From Chitinivibrio alkaliphilus ACht1 (GTDB taxonomy: Bacteria; Fibrobacterota; Chitinivibrionia; Chitinivibrionales; Chitinivibrionaceae): a stretch of DNA of 64,000 nt. The stretch lies in contig NZ_ASJR01000005.1 of NCBI RefSeq assembly GCF_000474745.1, positions 62,001 through 126,000 of the forward strand. The letters run 5' to 3'. The notes beneath the pieces are model-generated. The model ran no database searches. It worked only from the letters and a program-made list of their open reading frames with translations, and was not told the DNA's origin. Shown in pieces: positions 1-64,000 of this stretch (its first letter is position 1; each line of letters begins with the position of its first letter). The position numbers and the translations under genes were made by a program.

Positions 1-134
1 ATTACTCCATCGGCACCAACGCCAAAGTCAGGGTCGCATAGGGCGGGGACAAAGGATTTTATTTTCGTGTCATCATCATCAATAAGAAGAAAGGTATTAC
101 CTAAACCGCTCATTTTCGTAAAAGAGATATTCAT
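1..134 (-). CDS. dapF: Diaminopimelate epimerase, N-terminal part (cut by window edge)
   Basis: Only about 44 codons are inside the window; the gene runs off the left edge. Reading from the ATG at 134, the peptide starts MNISFTKMSGLGNTF and continues to ALCDPDFGVGADG. These match the two N-terminal signatures of DapF, K-M-x-G-x-G-N near residue 10 and the F-G-x-G-A-D block near residue 40. DapF interconverts LL- and meso-diaminopimelate in the cytoplasm for lysine and peptidoglycan. The usual GND is GNT here, and the two catalytic cysteines lie outside the window. The start follows the TAG of the upstream lptE-like gene by one base, so the two are probably translationally coupled at the end of the lol-mcs run. 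Confidence 0.85.
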   Translation of the reverse strand, partial: MNISFTKMSGLGNTFLLIDDDDTKIKSFVPALCDPDFGVGADGV

Positions 135-135
135 A

Positions 136-624
136 CTACCATCCGGGAAAAGATGCATCTAAGATATTTTGACTTATTAGTTCTACAGCCCTGCTCCGCC
201 CAATTTGTTCACTCTCACTGTGCGCATCATACACGCCGCGTTCATGAAGCATGCCTGAAAAGAGAGTATCCCGCTCTACCGCATCAATAAACAGGACCTC
301 CACCTGTACATAAATGGAGTAGGAGGAAATTTCCGTGTCGTGCCGCGCCCCGCGATACTCTTCCGCCTCTTCTCGATACTGACGAATGGTTGCCTGCAAA
401 TGAGCATCTCCATCAGAACCAACCACAGAAAGGCCACGTCGCCCAAAGAGAGCACGAAGGCTGTCGGTCAGCTCTTCATCGAGACCGTATACCAAAGCCG
501 CATCATCGGCAAGGGGGATTTCCACCCGTCGAATATGGGGTGGAATGGAGGTGCCGTGAAAACTATAATAGGCACACCCCGTAACACAGAGAAAGGTGAC
601 AACAAGCCACCTAAGAGAGCCCAT
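136..624 (-). CDS. LptE-like LPS-assembly lipoprotein
   Basis: A predicted outer-membrane lipoprotein of about 162 residues. The ATG at 624 gives a short basic N-terminus, a hydrophobic stretch and a lipobox VTGC with the lipidated Cys at residue 17. The mature part begins CAYYSFHG followed by IPPHIRRVEIP, which resembles the LptE family (the partner of LptD that plugs the LPS translocon and is needed for LPS insertion). An ATG at 660 in the same frame would add 12 residues before the signal peptide and is less likely. The start overlaps the end of mcsB by 14 bases and the gene is followed at once by dapF. Family assignment rests on the N-terminal pattern and length, so it is moderate. Confidence 0.65.
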   Translation of the reverse strand: MGSLRWLVVTFLCVTGCAYYSFHGTSIPPHIRRVEIPLADDAALVYGLDEELTDSLRALFGRRGLSVVGSDGDAHLQATIRQYREEAEEYRGARHDTEISSYSIYVQVEVLFIDAVERDTLFSGMLHERGVYDAHSESEQIGRSRAVELISQNILDASFPGW

Positions 625-1663
625 GTTCCAACTCCAGAAAACGTCGGGCCCGATCTGCACGAAGACGATCCAGAGTATCCGACGTGGGGCTGTCTATCTC
701 TGAAGAGAGAGCAATGCTGCTCTGCATAAGCTCTGCGGTAATACTGTTTATGGTGTCCACAGAGCAAAAATCAACGATGCCACACGCTATGCCGAGACGA
801 ATATTGGACGTCAGATTGAGCATTTGTGAAATGGAGAGAAGTCGGGCATATTTTAAATATCCCAGGGAGCGAAAGACCTTATCTTCCAATTCAAGCGGAG
901 CTTCTTCCATAAGAATCCTCCGCGCCTCTTTCTCCTTTTCAGCCACGGAGGCAAAGACGTCCTCCGCTTGCGCCATAATCTCTTCCTCCGTGTCACCCGC
1001 ATAGGCTCCTGCAGTTACTGTAAAAAGAGCACCCCACGCATCCGACCCCGCGCGAAACTTCCCCTCTGCAGCACAGCCCAACTGACTGATACCGCTCAAT
1101 ACATCGGTAATTGTATCCGTGAGAACAAGGGCTGGCAAATGCATGGTTCCTTCCACGGAGAGCCCCGTACCGCAATCTTTCACCCGCGAGAGAAGAAACC
1201 CATTTTTATCAGTGTAGGCATAGGGAAGATATTCACCTAATACGGTATCCGCATCATTCACCCGCTTCCACCCCTCTGCCATACAGGCGGGAGACACATC
1301 GGCAAACAGGGCAAGATGATTTTCTCCGTTCACGGTCATTATCGGCTCTGACTGGTGTAAGGCCACCCCGCGATCACCATCCTCCTTTGTCACCGCCAGG
1401 GAGATGTAGTCGCGTTCAAAAAGAAGAGTCTTCTCAACATCGTGCAAAGAGCTAATATTCAACACCTCGTACTGCGGGGAGAGCCGTTGCGATGCCGTTG
1501 TAACTTCCTGAAACACCATGCTTTTCTCCATGAGAGAGGCTTGGGAAGGAAAGGGATATTTCTCAAGATTTCGTGACAATTTCAACCGCACTGCCAATAG
1601 GGCAGACGCATCCGTTTTGCGTAACCAGAGGGGTTTTTCCCGTACAAGAGCTTCCATATTCAT
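611..1663 (-). CDS. mcsB: McsB-family ATP:guanido phosphotransferase, probably catalytically degenerate
   Basis: A 350-residue member of the bacterial protein-arginine kinase family (usual length about 355-365). Conserved landmarks are SRNLEKYPFP (30-39), VNGENH (111-116), GTG...MHLPALVLT (165-182) and a C-terminal KYARLL...NIRLGI block. In active McsB the enzyme phosphorylates arginines to mark proteins for ClpCP. Against my recollection of B. subtilis McsB, several key residues differ. The catalytic Glu of the GEG loop is Ala205, the ATP-binding Arg of the NEEDHxR motif is Ala118, the Arg of GTGLRAS is Ser169, the cysteine of TSCPTN is Arg160, and the C-terminal RD-x-x-RA phosphoarginine pocket is not preserved. 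The fold looks intact. The gene abuts mcsA (TAA directly before ATG). Whether it is a pseudokinase is inference. Confidence 0.85.
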   Translation of the reverse strand: MNMEALVREKPLWLRKTDASALLAVRLKLSRNLEKYPFPSQASLMEKSMVFQEVTTASQRLSPQYEVLNISSLHDVEKTLLFERDYISLAVTKEDGDRGVALHQSEPIMTVNGENHLALFADVSPACMAEGWKRVNDADTVLGEYLPYAYTDKNGFLLSRVKDCGTGLSVEGTMHLPALVLTDTITDVLSGISQLGCAAEGKFRAGSDAWGALFTVTAGAYAGDTEEEIMAQAEDVFASVAEKEKEARRILMEEAPLELEDKVFRSLGYLKYARLLSISQMLNLTSNIRLGIACGIVDFCSVDTINSITAELMQSSIALSSEIDSPTSDTLDRLRADRARRFLELEHGLS

Positions 1664-2191
1664 TTATAAACCAGTCTCCATTCTATGTATTTTGTCGCGC
1701 AATACTGCGGCAAGCTCATATTTCTGTTTTTTAACGGCCCGATCAAGCTCATAGCGCAAATACTCTATCTCAGAGTGAAACCCCTTTGTTTTCGCGTAGT
1801 GATAGGGTTTCCCGTGATAATATCTACTCCGCCGGTTTGCCCGTAATTTCTCACGGACAACACCATCAAAGGTGTCATAACAACTACGGCATCCTGCTTG
1901 AAGATCTTTCTGAAAGGCGCTCTCTTTTTTTCCACAGCGGTAACAACGTTTCTCAGGAGGGACAAACTCATCAACCTCCTGCTCGTCGACAGAGGAAAAT
2001 TCTTCTTGCTCCTCATCAAACTCTTCATACTCCTCAAAGGAATCAAGCTCTTCACGCAAAGGGTCGGGCACGTTAATACCCATCTTCTCTGCACACTCCG
2101 TGCAGATATGCCGACTGTGCGTATCGCGTCCTTCCACTTGCGTAAGCATAATTGTGGCGGGGTTCTCCCCGCACGACTCACACATTTTCAT
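1664..2191 (-). CDS. mcsA: McsA-like zinc-finger/UVR protein
   Basis: About 175 residues, the usual McsA length and architecture. There is an N-terminal CxxC...CxxC zinc finger (CESCG and CTEC), an acidic Glu-rich linker, a second zinc site (CYRCG and CRSC), and a C-terminal UVR coiled coil beginning near EIEYLRYELDRAV. McsA is the adaptor and activator of McsB and contacts ClpC in Firmicutes. Three in-frame ATGs lie close together (2200, 2191, 2185). The one at 2191 is chosen because an AAGG sits about nine bases upstream, whereas the one at 2200 has it directly adjacent. The start overlaps the end of lolD by 14 bases, so lolD, mcsA and mcsB are translationally linked. Confidence 0.85.
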   Translation of the reverse strand: MKMCESCGENPATIMLTQVEGRDTHSRHICTECAEKMGINVPDPLREELDSFEEYEEFDEEQEEFSSVDEQEVDEFVPPEKRCYRCGKKESAFQKDLQAGCRSCYDTFDGVVREKLRANRRSRYYHGKPYHYAKTKGFHSEIEYLRYELDRAVKKQKYELAAVLRDKIHRMETGL

Positions 2192-2867
2192 AGGGTACAT
2201 CCTTTTTTTCCAATATGCCGTTTTGCAAGACCAGACAATAGTCCATAGCACGGGCTACTTCATAATCATGCGTGGCGATAACAACGGTTTGACCGGTATT
2301 TTTGTTTAACTCACGGAGCAGGTGAAGAAATTTTTCGGTATTCTCTCGATCCAGATTGCCCGTAGGCTCATCGGCAATAACAACCGTTGGCTCATTGAAG
2401 AGCGCACGACCCAGGGCGATACGCTGCTTCTCTCCGCCGGACAATTCCGATGGGTAGTGGTTATCACGCCCAACCACTCCAAGAGTTTTTAGAAGCTCTT
2501 TGGCACGGCGCCGTGCCTTCTTCAGCGGCGTGTGTGCAATCAATCCCGGAAGAAAGATGTTTTCACAGGCAGTAAAATCATTGAGTAAATGATGAAACTG
2601 AAAAACAAAGCCAATTTCCCGATTTCGCACCCGCGTAATCTCATGCTCCTGCAAGAGGTCAATGCGGTGGCCGCCGATAGATACCTCGCCTGATGAGGGA
2701 ATATCCAGCCCACCCATAATCTGCATAAGCGTTGTTTTTCCTGAACCGGACGCCCCCATGACAGCCACCATATCCCCTGCACCTATGGAAAGAGAGATCC
2801 CCCGTAATACATGTACCGGAGCAGTGGTGTCTGAGAAGGTTTTATGAATATTTCGCAGGACAATCAT
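2178..2867 (-). CDS. lolD: Lipoprotein-releasing ABC transporter ATPase, LolD type
   Basis: A 229-residue ABC ATPase. Walker A is GASGSGKTTL, the signature is LSGGEKQRIALGRAL, Walker B is VVIADEPTGNLD, followed by the H-loop ATHD. The GNLD after Walker B and the overall length are typical of the LolD/MacB/FtsE branch. The LolC/E-type permease lies immediately upstream with no gap (the permease TAA is followed by the ATG), so this ATPase powers release of lipoproteins from the inner membrane for delivery to the outer membrane. The 3' end overlaps mcsA. Confidence 0.88.
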   Translation of the reverse strand: MIVLRNIHKTFSDTTAPVHVLRGISLSIGAGDMVAVMGASGSGKTTLMQIMGGLDIPSSGEVSIGGHRIDLLQEHEITRVRNREIGFVFQFHHLLNDFTACENIFLPGLIAHTPLKKARRRAKELLKTLGVVGRDNHYPSELSGGEKQRIALGRALFNEPTVVIADEPTGNLDRENTEKFLHLLRELNKNTGQTVVIATHDYEVARAMDYCLVLQNGILEKKDVPYENV

Positions 2868-4115
2868 TTAATCAATCCTTACGGCTTCTGCCGGAATAAG
2901 TTTTGAGGCCCGCCACGCCGGATAGAGAGCTGCAAGCAGGCACAGAATATTTGCAGCAACAAATACGGAAATGACATCACGAGGCATAAGCAGCACTGGA
3001 AGGGAGCTAATAAAATACACATCACCGGGAATGTCAATCAGCTGATAGGTGTCTTGTACCACACACAGGGTGATACCTGCAATGGTTCCTCCCAAAGATC
3101 CAATCAAGCCAATAATTCCTCCATGAAGAAGAAATATTTTCACGATGGAACTGCGTCGAGCCCCAATGCTGCGCAAAATCCCGATTTCACGGCGTTTTTC
3201 CATAACCATCATAACAAGGGACGAGGCAATATTAAAGGCGGCAACCAACATAATCAAGGAGATAACAATAAGAATCACCCGTTTTTCCACTTCCATCCAC
3301 TGAAAAAGAGACTGGTTCCTGCTTTCCCAATCCGTTCGTTTAAATTCATGTCCCACAACCTCATTAAGCTCTTTAGCTACAGCGGCCGCCGTAAAAATAT
3401 CTTCACATCGAAAATTCAGAAACTGAACCCCTGCGACATTGTATAAACGTTGGGCTTCATCTAAGTTGATATAGGTAAAAAGGCGGTCATATTCATACAT
3501 GCCTGTTTTAAAAATACCCGCCACGGTAAACCGACTCATTCGAGGTGTCATGGTGGTCAAGTCGCCTTCGCCGGCAGTACTCATGAGAACCACCTCACTG
3601 CCCACATCCACCCCAAAACCGCGAGCCAATTCTTCTCCGATAATAATAGCAGGATTCTTCCGATCCCGTTGCGAATAGGCACTATCAAGGCCCCACTCTC
3701 CCCGCACCATCTGTTGTGCCACCGTGGTAATACGTGACTCTAAACTATCCACAACACCAAAAACCTTTACTCCATCCTGTATGGGAGGAACATCATGCAC
3801 CGGATTCGTATACTCAATAACCGATTTTGCTTCAATGGAGGGGGATACCGCAACCACAGAAGGATGCTCCTGCACTAAGGCAGCAAGGGAGTCATAATTT
3901 TCAAGGGGGCGATAAAAGTAGCGACGAAGCTGTCCATGCGGAAGAGCACCGGTTATCTGATCACGTACTTCCGTTTGAAATCCATTTGATATGGAAAGGG
4001 CAACAATAAGTACCATGGTGCCAAGGAGTACTCCAAGAATGGAGATATTGGTGATGAGGGTAATAAACCCCATCTTCCGGCCTCGCAGATATCGAAGAGA
4101 AATAAAGAGTTCCAC
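2868..4115 (-). CDS. lolC: Lipoprotein-releasing ABC permease, LolC/LolE type
   Basis: About 415 residues with four membrane segments in the LolC/E arrangement. TM1 follows SLRYLRGRKMGF, a large periplasmic domain follows, and three TMs come at the C-terminus (around IVISLIMLVAAFNIASS and beyond). The N-terminal FISLRYLRGR motif is characteristic of LolC/E. Only one permease gene is present, so it probably works as a homodimer with LolD, as in many bacteria outside the Gammaproteobacteria. No ATG is available. A TTG at 4136 gives a longer ORF without a ribosome site, while the GTG at 4115 has GGGGG just upstream and starts at the conserved sequence, so it is preferred. This is the first gene of the lol-mcs-lptE-dapF run. 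Confidence 0.85.
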   Translation of the reverse strand: MELFISLRYLRGRKMGFITLITNISILGVLLGTMVLIVALSISNGFQTEVRDQITGALPHGQLRRYFYRPLENYDSLAALVQEHPSVVAVSPSIEAKSVIEYTNPVHDVPPIQDGVKVFGVVDSLESRITTVAQQMVRGEWGLDSAYSQRDRKNPAIIIGEELARGFGVDVGSEVVLMSTAGEGDLTTMTPRMSRFTVAGIFKTGMYEYDRLFTYINLDEAQRLYNVAGVQFLNFRCEDIFTAAAVAKELNEVVGHEFKRTDWESRNQSLFQWMEVEKRVILIVISLIMLVAAFNIASSLVMMVMEKRREIGILRSIGARRSSIVKIFLLHGGIIGLIGSLGGTIAGITLCVVQDTYQLIDIPGDVYFISSLPVLLMPRDVISVFVAANILCLLAALYPAWRASKLIPAEAVRID

Positions 4116-4441
4116 AGTGCCCCCGACTGAATTCAAATCATAGGGTAAAATATGTTATGCACAGGCTCAGGAGATATTTCGGAAGATCAAAACTCGCCCC
4201 ATATACGAAAAGAGGCGGCATATAGCCGCCTCTTCCTCAACCAACCGTTGCGGTCGGTTGATATCTCATCATCACACACATTCACATAGAGTGGGGGGAG
4301 TTTCCCACTCGGATACAATATATAAATTTTTTTCCTTTGTAAACAAAAATATACATTTTTCTTTATTTTTTTCTCTCTCAGGGGCTTCTATCCTACTACA
4401 AGAGTGCTTTCTCAAAGAAACTCCGTTGTCTCGTTTTCTCC
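4116..4441. other. Non-coding stretch between two minus-strand operons
   Basis: About 326 bases without a credible gene. It holds three possible stem-loops: 4210-4234 (10-bp GC-rich stem), 4242-4260 (6-bp stem) and 4289-4310 (GAGTGGG paired with CCCACTC). There is also an AT-rich block at about 4318-4380. On the minus strand a TTTACA followed 15 bases later by TATATT could be a promoter reading towards lolC, which would put the hairpins in its leader. A plus-strand reading frame at 4258-4473 has no ribosome site and is not believed. No tRNA fold was found. Confidence 0.5.
4210..4234 (-). terminator. Probable intrinsic terminator after the DUF523/DUF1722 gene
   Basis: The stem AAGAGGCGGC pairs with GCCGCCTCTT around a five-base loop. 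On the minus strand it is followed by a short T-rich stretch (TTTTCGTATAT). It lies about 210 bases beyond the stop of the minus-strand gene ending at 4442 and upstream of lolC, so it could end the upstream operon or act as an attenuator in a lolC leader. The U-tract is weak. Confidence 0.5.
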
Positions 4442-5416
4442 TTATCGTGAACGCCCCTTACCGGAATCCGTAATTTCAACCAGCTGCGGTGGGTAGGGAT
4501 GTAAGAAAGACTGCTCCAGCAAATAGGTTTGCTCAAAACGAATGGCCGCCGACTCAACTAAATGAAGAAGCACGCTGAGGGGAATCCGCTCATCGCGATA
4601 CTCCTCAATGGTACGAACAAAATAGTGTCGCTCCTGCTCTGTCAATTTTTTTGAAAATCCCCCCATGGCATGTTCAATTACATTTATCCACTGTCCAGGG
4701 GTTGGTATCTTTTTCAAAGCAGGCAAAAAGGACTGCTCATACAGAGAAAACACCTCCTGTATGGGACGGTTTTCGTGGTTTGCCACGAGTTTTCCCAACA
4801 GACGAAGGCGCTTTTGATCGCACGCCATGAGCAGATATTTCTGGGACGCATGAAAATCCGAGAGAGCTCGCATAGTTTTCTTCTGCTGCACCACTCGGAG
4901 GCCTGCATAGGCAAATATCTGAGTAAAGAAATGTTCACGGATAGTAAAGTTTTTTAATCTTCCCTCATCTTCTACGGCACAGTTCTCATAGGTATTCAGC
5001 ACAGCCCCACCGAAGAAACCGGGACCACGACGAGTCGATGCACCCCGTGATCTCCCCTGATAGACCTTGACATCCTGAAACCCACAGGAGGGAGACCGAT
5101 TTTTTAAGAGAAACCCCTCCGCTTCAGGAGGATCTGAAAAGTACGTGGATAGAAATTTGTCCATGGCCTGCGTAACATCTTTTTCAACCGCCGGCTGAAA
5201 CAGAAATCGCCGCCCCTCCTCCTCTACAATTCGTATGGGGTCACGGGGAATCCCATATCCTGCTTCAACCTCAGGGCATACAGGGAGATATTCGACATAG
5301 GGGGCCAAGGCAGAAACAATCTTATCATGAAGGTTTTCACCATTATAGCGACACGCAGCAAAACCGAGACACTTGCTGACAACAATCCGTGGTTTGGGAA
5401 ATTCAGGAGACGACAT
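4442..5416 (-). CDS. DUF523-DUF1722 (YbgA-type) fusion protein
   Basis: A 324-residue cytoplasmic protein. Residues about 10-150 carry the DUF523 pattern: SKCLGFAACRYNG, CPEVEAGYGIPRDPI and LKNRSPSCG, with conserved cysteines likely to bind metal. Residues about 185-305 match the DUF1722/YbgA domain. The full-length fusion is widespread in bacteria, often near photolyase or stress genes. Its biochemical role is not established here. The ATG at 5416 has AAGGA 5-9 bases upstream. It follows the phosphatase gene by 12 bases on the same strand, so the two are probably co-transcribed. The domain calls are firm but the function is unknown. Confidence 0.85.
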   Translation of the reverse strand: MSSPEFPKPRIVVSKCLGFAACRYNGENLHDKIVSALAPYVEYLPVCPEVEAGYGIPRDPIRIVEEEGRRFLFQPAVEKDVTQAMDKFLSTYFSDPPEAEGFLLKNRSPSCGFQDVKVYQGRSRGASTRRGPGFFGGAVLNTYENCAVEDEGRLKNFTIREHFFTQIFAYAGLRVVQQKKTMRALSDFHASQKYLLMACDQKRLRLLGKLVANHENRPIQEVFSLYEQSFLPALKKIPTPGQWINVIEHAMGGFSKKLTEQERHYFVRTIEEYRDERIPLSVLLHLVESAAIRFEQTYLLEQSFLHPYPPQLVEITDSGKGRSR

Positions 5417-5428
5417 GGCAGGTCCTTT

Positions 5429-6838
5429 TTAAAGATCAATCATACAAAGAGTTACATCATCCGTAAGGGGAACAGCACCAACAAAGAGCTCCATCTCCTT
5501 GAGCATATGTTCAAGGGAATCGCCCGGTGCTTCATGACGATATTTTTTTAAGGTACTCACAATGCGTTCGATACCAAAGGGGATTTTCTCGCGGTTAAAA
5601 GCCTCGCTCATACCATCCGTATAGAGGAAAAGGCGACTCTCTCCATAGGCGTAGGAAAGAGATACATCGCGTATACCGAGATCGGGGAACATTCCCAGAA
5701 AGGTTCCGCAGGAAGAAAGTTCAGACACAGTATTTCTCCGTGTATCAAGCAAATACACAGGGCAGTGTCCAGCGGAGGTAAATACAATTTCACGGGTGTG
5801 AACATAGATTCGTCCATAGAAGGCGGTAACAAACTTGCCTGACGGCACGTGTGACACCAATACATTATTAATACGCCGAAAGACCTCTGCGGGGCCGAGA
5901 TTCGGGTCTGCATATTGACGAAGCAGAACCTTTACCATACCCATAACAAGAGCGGAAGATGTGCCATGGCCGGAAACATCCGCGATAATCACATCGTATA
6001 CTCCTGGGGCAACCTCAAAGATATCGTAATAGTCGCCCCCGATTTCCTCTTGCGGAATATAGCGAGCAGCAGCCTGAAAACCCTCTTCACAGGGAACGTT
6101 CGAAGGCAATAACGCCTGTTGCACCCGACGGGCCTGCTCCTGTTCCTCCTTGTTTCGCCGATTTATATCCCGCAGTTGATTAATCATAAGGATATTGTCT
6201 ATGATAATACTGGCGGTCTGCACATATACAGAAAGGTTGGCAATGTCTTGATCGAGATGTTCTCCCTCTGCACCGGACGTATCAAGCCAGAAAAAACCAA
6301 GAGTTGGCACAGTGCCCCGTTGTAAAAGTCGCCGCTCACATCGTTCTCGCTCCATTTGGGATGAACACGCGGTAAGACGGGCTTTCAGCTGATCTTTTTG
6401 AGAAAGATCCCGTAACAAGGGAAAAACAAGGAAGGAATTGGCGTGAAAAACACGTGCCAGAACGTTATCCTCCTCCTGCACCTGCTCTACATGCAGCGGA
6501 GTTCCTTCAAAAAGGGATTTTCGCAGGTCCGAATCACACTCTTCTATGGAGAAAAATACGCGAGACAGGGCGTGCTCCTCCTGGGGAGAGAACCCCATGG
6601 ATCGATCAAGGCGAAGACCATATCGCTGTGCGTCTAAGGCAAAATAGGCAATTTTATCCAGGGACACAACATCACTAATAGAATACAGGAGAATACCAAG
6701 CACCTCATCGATGGTGGTTACGCCGTATAAGAGCTCAGTAAAACGTGTAATAATTGTACTTGCCATAAGATCTTGTTGCAGTCGTGCGTTTTCATGCTGC
6801 AGCTCATCAATTATGGCCTGATACTCCCCATGTTCCAT
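5429..6838 (-). CDS. GAF-domain PP2C (SpoIIE/RsbU-type) serine phosphatase
   Basis: A 469-residue soluble signalling protein. It has a short N-terminal coiled coil (1-25), a GAF-like sensor (about 30-215), a linker helix ending in VQQALLPSNVP (the usual entry to this phosphatase class), and a SpoIIE-type PP2C domain (about 245-469). Metal-binding acidic motifs are present: GGDYYD, ADVSGHG and YTDGMSEA. Such proteins dephosphorylate STAS anti-sigma antagonists and so control stress sigma factors or related switches. No STAS, HPK-like kinase or sigma factor is in the window, so its partner is unknown. No transmembrane segment is seen. It starts two bases after the end of prfB. Confidence 0.85.
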   Translation of the reverse strand: MEHGEYQAIIDELQHENARLQQDLMASTIITRFTELLYGVTTIDEVLGILLYSISDVVSLDKIAYFALDAQRYGLRLDRSMGFSPQEEHALSRVFFSIEECDSDLRKSLFEGTPLHVEQVQEEDNVLARVFHANSFLVFPLLRDLSQKDQLKARLTACSSQMERERCERRLLQRGTVPTLGFFWLDTSGAEGEHLDQDIANLSVYVQTASIIIDNILMINQLRDINRRNKEEQEQARRVQQALLPSNVPCEEGFQAAARYIPQEEIGGDYYDIFEVAPGVYDVIIADVSGHGTSSALVMGMVKVLLRQYADPNLGPAEVFRRINNVLVSHVPSGKFVTAFYGRIYVHTREIVFTSAGHCPVYLLDTRRNTVSELSSCGTFLGMFPDLGIRDVSLSYAYGESRLFLYTDGMSEAFNREKIPFGIERIVSTLKKYRHEAPGDSLEHMLKEMELFVGAVPLTDDVTLCMIDL

Positions 6839-6839
6839 A

Positions 6840-7934
6840 CTAACTACATTCCAAAAGATATTTTTCTATAAAATCGTCAATGCTCCCGTCGAGAACAGCT
6901 TCAACGTTAGAGGTTTCATAACTTGTCCGGTGATCCTTCACCATGTTGTAGGGGTGCATAACGTATGATCGAATCTGACTCCCCCATTCAATTTTTTTCT
7001 TTTCGCACATTTTATCCTGAAGTTCAGCTTTTTCAAGCTCTTTATAGTGATGACGCAAACGAGCCTTCAGCATTTTCATGGCGGTCTCACGGTTTTTTAT
7101 CTGTGACCGCTGACTTTGACACTGCACCACTATGCCGGTTTCCGTATGGGTAATACGCACCGCTGAATCGGTTTTGTTCACATGCTGCCCGCCGGCACCA
7201 CTGGCACGATACGTATCAATACGTAAATCGCCCTTATTGATATCAAGGTCTATATCTCCTTCTATTACCGGATAGGAATACACAGACGCAAAGGATGTGT
7301 GCCGCCGTGCATTAGAGTCAAAGGGAGAAATACGTACCAGCCGGTGCACCCCGTTTTCTGCCTTCAGATGCCCATAGGCATACTCTCCACGAACCTCAAG
7401 GGTAACTGATTTTATTCCCGCACCATCACCCGCCTGATACTCTACCATCTCTACGGAAAACCCTTTCTTCTCAAACCATCGTTCATACATACGGTGGAGC
7501 ATTCCCGCCCAATCACACGACTCTGTTCCACCAGCACCGCTATGTATGGTAAGTATGGCATTAGAGTTATCATCCTCGCCACTCATTTTTAGAAAAAATT
7601 CAAGATTTTGGATATCCCGGAGTAAAGACGCGTATGCCGGGGTAAGCTCAGAGAGTGCCTCCGGCTCTTCTATTACTGTCATATCATAGAGTTCTGAAAT
7701 ATCATCTCCCTCAGCGGCCGCCTTTTCCCATGCCTCGACCACATCTTTTAAGCCCTTCATTTTCTGAAGAACTCCCTGGGCCCGTTCGGTATCATTCCAA
7801 AAGGCAGGATCCTGCGACTCCGTAGTAAGTTGTGCTACCACATCACACTTCGTATCAATCTCTAAAAGCCGTTTCAGGTCATTTATACGGTGGAGGACTT
7901 TCTCAATCTCGTCTTTGGATATATATTCTTCCAT
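6840..7934 (-). CDS. prfB: Peptide chain release factor 2
   Basis: A class I release factor of 364 residues. It carries the RF2-type stop-codon reading tripeptide in RISPFDSNARRHTSF and the peptidyl-hydrolase motif GAGGQHVNK, so it terminates translation at UGA and UAA. The ATG at 7934 is chosen because TAGGAG lies six bases upstream; an ATG at 7964 in the same frame lacks one. In many bacteria prfB is read through a programmed +1 shift at CTT-TGA-C near codon 25. Here the equivalent codons are CTT TTA GAG, the frame is continuous and no internal TGA occurs, so the autoregulatory frameshift is absent. Confidence 0.95.
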   Translation of the reverse strand: MEEYISKDEIEKVLHRINDLKRLLEIDTKCDVVAQLTTESQDPAFWNDTERAQGVLQKMKGLKDVVEAWEKAAAEGDDISELYDMTVIEEPEALSELTPAYASLLRDIQNLEFFLKMSGEDDNSNAILTIHSGAGGTESCDWAGMLHRMYERWFEKKGFSVEMVEYQAGDGAGIKSVTLEVRGEYAYGHLKAENGVHRLVRISPFDSNARRHTSFASVYSYPVIEGDIDLDINKGDLRIDTYRASGAGGQHVNKTDSAVRITHTETGIVVQCQSQRSQIKNRETAMKMLKARLRHHYKELEKAELQDKMCEKKKIEWGSQIRSYVMHPYNMVKDHRTSYETSNVEAVLDGSIDDFIEKYLLECS

Positions 7935-7994
7935 ATTTTCTCCTATTTGGGATAGAATATACATATTGTACTACCGCTCAAGGAGGCTATAATA

Positions 7995-8282
7995 ATGGCA
8001 CTGGAAAAGAAGGAAATCAAAAGATTGAAAGGGCTTGCTCATAGTATAAAGCCCGTTGGACGCGTGGGTAAAGAAGGCATGAGTGAAGCCCTAACAGCTG
8101 CTGTTGAAGAGGCTCTTACCGCACGGGAATTAATCAAAATAAAATTTCTTGAAACCGCTGATTTCGACAAGAAAAATGATCCTGCACAATTAGCGCAGCG
8201 GCTCAATGCTGAAGTGGTCGGCATCATTGGTCATACGGTTATCCTCTATCGTTATAACAAGGACCTCACACGGCATATCTAA
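7995..8282 (+). CDS. yhbY: YhbY-family RNA-binding protein
   Basis: A 95-residue CRS1/YhbY (CRM) domain protein. It starts LEKKEIKRLKGLAH, carries the GKEGMSEAL loop (the family GxxG RNA-contact loop) and ends GHTVILYRYNKD. YhbY associates with pre-50S ribosomal particles and acts in large-subunit assembly. A strong ribosome site, AAGGAGG, precedes the ATG by eight bases. It is divergent from prfB with only 60 bases between the starts, so the two promoters must overlap, and it is followed one base later by dinB. Confidence 0.92.
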   Translation: MALEKKEIKRLKGLAHSIKPVGRVGKEGMSEALTAAVEEALTARELIKIKFLETADFDKKNDPAQLAQRLNAEVVGIIGHTVILYRYNKDLTRHI

Positions 8283-8283
8283 G

Positions 8284-9450
8284 ATGGAACGGGTTATTTT
8301 CCATGTTGATATGGATGCCTTCTTTGCAGCCATAGAGCAACGCGATACACCACGCTATCGCGGTGCGCCCGTCATTGTCGGAGCAGCCCCAGGATCCCGC
8401 GGAGTGGTCTGCGCGGCAAGTTATGAAGCACGAGCATACGGGGTACACTCTGCCATGCCCATACACATGGCGGTTCAGAAATGCCCCCACGCCTTTTTCG
8501 TTCCGCCCCGAAAAGATGCCTACCACGCCGTATCATCTTCACTCATGAAGCTTCTCGGCTCATACTCCCCGCTCTGTGAGCCACTCTCCATTGACGAAGC
8601 GTTTCTAGACATGAGCGGTACAGAACGACTTTTGGGGCCTCCTGAAGAGGTTGCTCGCCACATCTCACAGGCCATGGAAGAGACCTTGGAACTTACCTGC
8701 TCCATCGGTATCGGGCCAAACAAACTCATGGCTAAAATTGGATCAAATCAACAAAAACCCCGTGGCATTACCCGTATGCCCTTTACCCCGCACGAAATAG
8801 TTTCGTGGCTTGCACCGCATCCCGTAGAAATACTCTGGGGGGTTGGCCGGCAAACTGCTCGTATCCTGGCTGATAAAAATATCACCACTGTGGGAGAACT
8901 CCAGAAATGTAGTCAGAGGGAGCTCGTATCCCTTTTGGGAAAAGCCGGCATGGATTTGTTTTGGCGCTGTCGTGGCATTGACGAACGTCCCGTCACCCCC
9001 ACGGAAGAAACACAAAGTATTGGACGAGAAACGACCTTCCAAACAGATTGCGGTGACTATGAGGAAATACGCAAAACACTGCTGCGATTTTCTGAGGAAG
9101 TGGCTCGTAGAGCAAGGAAAAAAAATCTGCGCGGACGCAGTATCAGCTTAGTGTATCGTACCGGGAAGGGGCGGCGATGCCGCAAAAGCATTCGCCATGA
9201 TGGTGCCTGTACCACCTACGATATTTTCACCCCCCTCATGCAACTCCTTACCACCCACTGGATGAGTATCACCCCATTCCGTCTTGTGGGAGTCACCCTC
9301 TCAGATTTCTCCGTGGAGATGCAGCAATGTTTTCTTCCCCCAGAAGCTCCATCGGAGCAAAAAACTCAGTGGAACACCGGTGATTACCTCACGGATATGG
9401 TATTGCAAAAAAAGGGAATACCGCCCCTACAACGGGGACGTCTACTCTAA
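8284..9450 (+). CDS. dinB: DNA polymerase IV (Y-family)
   Basis: A 388-residue Y-family lesion-bypass polymerase. The palm motifs are clear: HVDMDAFFAAIEQRD (Asp9, Asp11) and SIDEAFLDMSG (Asp104, Glu105) supply the metal ligands. Next come CSIGIGPNKLMAKIGS (fingers/palm), a helix-hairpin-helix thumb and a little-finger domain. The ATG at 8284, one base after the yhbY stop, starts the conserved MERVIFHVD. No LexA-box-like site is visible nearby; expression from the yhbY promoter is likely. The last 40 residues lack an obvious QxxLF clamp motif. The gene converges with the msbA-like gene, with one base between stop codons. Confidence 0.93.
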   Translation: MERVIFHVDMDAFFAAIEQRDTPRYRGAPVIVGAAPGSRGVVCAASYEARAYGVHSAMPIHMAVQKCPHAFFVPPRKDAYHAVSSSLMKLLGSYSPLCEPLSIDEAFLDMSGTERLLGPPEEVARHISQAMEETLELTCSIGIGPNKLMAKIGSNQQKPRGITRMPFTPHEIVSWLAPHPVEILWGVGRQTARILADKNITTVGELQKCSQRELVSLLGKAGMDLFWRCRGIDERPVTPTEETQSIGRETTFQTDCGDYEEIRKTLLRFSEEVARRARKKNLRGRSISLVYRTGKGRRCRKSIRHDGACTTYDIFTPLMQLLTTHWMSITPFRLVGVTLSDFSVEMQQCFLPPEAPSEQKTQWNTGDYLTDMVLQKKGIPPLQRGRLL

Positions 9451-9451
9451 C

Positions 9452-11275
9452 TTAGGAAAACTGAATATCGTAGAGTTCCTTATATCGTCCTCCGCGTCGA
9501 AGCAGTTCCTCATGGGTGCCCGATTCCACAATCCGCCCCGCATCAAGGACGATGATTGCATCTGCGCCGATAACCGTAGAAAGACGATGGGCAACGACCA
9601 GGGTGGTTCTATTTTGAATCAGTCGATCAATAGCCTCCTGCACCAGACGCTCAGACTCGGTATCGAGGGCCGATGTCGCTTCATCGAGAATCAACACCGA
9701 CGGATCGCGGTACAACGCGCGGGCAATGGCCAAACGTTGTCGCTGCCCTCCGGAAAGGCTTACTCCGTTTTCACCGATATGGGTCTCTTCCCCCTGGGGC
9801 AACGCCTCTATAAACTCTGTGGCATTAGCCGCTGCAAGAACCTGTACGAGGCGATCTCTGTCAATATGAGGAGCACCATAGGCCACATTTCGCGCCACCG
9901 TATCATTAAATAGGAGAGGATCCTGGGAGACCGTTCCAAATAAACTCCGCAACGATCCCAGTGTGTATTCTTCCACAGGGGTTCCATCTATCCGTATTTC
10001 GCCCTCTGTGGCTGCATAATAGAGCGGAAGCAGGTCGAGTATTGTTGATTTACCCGAACCGCTTGAGCCAACTAAGGCAACCATCTGCCCCTTTTGTACG
10101 GTAAAAGAAATATCCCGAAGAACCTGCGCATCATAGCCGGGGTAGGAAAAAGAGACCTGATCAAAGACAATGTCATTTTGCAATGTGTCTATCTTCTGAC
10201 AGCCACGATCATCCTCAGAGGGGATATCCATCACGGCAAAAACCCGGTCAGCGGCGGAGCGACCCTTCTGCAAGTAGCCATGAATTTTTGTCAGACTCTT
10301 TATGGGGCTAAAGGTAGAAAAAATAATGAGAAGAAACCGCAGAAAGTCTTCGGAGGAAAAATTCGATGAACCGTCAATAATTCCCCGTCCGGCAAACCAG
10401 AGTAAAATGCTTGTCATGAGCAGGGAGATAAATTCATTAAAGGGAGATAAGGCGGCAGATATGCTGCTTTCTCGAAAGGCATCCCGCGTATAGCGGGCAT
10501 TTGCCCCATGGAATTTTTGAGATTCATACCCCTCTCCGCGAAACATCTTTACGACCTTTATGCCAAAGATTGTCTCGTTGGTTGTTTCTACCATAGAAGA
10601 AAAGGAGCGCAACATGCGTCGGGCACGCCGACGAATGGCTCCACCGCCCTTAAATAACACCAGCATTACCACCGGATAAATAAGAAAGATAACCAAGGTG
10701 AGCAGGGGGTTGATGATAAAGAGAAGTGTTGTAAAAAGCAGAAGTTTCAAGGGCTCTGTCAAGAGCTGATTAATTGACTTTTTCAAGGATTCCTGAATAT
10801 CCGTAATATCTCGTACCACCGTAGATACAATTGCTCCGCTTTGACGACTATTAAAATAGGCCATGGGAAGCGAGAGAAGATGATCGTAAAAACGGTTGCG
10901 AATAGATTCAACCACCCTGAGATTCAGAAAAGATATAAGAATAGATTTAATATAGAGAACGGTATTTTTCATCGCAAAGAGCACGGGGATCATGATACAG
11001 ATTGTACGGAGAGCCTCCACATTTGTTCGTGCTCCATTCATGGTAAGAACACGCCACGTATGATATTTCAGCCACTGATTGATATTCTGAAAAGAAAACT
11101 CAACCGCAGGAACCTGCTCTATGGTTTCAGAAAAAATGATATCAAGAAGAGAGCTGGCAAACCAGAGCGTTACACCTTCGAGAAACACGAAAATGAGAGT
11201 TGTGCTAATTACAGCGAAGAAAAGCAGTTTATGGGGCGCCAAGAAAGAGAACAGTCGTTTATAGCCCGTATTCAT
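9452..11275 (-). CDS. MsbA-like lipid/multidrug ABC exporter (fused TM-ATPase)
   Basis: A 607-residue half-transporter. A six-TM export domain (about 15-335) contains the coupling region near SLPMAYFNSRQSGAIVS, and an ATPase domain follows. Walker A is GSSGSGKSTILD, the Q-loop is in GTVSQDP, the signature is LSGGQRQRLAIARAL, Walker B is VLILDEATSALD and the switch His is in VVAHRLST. The homodimer is expected to flip lipid A-core or other amphiphiles across the inner membrane. Given LPS genes elsewhere in the window MsbA is plausible, but drug and peptide exporters share this architecture. It lies alone on the minus strand after the small frameshifted gene. Confidence 0.85.
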   Translation of the reverse strand: MNTGYKRLFSFLAPHKLLFFAVISTTLIFVFLEGVTLWFASSLLDIIFSETIEQVPAVEFSFQNINQWLKYHTWRVLTMNGARTNVEALRTICIMIPVLFAMKNTVLYIKSILISFLNLRVVESIRNRFYDHLLSLPMAYFNSRQSGAIVSTVVRDITDIQESLKKSINQLLTEPLKLLLFTTLLFIINPLLTLVIFLIYPVVMLVLFKGGGAIRRRARRMLRSFSSMVETTNETIFGIKVVKMFRGEGYESQKFHGANARYTRDAFRESSISAALSPFNEFISLLMTSILLWFAGRGIIDGSSNFSSEDFLRFLLIIFSTFSPIKSLTKIHGYLQKGRSAADRVFAVMDIPSEDDRGCQKIDTLQNDIVFDQVSFSYPGYDAQVLRDISFTVQKGQMVALVGSSGSGKSTILDLLPLYYAATEGEIRIDGTPVEEYTLGSLRSLFGTVSQDPLLFNDTVARNVAYGAPHIDRDRLVQVLAAANATEFIEALPQGEETHIGENGVSLSGGQRQRLAIARALYRDPSVLILDEATSALDTESERLVQEAIDRLIQNRTTLVVAHRLSTVIGADAIIVLDAGRIVESGTHEELLRRGGRYKELYDIQFS

Positions 11276-11314
11276 TACAACACCTTTACAAAGAAGGAGA
11301 AGAATATACCTTTC

Positions 11315-11811
11315 CTACGGCAGATTAAAGATATTTTTCTTTATTTTGCTATACATTTTACGCCGCTCCATCTCATGGAGATTTTTTTTGATATCAAGGA
11401 GTTTTGCTTTTCCCGCTGCTTTTATTTTGTCAGGAGCAGCTTCAAGGGCAGTGAAAAAACTCGCAAGATGTTCCAGCTCACCCTTAAGCTGGTCTCGATG
11501 GTTATGAAAACGCTTTTCTTCAAGCTTTGCCACGACAACCGCAGCCTCATCCAGCATCTTGCGATATCTCTCTGTCTTATGTCGCACAGACTGCACACGT
11601 TGCTTGACAATTTTGGTAATTTCTCCTTTTATTTTCTCCACATCAGCCGCAGAGGCCTTCGGGGTAATCTGGATACCATCTAACCCATTGGCAACAAAAC
11701 GTTCGGTGATTCCCAAAATCTCCTCTGCCTCTTGGCTCGCATCACGCAAAATATCCAGATGGGTTTCCACATCTTTTTTAGTTGATAGTCGATAAAGTTA
11801 ATTTTTGTCAT
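11315..11811 (-). CDS. Coiled-coil protein apparently made by a -1 frameshift
   Basis: The long frame (11315-11770, 151 residues if a GTG is used) has no good start or ribosome site. Upstream, in frame 0, AAGGAG and five bases precede an ATG at 11811 that reads MTKINFIDYQLKK. At the end of that peptide the codons CTA AAA AAG contain the heptamer A-AAA-AAG (plus-strand 11773-11779). A -1 slip there joins it exactly to the long frame (DVETHLDILRDASQEAEEI), giving about 165 residues. Without the slip, translation ends after about 44 residues. The protein is helical and charged with coiled-coil character, and no family was recognised. Either a programmed frameshift or a one-base homopolymer error in the sequence would explain it. 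Confidence 0.55.
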
Positions 11812-11857
11812 TATAGCTCCTTCGCTCATGCCAGCCGTAGTATATCATAGACTGGAA

Positions 11858-11880
11858 TTAAAAAACAGGGGACCTCCCCT
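11858..11880 (-). terminator. Intrinsic terminator of the phosphohexomutase gene
   Basis: On the minus strand the stem AGGGG pairs with CCCCT around a four-base loop (plus-strand 11867-11880). It is followed directly by GTTTTTTAATT. The hairpin overlaps the stop codon of the gene ending at 11879, so termination is immediate. Confidence 0.75.
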
Positions 11881-13243
11881 ATTTTTTCAAAAAATGCAAC
11901 ACTTCCTGCGCATACTGCTCAGCCCGTGTGTAATCTTTTCCTTCGGCATAACACCGTAAAATAGGTTCTGTATTTGATGCTCGCACATGGACCCATCCAT
12001 CGGGATAGGTAATTTTAACACCATCCTGTGTGTCTATCTTAGCACCCTTTTGGGCAAAATATCGCTCCGCCGCACCAAGGAGCTCCTCTGCTTCGCTGCG
12101 AGAAGAAACAGCAACCTTTTCTTTCACCAAGGGGTATTCCGTCCATTTTCCTGTAAGCCCCATTACCGTAGTTGCCCGTTTTGCCAACAGTTCAAGAATG
12201 AGAGCCGTTGCCCCTAAGCCATCACGCACTGTACTGATTTCCGGAAAAATTACGCCTCCATTTCCCTCTCCACCAATACGGCACTCCTCTCTCTGGATTG
12301 CCTCAACAACATTCGCTTCACCAATTTTTGTGCGGTACACCGATACTCCATAGGCATCTGCCACATCATCTATTACCATGGAAGTAGAAAGATTTGTAGC
12401 AATGTTTCCCGGGGTCCGCTCCAAAACATTTTCAAGGGCAAGAACCAAGGTCATCTCTTCACTGACCGCCTCTCCCTTTTCTCCCATGAGAGCAAGCCGG
12501 TCTGCATCGGGGTCATAGACAAATCCGCCACAAAACCCGTCCTTTGACCCGAGAAGTGCCGCCAAATCTCCCAAATGCTCAGGACGTGGCTCTGGATTGT
12601 GCACAAAGTCGCCATCCAACTTGGTATGCACCCCTTCCCAGGATACGTTGAGACGAGTAAGCAGAGCAGGAAAAATCACCCCTGCAGCACCGTTTATAGC
12701 ATCCACGGCAACATGAAGATCTGCCGCCGCTATGGCGGCTGTATCAACGGCGTCACAAATAGCGTCTATATGAGGCGTAACCGCATCCACCTTCTCTGCG
12801 GGGGAACCATCATAGCGAAGAAACTCGGGAGCCGAAGGATAGTCTCCTTGCTCAAAGGCCTCGTAGACAGCATCACACTCCGCACCCGAAAAAAGCCGGC
12901 CATGACGGTGCACCATTTTATATCCGTTATATGGCAAAGGGTTATGGCTTGCCGTAATAATAACACCCCCATCGGCTGCACCGTGGGCAACGGCAAAGCA
13001 TGTGGTGGGAGTTGGGGCGATACCAATGGATACGGGGGTTCCCCCAGCAGCACGAATCCCTCGACAGATCGCCTTTTCTATGGCCGGACCGGAGGGACGT
13101 GTATCACGACCGACAATCATTCTCTTTGCCCCCCCCGCATGCATCGTCTGGATATAGGCGATGGCGGAAACAAACTCTTCTGTCAACACTTCCGGGTAGA
13201 GTCCCCGAATTCCCGATACGGACATTATGGGCAAGGGTGCCAT
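11879..13243 (-). CDS. Phosphoglucosamine/phosphomannomutase (GlmM-type)
   Basis: A 454-residue alpha-D-phosphohexomutase with all four family signatures. These are SGIRG (about 10-14), the active phosphoserine loop TASHNP (Ser99), the metal-binding DPDADRLAL, and a sugar-binding loop GGEGNGGVIFPE, with a C-terminal phosphate-binding RASNTEP. The enzyme isomerises hexosamine- or hexose-6-phosphate to the 1-phosphate for cell-wall or glycan synthesis. The GEGNGG loop differs from the usual bacterial GlmM loop and resembles bifunctional or archaeal-type enzymes, so the substrate (glucosamine versus mannose/glucose) is uncertain. GGAG lies six bases before the ATG. It is transcribed alone and ends in a strong terminator. 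Confidence 0.82.
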   Translation of the reverse strand: MAPLPIMSVSGIRGLYPEVLTEEFVSAIAYIQTMHAGGAKRMIVGRDTRPSGPAIEKAICRGIRAAGGTPVSIGIAPTPTTCFAVAHGAADGGVIITASHNPLPYNGYKMVHRHGRLFSGAECDAVYEAFEQGDYPSAPEFLRYDGSPAEKVDAVTPHIDAICDAVDTAAIAAADLHVAVDAINGAAGVIFPALLTRLNVSWEGVHTKLDGDFVHNPEPRPEHLGDLAALLGSKDGFCGGFVYDPDADRLALMGEKGEAVSEEMTLVLALENVLERTPGNIATNLSTSMVIDDVADAYGVSVYRTKIGEANVVEAIQREECRIGGEGNGGVIFPEISTVRDGLGATALILELLAKRATTVMGLTGKWTEYPLVKEKVAVSSRSEAEELLGAAERYFAQKGAKIDTQDGVKITYPDGWVHVRASNTEPILRCYAEGKDYTRAEQYAQEVLHFLKK

Positions 13244-13330
13244 GTATTCTCCTTGTACTTTTTCTGATCAGACAGTACAATATATAACATCGATCTACTC
13301 TCTGCATATCCTATTTTCAGGAGTACCACC

Positions 13331-13906
13331 ATGGAACGAGCAACCCGTGCCGATCTTTCACTTATTGTACACATCCTATCCACCTGTTTTTACCATGACC
13401 CCTACATCCGGTGGCTTCTTATGACAGAAAAAAAAGAGTCCCTTCCCATACACCATCTGATGCGCTGCATTGCCGACATACTCTTTCGCGTTGGAGATAT
13501 ATATGTCACACCGGGCAGAGAGGGGGTTGCTCTTTGGGATACAGAAGCAAGCTCACTCTTCTCTGTTCAGACACTCCCTGCCTACCTACGCCTCATACTC
13601 CACCTTGGACCACAACGGTTCATCCGTGCCTATACAGCCAGTACAGAAACGGCAAAACGACTCCCTGAAGGACCATACACACACCTATTCATGATCGCCG
13701 TGCTCCCCCAATACCGTCGGCACGGGTGGGCTCGCTCACTCATTAGCCCCATGACCGAAGACTCCCGTACCCATCCTCTCTATGTTGAAACAGCAACAGA
13801 ACAGAATAGGAAGATGTATGAGTCTCTCGGATTCATTTGGTTTGATACGATCTACCTAGACACCAAATCACCTCTCTATTTTCTGCGGAAGACTCTCCCT
13901 TCATAA
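13331..13906 (+). CDS. GNAT-family N-acetyltransferase
   Basis: A 191-residue protein with GNAT features. An N-terminal strand (ATRADLSLIVHIL) is followed by an acetyl-CoA pyrophosphate loop in IAVLPQYRRHGWARSLI (the R/Q-x-x-G-x-A pattern at about 132-140) and the C-terminal YESLGF motif. The substrate cannot be told; the family acetylates small molecules, antibiotics or protein N-termini. GGAG lies seven bases upstream of the ATG. The gene is divergent from the phosphohexomutase and its last six bases overlap the end of the minus-strand barrel gene. Confidence 0.75.
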   Translation: MERATRADLSLIVHILSTCFYHDPYIRWLLMTEKKESLPIHHLMRCIADILFRVGDIYVTPGREGVALWDTEASSLFSVQTLPAYLRLILHLGPQRFIRAYTASTETAKRLPEGPYTHLFMIAVLPQYRRHGWARSLISPMTEDSRTHPLYVETATEQNRKMYESLGFIWFDTIYLDTKSPLYFLRKTLPS

Positions 13907-15064
13907 ATACCACCGGATTCCCCCGTATACCATACGATGAGCCGAGGAAAACTCTGCAGAATCTCCGCCGATACCACCCTGAAAAGCTGCTGAAAGGACA
14001 ATATTGTCCCGCCGCCGCAAACTGGTTTCCACCATGGCACCCACAGATACGGAGGGATCTTCCACTGCTGCCAGCACATGCGTAGACAGCAAAGTAAGGG
14101 GGGTAATTTCAAAGCTTTTCTGCACACCGCCGTAGTGGGTGTTTTTCAGATATATCTGGCCCTGTGTACGCGCGGTGATATAGTCTTCTGCCGATAGGGA
14201 GGCACCGTTATAGTGATACTCCCCGCGCAGGGTCAGCCGCGGGGTAAAACGATACAGCAGCCCCGTGGTGAGACGGAAGTAGTCATCATCCTCATGGTCC
14301 TCTTTTTCCGAATTTATTGAAAAAACATGGGCCATCTCCAGGGAAAATCCCGCATCGAGAATGCTTTTTTCGTAGTCTATCCCGGCAAGGACATTTTCCT
14401 GAAATACAATACATATGGGAGAAATATCCCCCAGGGTGGAATGGACAAGCCGTGTCCGCATGAAGGCGGCACTCTTTTCCCATGCAAAGGAATCTCCCCC
14501 CACATACCCCGCTTCAAGCTCATTCATGGCCCCCCAGGGCAAACGAAAGACAAGGCCATCCACACCCCGCCGAAATTCACTGTCTACGGCAGTAAAGGTG
14601 AAGGGGGCAATAATATCCGTGGGACTTACAAAAAAGGAGCTTCCCCATCCAAGGGACTGCCGCCCCAGGGTAAGACGCCCCGCACCGGCGGGGACACTGA
14701 TATAGAGACGATCCAGATCGTGATATATGACAGAAGCAGCATCATCTCCGGGGGAATCGGGCAGAAGGACCGCAGAAAAATCTCCAACCCGATACCCCTC
14801 GTGGGGGATTTCATTGTATCCCCGAAGGTCAGACGGTGTATTTTCGCTGTATAATCGGGGAGCCAACTCATACACAGCTCCACCACGTATCCCCCGGGGG
14901 AAAAAGAACTCCCCCTCGCCACGAATCCCCGTACGAAGAACCGACCATGACTGATCATCCCGGACAACACCCATGGGCCATGCACGAAGGGAGCCATGCC
15001 AATCCACCTCCACGGCACCAAGCCACTGTATACACACAAATACGATAATACTACCCAACAGCAC
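13901..15064 (-). CDS. Outer-membrane beta-barrel protein of the FtsX-LolA cassette
   Basis: A 387-residue secreted protein with an N-terminal signal segment (LLGSIIVFVCIQWLGAVEV). A long run of alternating hydrophobic/polar strands follows, ending in GGIRWYL, a typical barrel terminus. The motif LTLGRQSLGWGSSFFVSPTD resembles barrel proteins paired with LolA-like/RND lipid transport sets (DUF1302-like). The start is a GTG at 15064 with GAGGAGG about eight bases upstream, overlapping the ATPase gene by 14 bases. It is the last gene of the cassette and would be its outer-membrane end. The exact family was not recognised with confidence. Confidence 0.68.
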   Translation of the reverse strand: MLLGSIIVFVCIQWLGAVEVDWHGSLRAWPMGVVRDDQSWSVLRTGIRGEGEFFFPRGIRGGAVYELAPRLYSENTPSDLRGYNEIPHEGYRVGDFSAVLLPDSPGDDAASVIYHDLDRLYISVPAGAGRLTLGRQSLGWGSSFFVSPTDIIAPFTFTAVDSEFRRGVDGLVFRLPWGAMNELEAGYVGGDSFAWEKSAAFMRTRLVHSTLGDISPICIVFQENVLAGIDYEKSILDAGFSLEMAHVFSINSEKEDHEDDDYFRLTTGLLYRFTPRLTLRGEYHYNGASLSAEDYITARTQGQIYLKNTHYGGVQKSFEITPLTLLSTHVLAAVEDPSVSVGAMVETSLRRRDNIVLSAAFQGGIGGDSAEFSSAHRMVYGGIRWYL

Positions 15065-15758
15065 GGGAGCCCCCCTCCTCCGTGTCAGAGTCGATCATTC
15101 CATCTCGAATAACCACGGTACGGCGGGCCCGTTCCATAATCCGGGGATCATGGGTGGAAAAAAGAAAGGTCATATCCTCCTCGGCATTGAGGGACTGCAT
15201 CATATCAAGAAGGGCGGCACCGGTCTTTGAATCAAGGTTTGCCGTCGGTTCATCGGCAATAATAATTTGCGGTCGTGATGCCATGGCCCGGGCAATGGCA
15301 ACACGCTGCTGTTGTCCCCCCGAAAGTTTTGCGGGAACCCGTTTTTCATACCCCGCAAGGCCAACCTCTGCCAGGATACGCGCCACCCGTTCCTGTCTGG
15401 TAGCCTTGTCAACCCCCTGAAGCAGCATAATATACTCCACATTTTCCGCCACGGTAAGAACGGGGATGAGGTTGTACGCCTGAAAAACAAAGCCAATATT
15501 GTCACGACGGAAAAGGGAGAGCTCGCGGCTGCTCATGGCCGACACATCCACGCCGTGAATACAGACCTTTCCCGAGGTGGGACTGTCAATACCGGTGATA
15601 CAGTTCATGAGTGTTGTTTTTCCCGACCCGGAGGGACCCACAACGGCGGTAAATTCGCCCTTTTGTATGGTGAGATCAACCCCACGCAGGGCGTGGACGG
15701 CAACCTCTTTTTTTCCATAGGTTTTTGTGATATTTTTTGTAGTAATAACGGTATTCAT
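15051..15758 (-). CDS. ABC transporter ATPase, LolD/MacB branch
   Basis: A 235-residue ABC ATPase. Walker A is GPSGSGKTTLMN, the Q-loop region is GFVFQAYNLIPVLTV, the signature is LSGGQQQRVAIARAM, Walker B is IIIADEPTANLD and the H-loop is FSTHD. The branch is that of ATPases energising FtsX-fold permeases (LolD, MacB). Two such permeases precede it in the same operon. It is distinct from the lolD at 2178 and is therefore a second, dedicated system. The stop overlaps the barrel gene. Confidence 0.88.
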   Translation of the reverse strand: MNTVITTKNITKTYGKKEVAVHALRGVDLTIQKGEFTAVVGPSGSGKTTLMNCITGIDSPTSGKVCIHGVDVSAMSSRELSLFRRDNIGFVFQAYNLIPVLTVAENVEYIMLLQGVDKATRQERVARILAEVGLAGYEKRVPAKLSGGQQQRVAIARAMASRPQIIIADEPTANLDSKTGAALLDMMQSLNAEEDMTFLFSTHDPRIMERARRTVVIRDGMIDSDTEEGGSRAVG

Positions 15759-15768
15759 AAAATTCTCC

Positions 15769-16995
15769 TTAGATACTTTTTTTCATGGCCTGTGACGGAG
15801 ACATATATCCGATATACAGGGCCGGGTATATACTTATTATAAGAGTAAGGGCCGATATGATAAGGGGGTATACCACAAATTGATAGAGACGTGCCGCAGG
15901 ATAAATATGCTCATAGATAGTCATTCCACCAAACTCTATATCATTCCAGTTAATTCCCGTGCGACTTACCACAAAAACAGCCGCACCGCCAAGGAGTATT
16001 CCCCCTGCACAGCTGAGGAGAGAAAGCCATCCCGCCTCATAGATAATCATGCGGATAATCTGCGGGCGTGTGGTTCCCAGGGATTTTAACACACCAAACT
16101 CAAAAAACCGCTCATAAATAGACATAAAAAGGGTATTGATAACCGTAAAGGCAACAATGACAAAGAGAATCCCCCCGAGAATCATCATACTCCACTGTGT
16201 CATACCCATAAGGCTGTACAGCTGCGGCATGAGTTTATCCCAGGTCTCAAAGAGAATCTCCTCTGAAGAGTAGGTCTTTCCCAGAAGGGTATCCTCCGCA
16301 GCCTTCCGGGGAGACTGTTTCAGGGAAAGGGCTACCTGTGTATATCCCCCCTCAGAGCGACCCAGCATATGTTGTGCCGTTTCAGCATGTATAAGTGCCA
16401 CCAATCCGTCCATATCATCGGAACCAAAACTGTATAGTCCGTCCAGACGCATGTATTCCTGGCGCCGCTCCCCCGTTTCGGAATCTGCCACGCTCACAAT
16501 AAGATGGTCCCCCAGGGATACGTTGAGATCCTGTGCTGTTTTTTTTCCCAGGACAAGGGAATTTTTTTGGGGGAGAAATGTGCTTTCCGGTGACAGTCGC
16601 TGGGCAATTCGCGTAATATTTTTTTCCCGTTCCGGATGAACCCCCCAGACCTCAACCCCCGTTGAATTTCGGGCAGAACTGACAAGGCCCGGAGAAACAA
16701 GGCGGGGTGAAGAGGCGATGATCCTGTCATCCTCACGCAGAGACCGGGCCAGCTCTTCATAGGCAGGTATCGTGTGATGCGCCTCGGGGTCTTCCTTATA
16801 GGCACGGGAGTGTATCTGGGCATCACCGGTAAAACTTGCCGTTCCGTTGCGGATCATATTATCAATCATCCCAGTAATAAAGGCATCGGCAAAGATCAGT
16901 CCTGCCATACCCACACTTATTGCAAGGGTTGTTATTGCTGTTCTGCGGGCATTTCGGAAAAGATTACGTCGTGCTGTTGTACATATAATACTCAT
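15769..16995 (-). CDS. FtsX-type ABC permease (first gene after ATPase going upstream)
   Basis: A 408-residue MacB/LolC-like permease. An N-terminal cytoplasmic start (CTTARRNLFRNARRTAITTLAIS) leads into TM1, a periplasmic domain of about 220 residues follows, and three TMs come at the C-terminus (around MMILGGILFVIVAFTVINTL, then two more). The segment FFEFGVLKSLGTTRPQI is the conserved coupling region that contacts the ATPase. FtsX-fold permeases act as mechanotransmitters extracting lipoproteins or lipids from the outer leaflet of the inner membrane. It is co-transcribed with a second permease nine bases upstream; together they would form a heterodimer. Confidence 0.85.
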   Translation of the reverse strand: MSIICTTARRNLFRNARRTAITTLAISVGMAGLIFADAFITGMIDNMIRNGTASFTGDAQIHSRAYKEDPEAHHTIPAYEELARSLREDDRIIASSPRLVSPGLVSSARNSTGVEVWGVHPEREKNITRIAQRLSPESTFLPQKNSLVLGKKTAQDLNVSLGDHLIVSVADSETGERRQEYMRLDGLYSFGSDDMDGLVALIHAETAQHMLGRSEGGYTQVALSLKQSPRKAAEDTLLGKTYSSEEILFETWDKLMPQLYSLMGMTQWSMMILGGILFVIVAFTVINTLFMSIYERFFEFGVLKSLGTTRPQIIRMIIYEAGWLSLLSCAGGILLGGAAVFVVSRTGINWNDIEFGGMTIYEHIYPAARLYQFVVYPLIISALTLIISIYPALYIGYMSPSQAMKKSI

Positions 16996-17004
16996 ACTCT
17001 CTCC

Positions 17005-18213
17005 TCAATCAATACGCATGGTATCCGCCGGATTTGTCCGGGCGGCCTTCATGGCGGGAAAAAGACTCACAAAAAGGGTTACGACCCCCACAACCACTGC
17101 CGGAAGGGTAAAGCTCAGGGGTATAATATCGGCGTAAATATGGCTCCAGACAACTCCCCCGAAGGTAAAGGGGTCACTCAGGGGGATTCCCTCTGTGGCA
17201 AAATAGTAGCTCCCCGACCATGAAAGGGGAAGGGCAACAAGAATTGAAAGGATGGCAAGAATCATCATCTCCGCCACAATGAGCCCAAAAACCTGACCGG
17301 GAGTTGTCCCCACAGCCTTTAATACCCCGTATTCACGCTGACGCTCCAAAACAGCCATTAAAACCGTATTGAGAATACCAAATCCCACAATGATCAATAT
17401 GACAGTTACCCCCACAATCCCTCCTTTCTGATCTGCCTGCATCGCCTCGTAGAGGGAACGATTAAACTCCTGCCAGGGCTCAGCTATATATGGATCAGAA
17501 AGGCTTTTTTGTACCTCTGCGGCAAGGTTGCGGGCATTTTCATGTGTACCCACAAGGGATATTTCATGGACCCGATCCCACAATTCATAATACTCCTGGG
17601 CAATATCAAGGGGCATCAGCAGAAGCGATTCACTGATGCGCTGCTGATCCGGAGAAACAATGCCCCGTACGGAAAAAATATCCTCCGCAACCCGCCCATA
17701 GGCCGTCTGGGAAAACAGATACAGGGTATCTCCGGGGGCAACACGCAGACGCCGGGCAAGGTGCTTGCCCAAAAGGACTTCCGCCTTTTGCGACCGCATA
17801 TACTCCCCTTCAGTCACCCGGCCGCCATAGGAAAAAACCTCATCATGACGTCGGGGATCAACGGCCCGTACCGATACGGGAAGACTGCGAGTATCTGTTG
17901 CCGCAAGGCCGCTGCCAAAGAGTTCTGCCGTGGCAAAGGCCACATCTTCCCGATCTTCCATTGTGCCGAGTACATCCCGGTAATTATCAATGGTATAATA
18001 CATATCGGGGGTGGAGCGGTATGTGGAGTGGGCGATTTTTACATGACCCGTTTCATTGCGCGTTAATTCCCGTATAATAACATTGTACGATCCCACATTA
18101 AAGGCAATAGCCAGGGATGCCATAAAAAAGCCCGCAGTCATGGTAAGAAGGGTCAGGGCGGAACGCCGTTTCTGCCGGAAAATATTTCGAAAGGCTATTT
18201 TGAGCAATACCAT
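17005..18213 (-). CDS. FtsX-type ABC permease (second)
   Basis: A 402-residue paralogue of the adjacent permease with the same layout. TM1 is within RSALTLLTMTAGFFMASLAIA, followed by a large periplasmic domain, a coupling region REYGVLKAVGTTPGQV, and three C-terminal TMs. The two proteins are clearly diverged, as expected for a heterodimer with asymmetric roles like LolC and LolE. The ATG at 18213 overlaps by one base the stop of the LolA-like gene (TAATG), so translation is coupled. Confidence 0.85.
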   Translation of the reverse strand: MVLLKIAFRNIFRQKRRSALTLLTMTAGFFMASLAIAFNVGSYNVIIRELTRNETGHVKIAHSTYRSTPDMYYTIDNYRDVLGTMEDREDVAFATAELFGSGLAATDTRSLPVSVRAVDPRRHDEVFSYGGRVTEGEYMRSQKAEVLLGKHLARRLRVAPGDTLYLFSQTAYGRVAEDIFSVRGIVSPDQQRISESLLLMPLDIAQEYYELWDRVHEISLVGTHENARNLAAEVQKSLSDPYIAEPWQEFNRSLYEAMQADQKGGIVGVTVILIIVGFGILNTVLMAVLERQREYGVLKAVGTTPGQVFGLIVAEMMILAILSILVALPLSWSGSYYFATEGIPLSDPFTFGGVVWSHIYADIIPLSFTLPAVVVGVVTLFVSLFPAMKAARTNPADTMRID

Positions 18214-18953
18214 TATTCCTCCCGTACCGGTTCCCGAAGAGCCGCTGTGGAAAAACGATCCTGTGAAAGGGTAACATCAAATTCCAGATCAAGATAGTGC
18301 AGCACCGTTTTTCTGTTTTCTTCATCCTGAGGAACAAGCTCCAGTGTTGCCGGAATTGTTCTGTCTCCGAAGGTCTGAATATTTTTGAAGTTCATTATCC
18401 GTACCAATTCGCCGTGTTCATCATAAAACTCCTGTTTCACGGGAAGATTATCCTCCCGTCGGACCTGAATCCTGAGCTCTCCCCAGATAATTGCCCGATC
18501 TTTTTGGGGAACAGCTGAAAAATAACGATACTCACTGTCTTCCTGTACAAGTGATACCTCATAATCATCCTTCAGGGTATAGGCTCCGGTCAGGTCGTCA
18601 TTGGTAAAATCAGAGCCCATCCAGTCAGACATCATCATGGACGGCGGGATTTTTGTAATACGTTCTGTGCGGGGCATATAATTCCACAGCTCCGTACCCA
18701 CCTTCAGGGTGCCCATATTGCGTTCCCTCCGCGGAGATATCACCTTTATCAACATTTTCTCCTGGCCGTGGGTCCAGCTGAGCATTTCCATTTCCCGCTC
18801 CCAGTGGGGCGTGGTAATCTCCATGCGCATCCTCCCCCGGGATGAACTGCTTCGATACAAATCATCAAAGGTGGATACAAATTCCTCCAACGCCGTGTCT
18901 GATGCATACACTGCACCGATCATCATAGATACCACTGTCAATATACGCAACAT
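18213..18953 (-). CDS. LolA-like periplasmic lipoprotein/lipid carrier
   Basis: A 246-residue periplasmic protein with a signal peptide (about 1-18, ending VYAS). The body resembles the LolA-like/outer-membrane lipoprotein-sorting fold: SRGRMRMEITTP, LIKVISPRRERNMGTLKV, LWNYMPRTERITKIPPSMM and MGSDFTNDDL. These blocks are typical of the LolA-like group encoded beside FtsX or MMPL transporters, not canonical LolA. It would shuttle hydrophobic cargo from the two FtsX permeases across the periplasm, with the barrel protein as a possible outer-membrane receiver. Cargo is unknown. Confidence 0.8.
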   Translation of the reverse strand: MLRILTVVSMMIGAVYASDTALEEFVSTFDDLYRSSSSRGRMRMEITTPHWEREMEMLSWTHGQEKMLIKVISPRRERNMGTLKVGTELWNYMPRTERITKIPPSMMMSDWMGSDFTNDDLTGAYTLKDDYEVSLVQEDSEYRYFSAVPQKDRAIIWGELRIQVRREDNLPVKQEFYDEHGELVRIMNFKNIQTFGDRTIPATLELVPQDEENRKTVLHYLDLEFDVTLSQDRFSTAALREPVREE

Positions 18954-18956
18954 ACG

Positions 18957-19268
18957 CTACTCCTCTGAATCTGGTGTTGTTATTATTTTTTCTAAAAAAG
19001 AGACATATTCCGAAAAGGCCCGGCGCCCCCGCGGGGTTATTTCATAGGTTGTACGGGGACGATTATTTTTAAAGCTCTTATGAATACGAATATATCCGGC
19101 ATCATCCAACTGTTTTCCGTGGGAACTGAGATTGCCCCGGGTAATATCCAGTTTTTTCTGCAGCGTGGGAAAATCCTGACGGGGAGCTGCAATGAGCAAA
19201 GCCATAATACGCAGCCTGACCGGAGCCGACAGGAGGCGCTCCACCTTTTTTAAATCCCCCTGTTTCAT
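18957..19268 (-). CDS. Winged-helix transcriptional regulator
   Basis: A 103-residue single-domain DNA-binding protein. The pattern ERLLSAPVRLRIMALLIAA, then TLQKKLDITRGNLSSHGKQL (recognition helix) and a wing ending TTYEITPRGRRAF, matches the small MarR/ArsR-like group (HTH_27 type). Its ATG at 19268 overlaps the stop of the upstream membrane protein (ATGA), so the two are co-translated. It probably autoregulates the cassette at the inverted repeats near 19914-19935. The inducing signal could be sensed by the adjacent membrane protein; that link is inference. Confidence 0.82.
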   Translation of the reverse strand: MKQGDLKKVERLLSAPVRLRIMALLIAAPRQDFPTLQKKLDITRGNLSSHGKQLDDAGYIRIHKSFKNNRPRTTYEITPRGRRAFSEYVSFLEKIITTPDSEE

Positions 19269-19897
19269 GGCAACACCCGTTTTCGCTGCATCGCAATATC
19301 CACTCCCCCGGCAAAAAGTACCACCCCGAAACCAAGACCAGCAAATATCCATGGATGCCCCATAAGAAAAAAGAGACCCAACACCGCAACACCAATAAAA
19401 AGATAGGCAAGGCGGGTGTAGCAGGAAAGATGGAACAACACGCCCATACTATTTGTGCTGTACCCAAAAATAAACAGTAAGGCCGGTATCACATACACAG
19501 AATGACCGGCGTATATAAGATAGGTTATCACTGTAACGGCCGTTATAATATGGGGGGTATAAAAGGCAATAAATCGTGTGGTGAGAATACTGTTTTCTAT
19601 GAGTGTTCCCAGGGGAACCCCGTTTTTATCCGCTGCGGCTTGTATACAGCGCACCTTTAAAAACGTAAGCAGAAACAAGACAGCACCCCCGACAAGGAGA
19701 AGGTTTGACACGGCCACATCTGCCTGATGCATCTGAAACAAAAGAATAATTGTGGCCAGTATAGAGCCTGCGGACACCATAAAATAGGTTCCAAAGGCAA
19801 GTAATATAATGCGGAAATAGCGGGCACCCTCTGAAATATCCAGGGTGTCACGAATAATACTGAGATTTTCCCGGGCCTGATCTTTCTTTTGACTCAC
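19265..19897 (-). CDS. Polytopic membrane protein paired with the regulator
   Basis: About 210 residues with roughly six hydrophobic segments (for example FRIILLAFGTYFMVSAGSIL, LLLVGGAVLFLLTFL, IITAVTVITYLIYAG and IFAGLGFGVVLFAGG). It starts with a charged cytoplasmic N-terminus. No family was recognised. A TTG at 19903 sits only two bases from AAGGAG, whereas the GTG at 19897 is eight bases from it and is preferred. It is the promoter-proximal gene of the cassette and overlaps the regulator by four bases. That arrangement is like other wHTH plus membrane-protein pairs, where the membrane partner modulates the regulator. Confidence 0.68.
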   Translation of the reverse strand: MSQKKDQARENLSIIRDTLDISEGARYFRIILLAFGTYFMVSAGSILATIILLFQMHQADVAVSNLLLVGGAVLFLLTFLKVRCIQAAADKNGVPLGTLIENSILTTRFIAFYTPHIITAVTVITYLIYAGHSVYVIPALLFIFGYSTNSMGVLFHLSCYTRLAYLFIGVAVLGLFFLMGHPWIFAGLGFGVVLFAGGVDIAMQRKRVLP

Positions 19898-19913
19898 AGA
19901 CAAGACTCCTTTT

Positions 19914-19935
19914 CAAACAAGTTTGCACTACAAAC
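19914..19935. promoter_or_regulatory. Inverted-repeat operator for the FtsX-LolA cassette
   Basis: Three half-sites lie in 22 bases: CAAAC, two bases, GTTTG, five bases, CAAAC. They form two overlapping inverted repeats directly downstream of the -10 element of the cassette promoter, across the expected transcription start. Binding here would block initiation. The winged-helix protein of the cassette is the natural candidate. Confidence 0.5.
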
Positions 19936-19963
19936 AATATATACAAAAAACTAAGAAGTTCAA
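19936..19963 (-). promoter_or_regulatory. Sigma70-type promoter of the FtsX-LolA cassette
   Basis: On the minus strand TTGAAC (plus-strand 19958-19963) and TATATT (19936-19941) are separated by 16 bases. The predicted start near 19929 leaves a leader of about 30 bases before the GTG at 19897. Confidence 0.6.
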
Positions 19964-20083
19964 TAAAAAAGTGAATGTTTATTCTCTCTTTGTATCTTTT
20001 TTGACGTTGCTATTAATAATTACAGGGGAATATTCGCAACACGGGGGGAGTCCCTTTTTGTTTTTTCCATAAGGAGCATCTTT

Positions 20084-20539
20084 ATGAAGTTTCTTGTCTT
20101 TTGTATCACGTTCTTTTCCTTTGTCCTTTTGGCAGGTTGCGCCCGCGAGCATGATGTTATTGGTGATCCACACATGGATGAGCCTGCAGCAACAGAGCCA
20201 TACACGGGAGACACCGGGGAAGAAGAACCACCCATGGATGACCCTCATGGTGATCCACACATGGATGACCCTCATGGTGATCCACACATGGATGACCCTC
20301 ACGGTGATCCGCACATGGATGACCCTCACGGTGATCCACACATGGATGACCCTCACGGTGATCCACACATGGATGACCCTCATGGTGATCCGCACATGGA
20401 TGACCCTCACGGTGATCCACACATGGATGAGCCTCATGGTGATCCACACATGGACGACCAACACATGGATGCCCCACAGCTGGACGATCAGCACATGGAC
20501 GACCCACACGACGGGGGCGACGAACTACAGATACAGTAA
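20084..20539 (+). CDS. His/Asp-rich repeat lipoprotein
   Basis: A 151-residue lipoprotein. A signal peptide with lipobox LAGC puts the lipidated Cys at about residue 19. A short linker follows, then eight tandem nonapeptides of the form MDDPHGDPH and a degenerate tail of MDDQH-type units. The mature protein is almost wholly Asp, His, Pro, Gly and Met, strongly acidic and unlikely to fold compactly without ligand. The dense His/Asp/Met pattern suggests metal binding at the cell surface or in the periplasm, but this is inference. AAGGAG lies about seven bases before the ATG. The other five frames over the repeats are also open because the unit is 27 bases; they are artefacts. Confidence 0.75.
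   Translation: MKFLVFCITFFSFVLLAGCAREHDVIGDPHMDEPAATEPYTGDTGEEEPPMDDPHGDPHMDDPHGDPHMDDPHGDPHMDDPHGDPHMDDPHGDPHMDDPHGDPHMDDPHGDPHMDEPHGDPHMDDQHMDAPQLDDQHMDDPHDGGDELQIQ
20234..20449 (+). repeat. Eight tandem 27-bp units inside the lipoprotein gene
   Basis: Eight head-to-tail copies, each beginning atggatga, encode one nonapeptide. Units differ almost only at third positions (cat/cac, cca/ccg), plus one Asp-to-Glu change in the last copy. Near identity at the DNA level points to recent expansion by slippage or unequal recombination. Confidence 0.95.
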
Positions 20540-20555
20540 TATCTGGTATGGCAGA

Positions 20556-20590
20556 TATGACGTGCCATAGGCACTGACGGGCACGTCATA
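20556..20590. terminator. Hairpin between convergent genes, possible bidirectional terminator
   Basis: An 11-bp perfect stem (TATGACGTGCC with its complement) and a 13-base loop lie between the repeat lipoprotein (plus) and the gene ending at 20596 (minus). Neither side has a strong T-run. Confidence 0.5.
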
Positions 20591-20595
20591 CCTGC

Positions 20596-21057
20596 TCATC
20601 TATTTTCCAAACCGCGGCCTTTGCGCTCTTGACGAATAGTATCATGATTTGCTTCAATATACGAAAGTAGCTCCGCAAGTCCCGCACGCTCCGTTTCATG
20701 TGCTTCAGCAAATTTTTCTTTGCAAGTCCATTCGTTCGGGGTAGCAAGATCCCACGCAAGAACTGCTCGTATACAGTCGGCCCACTCCTGCGGATCACCC
20801 CCAATATATTCATTCACTACTCCACCGAGAACTGAATGTAGTAACCCGAAAAGTATTTCCTCAGACTCTGAAATCTGTTCTGCCTGAGCTGTTCGATGTA
20901 TACGAAATCGCAACTGGCCTGCATAAAACCAGAACGCAGCCTCACTCATATCTTCCATCCCCCCTGCATAATAATACATCTGAACAGGATGCTCTGTTGC
21001 AGCCATGGCAGGAGAAAAATCATCGAGGGGATCAAGCCCCGGGAAGTATGCAGACAC
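20596..21057 (-). CDS. Unrecognised protein, probably with a frameshifted N-terminus
   Basis: A 153-residue frame starting at a GTG without a ribosome site. It contains YYYAGGMEDMSEAAFWFYAG and LGGVVNEYIGGDPQEWADCI; no family was recognised. Upstream of the GTG the same frame stays open for seven codons (AVFIFVV) back to a TGA. A second frame from about 21170 encodes YGVTSYAILLAGVLF before running out of frame at a T-rich stretch (plus-strand 21075-21082). Joining the two restores one N-terminal membrane segment ahead of the conserved body. The true gene may therefore begin near 21170 with one base lost or gained. It converges with the repeat lipoprotein and is divergent from the DUF389 gene. 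Confidence 0.5.
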   Translation of the reverse strand: MSAYFPGLDPLDDFSPAMAATEHPVQMYYYAGGMEDMSEAAFWFYAGQLRFRIHRTAQAEQISESEEILFGLLHSVLGGVVNEYIGGDPQEWADCIRAVLAWDLATPNEWTCKEKFAEAHETERAGLAELLSYIEANHDTIRQERKGRGLENR

Positions 21058-21197
21058 GACAAAGATAAAGACCGCTCAAAAAGAACACCCGCAAGAAGAA
21101 TTGCATAAGAAGTTACTCCGTACTGCTTAAAGGAATACTGGCCACTTTCTGCGCTCTCAAACAAGTTCAATAATACATCCTGCTCCTACAAAATGAA

Positions 21198-21225
21198 TGT
21201 CTTTCGTATATATTAATGCTATACT
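21198..21225 (+). promoter_or_regulatory. Possible promoter of the DUF389 gene
   Basis: TGTCTT, 16 bases, then TATACT, ending 21 bases before the ATG. The -10 is good and the -35 weak. Confidence 0.35.
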
Positions 21226-21246
21226 AGAAAAAAAACAGGAGTACCC

Positions 21247-23097
21247 ATGTGGCATATTATTTCTGAAGAAGAACAGTATGAATATATCCGCGAACAAACA
21301 GGCTCTCTTCATGAAGCCTATTCACTTCAGTACCTTGTCTTTGAAGAAACTATCCAGCTACCACAAGAATCCCGGGTTCTTCTGTTTCTTCCCGATGCAC
21401 ATATAAAAAAACTGCTTCCCCATCTTATAGACCAACACTGTGTGGTATCTGTGCTCCCCCATCCCGAAGCACGGGAAGCAGCACTTTCCTTGGGCGTGCA
21501 TGCCTCTTTAGAAAAAGAGATTAACCATATCCAAAACGCCCCCGATCCAATAACCATGGACATACTCTACTGTAATGATATCCCTGTCTTCAACGCCCTT
21601 ATTATTGGAAGAGGCTTTCCCACATCATCAAATAATTCGAAAACAAAGCTCCAGCTAAGCCACCTTTTTCGTCTCTTTAACAGCATTCCCTTTCAAGTCA
21701 ATATTGCCATCTCCGATGACAAAGAACTCACCACAGCTGCCACGGGTGTGATAATCTCTCAACATCGCAAAAGCACCATTCTTTCACGGCTGATTCTGGA
21801 AGATTCAACCATAAATGACGACCGCATGTTTTTATTTATCATCGCCCCACGAAGTATTGGAGATATCTGTCGTGTAATACTGCGTTCTTTTTTACAGAAA
21901 AACAGGCTTCCCTCCTTTGGAGGCATAATAAAAAGTACGAAGGCAACCCTCTCGTTTCCACAGGGAGAACGGGAGTTTACCCTAGACAAAGAGAGTTACC
22001 GTGAAAAAAGCCTCTCCCTCCGGGTAGAAGCACAGGCCATACGCATGATTCCGGGAAGCGGCTTTGATAGAAACATGCTTGCACAGTCTGAAGGCACCAA
22101 TGTGTACAAAGTGCAAAACCTTCCTTCACCGGAGGTGGCTCAAGCCCTTAGTACACACCGCCTTCCCTTGATTCGACGGGCATCAACGGATGAGTTCCGT
22201 GATCTTTTTCAAATACTGCGAAATAATGCCACCCTCCATACCCCCTACATTGTACTCATTGTCTTATCCACCTTGTTGGCAACCCTCGGGCTTTTCACCA
22301 ATTCAGTTCCGGTGGTAATCGGTGCCATGATTTTAGCCCCTCTCATGGGGCCAATCATCTCCCTGAGCATGGGAGTACTTCGACAGGATAAAAAGCTCAC
22401 CCTTTCCAGTGTGACCACCATTGGAAGCAGTGTCTGCATGTCCCTTGGTGCAGCAACCCTTCTTACCTATTTCATGCCGCTCTCCACACCGGGAACAGAA
22501 ATACTCTCCCGCACGCATCCCACCTTGCTTGATTTAGGCATCGCTGCAATCTCCGGATGCGCCGGAGCCTATGCCCACGCCCGGGAAGATCTTGCCAAAA
22601 CCCTCGCAGGAGTGGCCATTGCCGTAGCACTCATCCCTCCCTTGGCCGTAACCGGCATTGGAATTGGGTGGGGACGATTTGATATTTTCGGTGGAGCAGC
22701 CCTGCTGTTTACGACAAACCTTGCAGGAATTACCCTGGCAGCAGCCCTCACCTTTCTTGTTCTCGGTTTCAGCCCCATAAAAAGATCACTGCGAGGTATG
22801 GCGGTCTCCCTCACAGTGGTGGCACTTCTTTCTATTCCCCTGGCAATGAGTTTTCACCACACCGTTTCTACACAACGTATGATACGCAATCTGGAAAAGA
22901 AAACCTTCTCCGTAGGAATGCTTCGCAACGTACAGGTGGAAACAAATACTCCTCTTACTCTCTCCTTTCGCCTGGTACACCACACTCCTCCCACCGCAGA
23001 TGATCTTTCATACTTACAAAATTCCCTCGAAGAGATATTACATACACCCCTTTCTATTGAAGTCACTCCAACTATTTCGCCTCTCAAGGAGCACTAA
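21247..23097 (+). CDS. DUF389 (TIGR00341-type) membrane protein with a long N-terminal domain
   Basis: A 616-residue protein. The C-terminal half (about 310-540) is a DUF389 membrane domain with about six hydrophobic helices and the conserved blocks VPVVIGAMILAPLMGPI, GAYAHAREDLAKTLAGVAIA and ALIPPLAVTGIGIG. The N-terminal 300 residues are soluble; segments such as FNALIIGRGFPTSS and LSLRVEAQAIRMIPG recall diacylglycerol-kinase-like domains found on some DUF389 proteins, without an obvious catalytic GGDGT motif. The function of DUF389 proteins is not established. GGAG lies six bases before the ATG. The disrupted barrel gene follows after one base, so the two are likely co-transcribed. Confidence 0.8.
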   Translation: MWHIISEEEQYEYIREQTGSLHEAYSLQYLVFEETIQLPQESRVLLFLPDAHIKKLLPHLIDQHCVVSVLPHPEAREAALSLGVHASLEKEINHIQNAPDPITMDILYCNDIPVFNALIIGRGFPTSSNNSKTKLQLSHLFRLFNSIPFQVNIAISDDKELTTAATGVIISQHRKSTILSRLILEDSTINDDRMFLFIIAPRSIGDICRVILRSFLQKNRLPSFGGIIKSTKATLSFPQGEREFTLDKESYREKSLSLRVEAQAIRMIPGSGFDRNMLAQSEGTNVYKVQNLPSPEVAQALSTHRLPLIRRASTDEFRDLFQILRNNATLHTPYIVLIVLSTLLATLGLFTNSVPVVIGAMILAPLMGPIISLSMGVLRQDKKLTLSSVTTIGSSVCMSLGAATLLTYFMPLSTPGTEILSRTHPTLLDLGIAAISGCAGAYAHAREDLAKTLAGVAIAVALIPPLAVTGIGIGWGRFDIFGGAALLFTTNLAGITLAAALTFLVLGFSPIKRSLRGMAVSLTVVALLSIPLAMSFHHTVSTQRMIRNLEKKTFSVGMLRNVQVETNTPLTLSFRLVHHTPPTADDLSYLQNSLEEILHTPLSIEVTPTISPLKEH

Positions 23098-23098
23098 A

Positions 23099-23893
23099 AT
23101 GAAATATGCCATTCTTCCGTTTCTGTGTATATCCATAACATTTGCTGAATTTACCGCCACGTGGGAAACAGGCTTTCTCTCGGTGTTACGACACACCATA
23201 CAATTTTCCCGTGAGGGCACCCTCTTTGATTATGTAGAGTAGGGGGGACAGGAAAATCACTACCCCATTCAACGCCTAAGCCTTGAATACCGTCCCCAAA
23301 AAAACCACTCCTTTATTCTTCTCTACCAACCCTTACTCCTGGAAACACGAGCAACCGCCAATGAAGAGATACGGATTAATGACGCAGTGTTTGCTCAGGG
23401 AACCCCCCTTGATCTCACCTACAGCTTTCCCTTTTACCGCTTTAGCTGGCTACGCCGCCTGAGCCACAGCCCCACACACAGCTTTGAAATAGGCCTCTCT
23501 CTCCAAATACGCAACGCCCAAATAACCTTTGCCGACAGGAAGGGAGACCTGCTCCGTGAAGAGCAAGATATCGGTCCCGTACCGGCTTTTAAGGTTCGTC
23601 TACATCGTTCCATACACGACTCCTACTGGATTGGCCTTGAAGCTGACGGCATGTATGCACCGGTACGGTATATCAATGGTTCAGACTCTGACGTAGAAGG
23701 AGCCATCCTTGATGCTTCACTCCGAGCCGGAAGAGATTTGGAACAGTTGCCTGGAGCGGTGTATCTTAACCTTCGCTATCTTGGTGGGGGCGCAGAAGGA
23801 ACCAGCGACCCGGGACAGTTTGGTGACGGGTATACAGAAAACTGGCTCCATTTTCTTATTTTAACCCTTGGCATGCAAGCCCACGTTTTTTAA
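23099..23893 (+). pseudogene. Secreted beta-barrel-like protein gene with an in-frame TAG
   Basis: One continuous frame of 264 sense codons is broken only by TAG at 23240-23242. The first part starts MKYAILPFLCISITFAEF, a signal peptide. After the stop, the same frame continues without shift as GGQENHYPIQRLSLEYRP and on through alternating strands to a C-terminal Phe (GMQAHVF), as in outer-membrane barrels. Codon use and strand pattern are the same on both sides. The downstream part could restart only at a GTG near 23387, which would lack a signal peptide. Nonsense mutation, sequencing error and amber read-through are all possible; the first two are far more likely. Confidence 0.65.
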
Positions 23894-23984
23894 AACCTGT
23901 ACGGAGAACTTCCCTCAGAAGGGTGGAAAATGTGACACGGGGCTCCTCAAAAAACTATTTTATAGTTCATTTTTCAAGGAGCAT

Positions 23985-24596
23985 ATGGTGAACCTTAGTG
24001 TACTGATAGCAATCCCTCTTATCTCGTGCCTCATCGGGTGGTTTACAAACTTTCTTGCTGTGAAGATGATCTTTCGCCCCTATAAAAAGCGTCGTATTCT
24101 GGGCCTTGTCGTTCAGGGCCTTTTGCCAAAACGGAAAGCCGAGCTGGCAAGACATATTGGCAACACCATTGAAAAAGAACTGATTTCCCACCGGGATATT
24201 CAAGAGGTTCTTTCAAAAAAATCCTTTCATAATGATGTTGTTGAAACCGTACTTGCGAGTATACAGGAGGTGATTGAGAAACAATTTGCTCAACACCCCA
24301 TGTTCGGTGCCTTTATTACTCCCGATACGGTGAAGGCCATTGTGGCCATGTTGCGAGATAGTTTGGAGGAAAAAGTACCGGCACTATTGGGAACCCTCTT
24401 TGAGCGCATGGAGCAGGAGATTGATTTTAAAGAGCTTGTGGAACATAAAATTCTTGATTTTGACATGCACAAACTGGAAGAGATTGTTTACGCCATTGCT
24501 GCGCGGGAACTTCGAGCAATTGAGTATTTCGGTGCGCTTCTTGGCGGTGTGGTGGGCCTTGTTCAAGTGGGAATCATTCTTTTTTTCGGAGTGTAA
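23985..24596 (+). CDS. DUF445-family membrane protein
   Basis: About 203 residues. An N-terminal membrane helix (LSVLIAIPLISCLIGWFTN) leads into the family motif TNFLAVKMIFRPYKKRRILG and QGLLPKRKAELARHIG. A helical amphipathic middle follows, then a C-terminal membrane helix (FGALLGGVVGLVQVGIILFF). The two-TM layout with an intervening helical domain is that of DUF445/YheB proteins, whose role is not known. AAGGAG precedes the ATG by three bases, or the next codon GTG by six, so the start may be 23988. It sits six bases before the first gene of the Bat operon and is probably transcribed with it. Confidence 0.82.
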   Translation: MVNLSVLIAIPLISCLIGWFTNFLAVKMIFRPYKKRRILGLVVQGLLPKRKAELARHIGNTIEKELISHRDIQEVLSKKSFHNDVVETVLASIQEVIEKQFAQHPMFGAFITPDTVKAIVAMLRDSLEEKVPALLGTLFERMEQEIDFKELVEHKILDFDMHKLEEIVYAIAARELRAIEYFGALLGGVVGLVQVGIILFFGV

Positions 24597-24602
24597 CCAC
24601 CC

Positions 24603-25505
24603 ATGAAAGCCCTCTTCGCCCTCCTCTTTGCGCTATCTCTGGCGGCACGTCCTGACACCGTACAGGTTTCCCTCCATCTTGCCCAAGATACAACCACTTT
24701 CGGCGCGTCCGTACCGGGATCTATTCCTCTTCCCGAGGATGCCACATCTGCACGCCTGCTTCATCCGGAGGGGTTTCTCACTCCAACCGTACAAATTCGA
24801 GATATTACCCTGAACACAGAGGAAATCTCCTTTGTCATAACCCCCTATACAATAGAAACCTGTACGATCCCGTCGCTCACCCTTTCCTATACCCGCCGTG
24901 GCGAAGACATCACGGCACATACGGGCGAAACTACGCTCACGGTACTCTCCACCCTTGCCGACACCGCCCGTCCCTACGATGCGGGAGCCCCCCTGGACTT
25001 TACACGACCACACCTCTTTCCATGGATTCTTGGAGGAGTACTCTGTGCGGTCTTTCTTCTCATGCTGTTTCTCTGGCAGCGATACCGGAAAAATAACGCT
25101 CCCACTCTCGCCCCTCCTCCCCCACCACCGGGTGAGGAAGCCTTGGCATCTCTTCAAAGACTTGCTGCGCAAGACTATCTTTCCCTCAGACAGTATAAAC
25201 CATTCTGCTTTGAACTCTCCGCTCTTATAAAACGCTATATCGGTCGCCGGTGGCAATGCGGAGTGGCTGAATATACCTCCCGTGAATTCCGGCGATGGAT
25301 TGAAACGACGGATCTTTCCCGAGAAGATCGCCAGTTCCTCAAAAAACTAATCGGAGATACAGACCCCGTAAAATTTGCCAATCTTGAACCGCTCCATGAG
25401 GATATGGAAAATCTTTTTACTCAAAGCCGACGGTTTATCGAAACCAAGGAGGCGCAAGTGGCAGAGGCCGCCCATTCCCCCAATGACCATGGAGAAGAGA
25501 CGTGA
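24603..25505 (+). CDS. BatI-like (DUF4381-type) protein of the Bat operon
   Basis: A 300-residue membrane protein. It has a signal peptide, a periplasmic beta-rich domain (about 20-135), one TM helix (WILGGVLCAVFLLMLFLW), a proline-rich linker, then a cytoplasmic helical domain (LRQYKPFCFELSALIKRYIG...REFRRWIETTDLS). This matches the protein usually encoded just before BatA in MoxR-Bat operons. Its stop overlaps the GTG of batA. The operon here has no MoxR ATPase or DUF58 gene in front, which is the usual order. Confidence 0.72.
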   Translation: MKALFALLFALSLAARPDTVQVSLHLAQDTTTFGASVPGSIPLPEDATSARLLHPEGFLTPTVQIRDITLNTEEISFVITPYTIETCTIPSLTLSYTRRGEDITAHTGETTLTVLSTLADTARPYDAGAPLDFTRPHLFPWILGGVLCAVFLLMLFLWQRYRKNNAPTLAPPPPPPGEEALASLQRLAAQDYLSLRQYKPFCFELSALIKRYIGRRWQCGVAEYTSREFRRWIETTDLSREDRQFLKKLIGDTDPVKFANLEPLHEDMENLFTQSRRFIETKEAQVAEAAHSPNDHGEET

Positions 25506-26494
25506 AGAGGTTCTACACCCCCGAAGCCCTTTGGCTTTTGCTACTGCTCATCCCCCTTGTCCTCAGCTATTTCTACACAGAACGACGGGGCCGATCTGCC
25601 CTGACCTTTTCTCACTCCGCCCCCCTGGAAAGCATCCCCGTGGGCTGGGCAGTATACCTCCGCCACATTCTTATCCTCCTGCGCCTTGGGGGAATGGCCT
25701 TGCTTATTATTGCCCTGGCACGCCCTCAACGGGGAGATCAGCATGAGCATATCGTCTCTGACGGAATAGATATCATGCTCACCTTAGATCTCTCCACGTC
25801 CATGCGTGCCCTCGATTTTAAACCATCAAACCGTCTTGAGGTGGCCAAAGAACAGACACAGGAGTTTCTCACACACCGCACGGGGGATAACATAGGCCTG
25901 ACTATTTTTGCCGGCCGCAGTTATCTTAAATGTCCCCTTACCCGTGATTATGACCTCCTCAGTTCCTTCATTGAAGATCTCGATTTCGGCCCCTCTATTG
26001 AGGATGGCACTGCCATTGGTACCGCCTTGGTAACTGCTGCAAAACATCTTCAAGCGGGACAGTCGGAAAACAAGGTAATTCTGCTCTTTACAGATGGAGC
26101 AAATAATCGTGGTGATATACAGCCCCTTACGGCCGCCCGCGCAGTGGCTGAGCAGGGAATCCGTATTCATACCATTGCCATCGGGCGAGAAGGACGAGTA
26201 CCCTACCCCTTTATCCATGGACAAGATACAATTATCCGAGAGATAGAATCGGATTATGATGCTGAAGAGCTCCAGGAAATTGCCCGTATCGGCGGAGGAG
26301 AATTCTTCCTTGCAGAGAGTACTCAGGAGCTTGAAGAGATCTACAAAGCAATTGATGAGCTTGAAACAACGGAAGTTGAGATTGAAAAGTGGGTCGCTTG
26401 GAGCGAAGAATTCTACCGGTGGCTTCTCTGGGGAAGTCTCCTTATCTTTTTAGAGATACTCTTACGGCATACCCGATTCAGGAGGTTTCCATAA
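25502..26494 (+). CDS. batA: BatA-type VWA-domain membrane protein
   Basis: A 330-residue protein. Two N-terminal membrane helices (to about residue 75) precede a von Willebrand A domain with an intact MIDAS: DLSTS (Asp96, Ser98, Ser100), a Thr in TAIGTAL and Asp in LLFTDGANN. A final TM helix lies near the C-terminus (FYRWLLWGSLLIFLEILL). Bat proteins are linked to aerotolerance and envelope stress in Bacteroides and Leptospira. The start is a GTG overlapping the previous stop (GTGA). The next gene, batB, overlaps by one base (TAATG). Confidence 0.85.
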   Translation: MKRFYTPEALWLLLLLIPLVLSYFYTERRGRSALTFSHSAPLESIPVGWAVYLRHILILLRLGGMALLIIALARPQRGDQHEHIVSDGIDIMLTLDLSTSMRALDFKPSNRLEVAKEQTQEFLTHRTGDNIGLTIFAGRSYLKCPLTRDYDLLSSFIEDLDFGPSIEDGTAIGTALVTAAKHLQAGQSENKVILLFTDGANNRGDIQPLTAARAVAEQGIRIHTIAIGREGRVPYPFIHGQDTIIREIESDYDAEELQEIARIGGGEFFLAESTQELEEIYKAIDELETTEVEIEKWVAWSEEFYRWLLWGSLLIFLEILLRHTRFRRFP

Positions 26495-27513
26495 TGCGTT
26501 TTGCAGAACCAACCGCCCTCTGGGCTCTTATCTCGGCGCCGCTGCTTCTGCTCCTCTTTTGGGCCACCTTCCGCGCCCGACGCAGAGCCCTGAGACGGTT
26601 TGGAGATGAGAACCTGGTACGAGAACTCACGCCACCGGTTCTCTTTCCCTTGGAACCGCTCCGTATTAGCCTGTGTATAACAGCGTGGATTCTTCTTGTC
26701 ATTGCCGTAGCACGCCCCCTCTTTGGAGAACGAGAAACACGACGGGAACAGCGCGGCATAGACATTATGATAGCCCTTGATATTTCCAACAGCATGTATG
26801 CAGAGGAGATCTCGCCAAACAGGATACGCCGGGCCCAACATGAACTCTCTGAGCTCCTTACCCTTTTGAAGGGAGAAAGGGTGGGCTTGACTATTTTTGC
26901 AGGGCAAAGCGTTGTCCAACTCCCGCTCACCTCTGATTACGGGGTTGCCGGCACCTTTATTCGTGCGGTAGATCCATCATGGATATCCTTTCAAGGAACA
27001 GATATCGCCGGTGCCATTGAGAAATCTGTGGAAAGTTTCTCCCATGATGAGCGTGACCGAATGATTCTTCTCATCTCAGATGGGGAGGAGCATCAAGGCG
27101 ACGCGCTTACGGCAGCACAGAGAGCCGCCGATGAAGGCGTGTACATCTATACCATAGGCGTCGGTTCATCGGAGGGAGCCCTCATCCCCATGCCAGGCAA
27201 GGATGGGGAACGCTCGTATAAACGGGACCAGCGTGGCGAAAGAGTTATTACCCGCCTCAATCCCCAGCTCTTGGAAGATATCGCCCTGGAAACGGGGGGG
27301 CAGTTTTTCCACGCTGAAACCGACTTGGATCTGCATGCAATTTACGATGATATTCGAGATATGAAAGATGGCGTTTTTGAGCAGCACTATCACGAAGGAC
27401 TTGCAGAGCAGTATCAACTCTTTCTCGGAGCAAGTATACTCCTGCTATTTTCGTACTATCTACTGCCCCATGCCGTAAGAAAGAAAAAACAATGGAGGGG
27501 TCACATTGCATAA
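26494..27513 (+). CDS. batB: BatB-type VWA-domain membrane protein
   Basis: A 339-residue paralogue of BatA. It has N-terminal TMs, the motif ARPLFGERETRREQRGIDIM, and a VWA domain with MIDAS DISNS (Asp96, Ser98, Ser100), FQGTDIAGAI and LISDGEEHQGD. A C-terminal TM follows (LFLGASILLLFSYYLLP). The RGIDIMIALDISNSM block is typical of BatA/BatB. BatA and BatB probably form a heteromeric complex in the inner membrane. The ATG at 26494 overlaps the batA stop. Confidence 0.87.
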   Translation: MRFAEPTALWALISAPLLLLLFWATFRARRRALRRFGDENLVRELTPPVLFPLEPLRISLCITAWILLVIAVARPLFGERETRREQRGIDIMIALDISNSMYAEEISPNRIRRAQHELSELLTLLKGERVGLTIFAGQSVVQLPLTSDYGVAGTFIRAVDPSWISFQGTDIAGAIEKSVESFSHDERDRMILLISDGEEHQGDALTAAQRAADEGVYIYTIGVGSSEGALIPMPGKDGERSYKRDQRGERVITRLNPQLLEDIALETGGQFFHAETDLDLHAIYDDIRDMKDGVFEQHYHEGLAEQYQLFLGASILLLFSYYLLPHAVRKKKQWRGHIA

Positions 27514-28342
27514 GACGCTCTGTGTTATCAGCATGTTTGTTCTCTGCCTTGCCGGGGTGCGGGAACTCAACACCCTGAGCCAGCGCGGCCAGGAAGCCTA
27601 TGAAACAGGAAACTACGCTGAGGCAGCCCGTATTTACGGACGAGCTGCGGAGAAAGATCCGGAAAACCCCCGAATTCTCTATAATAAAGCCCTTGCCCAT
27701 ACTCAACTGGGAGAACATGCCACGGCAGCAGAGCTCTTAGAAAAGGTTAGCTCTCTTCCTGGACAGGAACAACTGGCGGGACAACATCATTTTTCTCGCG
27801 GCGTATCCCTTGATAAACTGGGGGACCACACCTTAGAATTGCTTATGCACCCTACCGAAGAAACGCACGAGCTCTCCCTGGATGATGTAAAAGCTCAGTA
27901 TATCGGTGCATTGAACGCCTATGCAGAGGCTCTTGATCATGGTGCAGACAGTAGCCGCGTTGTGCATAACATGGAAATTACCGCGTATAAACTTCACAAT
28001 CTTCCAGAACCTCCCGAAAGTGATAGTGACGGCGAGAAAGAACCGGGGGATGATGACCAAGATGATGATGACCAAGATGATGAAGAGCACCCCTCAGACG
28101 AGGGGGACGAAGATGATCAGCACGAAGATGATGACCCCACCGCAGATGAAAAGGACGAAGAGGAGCATCCTGAAACAGAGCAGGATGCCGATGCCACCCA
28201 AGAAGACACCCTTGACGAGGAAGAGCTGAGTCGCGAGCACGCTCAGCGTCTTATAGATCAATATAGCGATGACCTCATGCATATGAACAAACCCAGTGAC
28301 ACCCTTGACATGCAGGAACCGCCCGACGGAAAGGATTGGTAG
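27506..28342 (+). CDS. batC: BatC-type TPR protein with acidic tail
   Basis: A 278-residue secreted or membrane-anchored protein with an N-terminal hydrophobic signal. TPR repeats follow (about 22-95: GQEAYETGNYAEAARIYGRA, NKALAHTQLGEHATAAELL). Then comes a long low-complexity acidic stretch (about 170-240, mostly Asp, Glu, His, Gln) and a short helical end. BatC normally bridges BatA/B to other partners through its TPRs. The start is TTG at 27506 with GGAGGGG five bases upstream, overlapping batB by eight bases. The acidic region is unusually long and may bind cations; that is inference. Confidence 0.8.
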   Translation: MHKTLCVISMFVLCLAGVRELNTLSQRGQEAYETGNYAEAARIYGRAAEKDPENPRILYNKALAHTQLGEHATAAELLEKVSSLPGQEQLAGQHHFSRGVSLDKLGDHTLELLMHPTEETHELSLDDVKAQYIGALNAYAEALDHGADSSRVVHNMEITAYKLHNLPEPPESDSDGEKEPGDDDQDDDDQDDEEHPSDEGDEDDQHEDDDPTADEKDEEEHPETEQDADATQEDTLDEEELSREHAQRLIDQYSDDLMHMNKPSDTLDMQEPPDGKDW

Positions 28343-28345
28343 ATC

Positions 28346-30112
28346 ATGAAGCCCGTTCTACTTCTTCTGTTATGCGTCCTTTCCATGGCTGCTGGAACCA
28401 TAGAACTTACCACCGAACAAACCTCGCTTTCTGTTGGTGATATTGCTCTTGTTCGCGCAGACATTAATCTCCCCTCATCCATGGATACGCCCCCTCATTT
28501 TGAAGAACATTCTGCCTACACGGCAACCTTGGAAAATGTACGGCATGGCACGTCTCGACAGGTTGCAATTTCAGGGGGAAGACAGCGCGCTGTAACCACG
28601 GTACAATACTCCCTTCTATATCAAGTTACATTTCACGAAACAGGGGAAATCACCCTGCCACCCTTGCGCTTTACCCACAATGAGAAAGAGTACGTTTCCA
28701 ATGAAATAACCTTTCAGATTGATGATACCCCCCAAGATTCGCAGGCCCCGGAAGAACTTTTTGTAGAAATTCGCCCCGACAAGCACACCCTGTACACCGG
28801 GGAAACCATGGGAATCACCGTGCACATTACATGGCCGGAGAAGCAGGATGTACAACTTTCAAACCAAGATCTGCACACGCTGTTAGACACCTTTCGCGAC
28901 GCCTTTCCTGAAGACCACACCGTCCACATAGTATTGCAGGAATCACTCAGGGACAAACGAAAAATACGAAACGGTGTTCCCCATCGTACTCTGGAGATCC
29001 CCTTTGAAGTCACCCCGCTTTCTGCAGGAGATTTTTCCATTCCTGCCCTAGAGTTTTCCTATTACGAACGCCGCATGGTACGCTCGGATGATCGCCGCCG
29101 TCACGGTCTGTTTGGATCTATGCACCGCGCTCAAAATGTGCGACGTCACAGCAGAACAACCCCACAACATTTCTCCGTACAAGACCCGCCCCGCCCACCA
29201 GAAAACTTTACCGGCGCCATGAATCGGGTGCGCCTTTCTGCCTCCCTCCCCGACACTGTGGTGACACATGGTATTGCTGCTGGAGCAAGTACCGATCTCA
29301 CAGTCACCCTTCGGGGAAAAGTACCGAAAAACGTGCTGCGCTCCTACACACTTCCAGATATTCCCGGCGTCACCACCTTTGCCCCCGAACGAGAAATGCG
29401 CCAAGACACCCTGAACGGCCGCACCTATTCCCGGGCAGATTACACCTTTGTGCTCATCCCCGAAGAGGAAGGATCCGTCACAATTCCCGAACTCTCCTTT
29501 ACGTGGTTTCACACAGACCGCAAAGAGTATATTCACGAAACAACCGCCCCCATGGAATTCACCGTGCTTCCTGGTCGTTCGCGCAGCAGTGAGCGCGTAC
29601 GTACCCAACGAGGGATTCGTGAAAACAAGGAGAGTATCTCCAGTATCAGAACCACCCCGGGTACCTACACCCTGCTCTCCCCCCAGCACATAAGAAGACA
29701 TATTCGCCCCTTGGTACTTCTCTGGGGACTCGTGTTTCTCCTGATACTGCTGCGCCTGTTTTTCGCTCTTCCCTTATGGAAACACCCCACGCGGAAAAAG
29801 CAGCACGGATACTTCCAAACAATACGACAACTTCGTGCCTGCGCACGGGGTAAAGAATGCTCCTCTCCCACTGCAATTACTGAAAAATATTTAGCATCTG
29901 CTGCGGGGTTTTCCACGGGGGTGTTGTCTCGTCCGGAGTTGGAGAAAGCCCTTATACAACGCGGTGTATCATCCGAAGGTATCCGCTCAATCTATTCTCT
30001 CCTTGATACCATAGAAATGGACCGATATGCACGACAAAAGGCACCGTCAGAGGAATCTCTCAAGGACCTCTGCGTACAAATAAAAAAAATTGAACGGGAG
30101 TTGTGCCCATGA
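28346..30112 (+). CDS. batD: BatD-type membrane protein
   Basis: A 588-residue protein. It has a signal peptide (ending near AAGTIELT), tandem beta-sandwich domains in the periplasm typical of BatD (opening IELTTEQTSLSVGDIALV), and one TM helix (about 450-472, LVLLWGLVFLLILLRLFF). A cytoplasmic helical tail of about 115 residues follows. BatD is the large periplasmic component of the Bat complex. The ATG lies three bases after the batC stop and the end overlaps batE (ATGA). Confidence 0.85.
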   Translation: MKPVLLLLLCVLSMAAGTIELTTEQTSLSVGDIALVRADINLPSSMDTPPHFEEHSAYTATLENVRHGTSRQVAISGGRQRAVTTVQYSLLYQVTFHETGEITLPPLRFTHNEKEYVSNEITFQIDDTPQDSQAPEELFVEIRPDKHTLYTGETMGITVHITWPEKQDVQLSNQDLHTLLDTFRDAFPEDHTVHIVLQESLRDKRKIRNGVPHRTLEIPFEVTPLSAGDFSIPALEFSYYERRMVRSDDRRRHGLFGSMHRAQNVRRHSRTTPQHFSVQDPPRPPENFTGAMNRVRLSASLPDTVVTHGIAAGASTDLTVTLRGKVPKNVLRSYTLPDIPGVTTFAPEREMRQDTLNGRTYSRADYTFVLIPEEEGSVTIPELSFTWFHTDRKEYIHETTAPMEFTVLPGRSRSSERVRTQRGIRENKESISSIRTTPGTYTLLSPQHIRRHIRPLVLLWGLVFLLILLRLFFALPLWKHPTRKKQHGYFQTIRQLRACARGKECSSPTAITEKYLASAAGFSTGVLSRPELEKALIQRGVSSEGIRSIYSLLDTIEMDRYARQKAPSEESLKDLCVQIKKIERELCP

Positions 30113-30873
30113 TTTTTCGCCTCGGTATCATCCTGGTTCTTCTTACATCGCTCCTCCATGGAGCTCAGGATCCCTTTTCTCAGGGAAATTCCGCCTATGC
30201 ACAGGGAGAGTATCGCACCGCCATCGACTATTACCACCAAGCACTCATGAAAGAACCATACCCCCTGCCGAATATGTATTTCAACATGGGTAATGCCTGG
30301 TTTCACCTGGGGAATATCGGCAAAAGTATCCTCGCCTATGAACGGGCTCAAATTCTCGCACCGGGAGATACACGAATAGAAAAAAACCTCCGCCATGTAC
30401 GAAGCCTTCGTTTGGACAGGCATGAAAGAGAAACCAGCGCCCTCGATGAACTACGCAAAATGTATTACGGTTTTTTTCCTCCACGATCCCAACTCAAACT
30501 CCTTATTCTGCTGGCACTCATTGCTCTTATATGTACAATATGCATTCTTTTTATCCCGCTGAAAAATAAAACAGCCCCCCTCTACGGCCTTGGACTGGCC
30601 CTTCTCCTCACCCTCTTTTTTGGCTCCACTACGTGGTATAGTCTCTATCGATTGCGCACACACCAACGGGGGGTAGTCACCGTTTCCAAAGCCTCTGTTC
30701 GCCCTGCCCCCCAAGGGACATCGGAAGGATTTGTTCTCCATGAAGGAAGTACCTTTCGTATATTAGATCAGCATAATCACTGGTATCGCATCTCCTTCAG
30801 TGATACCCATGAAGGATGGATTAAGAAGGATAATTTTGAAATTATTGAACATCTTTACAGGACAAACCAATGA
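30109..30873 (+). CDS. batE: BatE-type TPR/SH3 membrane protein
   Basis: A 254-residue protein. A signal peptide (ending LLHGAQD) precedes TPRs (about 22-95: GNSAYAQGEYRTAIDYYHQA, NMGNAWFHLGNIGKSILAY), two TM helices (about 125-150 and 158-178) and a C-terminal bacterial SH3 domain (TVSKASVRPAPQGTSEG...HNHWYRISFSDTHEGWIKK). This TPR-2TM-SH3 layout is BatE. The ATG at 30109 overlaps the batD stop; an upstream GTG at 30103 is an alternative. The galE start overlaps its stop. Confidence 0.83.
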   Translation: MIFRLGIILVLLTSLLHGAQDPFSQGNSAYAQGEYRTAIDYYHQALMKEPYPLPNMYFNMGNAWFHLGNIGKSILAYERAQILAPGDTRIEKNLRHVRSLRLDRHERETSALDELRKMYYGFFPPRSQLKLLILLALIALICTICILFIPLKNKTAPLYGLGLALLLTLFFGSTTWYSLYRLRTHQRGVVTVSKASVRPAPQGTSEGFVLHEGSTFRILDQHNHWYRISFSDTHEGWIKKDNFEIIEHLYRTNQ

Positions 30874-31853
30874 AATATCTTATTATCGGTGGCGCCGGAT
30901 ATATCGGCTCACATGTGACGCAGGCGTTCTTACAAGCGGGGCACGAAGTTACCGTATTTGACAATCTCTCCTCGGGAAAACGACAAAACCTCTTTTCCGA
31001 AGCCGCCTTTGTAGAAGCAGATATTCTCGACTACCCCACTCTGGAAAAGACCCTCTCCCAGGGGTTTGACGGTCTTATTCATCTTGCCGCCCTAAAAGCG
31101 GCGGGGGAGTCTATGAATGAGCCGGAACGGTATGCCGAAAATAATATAATCGGCTCCCTCAATATTCTCAACGCCGCAGCACGAACGGGGGTTTCCGCCA
31201 TTGTTTTTTCTTCAACCGCCGCAGTATACGGCGAACCGACATACCTTCCCATTGACGAAAACCATCCGCAAAACCCAATGAATTTTTATGGGTTCACAAA
31301 GCTGGAAATAGAGCGTCTCCTGGGCTGGTTCAGCCGTCTTAAGGGGATACGCTACGCGGCGCTGCGCTATTTCAATGCCGCAGGGTATGACCCCACGGGG
31401 ACACTCCACGGCTTGGAAGAGCAGCCGGAAAACCTTCTCCCCGTCGTAATGGAAACAGCAGCGGGAATTCGGGAAAAAATGGCCGTTTTCGGAGACACCT
31501 ACGAGACACGAGATGGCACGTGTATCCGCGACTATATTCATGTATCCGACCTTGCCGATGCCCATCTTCGGGCAGCAGACTACCTACATCAGCAAAAAGA
31601 GGACATCACCGTAAACCTTGGTTCCGAGGAAGGAATAACCGTACAGGAAATGCTCCATTCTGCCCGACAAGTCACGGGACAACCCATTCCGGCAGATGTT
31701 GTATCACCACGGCCGGGAGACCCTTCGGTGGTACTTGCTTCGGCAGAGCAGGCGCAAAAACTTCTCGGATGGACAGCAAAATACTCCGACGTGGATACCC
31801 TTATCAAAACCACGTGGCAGGCCTACCAAAAAGAAGGTGTTGTGCGCACATAA
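30870..31853 (+). CDS. galE: UDP-glucose 4-epimerase
   Basis: A 327-residue extended short-chain dehydrogenase. The Rossmann motif GGAGYIGSH (8-16) binds NAD, SSTAAVYG (114-121) carries the catalytic Ser/Thr, and Tyr140-x-x-x-Lys144 is in NFYGFTKLE. RDYIHVSDLADAH is the usual GalE C-terminal block. It interconverts UDP-glucose and UDP-galactose for LPS or exopolysaccharide. The ATG overlaps the batE stop, so it is the last gene of the Bat transcript, an unusual companion. A related UDP-sugar epimerase activity cannot be excluded. Confidence 0.88.
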   Translation: MKYLIIGGAGYIGSHVTQAFLQAGHEVTVFDNLSSGKRQNLFSEAAFVEADILDYPTLEKTLSQGFDGLIHLAALKAAGESMNEPERYAENNIIGSLNILNAAARTGVSAIVFSSTAAVYGEPTYLPIDENHPQNPMNFYGFTKLEIERLLGWFSRLKGIRYAALRYFNAAGYDPTGTLHGLEEQPENLLPVVMETAAGIREKMAVFGDTYETRDGTCIRDYIHVSDLADAHLRAADYLHQQKEDITVNLGSEEGITVQEMLHSARQVTGQPIPADVVSPRPGDPSVVLASAEQAQKLLGWTAKYSDVDTLIKTTWQAYQKEGVVRT

Positions 31854-31912
31854 GAGAAAAGGAGTATTTCCCAAGAATCATTTGTCAGATCTCTTTACAA
31901 AAAAAGTACTAC

Positions 31913-31935
31913 AAAAAGGAGCCGTTTCCTTTTTT
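31913..31935 (+). terminator. Terminator after galE
   Basis: The stem AAAAAGGA pairs with TCCTTTTT around a six-base loop, and the T-run forms the 3' arm and tail. It lies 60 bases after the galE stop and probably ends the DUF445-Bat-galE transcript. The stem is A/T-rich, so strength is moderate. Confidence 0.55.
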
Positions 31936-32015
31936 GTCTACTCGCAAAAAATATGGCAAAACAAGGCCCTCTGGAATACCTTTATATTATGCAATCTTAT
32001 TCAGGAGCCTGGTAA

Positions 32016-33971
32016 ATGATACGCGTACTACTGTGCACTCTTCTTATTCCGGCATGTCTCTTGGGCACTGGTCGACCGGTCATATCATGGATTCCGCCAT
32101 ACAATGTCCCGGTCAGCTTTGAGAATCTTGAGAAAAGTTTTGATGGATATGGCCCCGCCGACGGGCTTTCACATATTGCGCCGCAGTTTTGGGTTCCCGA
32201 TGGTAATGGTGGTATTAGCTATGTAACGCGCGATGACTACAGTATGGACTATATGAACGATGACTCCGTGAAGGTAATACGGGATTGGGGAAACCAGTAC
32301 GGTATAAAAACCATGCTCTGTATTTACAACGGGGAACATGGATGGGACTGGAGCCTTGTATCCACCTCAATATCCGCAGCAAATCGTCAATCCTTTGTAG
32401 ATGCAATTGTTACGGAAATGAAACGTCTTAATCTTCATGGCGTAGAGGTAGATCTTGAAGGTCCCAACGCAGACTCTCCCACCGATACGGAAAACTTTCT
32501 TCTCTTCATGGAGAAACTCAGTGATACCCTTTCCTCCCTGGGAAAAGATCTGACCATAGCAACCTTTGCATCACGGGAATGGGATCATATCCCCGATGCA
32601 TCACATTGGCCCGAACTGCTCCCCCTGGTTGACGGCATAACATCCATGGGGTATGAAGAAACCGGTATCAATGCAACGGGAGACCTCTCCTATGCCGGCC
32701 AAAAATCTATGGCGGCGGGCGCTCCTGAGAAGCTCATGTTGGGAATGCCCGATCATCTCGATAGTTGGCAAGGAAGTTCCGCCCTCCAGCAAGTAGAGTG
32801 GGCACAAGATAACGGTGTGGGCGTTGCCCTATGGGATATGCAGCTTCGCAATGAAGCGTGGCAGCGCAGAGACATTTGGAAAGCCCTATCAGAGATTCGT
32901 GGCCCCCTAGGAACCACCTACACCGTTACGGCAAAAGCAGAAACGGGCGGCAGTATTACGCCATCAGGACAGGTCTCTGTACGCGAAGGAACCAGCCAAA
33001 CATTCACCATTACCCCTGACCCTTGGCACATTATTACAGATGTGCTCATCGACGGCGAATCGCAGGGAGCACAGGAAGAAGTTACCCTGGAAGAAATCTC
33101 TGGCGATACACGTATTACCGCTCGCTTTGCTCCCGATCCCGATGCGCCGGAACTCCACAGCTTCACCATTACTGCGAAAGAAGGTGGCACAAGCACGCCG
33201 GCAGGGGAATTTCTCCTCGCCCATGGAGAGGATACCTCCCTTACAATCACTCCGGAGAGTGGCTACATTGTCAATTCTGTGGTAATCGACGACCAAGAGA
33301 GAGGACCTCTCACGGAAATGTACTTTTACAATGTCCACGCATCTCATACCATTACGGCTTCTTTTGAAGAGTCAAAAGGAGGTGATGTGGGACACTATGA
33401 GCCGTGGAGCAGCAGTATCACCCCAGGATACCGAGATACGGTACACCACAATGACTCTCTCTGGGAATATACCGGTGATCCACACGGCGGCACCTGGGGT
33501 GCCGATATGGAGCCCAGTCACAGCCTCACAGATCAATTTGGGACACCTCCGTGGACCTTTGCCGGCACCTATTCTGGAATACCCGACACCCTCATTACGG
33601 CACAACTTCAGTATTACGGGGGTACTACGGACACCCTTATTACAACAACGAAGAAACACGTACAGGGAGAAGTAGACAGCCAATGGGTTGACACCGTTTA
33701 TATTGAACGAGACACCCCCGTGATAGACTCACCACACCGTATGGGGGCTACCCCGGCAATAGAACAGACTCCTCACGGCCTCTATCTGGCGCAGAGCGGC
33801 TCCTTTACCCTTTCCCTCTATGACCCGCGAGGGCGCGTCGTACAACACACCAAACTACAGAATGCGCAGCGCGGTGATCGCCTGAATCTTGAAGGGCTTG
33901 CACCGGGGGTATATGTGCTCCAGCTCTTGGGAGAGGGCCACTCCTTTCGGCGACAAATTCATTTGCCCTAA
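32016..33971 (+). CDS. Secreted GH18-like (chitinase-fold) protein with repeat and sorting modules
   Basis: A 651-residue exported protein with a signal peptide of about 18 residues. The first domain (about 20-300) has the GH18 TIM-barrel pattern, including LHGVEVDLEGP. Asp146 and Glu148 occupy the last two positions of DxxDxDxE, but the first two Asp are His and Glu. Next come two bacterial-repeat modules (about 308-375 and 380-450: TVTAKAETGGSITPSGQ, TITAKEGGTSTPAGEF). A Trp/Tyr-rich segment (HYEPWSSSITPGYRD...HNDSLWEYTGDPHGGTWG) looks like a carbohydrate-binding module, and a C-terminal type IX-like sorting module (FTLSLYDPRGRVVQ...LAPGVYVLQL) closes the protein. It probably acts on chitin or a related glycan outside the cell. 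The altered motif leaves activity uncertain. Confidence 0.78.
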   Translation: MIRVLLCTLLIPACLLGTGRPVISWIPPYNVPVSFENLEKSFDGYGPADGLSHIAPQFWVPDGNGGISYVTRDDYSMDYMNDDSVKVIRDWGNQYGIKTMLCIYNGEHGWDWSLVSTSISAANRQSFVDAIVTEMKRLNLHGVEVDLEGPNADSPTDTENFLLFMEKLSDTLSSLGKDLTIATFASREWDHIPDASHWPELLPLVDGITSMGYEETGINATGDLSYAGQKSMAAGAPEKLMLGMPDHLDSWQGSSALQQVEWAQDNGVGVALWDMQLRNEAWQRRDIWKALSEIRGPLGTTYTVTAKAETGGSITPSGQVSVREGTSQTFTITPDPWHIITDVLIDGESQGAQEEVTLEEISGDTRITARFAPDPDAPELHSFTITAKEGGTSTPAGEFLLAHGEDTSLTITPESGYIVNSVVIDDQERGPLTEMYFYNVHASHTITASFEESKGGDVGHYEPWSSSITPGYRDTVHHNDSLWEYTGDPHGGTWGADMEPSHSLTDQFGTPPWTFAGTYSGIPDTLITAQLQYYGGTTDTLITTTKKHVQGEVDSQWVDTVYIERDTPVIDSPHRMGATPAIEQTPHGLYLAQSGSFTLSLYDPRGRVVQHTKLQNAQRGDRLNLEGLAPGVYVLQLLGEGHSFRRQIHLP

Positions 33972-33983
33972 AGGGACGAGTTC

Positions 33984-34415
33984 ATGAAAGATCTTTGTGG
34001 ATATATCTTCCTGCTCACTCCACTGTTTCTGTGGCCCGCATCTGTGCGGGCTGGTGGATGTAGCGAAACCGCCCGTGAGCTCATGTACGAAATTCAGCGC
34101 ACCTATCGAGAAGATCGAGGGCAATTTCTCATTGACATGGTTCAGCAAGAATTTACAGAGCTCACCCCTGCCCAAGAGGAACATCTTACCACAACCCTCC
34201 AGGACTTTTTTGCTTCCCAACACTTCTATTCCACGGGATGTCGGTATCTTGACAGGCTTTTTTCACAGAAAGAACTTACGGATATACAGGAACTGCTGCG
34301 GCACCATGATCACAGCGGCACATTTTTACGCAACCATACAAAGATTGGCAAACTCCTTGAAAAATTGGAACCCCTAATATACCATTATCTTAGAACACGG
34401 GCGCTGCAAAATTAA
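33984..34415 (+). CDS. Small exported protein of unknown function
   Basis: A 143-residue protein. A signal peptide (MKDLCGYIFLLTPLFLWP, cleavage near VRAGG) precedes an all-helical body with no recognised family. Twelve bases separate it from the GH18-like gene and 13 bases from the mltF-like gene on the same strand, so the three may be one transcript. One Cys follows the signal (GGCSET), but the context is not a convincing lipobox. Confidence 0.6.
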   Translation: MKDLCGYIFLLTPLFLWPASVRAGGCSETARELMYEIQRTYREDRGQFLIDMVQQEFTELTPAQEEHLTTTLQDFFASQHFYSTGCRYLDRLFSQKELTDIQELLRHHDHSGTFLRNHTKIGKLLEKLEPLIYHYLRTRALQN

Positions 34416-34428
34416 ACGGGATTCTGCC

Positions 34429-35958
34429 ATGAACCTACTTCTGCTTTTTTTCTGTGCCATAGCAATCACAGGTTGTGCCGATATGCCGAGCAGTTCAGAT
34501 GTACAAGACGAAATCCGCAGTCGTCTCATGGACGAACTCACCCAATCAACACGCGACCTTGATGAAATTATTGCCCGGGATACCTTGGTTGCTCTCACCC
34601 GGTATAACGCACACAACTACTTTATTTATCGCGGCTCTCCCATGGGATATGAGTACGACCTCCTGCGTCTCTTTGCAGACCACCTCGGCGTACACCTACG
34701 CATGCGTACAACCCCTTCACGGGACTCTCTCTGGACACTTCTGGAACAGGGGGAAGGTGATGTGATTGCCGACAACATCATTTTAAACATGCAGATACAA
34801 CGCCGGTTTTCCACCTCCATACCCCACAACACCACCAGACAAGTACTAATACAGCGTAAGCCACTCCAATGGAGGCAATTACGTCGCCACGAGATGGAGT
34901 CACGCATGATTCGATCCCTCCCTCAGCTTGCCGGAAAAACCGTGGTAGTCCCGCGCAACAGTCCGCAGGAACAACGGCTCAAACACCTTATTGAAGAAAC
35001 GGGGATTCCTTTAGAGATACACCGAGTCAGCTCTGATATGGAGGTGGAGCAACTGATACAATTGGTCAATGACGGCATTATTGACTACACCGTATCAAAG
35101 GAACATGTAGCCCGAATTAATGCGGGGTTTTATCGAAACATTGATATTGCAACCCCCCTCAGCTTTGAACAGCAGATCGGCTGGGTATTTCGCACCACCA
35201 GCCCAAACCTCACAAAGGCAGCAGATCAGTGGATGCGTCAGATAAAATTTGGCGGTAGTCCCACATACAATCTTATTTATAATAAATATTATCGCAGTGT
35301 ACGAGAGTACTCCCGCCGTCGACGGAGTGATCATTTTTTCCTTGAAACGGGACAAATCTCTCCATACGACTCCTTGTTTAGAGCCCATGAAACAGAGCGA
35401 TTCCCCTGGAAGCTTCTTGCAGCTATTGCCTATCAAGAGTCTGGCTTCAATCCTCATGCGGTATCCCGGTTTAATGCCACAGGGCTTATGCAGGTCCTCC
35501 CGGAGACAGGAAAACTCTTCGATATTTTTGATTTAAAAGTTCCAGAACGAAGTATATTAGCGGGGGTGAAATATCTGGAATATCTCTATCGAACCCATTG
35601 GAGCCACCTTCCTCAAGACGAAGCACTTCTCTTTACCTTGGCCTCATACAACGCAGGGCCAGGGCATGTTCTTGATGCACAACGACTGGCCCAGCGCTTT
35701 GACTATGACCCCAATACATGGTTCGGCAATGTAGAAAAAACCATCCTGAAACTCTCCCTGCAACAGTACATCCATATGGAAGAAGTACGCCACGGCTACG
35801 CACGAGGCATTGAGCCAAAGATGTATGTACAACAAATTATGGAGCGCTATGATCAATATACAAAAATGTATGGGAAATCAGACTTTCGACGAGAGAAAAT
35901 TCTTGAGCATTTTGGCGACCCCCGCACAGAGCGATCGCCAAATTTTCAGATTGAGTAA
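34429..35958 (+). CDS. mltF: MltF-type membrane-bound lytic transglycosylase
   Basis: A 509-residue lipoprotein (lipobox ITGC, Cys at about residue 16). Residues about 60-300 form a periplasmic solute-binding-like domain (TRYNAHNYFIYRGSPMGYEY). Residues about 310-460 form an SLT lytic transglycosylase domain with catalytic Glu337 in AIAYQESGFNPHAVS, then NATGLMQVLPETG and LASYNAGPGHV. The pairing of these two domains defines MltF. It cleaves peptidoglycan with formation of 1,6-anhydro-MurNAc and its first domain senses muropeptides. It converges with the coiled-coil lipoprotein gene. Confidence 0.9.
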   Translation: MNLLLLFFCAIAITGCADMPSSSDVQDEIRSRLMDELTQSTRDLDEIIARDTLVALTRYNAHNYFIYRGSPMGYEYDLLRLFADHLGVHLRMRTTPSRDSLWTLLEQGEGDVIADNIILNMQIQRRFSTSIPHNTTRQVLIQRKPLQWRQLRRHEMESRMIRSLPQLAGKTVVVPRNSPQEQRLKHLIEETGIPLEIHRVSSDMEVEQLIQLVNDGIIDYTVSKEHVARINAGFYRNIDIATPLSFEQQIGWVFRTTSPNLTKAADQWMRQIKFGGSPTYNLIYNKYYRSVREYSRRRRSDHFFLETGQISPYDSLFRAHETERFPWKLLAAIAYQESGFNPHAVSRFNATGLMQVLPETGKLFDIFDLKVPERSILAGVKYLEYLYRTHWSHLPQDEALLFTLASYNAGPGHVLDAQRLAQRFDYDPNTWFGNVEKTILKLSLQQYIHMEEVRHGYARGIEPKMYVQQIMERYDQYTKMYGKSDFRREKILEHFGDPRTERSPNFQIE

Positions 35959-35970
35959 CTCATTGCCGCG

Positions 35971-36843
35971 CTATTGGCGTCGATAATCCAATTCAAGGGT
36001 GGTAAAGGTGATGGTAACATCTTGACTACCGTCGGTAATTTTTTCCCGCCCCGGTGTCTTGTCTATCTGGGTCACCCACTGTCCATCCTGTTTCACAACA
36101 ACCCGTTCTTGAATTGTTTCAAAATTGTCTACAGCAATATGAATTGTATCACCCTTCACATCAAAACTACCCATATCAAGATACTCATAAAACATTCTTT
36201 CATGCTCACTGGTCTGCCCTTGTCGTTTGTTACGATAGCTGGCTCGACCGTTTCGATTAAAACGAACCACCTTTTCGGTTACGGCATCAATTTCCGGATG
36301 CTCCACATTTGACATGGTATCCCGATACACCCAGCGCCCGTATAGCTTAGGACGAATGGAGTCGGCATGGTGCTGCTGCTTTTGCAAATCCTCCAGTTTT
36401 TCTCCAAGGATGCGGGTTTGTCGCTGCGCACGATATACCTGATCATGAGAAAGGAGATCTTCCACCTCGGCCACTCGATCTTCAAACGCCGCCATGTGTA
36501 ACCCCTGCAAAGACTCTTCAGCCTCATTCTTCAACCGGGTCACCGTGGCTTCAAGTTCCGGACGAATCTCTTCTGCAGCCGCTTCCATGGCTGCTTCTGC
36601 CTGCACAATATATTCACGGGCACGGTCATAATGTTCACGGGCACTTTGACGCGCCCCTTGGCGCCGAGCATTGCGTGCATTATTAATGGCAGATTCAGCG
36701 GGAGTCGTAAGCGACTCAGGTACACCCGCGTCTTTATAGCCCTGAATCTGCTCCGCCGCCTCGTCTATATCAGACATTGACGGCCCACCTCCACAGCCAA
36801 TAAACAGAAAAAAAGAAAGCCCTACGATCCATACGTGCTTCAT
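35971..36843 (-). CDS. Coiled-coil lipoprotein of unknown function
   Basis: About 290 residues. The ATG at 36843 has AAGGAG nine bases upstream and starts a signal peptide with lipobox FIGC followed by GGGPSM. Residues about 20-165 are long charged helices (ARNARRQGARQSAREHYDRA and onwards) that look like a coiled coil with weak TPR-like periodicity. The C-terminal 120 residues are beta-rich (LYGRWVYRDTMSNVEHPEID, FNRNGRASYRNKRQG), resembling lipocalin-like extracytoplasmic domains. No named family was recognised. It is transcribed alone, divergent from the strong promoter at 36934. Confidence 0.7.
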   Translation of the reverse strand: MKHVWIVGLSFFLFIGCGGGPSMSDIDEAAEQIQGYKDAGVPESLTTPAESAINNARNARRQGARQSAREHYDRAREYIVQAEAAMEAAAEEIRPELEATVTRLKNEAEESLQGLHMAAFEDRVAEVEDLLSHDQVYRAQRQTRILGEKLEDLQKQQHHADSIRPKLYGRWVYRDTMSNVEHPEIDAVTEKVVRFNRNGRASYRNKRQGQTSEHERMFYEYLDMGSFDVKGDTIHIAVDNFETIQERVVVKQDGQWVTQIDKTPGREKITDGSQDVTITFTTLELDYRRQ

Positions 36844-36933
36844 GCGAAAAAGCTCCTTTAAAAAAAGTCGATCACACCAGTTTCTCATAAGATAACACAT
36901 ATTACTGCGATTAGTAAAAATTAATAATTTTAT

Positions 36934-36961
36934 TTGACAAAAAAAACAGGTACCGTATAAT
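36934..36961 (+). promoter_or_regulatory. Consensus sigma70 promoter
   Basis: TTGACA (36934-36939) and TATAAT (36956-36961), both perfect consensus, are separated by 16 bases. It reads into the surface-protein operon starting at 36997, leaving a leader of about 28 bases. It is the best-matching promoter seen in the window. Confidence 0.85.
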
Positions 36962-36996
36962 GAGGGTAATTATGCATATACCGGAGTGAGGTTTTT

Positions 36997-38430
36997 GTGA
37001 AACTCATACTACTGTTTATCTTTTTTGCGGGAGTGCTGATTTCTCATGGTAATGAGACGGAAATAGATGGACTTGACTTTCTTCCAACTCCTGATGTTTC
37101 CGCAGAATTTTCCATAGGAATCAATTACGACTTCCTTCGTACTCCCTTAGCCCACTCCTTTGAGCGATCACGCGGGTTTTGGGGTGTTAACATTCCCATT
37201 CCCCTCAAAATGAGTGATGAAATGATGTCAGATCTCACCTCACCCATTTCAAAATATTTTACTGACGGAGAACTCTTTGTGCCAGATGTGGTGGTACGCC
37301 AATTTGCCAACACATCCATCATGGTTGAAGTCCCCATGCTCGGCGGAGTCTGTTCGTTCTCAAATATTGATATGCTTAATATTAAGTACGGCAACCGCTT
37401 TTCGCTCCCGTCATCGATATACTCTCCCCCGGACACCCTCCTTGCCAGCGGTGACGAAGGGGATGTTTCCATGCTCTTACGTTCATCCCTTGAAGTACCC
37501 CTGGGCTTCTCTCTCGGGTGGGAGACTACCACCTTCGGGTACCTGTATCATGTTGAAAACCTTCCGCAAGACCTCTTTCTCTCCCTGAATCTCACTCGGC
37601 ACCATACCTACTTTGATGTCACGGGAAATGTAAATATCAATGTGGCCGGCAATATATCCATTGAAGAAGATGGAGGCGGTATTACCCTGTCTCCCGACTA
37701 TCAACTGAACAATAATATCAACGGATACTACTCCCTTGACCGATGGAGCCCCACCCTAGCGGCCCAATTTTGGCGTTTCTTTACCATTGCCCGTTTCGGG
37801 TTTTCCGATGAAGCAGAAGGGCACTTAGATGCCGACTACTCTGTACCGTTCTTTGTCGATGAGGAAACCTTTCAGTTTTCCGACTCTCTTGGAGACCCTG
37901 ACTTAGTGGCAGATTATGTATTTAACAATCGTGACGATTTTAACCGAAGCCGCACACGGGATGTTCGCCTCAGCACCACAAACGACCTGTTGTGGGAAAT
38001 GCCGCACGGCTTCACCTTTGGCTTTGAGGTTATACCGGAAAAGCTGCGTCTGTCCTACACAAAAGTGGTAAACGATGTACACCTCTCTCTTTTTGACGAT
38101 ACCTACTCTGGGGACCACGATTTTGTAAACGATACGATTGACTTTCGCGTGAGTGCCCATGTAGACCACATGATTAATCTCAAAGGGGATTTTGGGGGAA
38201 TTAATTTCACCCTCGGGGTATTTTCCTTTGATGTTACGTATAATGACGATGAATACATTATTCGTTCGATTATCGATGAAGGCCGCTCCTCGCTTCCCAC
38301 CTTCGGCGACGGGACGCTTATCCCCGTGCTCAATGGTGGTGCTGTGGTGGGGCAGGAGTTTCAACTCATGGGAGAACTCAACCTCCTACCCATACCATCC
38401 ATAAAAACCGGCGTGGTCTATAACTTTTAA
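36997..38430 (+). CDS. Exported beta-rich (barrel-like) outer-membrane protein
   Basis: A 477-residue protein with a signal peptide (KLILLFIFFAGVLISHG). A long series of amphipathic strands follows (for example SIGINYDFLRTPLAHSFERS, VNINVAGNISIEEDGGG), ending IKTGVVYNF with a terminal Phe, as in outer-membrane barrels. Layout and length recall the DUF5723-type proteins of the Bacteroidota/Fibrobacterota group; this is a guess. The start is GTG with GGAG about nine bases upstream. It is the first gene of the operon led by the consensus promoter and precedes the giant surface protein by 15 bases. Confidence 0.68.
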   Translation: MKLILLFIFFAGVLISHGNETEIDGLDFLPTPDVSAEFSIGINYDFLRTPLAHSFERSRGFWGVNIPIPLKMSDEMMSDLTSPISKYFTDGELFVPDVVVRQFANTSIMVEVPMLGGVCSFSNIDMLNIKYGNRFSLPSSIYSPPDTLLASGDEGDVSMLLRSSLEVPLGFSLGWETTTFGYLYHVENLPQDLFLSLNLTRHHTYFDVTGNVNINVAGNISIEEDGGGITLSPDYQLNNNINGYYSLDRWSPTLAAQFWRFFTIARFGFSDEAEGHLDADYSVPFFVDEETFQFSDSLGDPDLVADYVFNNRDDFNRSRTRDVRLSTTNDLLWEMPHGFTFGFEVIPEKLRLSYTKVVNDVHLSLFDDTYSGDHDFVNDTIDFRVSAHVDHMINLKGDFGGINFTLGVFSFDVTYNDDEYIIRSIIDEGRSSLPTFGDGTLIPVLNGGAVVGQEFQLMGELNLLPIPSIKTGVVYNF

Positions 38431-38445
38431 CCGCAGGATTCACTT

Positions 38446-41400
38446 ATGATACAGCTGATACTTATGTTTCTCTTTGTTGTTTTTTCTCACTCCCTTTGGG
38501 CAGGGGATGATGTTCCTCCACGGGAATCAACGGAATACGTCCTTACGGAGTTTCCCTTGGCAATACTCCCGCAAGATACCGCGGTGTGGATAAAATGGGC
38601 CGGCATCGCCCGCCCCGGCGAGGAAGAAATCCATGCGGATGGACGGGTCTATCCCGATTCGGGATATATCTATCTCAGCCGGGATCCGGGGGGAAGAGAC
38701 CTTGAGAACTATGAAATTCGTCTGGATCCAGAGGAGTTTGAATATTCACCCCATGGAGAGCTTCGCAACAATGTGCTAATTGATGATAAATCCGTCCTCG
38801 AACGAGGTATCCAATTTGTTCCGTCAAAACAGTCAGACCTCGAAGCGGGTATTTACTATCTTGTCGTTGGGTTTCCCACAACCGTGAAAACGCCCTTTGG
38901 GCAACGGGATACCACCTTTGTCTCCAACGAAATACAGTTTATTGTCCGGCACCGCTATCCCCCGGAGGCCATCGCCCCCATTGGCGACACTCTTTCCGAT
39001 GTAACCCCGCGATTTCGCTGGCATGAACGAACCGATGTGCCCTACTATCACGTTATTGTTCTTGAGGGCGAGCTGGACCTGGGCGACACCCTCGATTTTG
39101 ACGACTTACAGCTGGATGATCTGAATATTATGTGGCAGGCTGTTACAGAAGAAACAGAGATTACCTATGGCGCCCCCGATCCGTCGGGAATCATTACGGC
39201 CAGTCCGAAACCACTGTCCGCAGGGGAAACCTATACGTGGCTGGTGCTCAATAACTACGGAAATAATCCCGTCATGACAGCTGCTGCACTGGTCCTTCCG
39301 AGTGAATTCTTTATTGACGGGGAATCCCTTGCTGTGCCTATAAACATTTCACCCATGGAAGATGAGCATGGACGCCCTGATACCCTTTCAGAACAGACAA
39401 TATCCTTTTCCTGGACCAACCTTGACCCCTTGGCAAATACGTATCAGCTCTATATTTATAAACAGATGGACGAAGGCGACCTAAGCGGAAAGACCCCCGT
39501 GTGGGATCAAGAATATTCCGCCAGCAGATTTTCTGACGATACTGCCACGGTGGAAATGTCAGCTATCAACAACCTTTCTAAGGATGATTACGCATGGAGC
39601 GTGGTTGCCAAGGATGACCAAGGTCGTGGAACATCGGGCCCCTACTCAGATTTCTACTACGACGTGCCCGCAGGCTCCTTGGTGGTTCTCACACGGGAAG
39701 TAATTGAGGTAGCACAGGGTAATTTTGACACCGCCACCATTGCCATGGCTGAAATAGAAACAGAAATTCTGAGCGGATCCATGGAAACAATGATCTTTTA
39801 TACCAATGAGGACGGCTGGCTTGGCCGAAGCAGACCCGTGGGTTCTATGCGGATGCGCGCTCACAAGGACGGATATGATCCCAGCCCATTTCGTACCGTA
39901 GATATTGTGGAAGACAGCACCTCCCATGTCACCCTCTACCTCACCCGACCCAATGCAACACTCTACGGGAAAGTCGAGGATGCAGACGGATCATACCTAA
40001 GCGGGGTAACCGTACAAGCTATTTCAGACCGGGGAGATACGGTAACCACCGAATCTGATTCACGGGGCAACTACTCCCTCAGCTGCTATGAAGACAGCTG
40101 GAATATTTCAGCCAGACGCACCGGCTATAGTTTCTCTGGAGAACGGCGAGTTTCTCTTTCGGGAGGGGAGAGCAAACGCCTTGAAGACCACCTTCGTATG
40201 CACCCTAACGAATATACCATTCGAGGAACAGTGGTGAACTCACGAGGTACCCCGGTAATTAGCACAGAAGTAGATCTTCTTGACCAAGAGGGAACACGCA
40301 TAGAGCGGGAACCTGCTACCCCCAGTTCGGGAGAGTTTTCCTTTACGGTAAACAGTGGTACCTACATAGTACGTGCACGAAAATCCGGCTTTGTCACAGC
40401 ACGGGATACCTTCTCACAGGTAACGGGGCTGCGAGAAACCACCCTCACCCTAAAACCGGGAGCAGAAATTGTGGAGGGGCGTATCTTTGGGCAAAGCTAC
40501 AACAGTCGCGGAGAAACGGTTTTTGCCCCCATTCGCAATATGGATGTACACATCTTACAGGATGATGACACCATAGATATTGTACAAACAGACAATGTCT
40601 TTGGTCGGTTTTCTGCCAGTCTTCCCGCACTTCAGGGGGATGATACCTATGAGCTCTTCTATGAGCGTACAGGATACCCCTCTGGGGAAGGGATACTTAC
40701 GGCGGGAGAATCAGAGTATCGTGACACCTTGATCACCTACGCAACCCTCCCTGTGGAAGTTGTTTCTGTTGATGGACTCTCTCGAGAAGATGTTTTGGTT
40801 CGCCTTGCCCGGGGATCACAGACTCTTTCTGCAGATCAAGCAGATCCCGAAGGGATGGTATTGCTCATGGCAATACCCGATACAGATAGCTCAGATACCG
40901 TAGCACTTCGTGCCTCAGGGGGTGGGTTCATCCTCGACTCTCTTAAAGTTTTCGGGTTTGATGAAACCATCCTTTCTTCTGATTCCCTCTCCGTTTCAGA
41001 GGGGCGTTTGCTTGCAGCCACTACTCCCGTGGCACATGCGAAAGTTTTTATGAAGGAAGGTGAACTTGACCTACATCTCAGGGCGGAAATCTATGACACT
41101 GAAAACACCCCCCTTGATGTGGGCGAAACGGGACGATTTCGATTCCACTCACCCTTTTCAAAAACCCGTCGAAGTGGCGATACACTCACACAAATAGGTC
41201 CTGATTCGTACAGCTATTCTCTCACCACGACCATCGACACAATCATCGACTGCACGCACGGCGAATTTACCATAACACCTGAGGATGCCCTTACTGAGGA
41301 TACCATTCGACTGACCCAAGCTCTTCCATTCACCCATACATCCCAAGACACCATGGAGGTGGACTCAGAAGGAGCCATATCCCTCTCTCTTAACAACCGT

Positions 41401-43194
41401 GGATATGAACACCATACCGTAGACTCGGTATATCTTTGGTATCGAGCTGAGGGGCGGAGCAGTTTTTCCCAAAAGCAGCAGATCCCGGAAGAAAATGCTC
41501 GTACAACCTTCCGCCTCACCCCTCCCCAAAGCGGCGTTGCCTTGGAGTATTATTTTCAGGTATTTACCAGTGAGGGAACCATCTTCGGCCATCCCCAACA
41601 ATATTACACGTCATTTATCGAGGCAAATCCTTCCGTGGTATCACGTTTTGAGACACGGCCTTCCTTGGATGATCACCGCATTCCCCAAGGCTATGAAGTT
41701 CGTTTCGACGTAGTCGGATTCTATGGGGATAACTTTACCCGTCTCTCGCTCAATGATTTCTCCACGGAGAATGTCTCCATATCATCACGAAACGATCGAT
41801 TCCGTATTCGGCGGGGACGAGACGCCTACGGGAACAGAATCATTACCATGAGCCCCCGCAGTGCAGGTGCAGATACATTGGAGATAGCCTTTCGTGAAGG
41901 CATGGGGCTTACCCTCGGTCCCGATGTCGCAGACACCATGACAATACCCCTTGAAGTACTGGATGTAGCCGTTGACTCCTTGGATGTCCGCCCCGCTTCG
42001 CGGATTCGTAATAACCGTATAGAAAATAGTGGCCAAACACAGTTTATCTGCCATGCCTATACTCCAGAGGGCGAATCTGTTCGTATTACCCCCAACTGGG
42101 AAGTATCTCCGGATTCAGCAGGAACCATCGATGTTTCGGGAATCTTTACACCGGCACGAAACTTCTCTGGTCCCGTACATATTTCAGCCGCTCTTACGGG
42201 GGATAAGGTTGCCACATACACCCATGATGACCAACCGCTTCTGGTACGCCACTCCGTCCGCCCGCAGAAACAAACCATTACAGATTTCCGAAACGTCTTT
42301 GTAGATATTCCAGCACAGAGTCTGCGCAGCGGTGATAATAGTCGATTAACGATCAGTCATTTTACCTCAGGAAACAAAATAAAAACAGATATTCCCGAAC
42401 GGGGCGTGTCCCGGGCATCCGGCGTATATACCCTGCGACGTAGCGGCGATCGGTTTAATCGAGACAGCGTAGAAACAGATGATGGAACGTACATACCCGA
42501 AGAGGAAGTCTATCTGAGGGTACGCGTCCCCGAAAAATATCGTAGCAAAATAGATGAGGATGGTGAAAACATCTCCCTTGCAGTATGGGACGAAGACTCT
42601 TTGGGATGGGCTCACCCGTGGCGCGACAATGCCGATGGCAATGACAACATAAGTTATCACTTTGTCTCTGAGGGAATCGAATACTCGCCTCATACCCAAG
42701 AACTCACCGTACCCGTGGGAAAAATACTCAACCGGGTTGACACCTTGCGCTTCGCCGTAGCCTATGAAAATCAAGAGAGTATCAGTGCTTCCGTAGACGT
42801 TCTACCCAATCCCTTTTCCCCCTTTGTTCCGAACGGAAATCGGGATCTCATGGGAGCACACCGACAAATAGAAGGTACAAGCATCACGGTACATCCCATG
42901 AACAGTTCAACCAGATCAAGCATCACCGTCACCATGGAAATATTTTCTGTTCTTGGTGACAAGGTCTGGGAGGCAGAATACCATGGGGTTTCACCGGGTG
43001 ATCCCCTGCGGGTCATTTGGGATGGAAGAACTCGCATTAACAAACGGGAAAGCCTCAACCCGCAAAATGAAGAACAAACCCTTTATTTACGCGGAGACTC
43101 TCTCTGTAGAAACGGACGATACTTTCTCGTAGTAACCATGGATGACGGCAGTGAAATAAAACGATACCGACAGGAAATAATCCTTTTTAAATAG
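38446..43194 (+). CDS. Giant multidomain surface protein with Ig-like and carboxypeptidase-regulatory modules
   Basis: A 1582-residue exported protein (signal peptide MIQLILMFLFVVFSHSLWA). Residues about 150-410 contain Ig/FnIII-like segments. From about 500 to 780 there are at least three carboxypeptidase-regulatory-type beta-sandwiches (LYGKVEDADGSYLSGVTVQ, IRGTVVNSRGTPVISTEVD, VEGRIFGQSYNSRGETVFAP). Residues 1000-1400 are further beta-rich modules. The C-terminus (about 1447 on) has the LPNPFSPFVPNG motif and a FlgD-Ig-like fold (IFSVLGDKVWEAEYHG, WDGRTRINKRE), similar to C-terminal modules of type IX-exported or gliding proteins. It probably forms an extended surface structure held by the two flanking barrel proteins. 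Confidence 0.75.
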   Translation: MIQLILMFLFVVFSHSLWAGDDVPPRESTEYVLTEFPLAILPQDTAVWIKWAGIARPGEEEIHADGRVYPDSGYIYLSRDPGGRDLENYEIRLDPEEFEYSPHGELRNNVLIDDKSVLERGIQFVPSKQSDLEAGIYYLVVGFPTTVKTPFGQRDTTFVSNEIQFIVRHRYPPEAIAPIGDTLSDVTPRFRWHERTDVPYYHVIVLEGELDLGDTLDFDDLQLDDLNIMWQAVTEETEITYGAPDPSGIITASPKPLSAGETYTWLVLNNYGNNPVMTAAALVLPSEFFIDGESLAVPINISPMEDEHGRPDTLSEQTISFSWTNLDPLANTYQLYIYKQMDEGDLSGKTPVWDQEYSASRFSDDTATVEMSAINNLSKDDYAWSVVAKDDQGRGTSGPYSDFYYDVPAGSLVVLTREVIEVAQGNFDTATIAMAEIETEILSGSMETMIFYTNEDGWLGRSRPVGSMRMRAHKDGYDPSPFRTVDIVEDSTSHVTLYLTRPNATLYGKVEDADGSYLSGVTVQAISDRGDTVTTESDSRGNYSLSCYEDSWNISARRTGYSFSGERRVSLSGGESKRLEDHLRMHPNEYTIRGTVVNSRGTPVISTEVDLLDQEGTRIEREPATPSSGEFSFTVNSGTYIVRARKSGFVTARDTFSQVTGLRETTLTLKPGAEIVEGRIFGQSYNSRGETVFAPIRNMDVHILQDDDTIDIVQTDNVFGRFSASLPALQGDDTYELFYERTGYPSGEGILTAGESEYRDTLITYATLPVEVVSVDGLSREDVLVRLARGSQTLSADQADPEGMVLLMAIPDTDSSDTVALRASGGGFILDSLKVFGFDETILSSDSLSVSEGRLLAATTPVAHAKVFMKEGELDLHLRAEIYDTENTPLDVGETGRFRFHSPFSKTRRSGDTLTQIGPDSYSYSLTTTIDTIIDCTHGEFTITPEDALTEDTIRLTQALPFTHTSQDTMEVDSEGAISLSLNNRGYEHHTVDSVYLWYRAEGRSSFSQKQQIPEENARTTFRLTPPQSGVALEYYFQVFTSEGTIFGHPQQYYTSFIEANPSVVSRFETRPSLDDHRIPQGYEVRFDVVGFYGDNFTRLSLNDFSTENVSISSRNDRFRIRRGRDAYGNRIITMSPRSAGADTLEIAFREGMGLTLGPDVADTMTIPLEVLDVAVDSLDVRPASRIRNNRIENSGQTQFICHAYTPEGESVRITPNWEVSPDSAGTIDVSGIFTPARNFSGPVHISAALTGDKVATYTHDDQPLLVRHSVRPQKQTITDFRNVFVDIPAQSLRSGDNSRLTISHFTSGNKIKTDIPERGVSRASGVYTLRRSGDRFNRDSVETDDGTYIPEEEVYLRVRVPEKYRSKIDEDGENISLAVWDEDSLGWAHPWRDNADGNDNISYHFVSEGIEYSPHTQELTVPVGKILNRVDTLRFAVAYENQESISASVDVLPNPFSPFVPNGNRDLMGAHRQIEGTSITVHPMNSSTRSSITVTMEIFSVLGDKVWEAEYHGVSPGDPLRVIWDGRTRINKRESLNPQNEEQTLYLRGDSLCRNGRYFLVVTMDDGSEIKRYRQEIILFK

Positions 43195-43209
43195 GACGTG
43201 GAGGCAGGA

Positions 43210-44730
43210 GTGAATACCCCTTACAAATACACAGCATACATTTTTTTCATTCTCGTACTGGGTGCACACATATATGCTGCTCCAGCCACGCGAATCGGTG
43301 TATTAACCCCCTCAACCAACGTGGAAGAGGGCGCTTTTGGTGACAGCACCGCGCATATTATGCGTGACGTGTTTCATGAGATGGCGGGATATGACGTGTT
43401 TCTTGAGCCGCGAATGCGGCGCGAGTATGCCGTTATTGACGGTGATTTCCCAACATACTGTCGAAATCCCCGCTGTGCCGCCGCCTTGGGACGCATGTTT
43501 CGTCTCAATCGGGTCATATACGGACGGGTTGATCGCAATGATGACCGGTACGCCGTAGAACTGGTTTCCATCGATGTCACCCAAGAGTATATATCCGCTG
43601 AATGCGCCATCGAAGGACAGCCGGATATGTCCCTGGAAGAGGTTATCGAGGAAGCCCTGCATCTATTGACACATCGAAACGACACCCCCCTCTCTCTCCG
43701 CTCGTCTCGCTACTATGGAGAGGCCGTGGATAACCGTGCTGCCATGGGTATATCCTCTGCCTCCTATACTGCTTTGGGAGCATTCTGGGGAATACTTTCC
43801 AACGATCGACACAGCACAAACCTCTACGACCTCGTTGATTCGGAGGATCTCAGCGGACTCAATGCGCTGTCCAAGGATATTCCAACCTCTGCCCGGGCAA
43901 AGGCGCTGGGGAATAGCTATGTCGCTGCATCAAAAGATGCGTACGGAGCATTTTATAATCCCGCAGGAATATCTTGGATTTCTGGTCCGGAAGCCGCCGT
44001 GGCATATCAATCCCGCTTCGGGGCGGTACACAATGTATCCGCTGCTTTTGTACAGAAAGCAACTCGGGAAATCGGCTGGGGGCATACCTTGCAATACAGC
44101 GGTGCACCGGACAGTTATCTGCGTGAGATCTATTTTGGAACACTCTTTTCCTACAAATTCAACGAACTCTTTGACCTGCTCCGCCCCATATCCTTGGGTG
44201 CAAAACTCCACCTTGCCTCTCTTGAAACCACGGGGGGAATCGGAAACAACGCCATAGAAGGAAGCGGTTTTGGTATGGGCCTTGACATTGGGGGCATGGC
44301 GGAACTCTCCGACCGAATTGACTTCGGCTTTGTCTTTTACAATGTTCCCTATGTGACAAATTACAACAGCTCCACCAGAGGGGGAGTTACCTATTGGGAA
44401 CCACAGGCCCCCGTTGTGAAACTAGGGGGTACTTTTGATGTCCGATATGGTACAATGTTTATTGCAGAGGGGCAAATGCCACTCCATGATGATCAGTCTT
44501 GGCGTATGTCCGGAGGGGTAGAGCAACGCATATTTCAATATGTCATGACACGTTTAGGCGCATATCGAAATATCCAGGAATCGGGGGAAAGCCCGTGGCA
44601 TTGGACCATGGGTATCGGGGTAGATATCCCCATCCGAGAAAAAACAATCCGCGGCGATTTTTCCTATGAGCTCAATACAAGTCGCACCATGCGTGATGTC
44701 TGGGATTTTTCCATACTCCTGGAGCTTTAG
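43210..44730 (+). CDS. PorV-like barrel fused to an N-terminal alpha/beta domain
   Basis: About 506 residues. After a signal peptide (YIFFILVLGAHIYAAPA), residues about 20-165 form an alpha/beta domain (TRIGVLTPSTNVEEGAFGDS...VIYGRVDRNDDRYAVELVSI), similar in pattern to CsgG/FlgT-like periplasmic domains. From about 220 the sequence is a barrel of the PorV/UPF0164 kind: ARAKALGNSYVAASKDAYGAFYNPAGIS is the hallmark block. PorV acts as a type IX shuttle and attachment protein. The first in-frame GTG (43198) lacks a ribosome site; the GTG at 43210 has GGAGG five bases upstream and is chosen. It is the last gene of the operon and its end overlaps birA by four bases. Confidence 0.72.
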   Translation: MNTPYKYTAYIFFILVLGAHIYAAPATRIGVLTPSTNVEEGAFGDSTAHIMRDVFHEMAGYDVFLEPRMRREYAVIDGDFPTYCRNPRCAAALGRMFRLNRVIYGRVDRNDDRYAVELVSIDVTQEYISAECAIEGQPDMSLEEVIEEALHLLTHRNDTPLSLRSSRYYGEAVDNRAAMGISSASYTALGAFWGILSNDRHSTNLYDLVDSEDLSGLNALSKDIPTSARAKALGNSYVAASKDAYGAFYNPAGISWISGPEAAVAYQSRFGAVHNVSAAFVQKATREIGWGHTLQYSGAPDSYLREIYFGTLFSYKFNELFDLLRPISLGAKLHLASLETTGGIGNNAIEGSGFGMGLDIGGMAELSDRIDFGFVFYNVPYVTNYNSSTRGGVTYWEPQAPVVKLGGTFDVRYGTMFIAEGQMPLHDDQSWRMSGGVEQRIFQYVMTRLGAYRNIQESGESPWHWTMGIGVDIPIREKTIRGDFSYELNTSRTMRDVWDFSILLEL

Positions 44731-45473
44731 GAAAAAAGGATCTCCCCTGCACAAAGAGTACGCTGTGTCCCCGTACTGGTACGATACAGAAGCTCTCCGT
44801 GAGGAGAAAGACCTTCAATAAGCCCCCGTTCTTGAACATCTTCCCCCCGGCTAATCCACTGATATGTACCAACATAGGCCAAGCACCTGTTCAGCTGTTT
44901 CATAACAGAGGAAAGATCTTTTCCTTGAGCAAGGAGCTCCACTTCCTGTGTAAAGTCACCCATAATAGCCCGTAAAAGGGCTTCTCGGGATACACCATCC
45001 ACGCCTTCTGCAACAAGAGAAGTTGTGGTACATCGCTCCAGCACCCGTGGCGAACCACCGACATTTATCCCAAGACCACAGATTAAATACTGTTGATTTT
45101 GAGAAAAAACGCCTTCAATAAGAATGCCACAGATTTTTTTACCCGTACACAAAACGTCATTGGGCCATTTAATCTCTGTATCCACCCCATATCCCGCCAG
45201 CACCCGATGCACAGAGAGAGCGAGCATCTGTGTCATATTTGCCGTATATTGAGAAATATTTCGGGGGAGAAGATATAGAAAAGAAGCGGTGAGATCTTTC
45301 CCTGGTTCACTCATCCAGGAACGGCCGGCCCGTCCCCGCCCGGCACTTTGAGAATCTGCCATGAGGGCAAAGCCGTGGGGCAGAGTCTTAAAATGGTTCT
45401 TGAGATATTCATTTGTGGAAGTAACTGTGGCAACTCTTTTAAGTACAATGCTGTTTTTTCTACCAGATATCAT
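44727..45473 (-). CDS. birA: Biotin--protein ligase without HTH domain
   Basis: A 248-residue class I biotin ligase. Motifs are TVTSTNEYLKN, the adenylate loop SAGRGRAGRSW, IKWPNDVLCTGKKICGIL and CGLGINVGG, then a short SH3-like C-terminal domain. It activates biotin with ATP and attaches it to carboxylase subunits. No N-terminal DNA-binding domain is present, so it is not a repressor. The ATG at 45473 is divergent from the AraC-type gene with 58 bases between the starts. Confidence 0.9.
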   Translation of the reverse strand: MISGRKNSIVLKRVATVTSTNEYLKNHFKTLPHGFALMADSQSAGRGRAGRSWMSEPGKDLTASFLYLLPRNISQYTANMTQMLALSVHRVLAGYGVDTEIKWPNDVLCTGKKICGILIEGVFSQNQQYLICGLGINVGGSPRVLERCTTTSLVAEGVDGVSREALLRAIMGDFTQEVELLAQGKDLSSVMKQLNRCLAYVGTYQWISRGEDVQERGLIEGLSPHGELLYRTSTGTQRTLCAGEILFS

Positions 45474-45531
45474 ATATATTTTCTATATTTTGAATACGAA
45501 ATATGAATAAAATACAGCATTGGACCGTGGA

Positions 45532-46692
45532 ATGACGAAGAATTCCCTGAGAGAATCTACATCCTCCCGTATACCGGGAAAGATGACACACAAACGCTGG
45601 GAATCCTGCGGTTTCATCAGTCTCCTTATTTTTACGTGTATCTCACTGTTCTACCAGTACGGAACCCGAGAATACTCCGTACTCCCCCTCCGTGATGAGA
45701 ATCACGTCTATATTCAAGTTGACCAAAACAGTGAAGAGTCACCGGGAAACAGTGTCGTAAAAAACCTGCAGGTAGAAGACTCTCTCACTTCCTACTCCTT
45801 TCGCTTAGGCGACAAACTCCCCTACCCCTATGCAGGAATCGGGATTAATTTTTACGACACCACGGCTGTTTCTCCCGATGGTCTTGACCTTTCCTCATAT
45901 GACTATGTAGAACTGGAAATTGCTGCCTCTGTGGATATGCTCATTCTCGGTTTCACCTCCTATGTAGAGGGTTTTACCCATATGGACTCATCCATGAGCT
46001 GGCGTGTGTATGAGTCACTCCTGGGCGTCTCCGATACCTTTACAACCTACACCATTGACCTCCGTTCATTTACAACCCCCTCGTGGTGGTATAACCTCAA
46101 TGCGGTAACAAAAGATCGATTTCCCGATAAAAGCCATGGGAACATCCTTAGTTTTATCATTGAAAATAATCATTATGAAGAATTTTCACAGGAGTTCTCT
46201 AAGGTAAAAATACGGCGCATTACCTTTGTACGGGATACCCTCTTGACGGTAATCCTGCACATTTCTGCCCTGCTTCTCATCTGCGGTGCCTGGGTGGGCA
46301 GACTCTTTTTTCGCCCCTCTAGCACAACCCCGGTCATTATACCCTATCAAGAGTTGGAAATTAGCAGCTATGAAGATGAGGATTTGCAAAAGGTAGAAAC
46401 CTTTATTGCAAATAATTACACCAATCAAGACCTCCTTGTGCGGGATGTAAGCAGCTCCACAGGAGTAACCCAAGCAAAAATCCAAACGGTCTTACGGAAG
46501 AAATTTGATATGACCTTCCGGCAATATTTAAATAAGATTCGTATTCACGAGGCAAAGCGATTACTCCGCGAAACGGATCGACAAGTAACCGATATAGCCT
46601 TTCGCGTCGGCTATCGTAATGTGAGCCATTTTAACAGGATATTTAAAGAAAAAGAGGGCGTAAGCCCGAATAAATACAGGAAACAACAATAA
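45532..46692 (+). CDS. Membrane-tethered AraC-family regulator with extracytoplasmic sensor
   Basis: About 386 residues. A first TM helix (around CGFISLLIFTCISLFYQYGT) is followed by an exported beta-rich domain of about 190 residues (YSFRLGDKLPYPYAGIGINF, LDLSSYDYVELEIAASVDM), whose pattern recalls jelly-roll carbohydrate-binding domains. A second TM (TVILHISALLLICGAWVG) leads to a C-terminal two-HTH AraC domain (LLVRDVSSSTGVTQAKIQ, then VTDIAFRVGYRNVSHFNRIF). The protein would sense a periplasmic ligand, perhaps a sugar, and regulate DNA directly from the membrane. No start has a convincing ribosome site; the first ATG is used, and ATG 45583 is possible. Confidence 0.8.
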   Translation: MTKNSLRESTSSRIPGKMTHKRWESCGFISLLIFTCISLFYQYGTREYSVLPLRDENHVYIQVDQNSEESPGNSVVKNLQVEDSLTSYSFRLGDKLPYPYAGIGINFYDTTAVSPDGLDLSSYDYVELEIAASVDMLILGFTSYVEGFTHMDSSMSWRVYESLLGVSDTFTTYTIDLRSFTTPSWWYNLNAVTKDRFPDKSHGNILSFIIENNHYEEFSQEFSKVKIRRITFVRDTLLTVILHISALLLICGAWVGRLFFRPSSTTPVIIPYQELEISSYEDEDLQKVETFIANNYTNQDLLVRDVSSSTGVTQAKIQTVLRKKFDMTFRQYLNKIRIHEAKRLLRETDRQVTDIAFRVGYRNVSHFNRIFKEKEGVSPNKYRKQQ

Positions 46693-46713
46693 CTTTTCTA
46701 GAGGCTGGTTGTA

Positions 46714-47805
46714 ATGAGTCTTTCTGCCGGAATTGTCGGACTTCCCAATGTCGGAAAATCCACCATATTCAATGCTATTTCATCGGGAAAAGCAGAAGCG
46801 GCCAACTACCCCTTCTGTACCATTGATCCAAACACCGGGATTGTCGCCGTACCGGATCCACGCCTGACCGAAATTGCAGATCTGGTAGCTCCCCAAAAAG
46901 TGATACCGGCCTACCTCGAACTTGTTGACATTGCCGGTTTGGTAAAAGGGGCATCACGGGGTGAAGGACTGGGGAACCAATTTCTGGGCCACATAAAAAG
47001 TGTTGATGCCATTGTGCATGTAGTGCGCTGCTTTGATACGACAGATATTACTCATGTGGACGGCTCCATAGATCCTCAGCGGGATGTGGAAATTATTGAT
47101 ATGGAGCTTGTCTTAAAAGATATGGAGACCGTGGAAAAAGCCCTGCCCCGCGTGGAAAAACGGGTAAAATCCGGTGATAAGCTGGCCAAACAACAAACCG
47201 AAACCCTCCGGGCCGCCTTACGCCACCTTGAAGAAGGAACCCCCTTAAGACGGGCAGCCCTTGAAGATCGCGGCGACGTGCTCCAGGAACTTCACCTCAT
47301 CTCGGCAAAACAGGTGCTATACGTGGCAAATGTCGATGAGGAAACCCTCCTTGAAGACAACGCCCATGTACAAAAACTCCGTGAGATTGCCCATGCAGAT
47401 GAGGCCCTCTGCCTTACACTCTGCGGAAAAATTGAAGAGGAGTTGGCAGAACTCGAACAGGAAGAGCAGGAAGAGTTTCTCCAATCCCTTGGCATTTCAG
47501 AGCCGGGGCTGCATCGACTGGCACGAGAAATTTATGCGCTCCTTGGGCTGCACACCTACTTCACAGCGGGGGAAAAAGAGGTTCGTGCGTGGACAATTCC
47601 TGCAAAGGCCCTCGCTCCTGAAGCAGCTGGAGTTATTCACACAGATTTTCAAAAAGGCTTCATTAAGGCACGAGTGTACACCCTGGAAGATTTACGGCAA
47701 TATAAGACAGAAGCAGCCTTGAAAGAAGCAGGGAAAATACGACAGGAAGGCAAAGAGTACACTGTCCAAGACGGTGATATTATGGAGTTTCTTTTTAATG
47801 TATAG
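46714..47805 (+). CDS. ychF: YchF/OLA1-family ATPase
   Basis: A 363-residue Obg-related P-loop protein. G1 is [14 protein letters not shown], switch I includes [18 protein letters not shown]3 is [10 protein letters not shown] and the base-recognition element is ANVDEE. That last motif replaces NKxD and gives ATP preference. A coiled coil (about 130-200) and a C-terminal TGS domain ([20 protein letters not shown]) follow. YchF binds ribosomes and acts in translation and stress responses. Length equals the family norm. The plsC-like gene follows after 17 bases. Confidence 0.95.
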
Positions 47806-47822
47806 CTTGAAATTGAGAACCT

Positions 47823-49022
47823 ATGAAAACCTTTAGACAATTATTCTGGAAGATAAACCGCTGGGGAGTACGGCTTGTGTTGCGTCGTAAGTTTAATGTG
47901 CGACTTCACGAGTCTGCCGACCCTTTGCCAAAAGCCCCCTACGTTGTTATTTCAAACCATGCTAATTTTTTTGATCCGTGGATAGTGGGCCATTACACCA
48001 CGGAACCTATAGCAATCATGATGAATGAATTTGGGTTTAAGGCTTCGGCCATGACCCGATGGTATCTGCGCAACGTTGGCTGTTTTAGTAAAAAGAAAGG
48101 CCAGTCCGACGCACAGTCGGTAAAACGTGCCATGAAAAGTCTTCGTGCCGGCTACACCCTCCTGGTATTTCCCGAAGGACAGGCATCATGGTCAGGAAAA
48201 ACCCAACCAATCTATCCCGGTATAGAACGCATTACGAAAAAAGTTAAGGCCCCCCTTGTTCTCTATCGACTACGGGGAAATTTTGTTTCGAAACCATGGT
48301 GGAGCACCGGACCAGCACGAAAAGGGGAGATTACGGTGTTTCGAAAAGTAATCTCAGCGCAGGAAGTAACGGAGCGTACCGCTGATGAATTGCGTCAGGA
48401 AATATGCTCTTTCATACAGCATAACGATGTAAAAGCCTGTGCAGATGTTTCCTTTTCCGGTACAGACATCACGGCAGGTATGGAGATGGTTCTCTGGTAT
48501 TGCCCCCACTGCCACTCCCGCAATACCCTCAAGATGGATAAAAACACCGTACGATGTGACACATGTGGGACGGAAAAGGTATTTACCCCAAATTTACAGA
48601 TAGAAGCTCCTGCTCCAAAAGAGCCCAGAGATTTTTATGATTGGTATAAGGCACAAACAGAGCTGGTTCAGCAAGATCTCTCAGCTATCTCGTCAACCCC
48701 GGATCGACACCTTATCCATGACTCACACGTTTCCCAGGTAAAGGTTGACTACAAGGGACGTGTGATCATGCTTGATACGGGGGAACTTGATCTCTATGGT
48801 AACACCCTGGTGTTTTCCGGCCAAGACGGCGTACAAACCTTTCCTTTGGCCGATCTTTTCCACCCCGTATTTCAGGGAAAAAACATTCTTGAGTTTGATT
48901 GTAACAACAGCGATTACCAATTTCGATTTACCCATACCGCCCTCTCCCAATGGCTGTCATACCTCTTGTATCTGAAAGGCTATGGTGACTGGGAGCGTAC
49001 AGGATATATATTTCAGCAATAG
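47823..49022 (+). CDS. PlsC-like acyltransferase fused to a zinc ribbon and C-terminal domain
   Basis: A 399-residue protein. Residues about 35-200 are a 1-acylglycerol-3-phosphate acyltransferase-type domain: the catalytic NHANFFD keeps HX4D and the second motif is FPEGQASWSG, where the usual EGTRS is altered. After a linker, a zinc ribbon (CPHCHS...CDTCG, about 222-245) and a C-terminal beta-rich domain of about 120 residues follow. It would add acyl chains to a glycerolipid or similar acceptor at the inner membrane; no TM is obvious. The fused tail is not part of standard PlsC (about 240 residues) and its role is unknown. Confidence 0.78.
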   Translation: MKTFRQLFWKINRWGVRLVLRRKFNVRLHESADPLPKAPYVVISNHANFFDPWIVGHYTTEPIAIMMNEFGFKASAMTRWYLRNVGCFSKKKGQSDAQSVKRAMKSLRAGYTLLVFPEGQASWSGKTQPIYPGIERITKKVKAPLVLYRLRGNFVSKPWWSTGPARKGEITVFRKVISAQEVTERTADELRQEICSFIQHNDVKACADVSFSGTDITAGMEMVLWYCPHCHSRNTLKMDKNTVRCDTCGTEKVFTPNLQIEAPAPKEPRDFYDWYKAQTELVQQDLSAISSTPDRHLIHDSHVSQVKVDYKGRVIMLDTGELDLYGNTLVFSGQDGVQTFPLADLFHPVFQGKNILEFDCNNSDYQFRFTHTALSQWLSYLLYLKGYGDWERTGYIFQQ

Positions 49023-49089
49023 AAGCATGAATAATTAGAAACACAAAATTGTCATACCATGGCAGACGTGTATACGAGGAGCAGAAATT

Positions 49090-51585
<2,496 letters not shown>

Positions 51586-51631
51586 TAAGTGACGATTCTT
51601 CTCCGTACTCTTTAAGGAAGAGGTACTGCAA

Positions 51632-52036
51632 ATGAAGTATTATGCGATCATTTTAAGTGTGTTTTTTTTCTTAGTTGCCTGTGCAGATCAGGGAAGCGAG
51701 TCGGAACGTGCTGAAAAACGTGCGCCTGAACAGGCTGATACTGTTGCCCGTGAGCCATCCCGTGATTCCCTCGAAGCGGCACGTATGCGTGCCGTAACAC
51801 GGCAGGATTCTTTGCGAAGAGCTTCCGACTCGGTCAATCAGTATTACTCTCCCTTTCAGACATTTCATACGCATCTGGGAGCAGATGTAGATCCTGCCAA
51901 GCAGGCGCACCAGGACCGGGATGAGATAATTAATCGCAGAAGAAGAGATGCGGAGACCCGTGATAGAAATAGAGCGTCATACCGCTCCATGATGCGTCAG
52001 AGACGAGAGTTTGAAGAGAGTCAAGGCTTACGCTAA
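51632..52036 (+). CDS. Small charged lipoprotein
   Basis: A 134-residue lipoprotein with lipobox VACA (Cys at about residue 17). The mature part is rich in Arg, Glu, Asp and Ser and lacks hydrophobic core; helical segments end in RRRRDAETRDRNRASYRSMM. No family was recognised. AAGGAAG lies about ten bases upstream of the ATG. Its 3' end overlaps the start of the next, frameshifted gene. Confidence 0.62.
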   Translation: MKYYAIILSVFFFLVACADQGSESERAEKRAPEQADTVAREPSRDSLEAARMRAVTRQDSLRRASDSVNQYYSPFQTFHTHLGADVDPAKQAHQDRDEIINRRRRDAETRDRNRASYRSMMRQRREFEESQGLR

Positions 52037-52903
52037 GTTCCGAGCCGTCCCCTTCTCTGCTTTGGGGGCGATACTCTTTTTTCTCTGTGGCTTTCCTGCA
52101 GCAGCGATCCGCATGCCCCCCTTTTCGCGGTTCACTTTATTGACGTTGGACAGGGCGATGCTATTTTGGTTACAACGAACAATCACGCCATCTTGGTTGA
52201 TGCTGGCCCACCCACCATGGGAGACTCCCTTGTACGGTATCTCCGGCGGCACTCTGTTTCCCACCTTGATTTTGTTATTGCAACCCATCCTCATGCCGAT
52301 CACATTGGTGGCTTGTCAACCCTTTTTGCAGAAAAATCCGTCGATACTCTTCTCTGTGCATACCATCCCCATACAACCCAGACCTATGAAAACTACGTAG
52401 CTGCAGCAAAACATGCGCATATCCCCCGTGTTGCCGCCAGGAGAGGGGATTCCTACCACCGTGAAAATCTACACATAGAAATCCTTCACCCCGATACCCT
52501 GTGGGGATCGCTCAACAATGGAAGTGTGGTAGCACGCCTCAGCATAGGAGCCCATACCATGCTCCTCACGGGTGATGCTGAAAAGGAGGTAGAAGAAGAA
52601 CTACTCAAGCACACCCCTGATGCCTTGTATGCACCAGTGCTTAAAGTGGGGCACCACGGTTCAAACTCTTCTTCTACCCATGAGTTTCTTGCCGCAGTAG
52701 CCCCGAGAATCGCCCTGATCCAATGTGGCAAAAACTCTCCCTATGGTCATCCCCACCCCAGAGCCCTTCGCCGCATCCATGCAACAGGGGCAGATATATT
52801 CTCTACCGCACAGCACGGCTCGATTCGCCTCAAAGGGGTACCCCATAATCGCTGGCGCCTCATCCCAGAACATCCGTATCCCCCCTTGGAGCCACTCCCA
52901 TGA
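52011..52903 (+). CDS. Exported metallo-beta-lactamase-fold (ComEC-C-like) hydrolase, frame broken
   Basis: The catalytic part (from about 52130) reads HFIDVGQGDAILVTTNNHAI, then THPHADHIGGL (HxHxDH metal site), LLTGDAEKEVE and VGHHGSNSSSTHEFL. This is the MBL-fold seen at the C-terminus of ComEC and in stand-alone homologues. That frame has no start codon upstream: it is open only to 52037. A different frame from TTG 52011 encodes a textbook signal peptide (basic n-region, ALGAILFFLCGFPAAA). The two join by a one-base shift at the run CCCCCCTTTT (52116-52125). The gene is either frameshifted, subject to slippage, or mis-sequenced there. mutY follows with a four-base overlap. Confidence 0.62.
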
Positions 52904-53709
52904 CGCCAGAAGAACTACAAAGCAAAATTTATACATACTACGACACCTTTGGCCGGCACGACCTTCCCTGGAGAGTGGAACGCTCTCCCTTTACGGCATT
53001 TCTTTCAGAAGTGATGTTGCAACAGACGCAAGTTCCCCGGGTGTGTGAAAAATTTCATCTTTTTCGGAACCGCTTTGCCTCCTTTGCAGAGCTTGCCGCC
53101 GCCCCACAAGGAGAAATTGTAACGCTCTGGCAAGGGCTTGGGTATAATCGGCGGGCCCTCTTTCTCCACAGGGCCGCCCAGAGAATTACGACGACCTTCG
53201 GTGGTGCTCTTCCAACAGAGGACTCAGACCTTCGCTCTCTACCCGGAATAGGGCCCGCCACAGCCGCATCACTGCAGGTATACGCCCATAACCGTCCCGT
53301 GGCATTTATTGAAACAAATGTCCGGGCCGTGTTTATACACCACTTTTTTCCCGGTAAGACAAGCATCTCCGATGAGACGCTTCATCCGCTGGTAGCAGAC
53401 TGTCTTGACAAAACAAACCCCTACCGCTGGTATTCAGCCCTCATGGACTATGGAACAATGCTAAAACGAACAGAGAAAAACCCCGCACGGAACAGTGCTC
53501 ACCACGTTCGTCAAAGCCCCTTTGCAGGGTCACGGAGAGCGGTGCGCGGGGCGATTTTGCGAGAAATAAGCCGTGCCGGAGAAAAGGGATGCTCCGTGGA
53601 GACCCTCACATCCCTTGTGGAAGACCCCCGCAGAGATGCCGTCCTACAGCAACTCTGCGACGAAGGGTTTATTTCCCGCAAGAAGAACCACTACTCCCTG
53701 TCGGACTAA
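52900..53709 (+). CDS. MutY-like DNA glycosylase lacking the Fe-S cluster
   Basis: A 269-residue HhH-GPD glycosylase. LPWRVERSPFTAFLSEVMLQ keeps the catalytic Glu of the MutY SEIMLQQT motif, and SLPGIGPATAASLQVYA is the helix-hairpin-helix. The next motif is FIETNVRAV, where the MutY Asp of DGNV is Glu. The four-cysteine cluster near the end of the domain is missing, and there is no C-terminal NUDIX-like 8-oxoG domain (MutY is about 350 residues). It belongs to a shorter, cluster-less branch whose substrate may be A:G or another mismatch. The ATG overlaps the previous stop. Confidence 0.78.
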   Translation: MTPEELQSKIYTYYDTFGRHDLPWRVERSPFTAFLSEVMLQQTQVPRVCEKFHLFRNRFASFAELAAAPQGEIVTLWQGLGYNRRALFLHRAAQRITTTFGGALPTEDSDLRSLPGIGPATAASLQVYAHNRPVAFIETNVRAVFIHHFFPGKTSISDETLHPLVADCLDKTNPYRWYSALMDYGTMLKRTEKNPARNSAHHVRQSPFAGSRRAVRGAILREISRAGEKGCSVETLTSLVEDPRRDAVLQQLCDEGFISRKKNHYSLSD

Positions 53710-55142
53710 TACACCCAGTTTGTTTTGTTATCTGAGACGTGGTGTTTCCAAGGACCGGGAGGAACATCTTCTTCTCGCACAAACTGCCAGTCAACCGTAT
53801 CATTTATCCCACCCCATTGGTCGAAAAAATCCTGCTCAACTCCCATTTTCAACCAAACAGACGGGCTTATATCTATGCCGGCATAGGGCGATACATCCAT
53901 GCCGCTGCCCTCTTCATTACGGGGACGGGCAGAGCCAAAGACATAGGCAGTATCATCGTAGTGATACGGACCTGCATCAAGCCATTGGGCATAGACCCAC
54001 TCTCCTCCTTGATAGCGAATACGAACCCACCGCCCCTTCACCATTGATTTTCCTGACCAGTTTTCTGCCTCTTTCCACGGTATGGCATGGGCGCTTTCTT
54101 TTCGAAGTGCCCACTCATCGGTATCAAAAATAGGTGCCATGGCACGGGTAAAAACACTTTGACGGCCAAGCCATTTATTATGAGCATGATAGTACTCACT
54201 CTGCAGTGAAGCAACGGCATCCATATGTTGCGGATTGCTTCCGTCAAAAACAACACTATCATAATCGTTATAGGGCAAGGCGATATAATAGGGGTTTTCA
54301 CGACCAGTAAACCGGGCATCTTGAGGGATGAAATCGCCATCACGGGGAATTTGCGGTGCATCTTCAAGGCCAAAATTATCTCCCCACTCAGTGTCCCATG
54401 CACTGGGCACGTTGGAAATATGGTGATTATCATCTCCTGCCCCTTGACCAACCCAAAAGGTGGAAGCCATGATACCCTGATGCAGATGAAACTGCGATGA
54501 CACATACAGCGTTACAGCATGTTTCTGCAAGCTTGTCAGAGAAACATATTCGGTATGATACCCCTCTCTCTCCACCTTTAGTATATTCTCCGAAGGGGGG
54601 GATGAGCGAAGAGTTGCGGGCTCGCCGGACTGCTCCGCGGCAACGGCCCCTGCTGAGATAGTGGAGACCCGTGACGTCCAACGTTGACTGCCCTGAGAAA
54701 GAACCACCGTGTAAACGCCGCGTGCTAGGGAAAAGGAATGGGCCTGAACCTCCCCGGCAGCCCTGCTCTTGCCCGATGCGGTGTATACAGAACGACCATG
54801 GGTATCATAGAGAGCAAGGGAGTACTTCCCGGACCGAGGCGGACGAACCTGCACCCCTGCTTCATGGAGAGATACCTCCCCAGCCTGATACCGCGCTGCC
54901 CCTTCGGAGATGAGCGAAGAGATGGATCCTTCCAAGACAAACTCCCCATCATGGTTTGTTTCTGTTGTAAGGTCATGCCCTTGCAGAGAAACACGAGCCC
55001 CTGCAAGAACCGTCGTAGAATCAGCCGCATCTACCACCCGCCCTGAAAGAGAAACCCCTTGTCCCAAAAGGGAAGAGAAGAACAAAAAAACCGTCATAAG
55101 AGCCGTTGTGAATGTGTGCATGTTTACGGAAAAATGCACCAT
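53706..55142 (-). CDS. Secreted protein with carboxypeptidase-regulatory and sorting-like modules
   Basis: A 478-residue exported protein. The signal peptide is followed by a carboxypeptidase-regulatory-like segment (VSLSGRVVDAADSTTVLAGA...GEFVLEG) and a beta-sandwich (about 100-165: GKYSLALYDTHGRSVYTASG...FSLARGVYTVVLSQ), like the type IX sorting module but lying near the N-terminus. The C-terminal 260 residues form a Trp/Tyr/Asp-rich domain (STFWVGQGAGDDNHHISNVP, AYVFGSARPRNEEGSGMDVS) of unknown family, perhaps glycan-binding or enzymatic. AAAGGA lies six bases before the ATG at 55142. It converges with the mutY-like gene with a four-base overlap. Confidence 0.68.
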   Translation of the reverse strand: MVHFSVNMHTFTTALMTVFLFFSSLLGQGVSLSGRVVDAADSTTVLAGARVSLQGHDLTTETNHDGEFVLEGSISSLISEGAARYQAGEVSLHEAGVQVRPPRSGKYSLALYDTHGRSVYTASGKSRAAGEVQAHSFSLARGVYTVVLSQGSQRWTSRVSTISAGAVAAEQSGEPATLRSSPPSENILKVEREGYHTEYVSLTSLQKHAVTLYVSSQFHLHQGIMASTFWVGQGAGDDNHHISNVPSAWDTEWGDNFGLEDAPQIPRDGDFIPQDARFTGRENPYYIALPYNDYDSVVFDGSNPQHMDAVASLQSEYYHAHNKWLGRQSVFTRAMAPIFDTDEWALRKESAHAIPWKEAENWSGKSMVKGRWVRIRYQGGEWVYAQWLDAGPYHYDDTAYVFGSARPRNEEGSGMDVSPYAGIDISPSVWLKMGVEQDFFDQWGGINDTVDWQFVREEDVPPGPWKHHVSDNKTNWVY

Positions 55143-55284
55143 TGAAAATCCTTTTTTGTGTTGTTAGTTCTAAGATAGACCGCAAATATATTTTCCGCTC
55201 CTATTTTCGGGAAATATCAAAAACAATGCGTGAAAGGTATACCCCGATGTGGGATATCACCCCGCGCTCTGCATAGATCCACCC

Positions 55285-56985
55285 TTATCGAAGGTGTAAT
55301 TTTTTCTGCCGCGATCGAACAGCACCAACAGAACGATCAAGAATACGGGCAATCTCACGCAGACGAAGCTTGCGATCTGTTGCCGCCAAAAGACGCTCAT
55401 CTTCTTGAGGGGTCCACGGACGATATCGTCGTCCGCCACGTTTTGGCAGAGACAATACGGAGCGCCCCTGCCCTTTTGGTTCCTCCGCGGCACGAATTGC
55501 CGAAAGATCCGTACGGTCAGGCATCAAGCGGGAGGGAAGATACAGCACGCCACGGGTTCGTGTGAGAGCAACGTACAGAAGATTTACCTCTTCCCTTAGA
55601 GCCTTCTTACTTGCTGGATCACGATGGGGATTTTTCGTTTCCTGGTAAAACTGCTCTTCTGTCATAAAATCATCGGCAAGCTCCACCACATCATATTCCA
55701 TGCCCTTACAGCGATGTACCGTAGAGAAGATAAGCTCTGCTTCATCACGGTTTTCCACATGACGGGTATGGAGCACTGAAAGAATGGAAAAGATATCCTT
55801 TCCATAGGTTTTTACAATCTCATGAAGCATTAAAAGCTCCATATCAGCGGTCTGCTTGGCATACTCCAAGAGGTCTGAGAGATCTCCCATGGAGCGAATT
55901 ACCCTATTGCGTATACGCTCACGCTTATCTAACGAGAGATAGAGTACATCATAGAGAGATGCCCCTGCTGCTGCATAAGTATAGGATGTAAGGTTTCCCT
56001 CAAAATAAATTTTCTTTTTTTCTTCTACCCGTACCACCGAAGAAATAGCCCGCAACAGCAGTCCGAGGTTGGTTCGGGCGATAACCGCACGTTGCGTCCC
56101 CTCAGAAATGTTTCCTGCACCGACAATCTCAACATCTTCCCCCTCTTCCAAGGCATCCTTCCACCGGATAACCTCTCGCGCCAAAGATGCAATTGGCGGG
56201 GAAAATCGAAAGCTTGTGGAAAGGCTGTACCGCTCATAGGGAACTTTCTCAAGAGAGTTTACGGCAAAACGCCACCCATAAATCTGCTGATGCGTATCTC
56301 CCACAATTACCTTTGTTCCTTCCTGGCGGGTAAATACATCAAGCATGGCCGGCGACGCATCCTGTCCCTCATCAAAAAGGAGATAGTCGTACGGAAGCTG
56401 TGGCGCCATGAGTTGAAACTTCTTTAAATAAAAATCATGGGTACAGGGAATCTGTTTTTGATCCATAAGGGCTAAAAAACGACGTGTTGCATACTCTATT
56501 TCTGTATAATACCGATCAACAAAGGCACGAGCACGCGGGTCGCTCACGCAGCCACGATAGTCAAGCTCCTGCACCTTACGAGCCGTACTGTTACAAAACC
56601 ATGCGGAAAACTTCTCCACATGACTTGCAAGGATATGCTCAAAATGAGGACTGCCATTATTTTGCACTGAGAGAATTCGGGATATTTCATGAGGGCGGTA
56701 TCCATGCACGGCAAGTTCATACCCACCGGGACGAACAACCCAGGCATATGCTAAGGAGTGAGCTGTCTGCACATGAATATTTTCTATTCCCGCTGCGGCA
56801 AAACGCTCTTGTGCTTCACGGCGAACGGCAGCGTTAAATGCTATATAGAGTTTTTTGCTCAGGCGAGGACGACGGCGGGCATACTCCACAAGGGTTGTGG
56901 TTTTGCCTGAGCCGGCCACGGCATTTATGCAAAGATTCCCCGTTGCCTCTATTATCCGTTGCTGCTGCTTGGTAAACTCCACCAC
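55285..56985 (-). CDS. UvrD/Rep-family (SF1) helicase with C-terminal Myb-like domain
   Basis: A 566-residue SF1 helicase. Motif I is NAVAGSGKTTTLVEYA, motif II is LLFDEGQDASPAM (DEGQ), motif III is VGDTHQQIYGWR, motif IV/V elements include STVHRCKGMEYDVVEL, and motif VI is NLLYVALTRTRG. The domain order resembles the Fbh1-like/short UvrD group. The last 50 residues (RPWTPQEDERLLAATDRKLR...LDRSVGAVRSRQKKLHLR) form a SANT/Myb-like helical DNA-binding domain, an uncommon attachment. It would translocate 3'-5' on single strands in repair or recombination. It lies alone between a secreted-protein gene and the efflux operon. Confidence 0.85.
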   Translation of the reverse strand: MVEFTKQQQRIIEATGNLCINAVAGSGKTTTLVEYARRRPRLSKKLYIAFNAAVRREAQERFAAAGIENIHVQTAHSLAYAWVVRPGGYELAVHGYRPHEISRILSVQNNGSPHFEHILASHVEKFSAWFCNSTARKVQELDYRGCVSDPRARAFVDRYYTEIEYATRRFLALMDQKQIPCTHDFYLKKFQLMAPQLPYDYLLFDEGQDASPAMLDVFTRQEGTKVIVGDTHQQIYGWRFAVNSLEKVPYERYSLSTSFRFSPPIASLAREVIRWKDALEEGEDVEIVGAGNISEGTQRAVIARTNLGLLLRAISSVVRVEEKKKIYFEGNLTSYTYAAAGASLYDVLYLSLDKRERIRNRVIRSMGDLSDLLEYAKQTADMELLMLHEIVKTYGKDIFSILSVLHTRHVENRDEAELIFSTVHRCKGMEYDVVELADDFMTEEQFYQETKNPHRDPASKKALREEVNLLYVALTRTRGVLYLPSRLMPDRTDLSAIRAAEEPKGQGRSVLSLPKRGGRRYRPWTPQEDERLLAATDRKLRLREIARILDRSVGAVRSRQKKLHLR

Positions 56986-57047
56986 TCCTCCCCAATGTCA
57001 GAAACAGAAAAATATATCGGGAGCCACGGGGAAATGAGAGGCCTCCC

Positions 57048-58283
57048 TTAGAAAAAAGAGCCACCAGCCACTTGGCGTAATTGAAGAGAACGCATGCGGC
57101 TTTGATAGAGCGCAGACTCACGCCGCATCTTGGCCGTAATATACTCCATCTGACTTTCCCGAAGAGCAAGAGCATCAACACTGCCACGTTTAAAGGCTTC
57201 TGAAAGAAGGGCGAGACTCTCCTCCGCTGCAGCCACGGCCTCTGTTTCAAAGGCTATTTGCTGGCGAGCGGTGTGAAACTCCTGCCAAATACGATGAACT
57301 TCTCCCGTAAGCACCTGAACCTGCTCTTCCTGCTCAAGACGGGCACGCTCTTTGCTAGTGGCGGCAGAGTACCGCGCTGTACGGCGTGAAAAACCATCGA
57401 GGATGGGCATATCCACCTGTATGGAGGCGGTAAAGCGACCTCCAGAGTTATCTCCCCCCTGCTGTACCGCAGAAGTAGCGGCAGAAAAGGTGGGCCAAAG
57501 ACGCGCCCGGGCAATTGCCTTCTCGGTGGTACGTATCTGCACTGCAAGGCTCTTGATTTCTGAAGCACGATTATTTTCACGGGCCAGTGAGACCCAGTAT
57601 TCTGCCGGCTCGGTGACTTCTGGCAGGGTCGTATCCATGGCCACGGAAAGAACAGTATCGGGGGGGCGTCCCATGGCAATATTTAAGGCCATGTGTGCTG
57701 TGAGAGAGTCTTGTTGCGCCTGCACATATTGCGCCTTATCACTATTATACCGCACACGCTGGGTGAGCATATCTGTACGGGGAACATTTCCCGCGGCATA
57801 CTCTTCCGCACGCAGATCTCGATACTCTGCGCTCAGAGAGAGCTGTTGCTCTGCTACGGAAAGGGCCGTTCTTGCATGAAGAAACTCATAGTAACGTGCA
57901 GCAACCTCCATGGCAGTCTCCTCTATGGCTTCCCGGGCACGAAGCTCTCGCTGAGTCGATTGCATATCCGTGAGGTCTTGGGAATAAAACATGGCAAAGC
58001 CGTCAAAGAGTGTCCAATCAAGATAGAGCCCGGCGCGGCTTCCACGATGTTCTTCCCCGCCATCGGTACGAGAATACTCAACACCGCCCCGCGCAGAGAG
58101 TCTGGGTAATACATATCCGGGAATACGCATACGCTCATGCGCAGCCTGATCTTTTTCTAAACGGGCAAGCCCAATCCCATGATTTCGGTGCAGCGCTTCC
58201 GCAAGGGCATCTGACAAAGTTAAAGACCCTGCTGAAAGAGAGCTGATCCACACAACCAGAACAAGGGCACGTATCTTATTCAT
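57048..58283 (-). CDS. TolC-family outer-membrane efflux protein
   Basis: A 411-residue OEP family protein. A signal peptide (ALVLVVWISSLSAGS) precedes LTLSDALAEALHRNHGI, the standard TolC start, then two repeats of coiled-coil helices with barrel strands (for example SARGGVEYSRTDGG, LLSEAFKRGSVDALALRESQ). It forms the trimeric outer-membrane duct of the tripartite pump. Its start overlaps the end of the RND gene by eight bases, so it is translated from the same mRNA as the last gene. Confidence 0.88.
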   Translation of the reverse strand: MNKIRALVLVVWISSLSAGSLTLSDALAEALHRNHGIGLARLEKDQAAHERMRIPGYVLPRLSARGGVEYSRTDGGEEHRGSRAGLYLDWTLFDGFAMFYSQDLTDMQSTQRELRAREAIEETAMEVAARYYEFLHARTALSVAEQQLSLSAEYRDLRAEEYAAGNVPRTDMLTQRVRYNSDKAQYVQAQQDSLTAHMALNIAMGRPPDTVLSVAMDTTLPEVTEPAEYWVSLARENNRASEIKSLAVQIRTTEKAIARARLWPTFSAATSAVQQGGDNSGGRFTASIQVDMPILDGFSRRTARYSAATSKERARLEQEEQVQVLTGEVHRIWQEFHTARQQIAFETEAVAAAEESLALLSEAFKRGSVDALALRESQMEYITAKMRRESALYQSRMRSLQLRQVAGGSFF

Positions 58284-61200
58284 GAAAAAAGACCTCCCGT
58301 TCAGCTTCTATTTCACGGACAGCGGGCTCCACGGACTCCTTCGTGGCGTCAGGATGGGAGAGACGGGCAATCCGCCATCGCAGTTTATTAAGTGTTAGAA
58401 AAAATACCGGTACTAAAAATAAAATAAAGAGAGAAGAAAAAAGAAGCCCATAGGAGATGGATACTGCCATGGGCACAAGAAACCGAGCCTGACGGCTTGT
58501 TTCCAATAGGAGGGGAGCCATGCCGGCAACGGTAGTAAGGGTCGTAAGAAGAATGGGACGCAAGCGTGATTGTCCTGCTTCATAGGTAGCCTCAAATACG
58601 GGCATCCCTCGTTTTAAATTTTTGTTTATTCTATCGATAAAGACAATACTATCATTTACAATAACACCGGCCAAGGCAATTCCCCCAAAAATTGAGAAGC
58701 GACTAATCATATACCCATGTATATAATGTCCCCACACGGCCCCAAGCATACCAAGGGGGATCATGCACACAATGATGCAGGCTTGTAAGGGCGAACGAAA
58801 CACCACAACCAAGAGAAGAAATATCCCTAAGAGCGCAAAGGGATAACTTCCCGCAAGGGAATCCATAAAGATACGATTTTGCCGCTCCCGTCCTTCAAAG
58901 GAAATCTGCACATCTCCCACGGCAGCTGCCACGGGAGGAATCACCTCACGCTGTAACCGTTCTATCATGGTACTCACCGACGCCTCGGGATCTGTCATGT
59001 CAGCCTCCACACGAAGTTCGCGGCGACCATCAAGGTGCTGTATGGCAAGAACTCCCCGCTCTATTCGCACTGTTGCAAGGGTGTGAAGCGGATATACAAC
59101 GCCATCTTTGCCCCGCAATTCCATGGTCTCAAGATCAGCAAGGGAACTGCGATGTGCATCACCATAGCGCACAAAAAGACGAATCTCATCTTCTCCCCGT
59201 TGAAACCGCTGGACCTCATCACCATGAAACGCATGACGAACCTGCGTGGCCAAATCTTGCAGAGTAATCCCCGCTGCATGGGCAAGAGGCAATAGTTCCA
59301 CCCGTATCTCACGACCTCCCTCCTCATCCGTATCGCCCACATCAGTAAGCTCCGGATACTCCTCCAGCCGTTCCACGAGAAGATCGCGGGTTCGCTGAAG
59401 CTGAGCGTGGTCGTTACTGCGTACACTAATTGACACCGCTCGCCCCCATCTACCCGACTGAAAGGAGAGTTCACGACTTCCGGGAATATCTCCCACGGCA
59501 TCACGGAGGCGCCGCTGAATTTCAAAAGAGGGAATACCACGATGTGGCTCGGGGAGAAATTCGATAAAAAGCGATCCCTCATGAGCACCGGCAGATCGCT
59601 GGATACTCTCTATCACCGAACTACTATCGGGACGCTTTCGCCGTATCTCTTCGTTTTTCTGCCAAATACGCTGTTCTACCACGGCAAGAACAGAGTCTGT
59701 TACGGCCGTGCGCGTTCCTGTGGGCATGGTTACGCTGAGCGTTGCATCGTCACGAGGAGTATAGGGAAATGCGGAAAACTCCACGTGTTTTCCCTGAATA
59801 AGCCCCAGGGTAAGCAGAATATAGGCACCACAGAGGGCCGTTAGGAGCACCTTGTTCTGTAAGGTCCACATAAGAAGCGGGCCGTACACACGCTCTTTTA
59901 CAAAGGCGTATGCGCAATCAAAATGGCGACGAAGAGCTGACACACGCACCTGTGGTTCAAGCCCTTTCGAGTGCGCTAAATGTGCGGGCAATACAAAAAA
60001 TGATTCAACAAGGGAAAAAGAGATCGCGCCGATAACAACCAAGGCGAGCTGATAAATGAAACTCCCCATGCGTCCCTGAAGAAAAAAGAAGGGAAGAAAC
60101 GCAAGAATCGTGGTGAGCACCGCCGTGGTTACGGGAAGGGCCACATCAAGAACCCCCTCAACAGCAGCCTGAAACGGGGGGAGCCCCTCTTCATGTTTTT
60201 GATACACACTTTCTGCCACAACAATGGCATCATCCACAAGTATCCCAATCACAATAATCATCCCCATAATAGAAATGACATTAATGGTAATTCCCCATAT
60301 GTTTGCAATAATAAACATCCCTGCAAAGGAGATGGGTATTCCCACGGCAACCCAAAAGGAAAGGCGTCCGTTTAAAAAGAGTCCAAGCACAAGAAGCACA
60401 AGGAAAAACCCAATTACCCCGTTTCGTACAAGAAGACCGATACGCTGTCGCAGGGGCACTGTTGCATCAGAAACCACGGAGAGCGAAACCTCTCCATGAC
60501 GCTGAGAAAAATCTCCCACCTGATCCCGCACAGCCTGAGCCACAGCAACGATATCTTCGTCAATGGTTTTTTCCACCCGAACCATCAGCGCACGATGACC
60601 GTTGTAGTATTGACGGGACGACTCCTCCTCCCATTTTTCTACCACCGAAGCAATATCGTGTACCCGAAGAAGATGGTTTTCATCTGCACGAACCACGATA
60701 TCGCCAATCTCACGGGCCGTATTTCTTCTTCCATATGCACGAATCATGAGTCGCTCGCGAGGGGTTTGTACCGCCCCACCGGTAATATCAACATTGGCGC
60801 GAGACAGGGCGGTGCGGACATCATCAAAGGTAAGATTAAAACGACGAAGCTTTTCCGGAGAAAGTTCTACGGAAATCTCTCGTCGGGGCACCCCCGTAAG
60901 AGAGACCTGCGAAACGTCATCATGGAGCAGGAGTTCATCGCGAAACTGTTGGCCACGCTCCTTAATGCTCCATAAATCACCATCACCGTACACTGCCACC
61001 ATAACCGCCCGGGCACGAAACTGTTGCAACTGTACCACGGGACGCTCAGCCCCTGCAGGAAAGGCAATGCGATCTATGGCAACCCGCACCTCATCGTATA
61101 CCTCTTGCGGATCATACGCATCGGAGACCTCAATACGCACACTCCCGCTATTTTCACGGGAAGAGGAGGTGGTACGCTCTATGCCGGCAAGACCACGAAG

Positions 61201-61413
61201 ATTATTTTCTATGGGAAGTATGACCGCCTGCTCTATCTCTTCGGGAGAAGTTCCCGCATAGCGCACGGAAATACTGATAGACCGAGCCGGAACTTCCGGA
61301 AAAAAGGAGGTGTTCATTTCGGACAAAGAGAATAGCCCAAAGGCCAAGATGGCAAACATAAGCACATTCGCCCATACCGGGTAGATAATACAGGCTTTTA
61401 TTAAACCTCTCAT
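58276..61413 (-). CDS. RND-family efflux permease (AcrB/HAE-like)
   Basis: A 1045-residue resistance-nodulation-division transporter with 12 TMs in two halves and two large periplasmic loops. The N-terminus (IYPVWANVLMFAILAFGLFSL) and SVRYAGTSPEEIEQAV are typical. The TM4 proton-relay pair is in GILVDDAIVVAESV and the second-half equivalent is GVIVNDSIVFIDRI. Substrates cannot be told from sequence; drugs, metabolites or lipids are possible. The adaptor gene overlaps upstream by four bases and the TolC gene downstream. Confidence 0.92.
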   Translation of the reverse strand: MRGLIKACIIYPVWANVLMFAILAFGLFSLSEMNTSFFPEVPARSISISVRYAGTSPEEIEQAVILPIENNLRGLAGIERTTSSSRENSGSVRIEVSDAYDPQEVYDEVRVAIDRIAFPAGAERPVVQLQQFRARAVMVAVYGDGDLWSIKERGQQFRDELLLHDDVSQVSLTGVPRREISVELSPEKLRRFNLTFDDVRTALSRANVDITGGAVQTPRERLMIRAYGRRNTAREIGDIVVRADENHLLRVHDIASVVEKWEEESSRQYYNGHRALMVRVEKTIDEDIVAVAQAVRDQVGDFSQRHGEVSLSVVSDATVPLRQRIGLLVRNGVIGFFLVLLVLGLFLNGRLSFWVAVGIPISFAGMFIIANIWGITINVISIMGMIIVIGILVDDAIVVAESVYQKHEEGLPPFQAAVEGVLDVALPVTTAVLTTILAFLPFFFLQGRMGSFIYQLALVVIGAISFSLVESFFVLPAHLAHSKGLEPQVRVSALRRHFDCAYAFVKERVYGPLLMWTLQNKVLLTALCGAYILLTLGLIQGKHVEFSAFPYTPRDDATLSVTMPTGTRTAVTDSVLAVVEQRIWQKNEEIRRKRPDSSSVIESIQRSAGAHEGSLFIEFLPEPHRGIPSFEIQRRLRDAVGDIPGSRELSFQSGRWGRAVSISVRSNDHAQLQRTRDLLVERLEEYPELTDVGDTDEEGGREIRVELLPLAHAAGITLQDLATQVRHAFHGDEVQRFQRGEDEIRLFVRYGDAHRSSLADLETMELRGKDGVVYPLHTLATVRIERGVLAIQHLDGRRELRVEADMTDPEASVSTMIERLQREVIPPVAAAVGDVQISFEGRERQNRIFMDSLAGSYPFALLGIFLLLVVVFRSPLQACIIVCMIPLGMLGAVWGHYIHGYMISRFSIFGGIALAGVIVNDSIVFIDRINKNLKRGMPVFEATYEAGQSRLRPILLTTLTTVAGMAPLLLETSRQARFLVPMAVSISYGLLFSSLFILFLVPVFFLTLNKLRWRIARLSHPDATKESVEPAVREIEAEREVFFHE

Positions 61414-62549
61414 TGTGCGGCACCTTCCACCATGGTGGGACGAACCCTCATTCCCCGAAGCGCATCGCGTACGGGCTCAACAACAACCGTATCACCGGCA
61501 GAGAGCCCCTGGGTGATGTAGACCTGCTCCGTACCTTCATAGGCCAGGGTAACCTCCCGGGCAAGGAGGGCACCATCTACAATACAATACACCCTATTTG
61601 AATCCTGTATCGCATCACGGGGAAGCGATACCCCGTAGAGCGGAGTGCCGGAGAGCCGTACAGAAACATACTCCCCCGGATGAACCCCCGCTGATAGCGG
61701 GTCTTCAAGGCGAACAAAGAAGGAAAACCCTTGCCGTGTAGGAGAAACGACTGGGGAGATACGTTCGACCCGCCCCTCCGCACGGGTCCCCTTTGGAAGA
61801 ACGACCTCTGCGGGCATGTCATCCCTCAGAAAGGATCGTTGACGGTGTGACGCGGACAGTTCAACATAGGCGGTATCCGTACGAAGAATCCGTCCAACAC
61901 GACTATGCCCCCCCACGGACGCCCCCGGTGAAATATCCGCCTCAAGAACCACCCCATCAAAGGGTGCACGATAGGTATGGCGTCGATACCGTAAGAGATT
62001 TTTTTGATACTCATAATATAAGCGCGGTATGTCATATCGAATAACAACCATTCGCTCACGGGGCGATTCCATGGCAGGAAGCGGAGGAAGATGAAGCCCC
62101 TCAAGTGAACTAAAAAACTCAGCCCACTTCTCATATGCATCGGGAATATCACGACGAATCTCCGGCAGAAGCCGGCTTACTCCATGATGTATCTCTGCCC
62201 GGCGGCTCTGAAGGTCATAATAGGTCTCCCGCCCATCAAGCTGATAGAGGATATCCCCAGCGGAAAAACGCTGCCCCGGGCGAAAACGAAACTGCGCATC
62301 CCGTACCCGTCCGCCAACCTCTGTGGAAACAGCAATATCCTGTGAAGAGGTTACACGCCCGGAAAAAGAGAGGCTCGGTGCAATACTATCGGGAAACACC
62401 TGCTGCGCAAATAGTTGTTGCGTCTGTTCTCGAGGACTTCGTCGCCCCCCCGGCGGTTCGGTATCACTGATCTGTTGATACAGAAAATACGCCCCCAGAA
62501 GAAACACAGCTGGAATTCCCCATTTTTTCAATCGCGGTGCAATAGGCAT
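61410..62549 (-). CDS. RND periplasmic adaptor (membrane fusion protein)
   Basis: About 379 residues. An N-terminal TM anchor (WGIPAVFLLGAYFLYQQI) precedes a split lipoyl/barrel-sandwich domain (VGGRVRDAQFRFRPGQRFSAG and APFDGVVLEADISPGASVG) with a helical hairpin between. A beta-barrel domain and a membrane-proximal domain (VSLPRDAIQDSNRVYCI) follow. It links the RND pump to the TolC duct. A TTG at 62570 would add seven residues; the ATG at 62549 has AGGGAAG just upstream. It is the first gene of the pump operon. Confidence 0.88.
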   Translation of the reverse strand: MPIAPRLKKWGIPAVFLLGAYFLYQQISDTEPPGGRRSPREQTQQLFAQQVFPDSIAPSLSFSGRVTSSQDIAVSTEVGGRVRDAQFRFRPGQRFSAGDILYQLDGRETYYDLQSRRAEIHHGVSRLLPEIRRDIPDAYEKWAEFFSSLEGLHLPPLPAMESPRERMVVIRYDIPRLYYEYQKNLLRYRRHTYRAPFDGVVLEADISPGASVGGHSRVGRILRTDTAYVELSASHRQRSFLRDDMPAEVVLPKGTRAEGRVERISPVVSPTRQGFSFFVRLEDPLSAGVHPGEYVSVRLSGTPLYGVSLPRDAIQDSNRVYCIVDGALLAREVTLAYEGTEQVYITQGLSAGDTVVVEPVRDALRGMRVRPTMVEGAAQ

Positions 62550-62640
62550 AGGCTTCCCTTTTATATACAATGTCCACGGTGAGTGCCTTAGACGAGTTTC
62601 GTCATACCACTGTTACAAAAATATAGATAGAAAAGATATG

Positions 62641-63369
62641 TTACAGGGTATATTCAAGTACAGACTCGTCCAGAGGATCTTCCCCATGGGACTGACCATA
62701 CCCGTCTGCGCCCTCCATAATCGTCGTATAAAAACAGGCCGTGGCACTCATGGAATAGGGAATAAGCCAGAGAAGAAAGAGAAATCCCCCGGAGAGAAAG
62801 AGTCCCTCCTGCGGCACCTGCGGAGCAACATAGTATCGTGCGAGAAAGAGAAGGGTAAACCAGACCCCGCCCAGAAGAGCTGCGCGAACTATGACCCGAA
62901 ACTGGAGAAGAAATAAGCGAAATTTCTGTCCAACCATGATGCGTCGACTCTCCCGCAAAACCTCAGAGGGAGACAGATGGGGCGCATCGATAAGAACAAA
63001 ATAGGCCATGGAGTATGCGTACACGGCAATAAGCCCGGGAACAATAAGCAGCAAAGACCACAGAAGGGTATACATTGTCATAAGTAGATAGGTAAAAAAC
63101 ACACGGTGAAATCGGGTAAACCCCGCAAAGAGGTCGCTCATTTTGCCGTGCGTTCCCCGCATACCACGCAAAAAAAACAGGGAAAGCCCAAAAAGAAGGG
63201 GACCTGCCAGTATCCAATCTAAAAGAAGGCTCATCCCAGGAGTAAGAAGAGAGTCGTGAAGGGAAATAAGCATGAGATATATGGCCGTAGCCAAGGCCGA
63301 CTGCCCCCATCGTCCCTGCAGGGAGGATCGTGTCTGACTCAGAATATGCGAAAGAGAGTATTGTTTCAT
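62641..63369 (-). CDS. DUF975-like membrane protein
   Basis: A 242-residue polytopic protein with about six hydrophobic helices. The central pattern MTMYTLLWSLLLIVPGLIAVYAYSMAYFVLID followed by LSPSEVLRESRRIMVGQKFRLFLL matches the DUF975 family (integral membrane, unknown function). An N-terminal amphipathic segment (SLSHILSQTRSSLQGRWGQS) precedes TM1. It lies between the secreted-protein gene on the right edge (17 bases upstream) and the efflux operon, on the same strand. Confidence 0.75.
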   Translation of the reverse strand: MKQYSLSHILSQTRSSLQGRWGQSALATAIYLMLISLHDSLLTPGMSLLLDWILAGPLLFGLSLFFLRGMRGTHGKMSDLFAGFTRFHRVFFTYLLMTMYTLLWSLLLIVPGLIAVYAYSMAYFVLIDAPHLSPSEVLRESRRIMVGQKFRLFLLQFRVIVRAALLGGVWFTLLFLARYYVAPQVPQEGLFLSGGFLFLLWLIPYSMSATACFYTTIMEGADGYGQSHGEDPLDESVLEYTL

Positions 63370-63386
63370 GTCACCTCAAAGAAAAA

Positions 63387-64000
63387 TTACTGGAGCGTCA
63401 AGGGATAGAAATGAATCCCCGCAGTGGTTCGTACCTGTAAAATATATGTCCCTCGACCCAAGGGCGCAGTAAAAAACTCATACTCTCCGGAAACACGCTC
63501 CCGTAGAGGCAACTCATGCAGGCGACGCCCCGTAGTTGTGTACACTTGAACAGACTGCACCGTCTCTTCTGAGAAGAGATGAACCGCATCGCTGGTATGA
63601 CGTACACGCAAGTCACCCTCAGATCCTCCCTCGCTGCGTAAAAAAGGCGGATCGGAAGCATAGGAGAAAGAAAGATCCCCTCGTTTCTCTTCCCCATCAC
63701 CGACAATACGCACACCCTCTACAGCCCCACGAGAGGTGTAGGAATATTCTACCCTGCGTGTATCCCACCCATCATCACGGGAAACACGCAGGGTTTCACG
63801 CACCACATGTCCCCGGGAGTCGTAGTAGGCCCCATACACCCGAAGGGTATCATCACCCTTGAGATCCACATAGGAACGAATCCGTCCCTGAGAGTCATAG
63901 GTCAAGGAACGCACCACCACAGAAGAGTCCTTCCTCGGCACAGCAGCCCATTTCCGAACACCCCGGGGAAAGGGGTGCCACGCCTCTTCATAGGAATATT
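63387..64000 (-). CDS. C-terminal part of a secreted protein with YD-like and sorting-like modules
   Basis: The frame stays open to the right edge, so the 5' end is outside the window; about 204 residues are visible. Internal YD-like strands (LTYDSQGRIRSYVDLKG, EYSYTSRGAVEGVRIVG) precede a final beta-sandwich module (VQVYTTTGRRLHELPL...APLGRGTYILQVRTTAG), of the type seen at the C-terminus of the GH18-like protein at 32016. This is typical of type IX-exported proteins. A GTG near 63941 is only an internal codon. Function of the missing N-terminal part is unknown. Confidence 0.7.
   Translation of the reverse strand, partial: YSYEEAWHPFPRGVRKWAAVPRKDSSVVVRSLTYDSQGRIRSYVDLKGDDTLRVYGAYYDSRGHVVRETLRVSRDDGWDTRRVEYSYTSRGAVEGVRIVGDGEEKRGDLSFSYASDPPFLRSEGGSEGDLRVRHTSDAVHLFSEETVQSVQVYTTTGRRLHELPLRERVSGEYEFFTAPLGRGTYILQVRTTAGIHFYPLTLQ

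Follow-up and report, generated by a model that had tools for sequence, protein, structure and literature searches.

A frame break in a small orphan gene of Chitinivibrio alkaliphilus is probably due to one A missing from a homopolymer run

On the minus strand of contig NZ_ASJR01000005.1 of Chitinivibrio alkaliphilus ACht1, a short and well-initiated reading frame ends its coding at a run of A residues, where a long frame that has no convincing start of its own takes over. Does the ribosome change frame at this site, or has a single base been lost from a gene that is otherwise continuous? The original prediction favored the former, and proposed dnaX-type -1 frameshifting on a perfectly phased heptamer. 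The features at issue lie within the window, by which we mean the whole 64,000-nucleotide stretch analyzed here (positions 62,001 to 126,000 of the contig), and are as follows.

11817 to 11822, minus strand: Shine-Dalgarno (SD) sequence AAGGAG, recognized from the sequence, 5 nt upstream of ATG 11811
11773 to 11811, minus strand: leader, the 13 initial codons from ATG 11811 to CTA AAA AAG, with a coding score of +3.25 in its own frame
11773 to 11779, minus strand: AAAAAAG, containing an A6 run (likely A7 in the organism); the frame-break point, where the coding signal changes frame
11757 to 11774, minus strand: weak 7-bp hairpin of -5.7 kcal/mol, probably irrelevant
11315 to 11773, minus strand: long frame, 152 codons and a stop, forming the rest of the gene; score of +5.35 for 11770-11717, no family match

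The start of the leader is as originally described; AAGGAG and ATG 11811 open a 13-codon peptide, ATG ACA AAA ATT AAC TTT ATC GAC TAT CAA CTA AAA AAG, and the heptamer is phased A_AAA_AAG in this (0) frame. An AAGGAG N4-9 ATG arrangement is found at 24 of the 224 predicted gene starts in a 397-kb sample of the genome, and its overall frequency is 8.8e-5 per strand base. To score coding potential we used a three-periodic model trained on long ORFs from those 397 kb. Of true coding windows of equal length, 39% reach the leader's score, compared with just 0.1-0.2% of windows that are out of frame and 0.9% of those that are intergenic. Moreover, in a scan of 844 short ORFs with an SD and ATG across the sample, it ranks second-best among homopolymer-joined leaders with a long coding frame. 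Over the 18 codons that follow the A-run (11770-11717), the score is +5.35 in the long frame and -9.46 in that of the leader. Since the leader scores as coding in its own frame and the long frame takes over the signal beyond the run, the frame change at the A-run is real in the assembly.

A -1 slip at the heptamer leads, as proposed, into the long frame, which begins GAT (11773), continues GTG GAA and has a stop ending at 11315; counted from GAT, it has 152 codons. Joined in this way, leader and long frame yield a predicted fusion of 165 aa, a length that our recount reproduces. The 0-frame product had been put at 44 residues, and recounting gives 43 aa from ATG 11811 (or 49 aa from ATG 11829); the 30 codons by which it extends past the heptamer score -10.8, i.e. 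they carry no coding signal. With the two parts fused as LKKD, the leader and the body have hydrophobic moments that lie 8-13 degrees apart, an agreement that chance gives about 7% of the time and that is weakly suggestive of one continuous amphipathic helix. Coding potential and, weakly, amphipathic phase support the proposal that both frames, the well-initiated one and the one lacking a start, belong to a single gene some 165 codons long.

A single A-run break must be set against the frequency of such breaks in the assembly, which comprises 2,591,328 bases in 99 contigs. A frame-switch scan over the 397-kb sample of stretches called 20 candidates, of which six coincide with runs of 6 or more, where 5.7% would be expected (p = 0.0007). 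Several of the 20 are gene-end or gene-overlap effects, and we counted only the three with intact relatives. The recD gene (exodeoxyribonuclease V alpha; G000:C1:2309-4121, L092, and positions 2309-4121 of L026) is divided near a T7 run between two frames, one of which covers positions 29-133 of TIGR01447 and the other 146-596; it occupies one frame in relatives G001, G003, G005 and G009. An HD-domain gene (G000:C6:4869-6124, L080) is interrupted by a one-base shift at an A7 lysine run, and is a single frame in G003 and G005, matching over nearly its whole length; this break is a close parallel to the A-run site. A PHP/ACT gene (G000:C8:17270-18114, L094), which combines histidinol-phosphatase-like and ACT parts, breaks at a G6 run and lies in one frame in G002, G003 and G004. 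Extrapolated from these three confirmed cases in 397 kb of 2.59 Mb, the assembly may carry perhaps 20 such breaks. We infer that these three arose in sequencing and are not true mutations; in either case, breaks of this kind make the A-run site ordinary. In a separate locus (G000:C4:1257, L032), a gene whose product has a LacI-type ligand-binding domain may have its 3' end broken at a C7 run.

The presumed sequencing platform of the strain would be compatible with such errors. C. alkaliphilus ACht1 is listed with 2.6 Mb in 99 contigs, and its genome is credited to Sorokin et al. 2014 (PMC4704652). Roche GS FLX Titanium was the platform used for Chitinispirillum alkaliphilum ACht6-1, which belongs to the same phylum and was isolated from a soda lake (PMC4814513), and ACht1 was probably sequenced by 454 as well. 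Assemblies from 454 data contain homopolymer frameshifts that favor A and T and longer runs (PMC3277595). On this presumed platform, the likeness to the present locus is a one-base indel within a run, splitting a gene into two frames, and A and T runs are those hit most.

Programmed -1 ribosomal frameshifting at A_AAA_AAG, giving the 165-residue protein from the 13-codon leader, would account for the same arrangement, with a well-formed start for the leader and none for the long frame. The heptamer is perfect and correctly phased, and is identical in sequence and phase to that of E. coli dnaX. In E. coli dnaX an SD-like element lies about 10 nt upstream of the heptamer; no such stimulator is present at that distance here, where the preceding bases are ATCGACTATCAACT and the sole upstream SD, 37 nt away, belongs to the start codon. 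Nor is there a stimulatory stem-loop some 5-8 nt downstream. The 7-bp, one-bulge hairpin noted earlier does exist, but overlaps the heptamer rather than following it; its stem starts on the heptamer's last two bases, and would thus already be inside the ribosome. The folding of this region is ordinary relative to shuffled sequences (z = -0.83). Two further differences from E. coli dnaX are the non-coding 0-frame product described above and the presence in this genome of a gene for tRNA-Lys(CUU), alongside three for tRNA-Lys(UUU); as is known for E. coli, tRNA-Lys(CUU) should reduce slippage on AAG. The organism's own dnaX is a single 619-codon frame, with A_AAA_AAG missing at the E. coli-type place. 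Moreover, in-phase A_AAA_AAG is common in ordinary genes, with 40 copies within predicted genes of the 397-kb sample (about 1 per 10 kb). Likewise, 68 genes of E. coli contain the heptamer, and ribosomes normally shift frame spontaneously only rarely, at 1e-4 to 1e-5 in vivo (PMC9307594). The sample also contains 28 in-phase xxA AAA AAA Gxx sites in coding sequence, each of which becomes the same heptamer on loss of one A. The product of that loss is an in-phase xxA AAA AAG with its downstream codons in the -1 frame, for which selection is unnecessary; a phased A_AAA_AAG is what an in-phase AAA-AAA lysine pair gives unaided when it loses one A. Because the loss of one A yields the heptamer automatically and copies are common in ordinary genes, the heptamer is no independent evidence for programming. 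Finally, no orthologue that might show conservation was found among 168 genomes of the phylum, which returned coiled-coil-like matches only (best E 0.002 per genome). Of the dnaX-type proposal, then, the heptamer and its phase stand, while a stimulator at working distance and a coding 0-frame extension are both lacking, and we regard programmed frameshifting as unlikely. A variant in which six A's are real and obligatory -1 slippage expresses a lineage-specific helical protein would combine a prfB-like design with a dnaX-type heptamer. Like prfB (release factor 2), the locus has a short leader frame joined to a long frame without its own start; in prfB, however, the shift is +1 and uses an in-frame UGA together with an SD-like element, whereas here it would be -1 on a run of A's, and an early stop is missing. 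We consider this variant quite improbable.

Two other readings dispense with ribosomal slippage. The long frame might be translated alone from GTG 11770 or TTG 11716, the leader having arisen by chance, in which case a frameshift is unnecessary. An AGGAG lies 3 nt upstream of TTG 11716, and genes of this organism often want a clear SD (109 of the 224 predicted starts in the sample). Against independent initiation, GTG 11770 has no SD upstream, the coding signal already begins before TTG 11716, and the leader's combination of SD, ATG and coding-like composition is rare in out-of-frame or intergenic DNA; we regard such a start as unlikely. Alternatively, the six A's could be real and the gene rescued by RNA polymerase slippage, or subject to phase variation through changes in run length. 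RNA polymerase is known to slip on runs of A in other bacteria, and the HD-domain gene provides another A-run break in this genome. Runs of six are, however, short for efficient RNA polymerase slippage, and the other breaks also fall at G and T runs, a better fit to base-calling errors; we hold this reading to be very unlikely indeed.

The locus is most probably one intact 165-codon orphan gene (11811-11315, minus strand) from which one A has been undercalled in the assembly or lost by a real one-base deletion. Its frame in the organism would be unbroken, reading CAA CTA AAA AAA GAT GTG GAA across the run and encoding a small all-helical orphan protein. By dropping one A of an A7 run, the assembly would have broken this frame and created the in-phase A_AAA_AAG as a by-product; a true one-base deletion in the sequenced strain would give an identical picture. 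We base this verdict on how often homopolymers break genes in the assembly, together with the absence of frameshift stimulators. It is tempered by the length of the run, since A6 is shorter than the T7 and A7 of two confirmed breaks, although not shorter than the G6 of the other. The A6 site would nonetheless be one of the assembly's homopolymer breaks, and seven A's, a result that the original prediction had itself named as fatal to frameshifting, are the likeliest truth. More generally, in drafts from homopolymer-prone sequencing a phased heptamer alone, without conservation or reads, is no ground for proposing programmed frameshifting.

Pfam and NCBIfam searches of the long-frame protein returned nothing of note. 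Its AlphaFold2 model, made from the single sequence, consists of three long helices with a mean pLDDT of 80.8, and Foldseek matched this only to generic helix bundles, none at E 0.001. A weak PDB sequence match to a chemotaxis transducer (E 0.0039) was dismissed as coiled-coil noise. A search of the five-genome family for the protein found nothing at E 10, and a search of the collected genome contigs for an orthologue gave no match.

The gene is flanked by a glmM-like gene and by one for an msbA-like transporter. The best same-family matches to these two neighbors do not adjoin such a gene in the stretches read. Elsewhere in the window, a 387-aa ORF on the minus strand (13901-15064), with no Pfam or NCBIfam match, adjoins an ORF at 15051-15758 that resembles an ABC-type ATPase. 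The palindrome AGGGGACCTCCCCT (window 11867-11880), bordered by T-runs on both sides, lies where the glmM-like gene ends, ahead of the 165-codon gene, and may be a two-way terminator.
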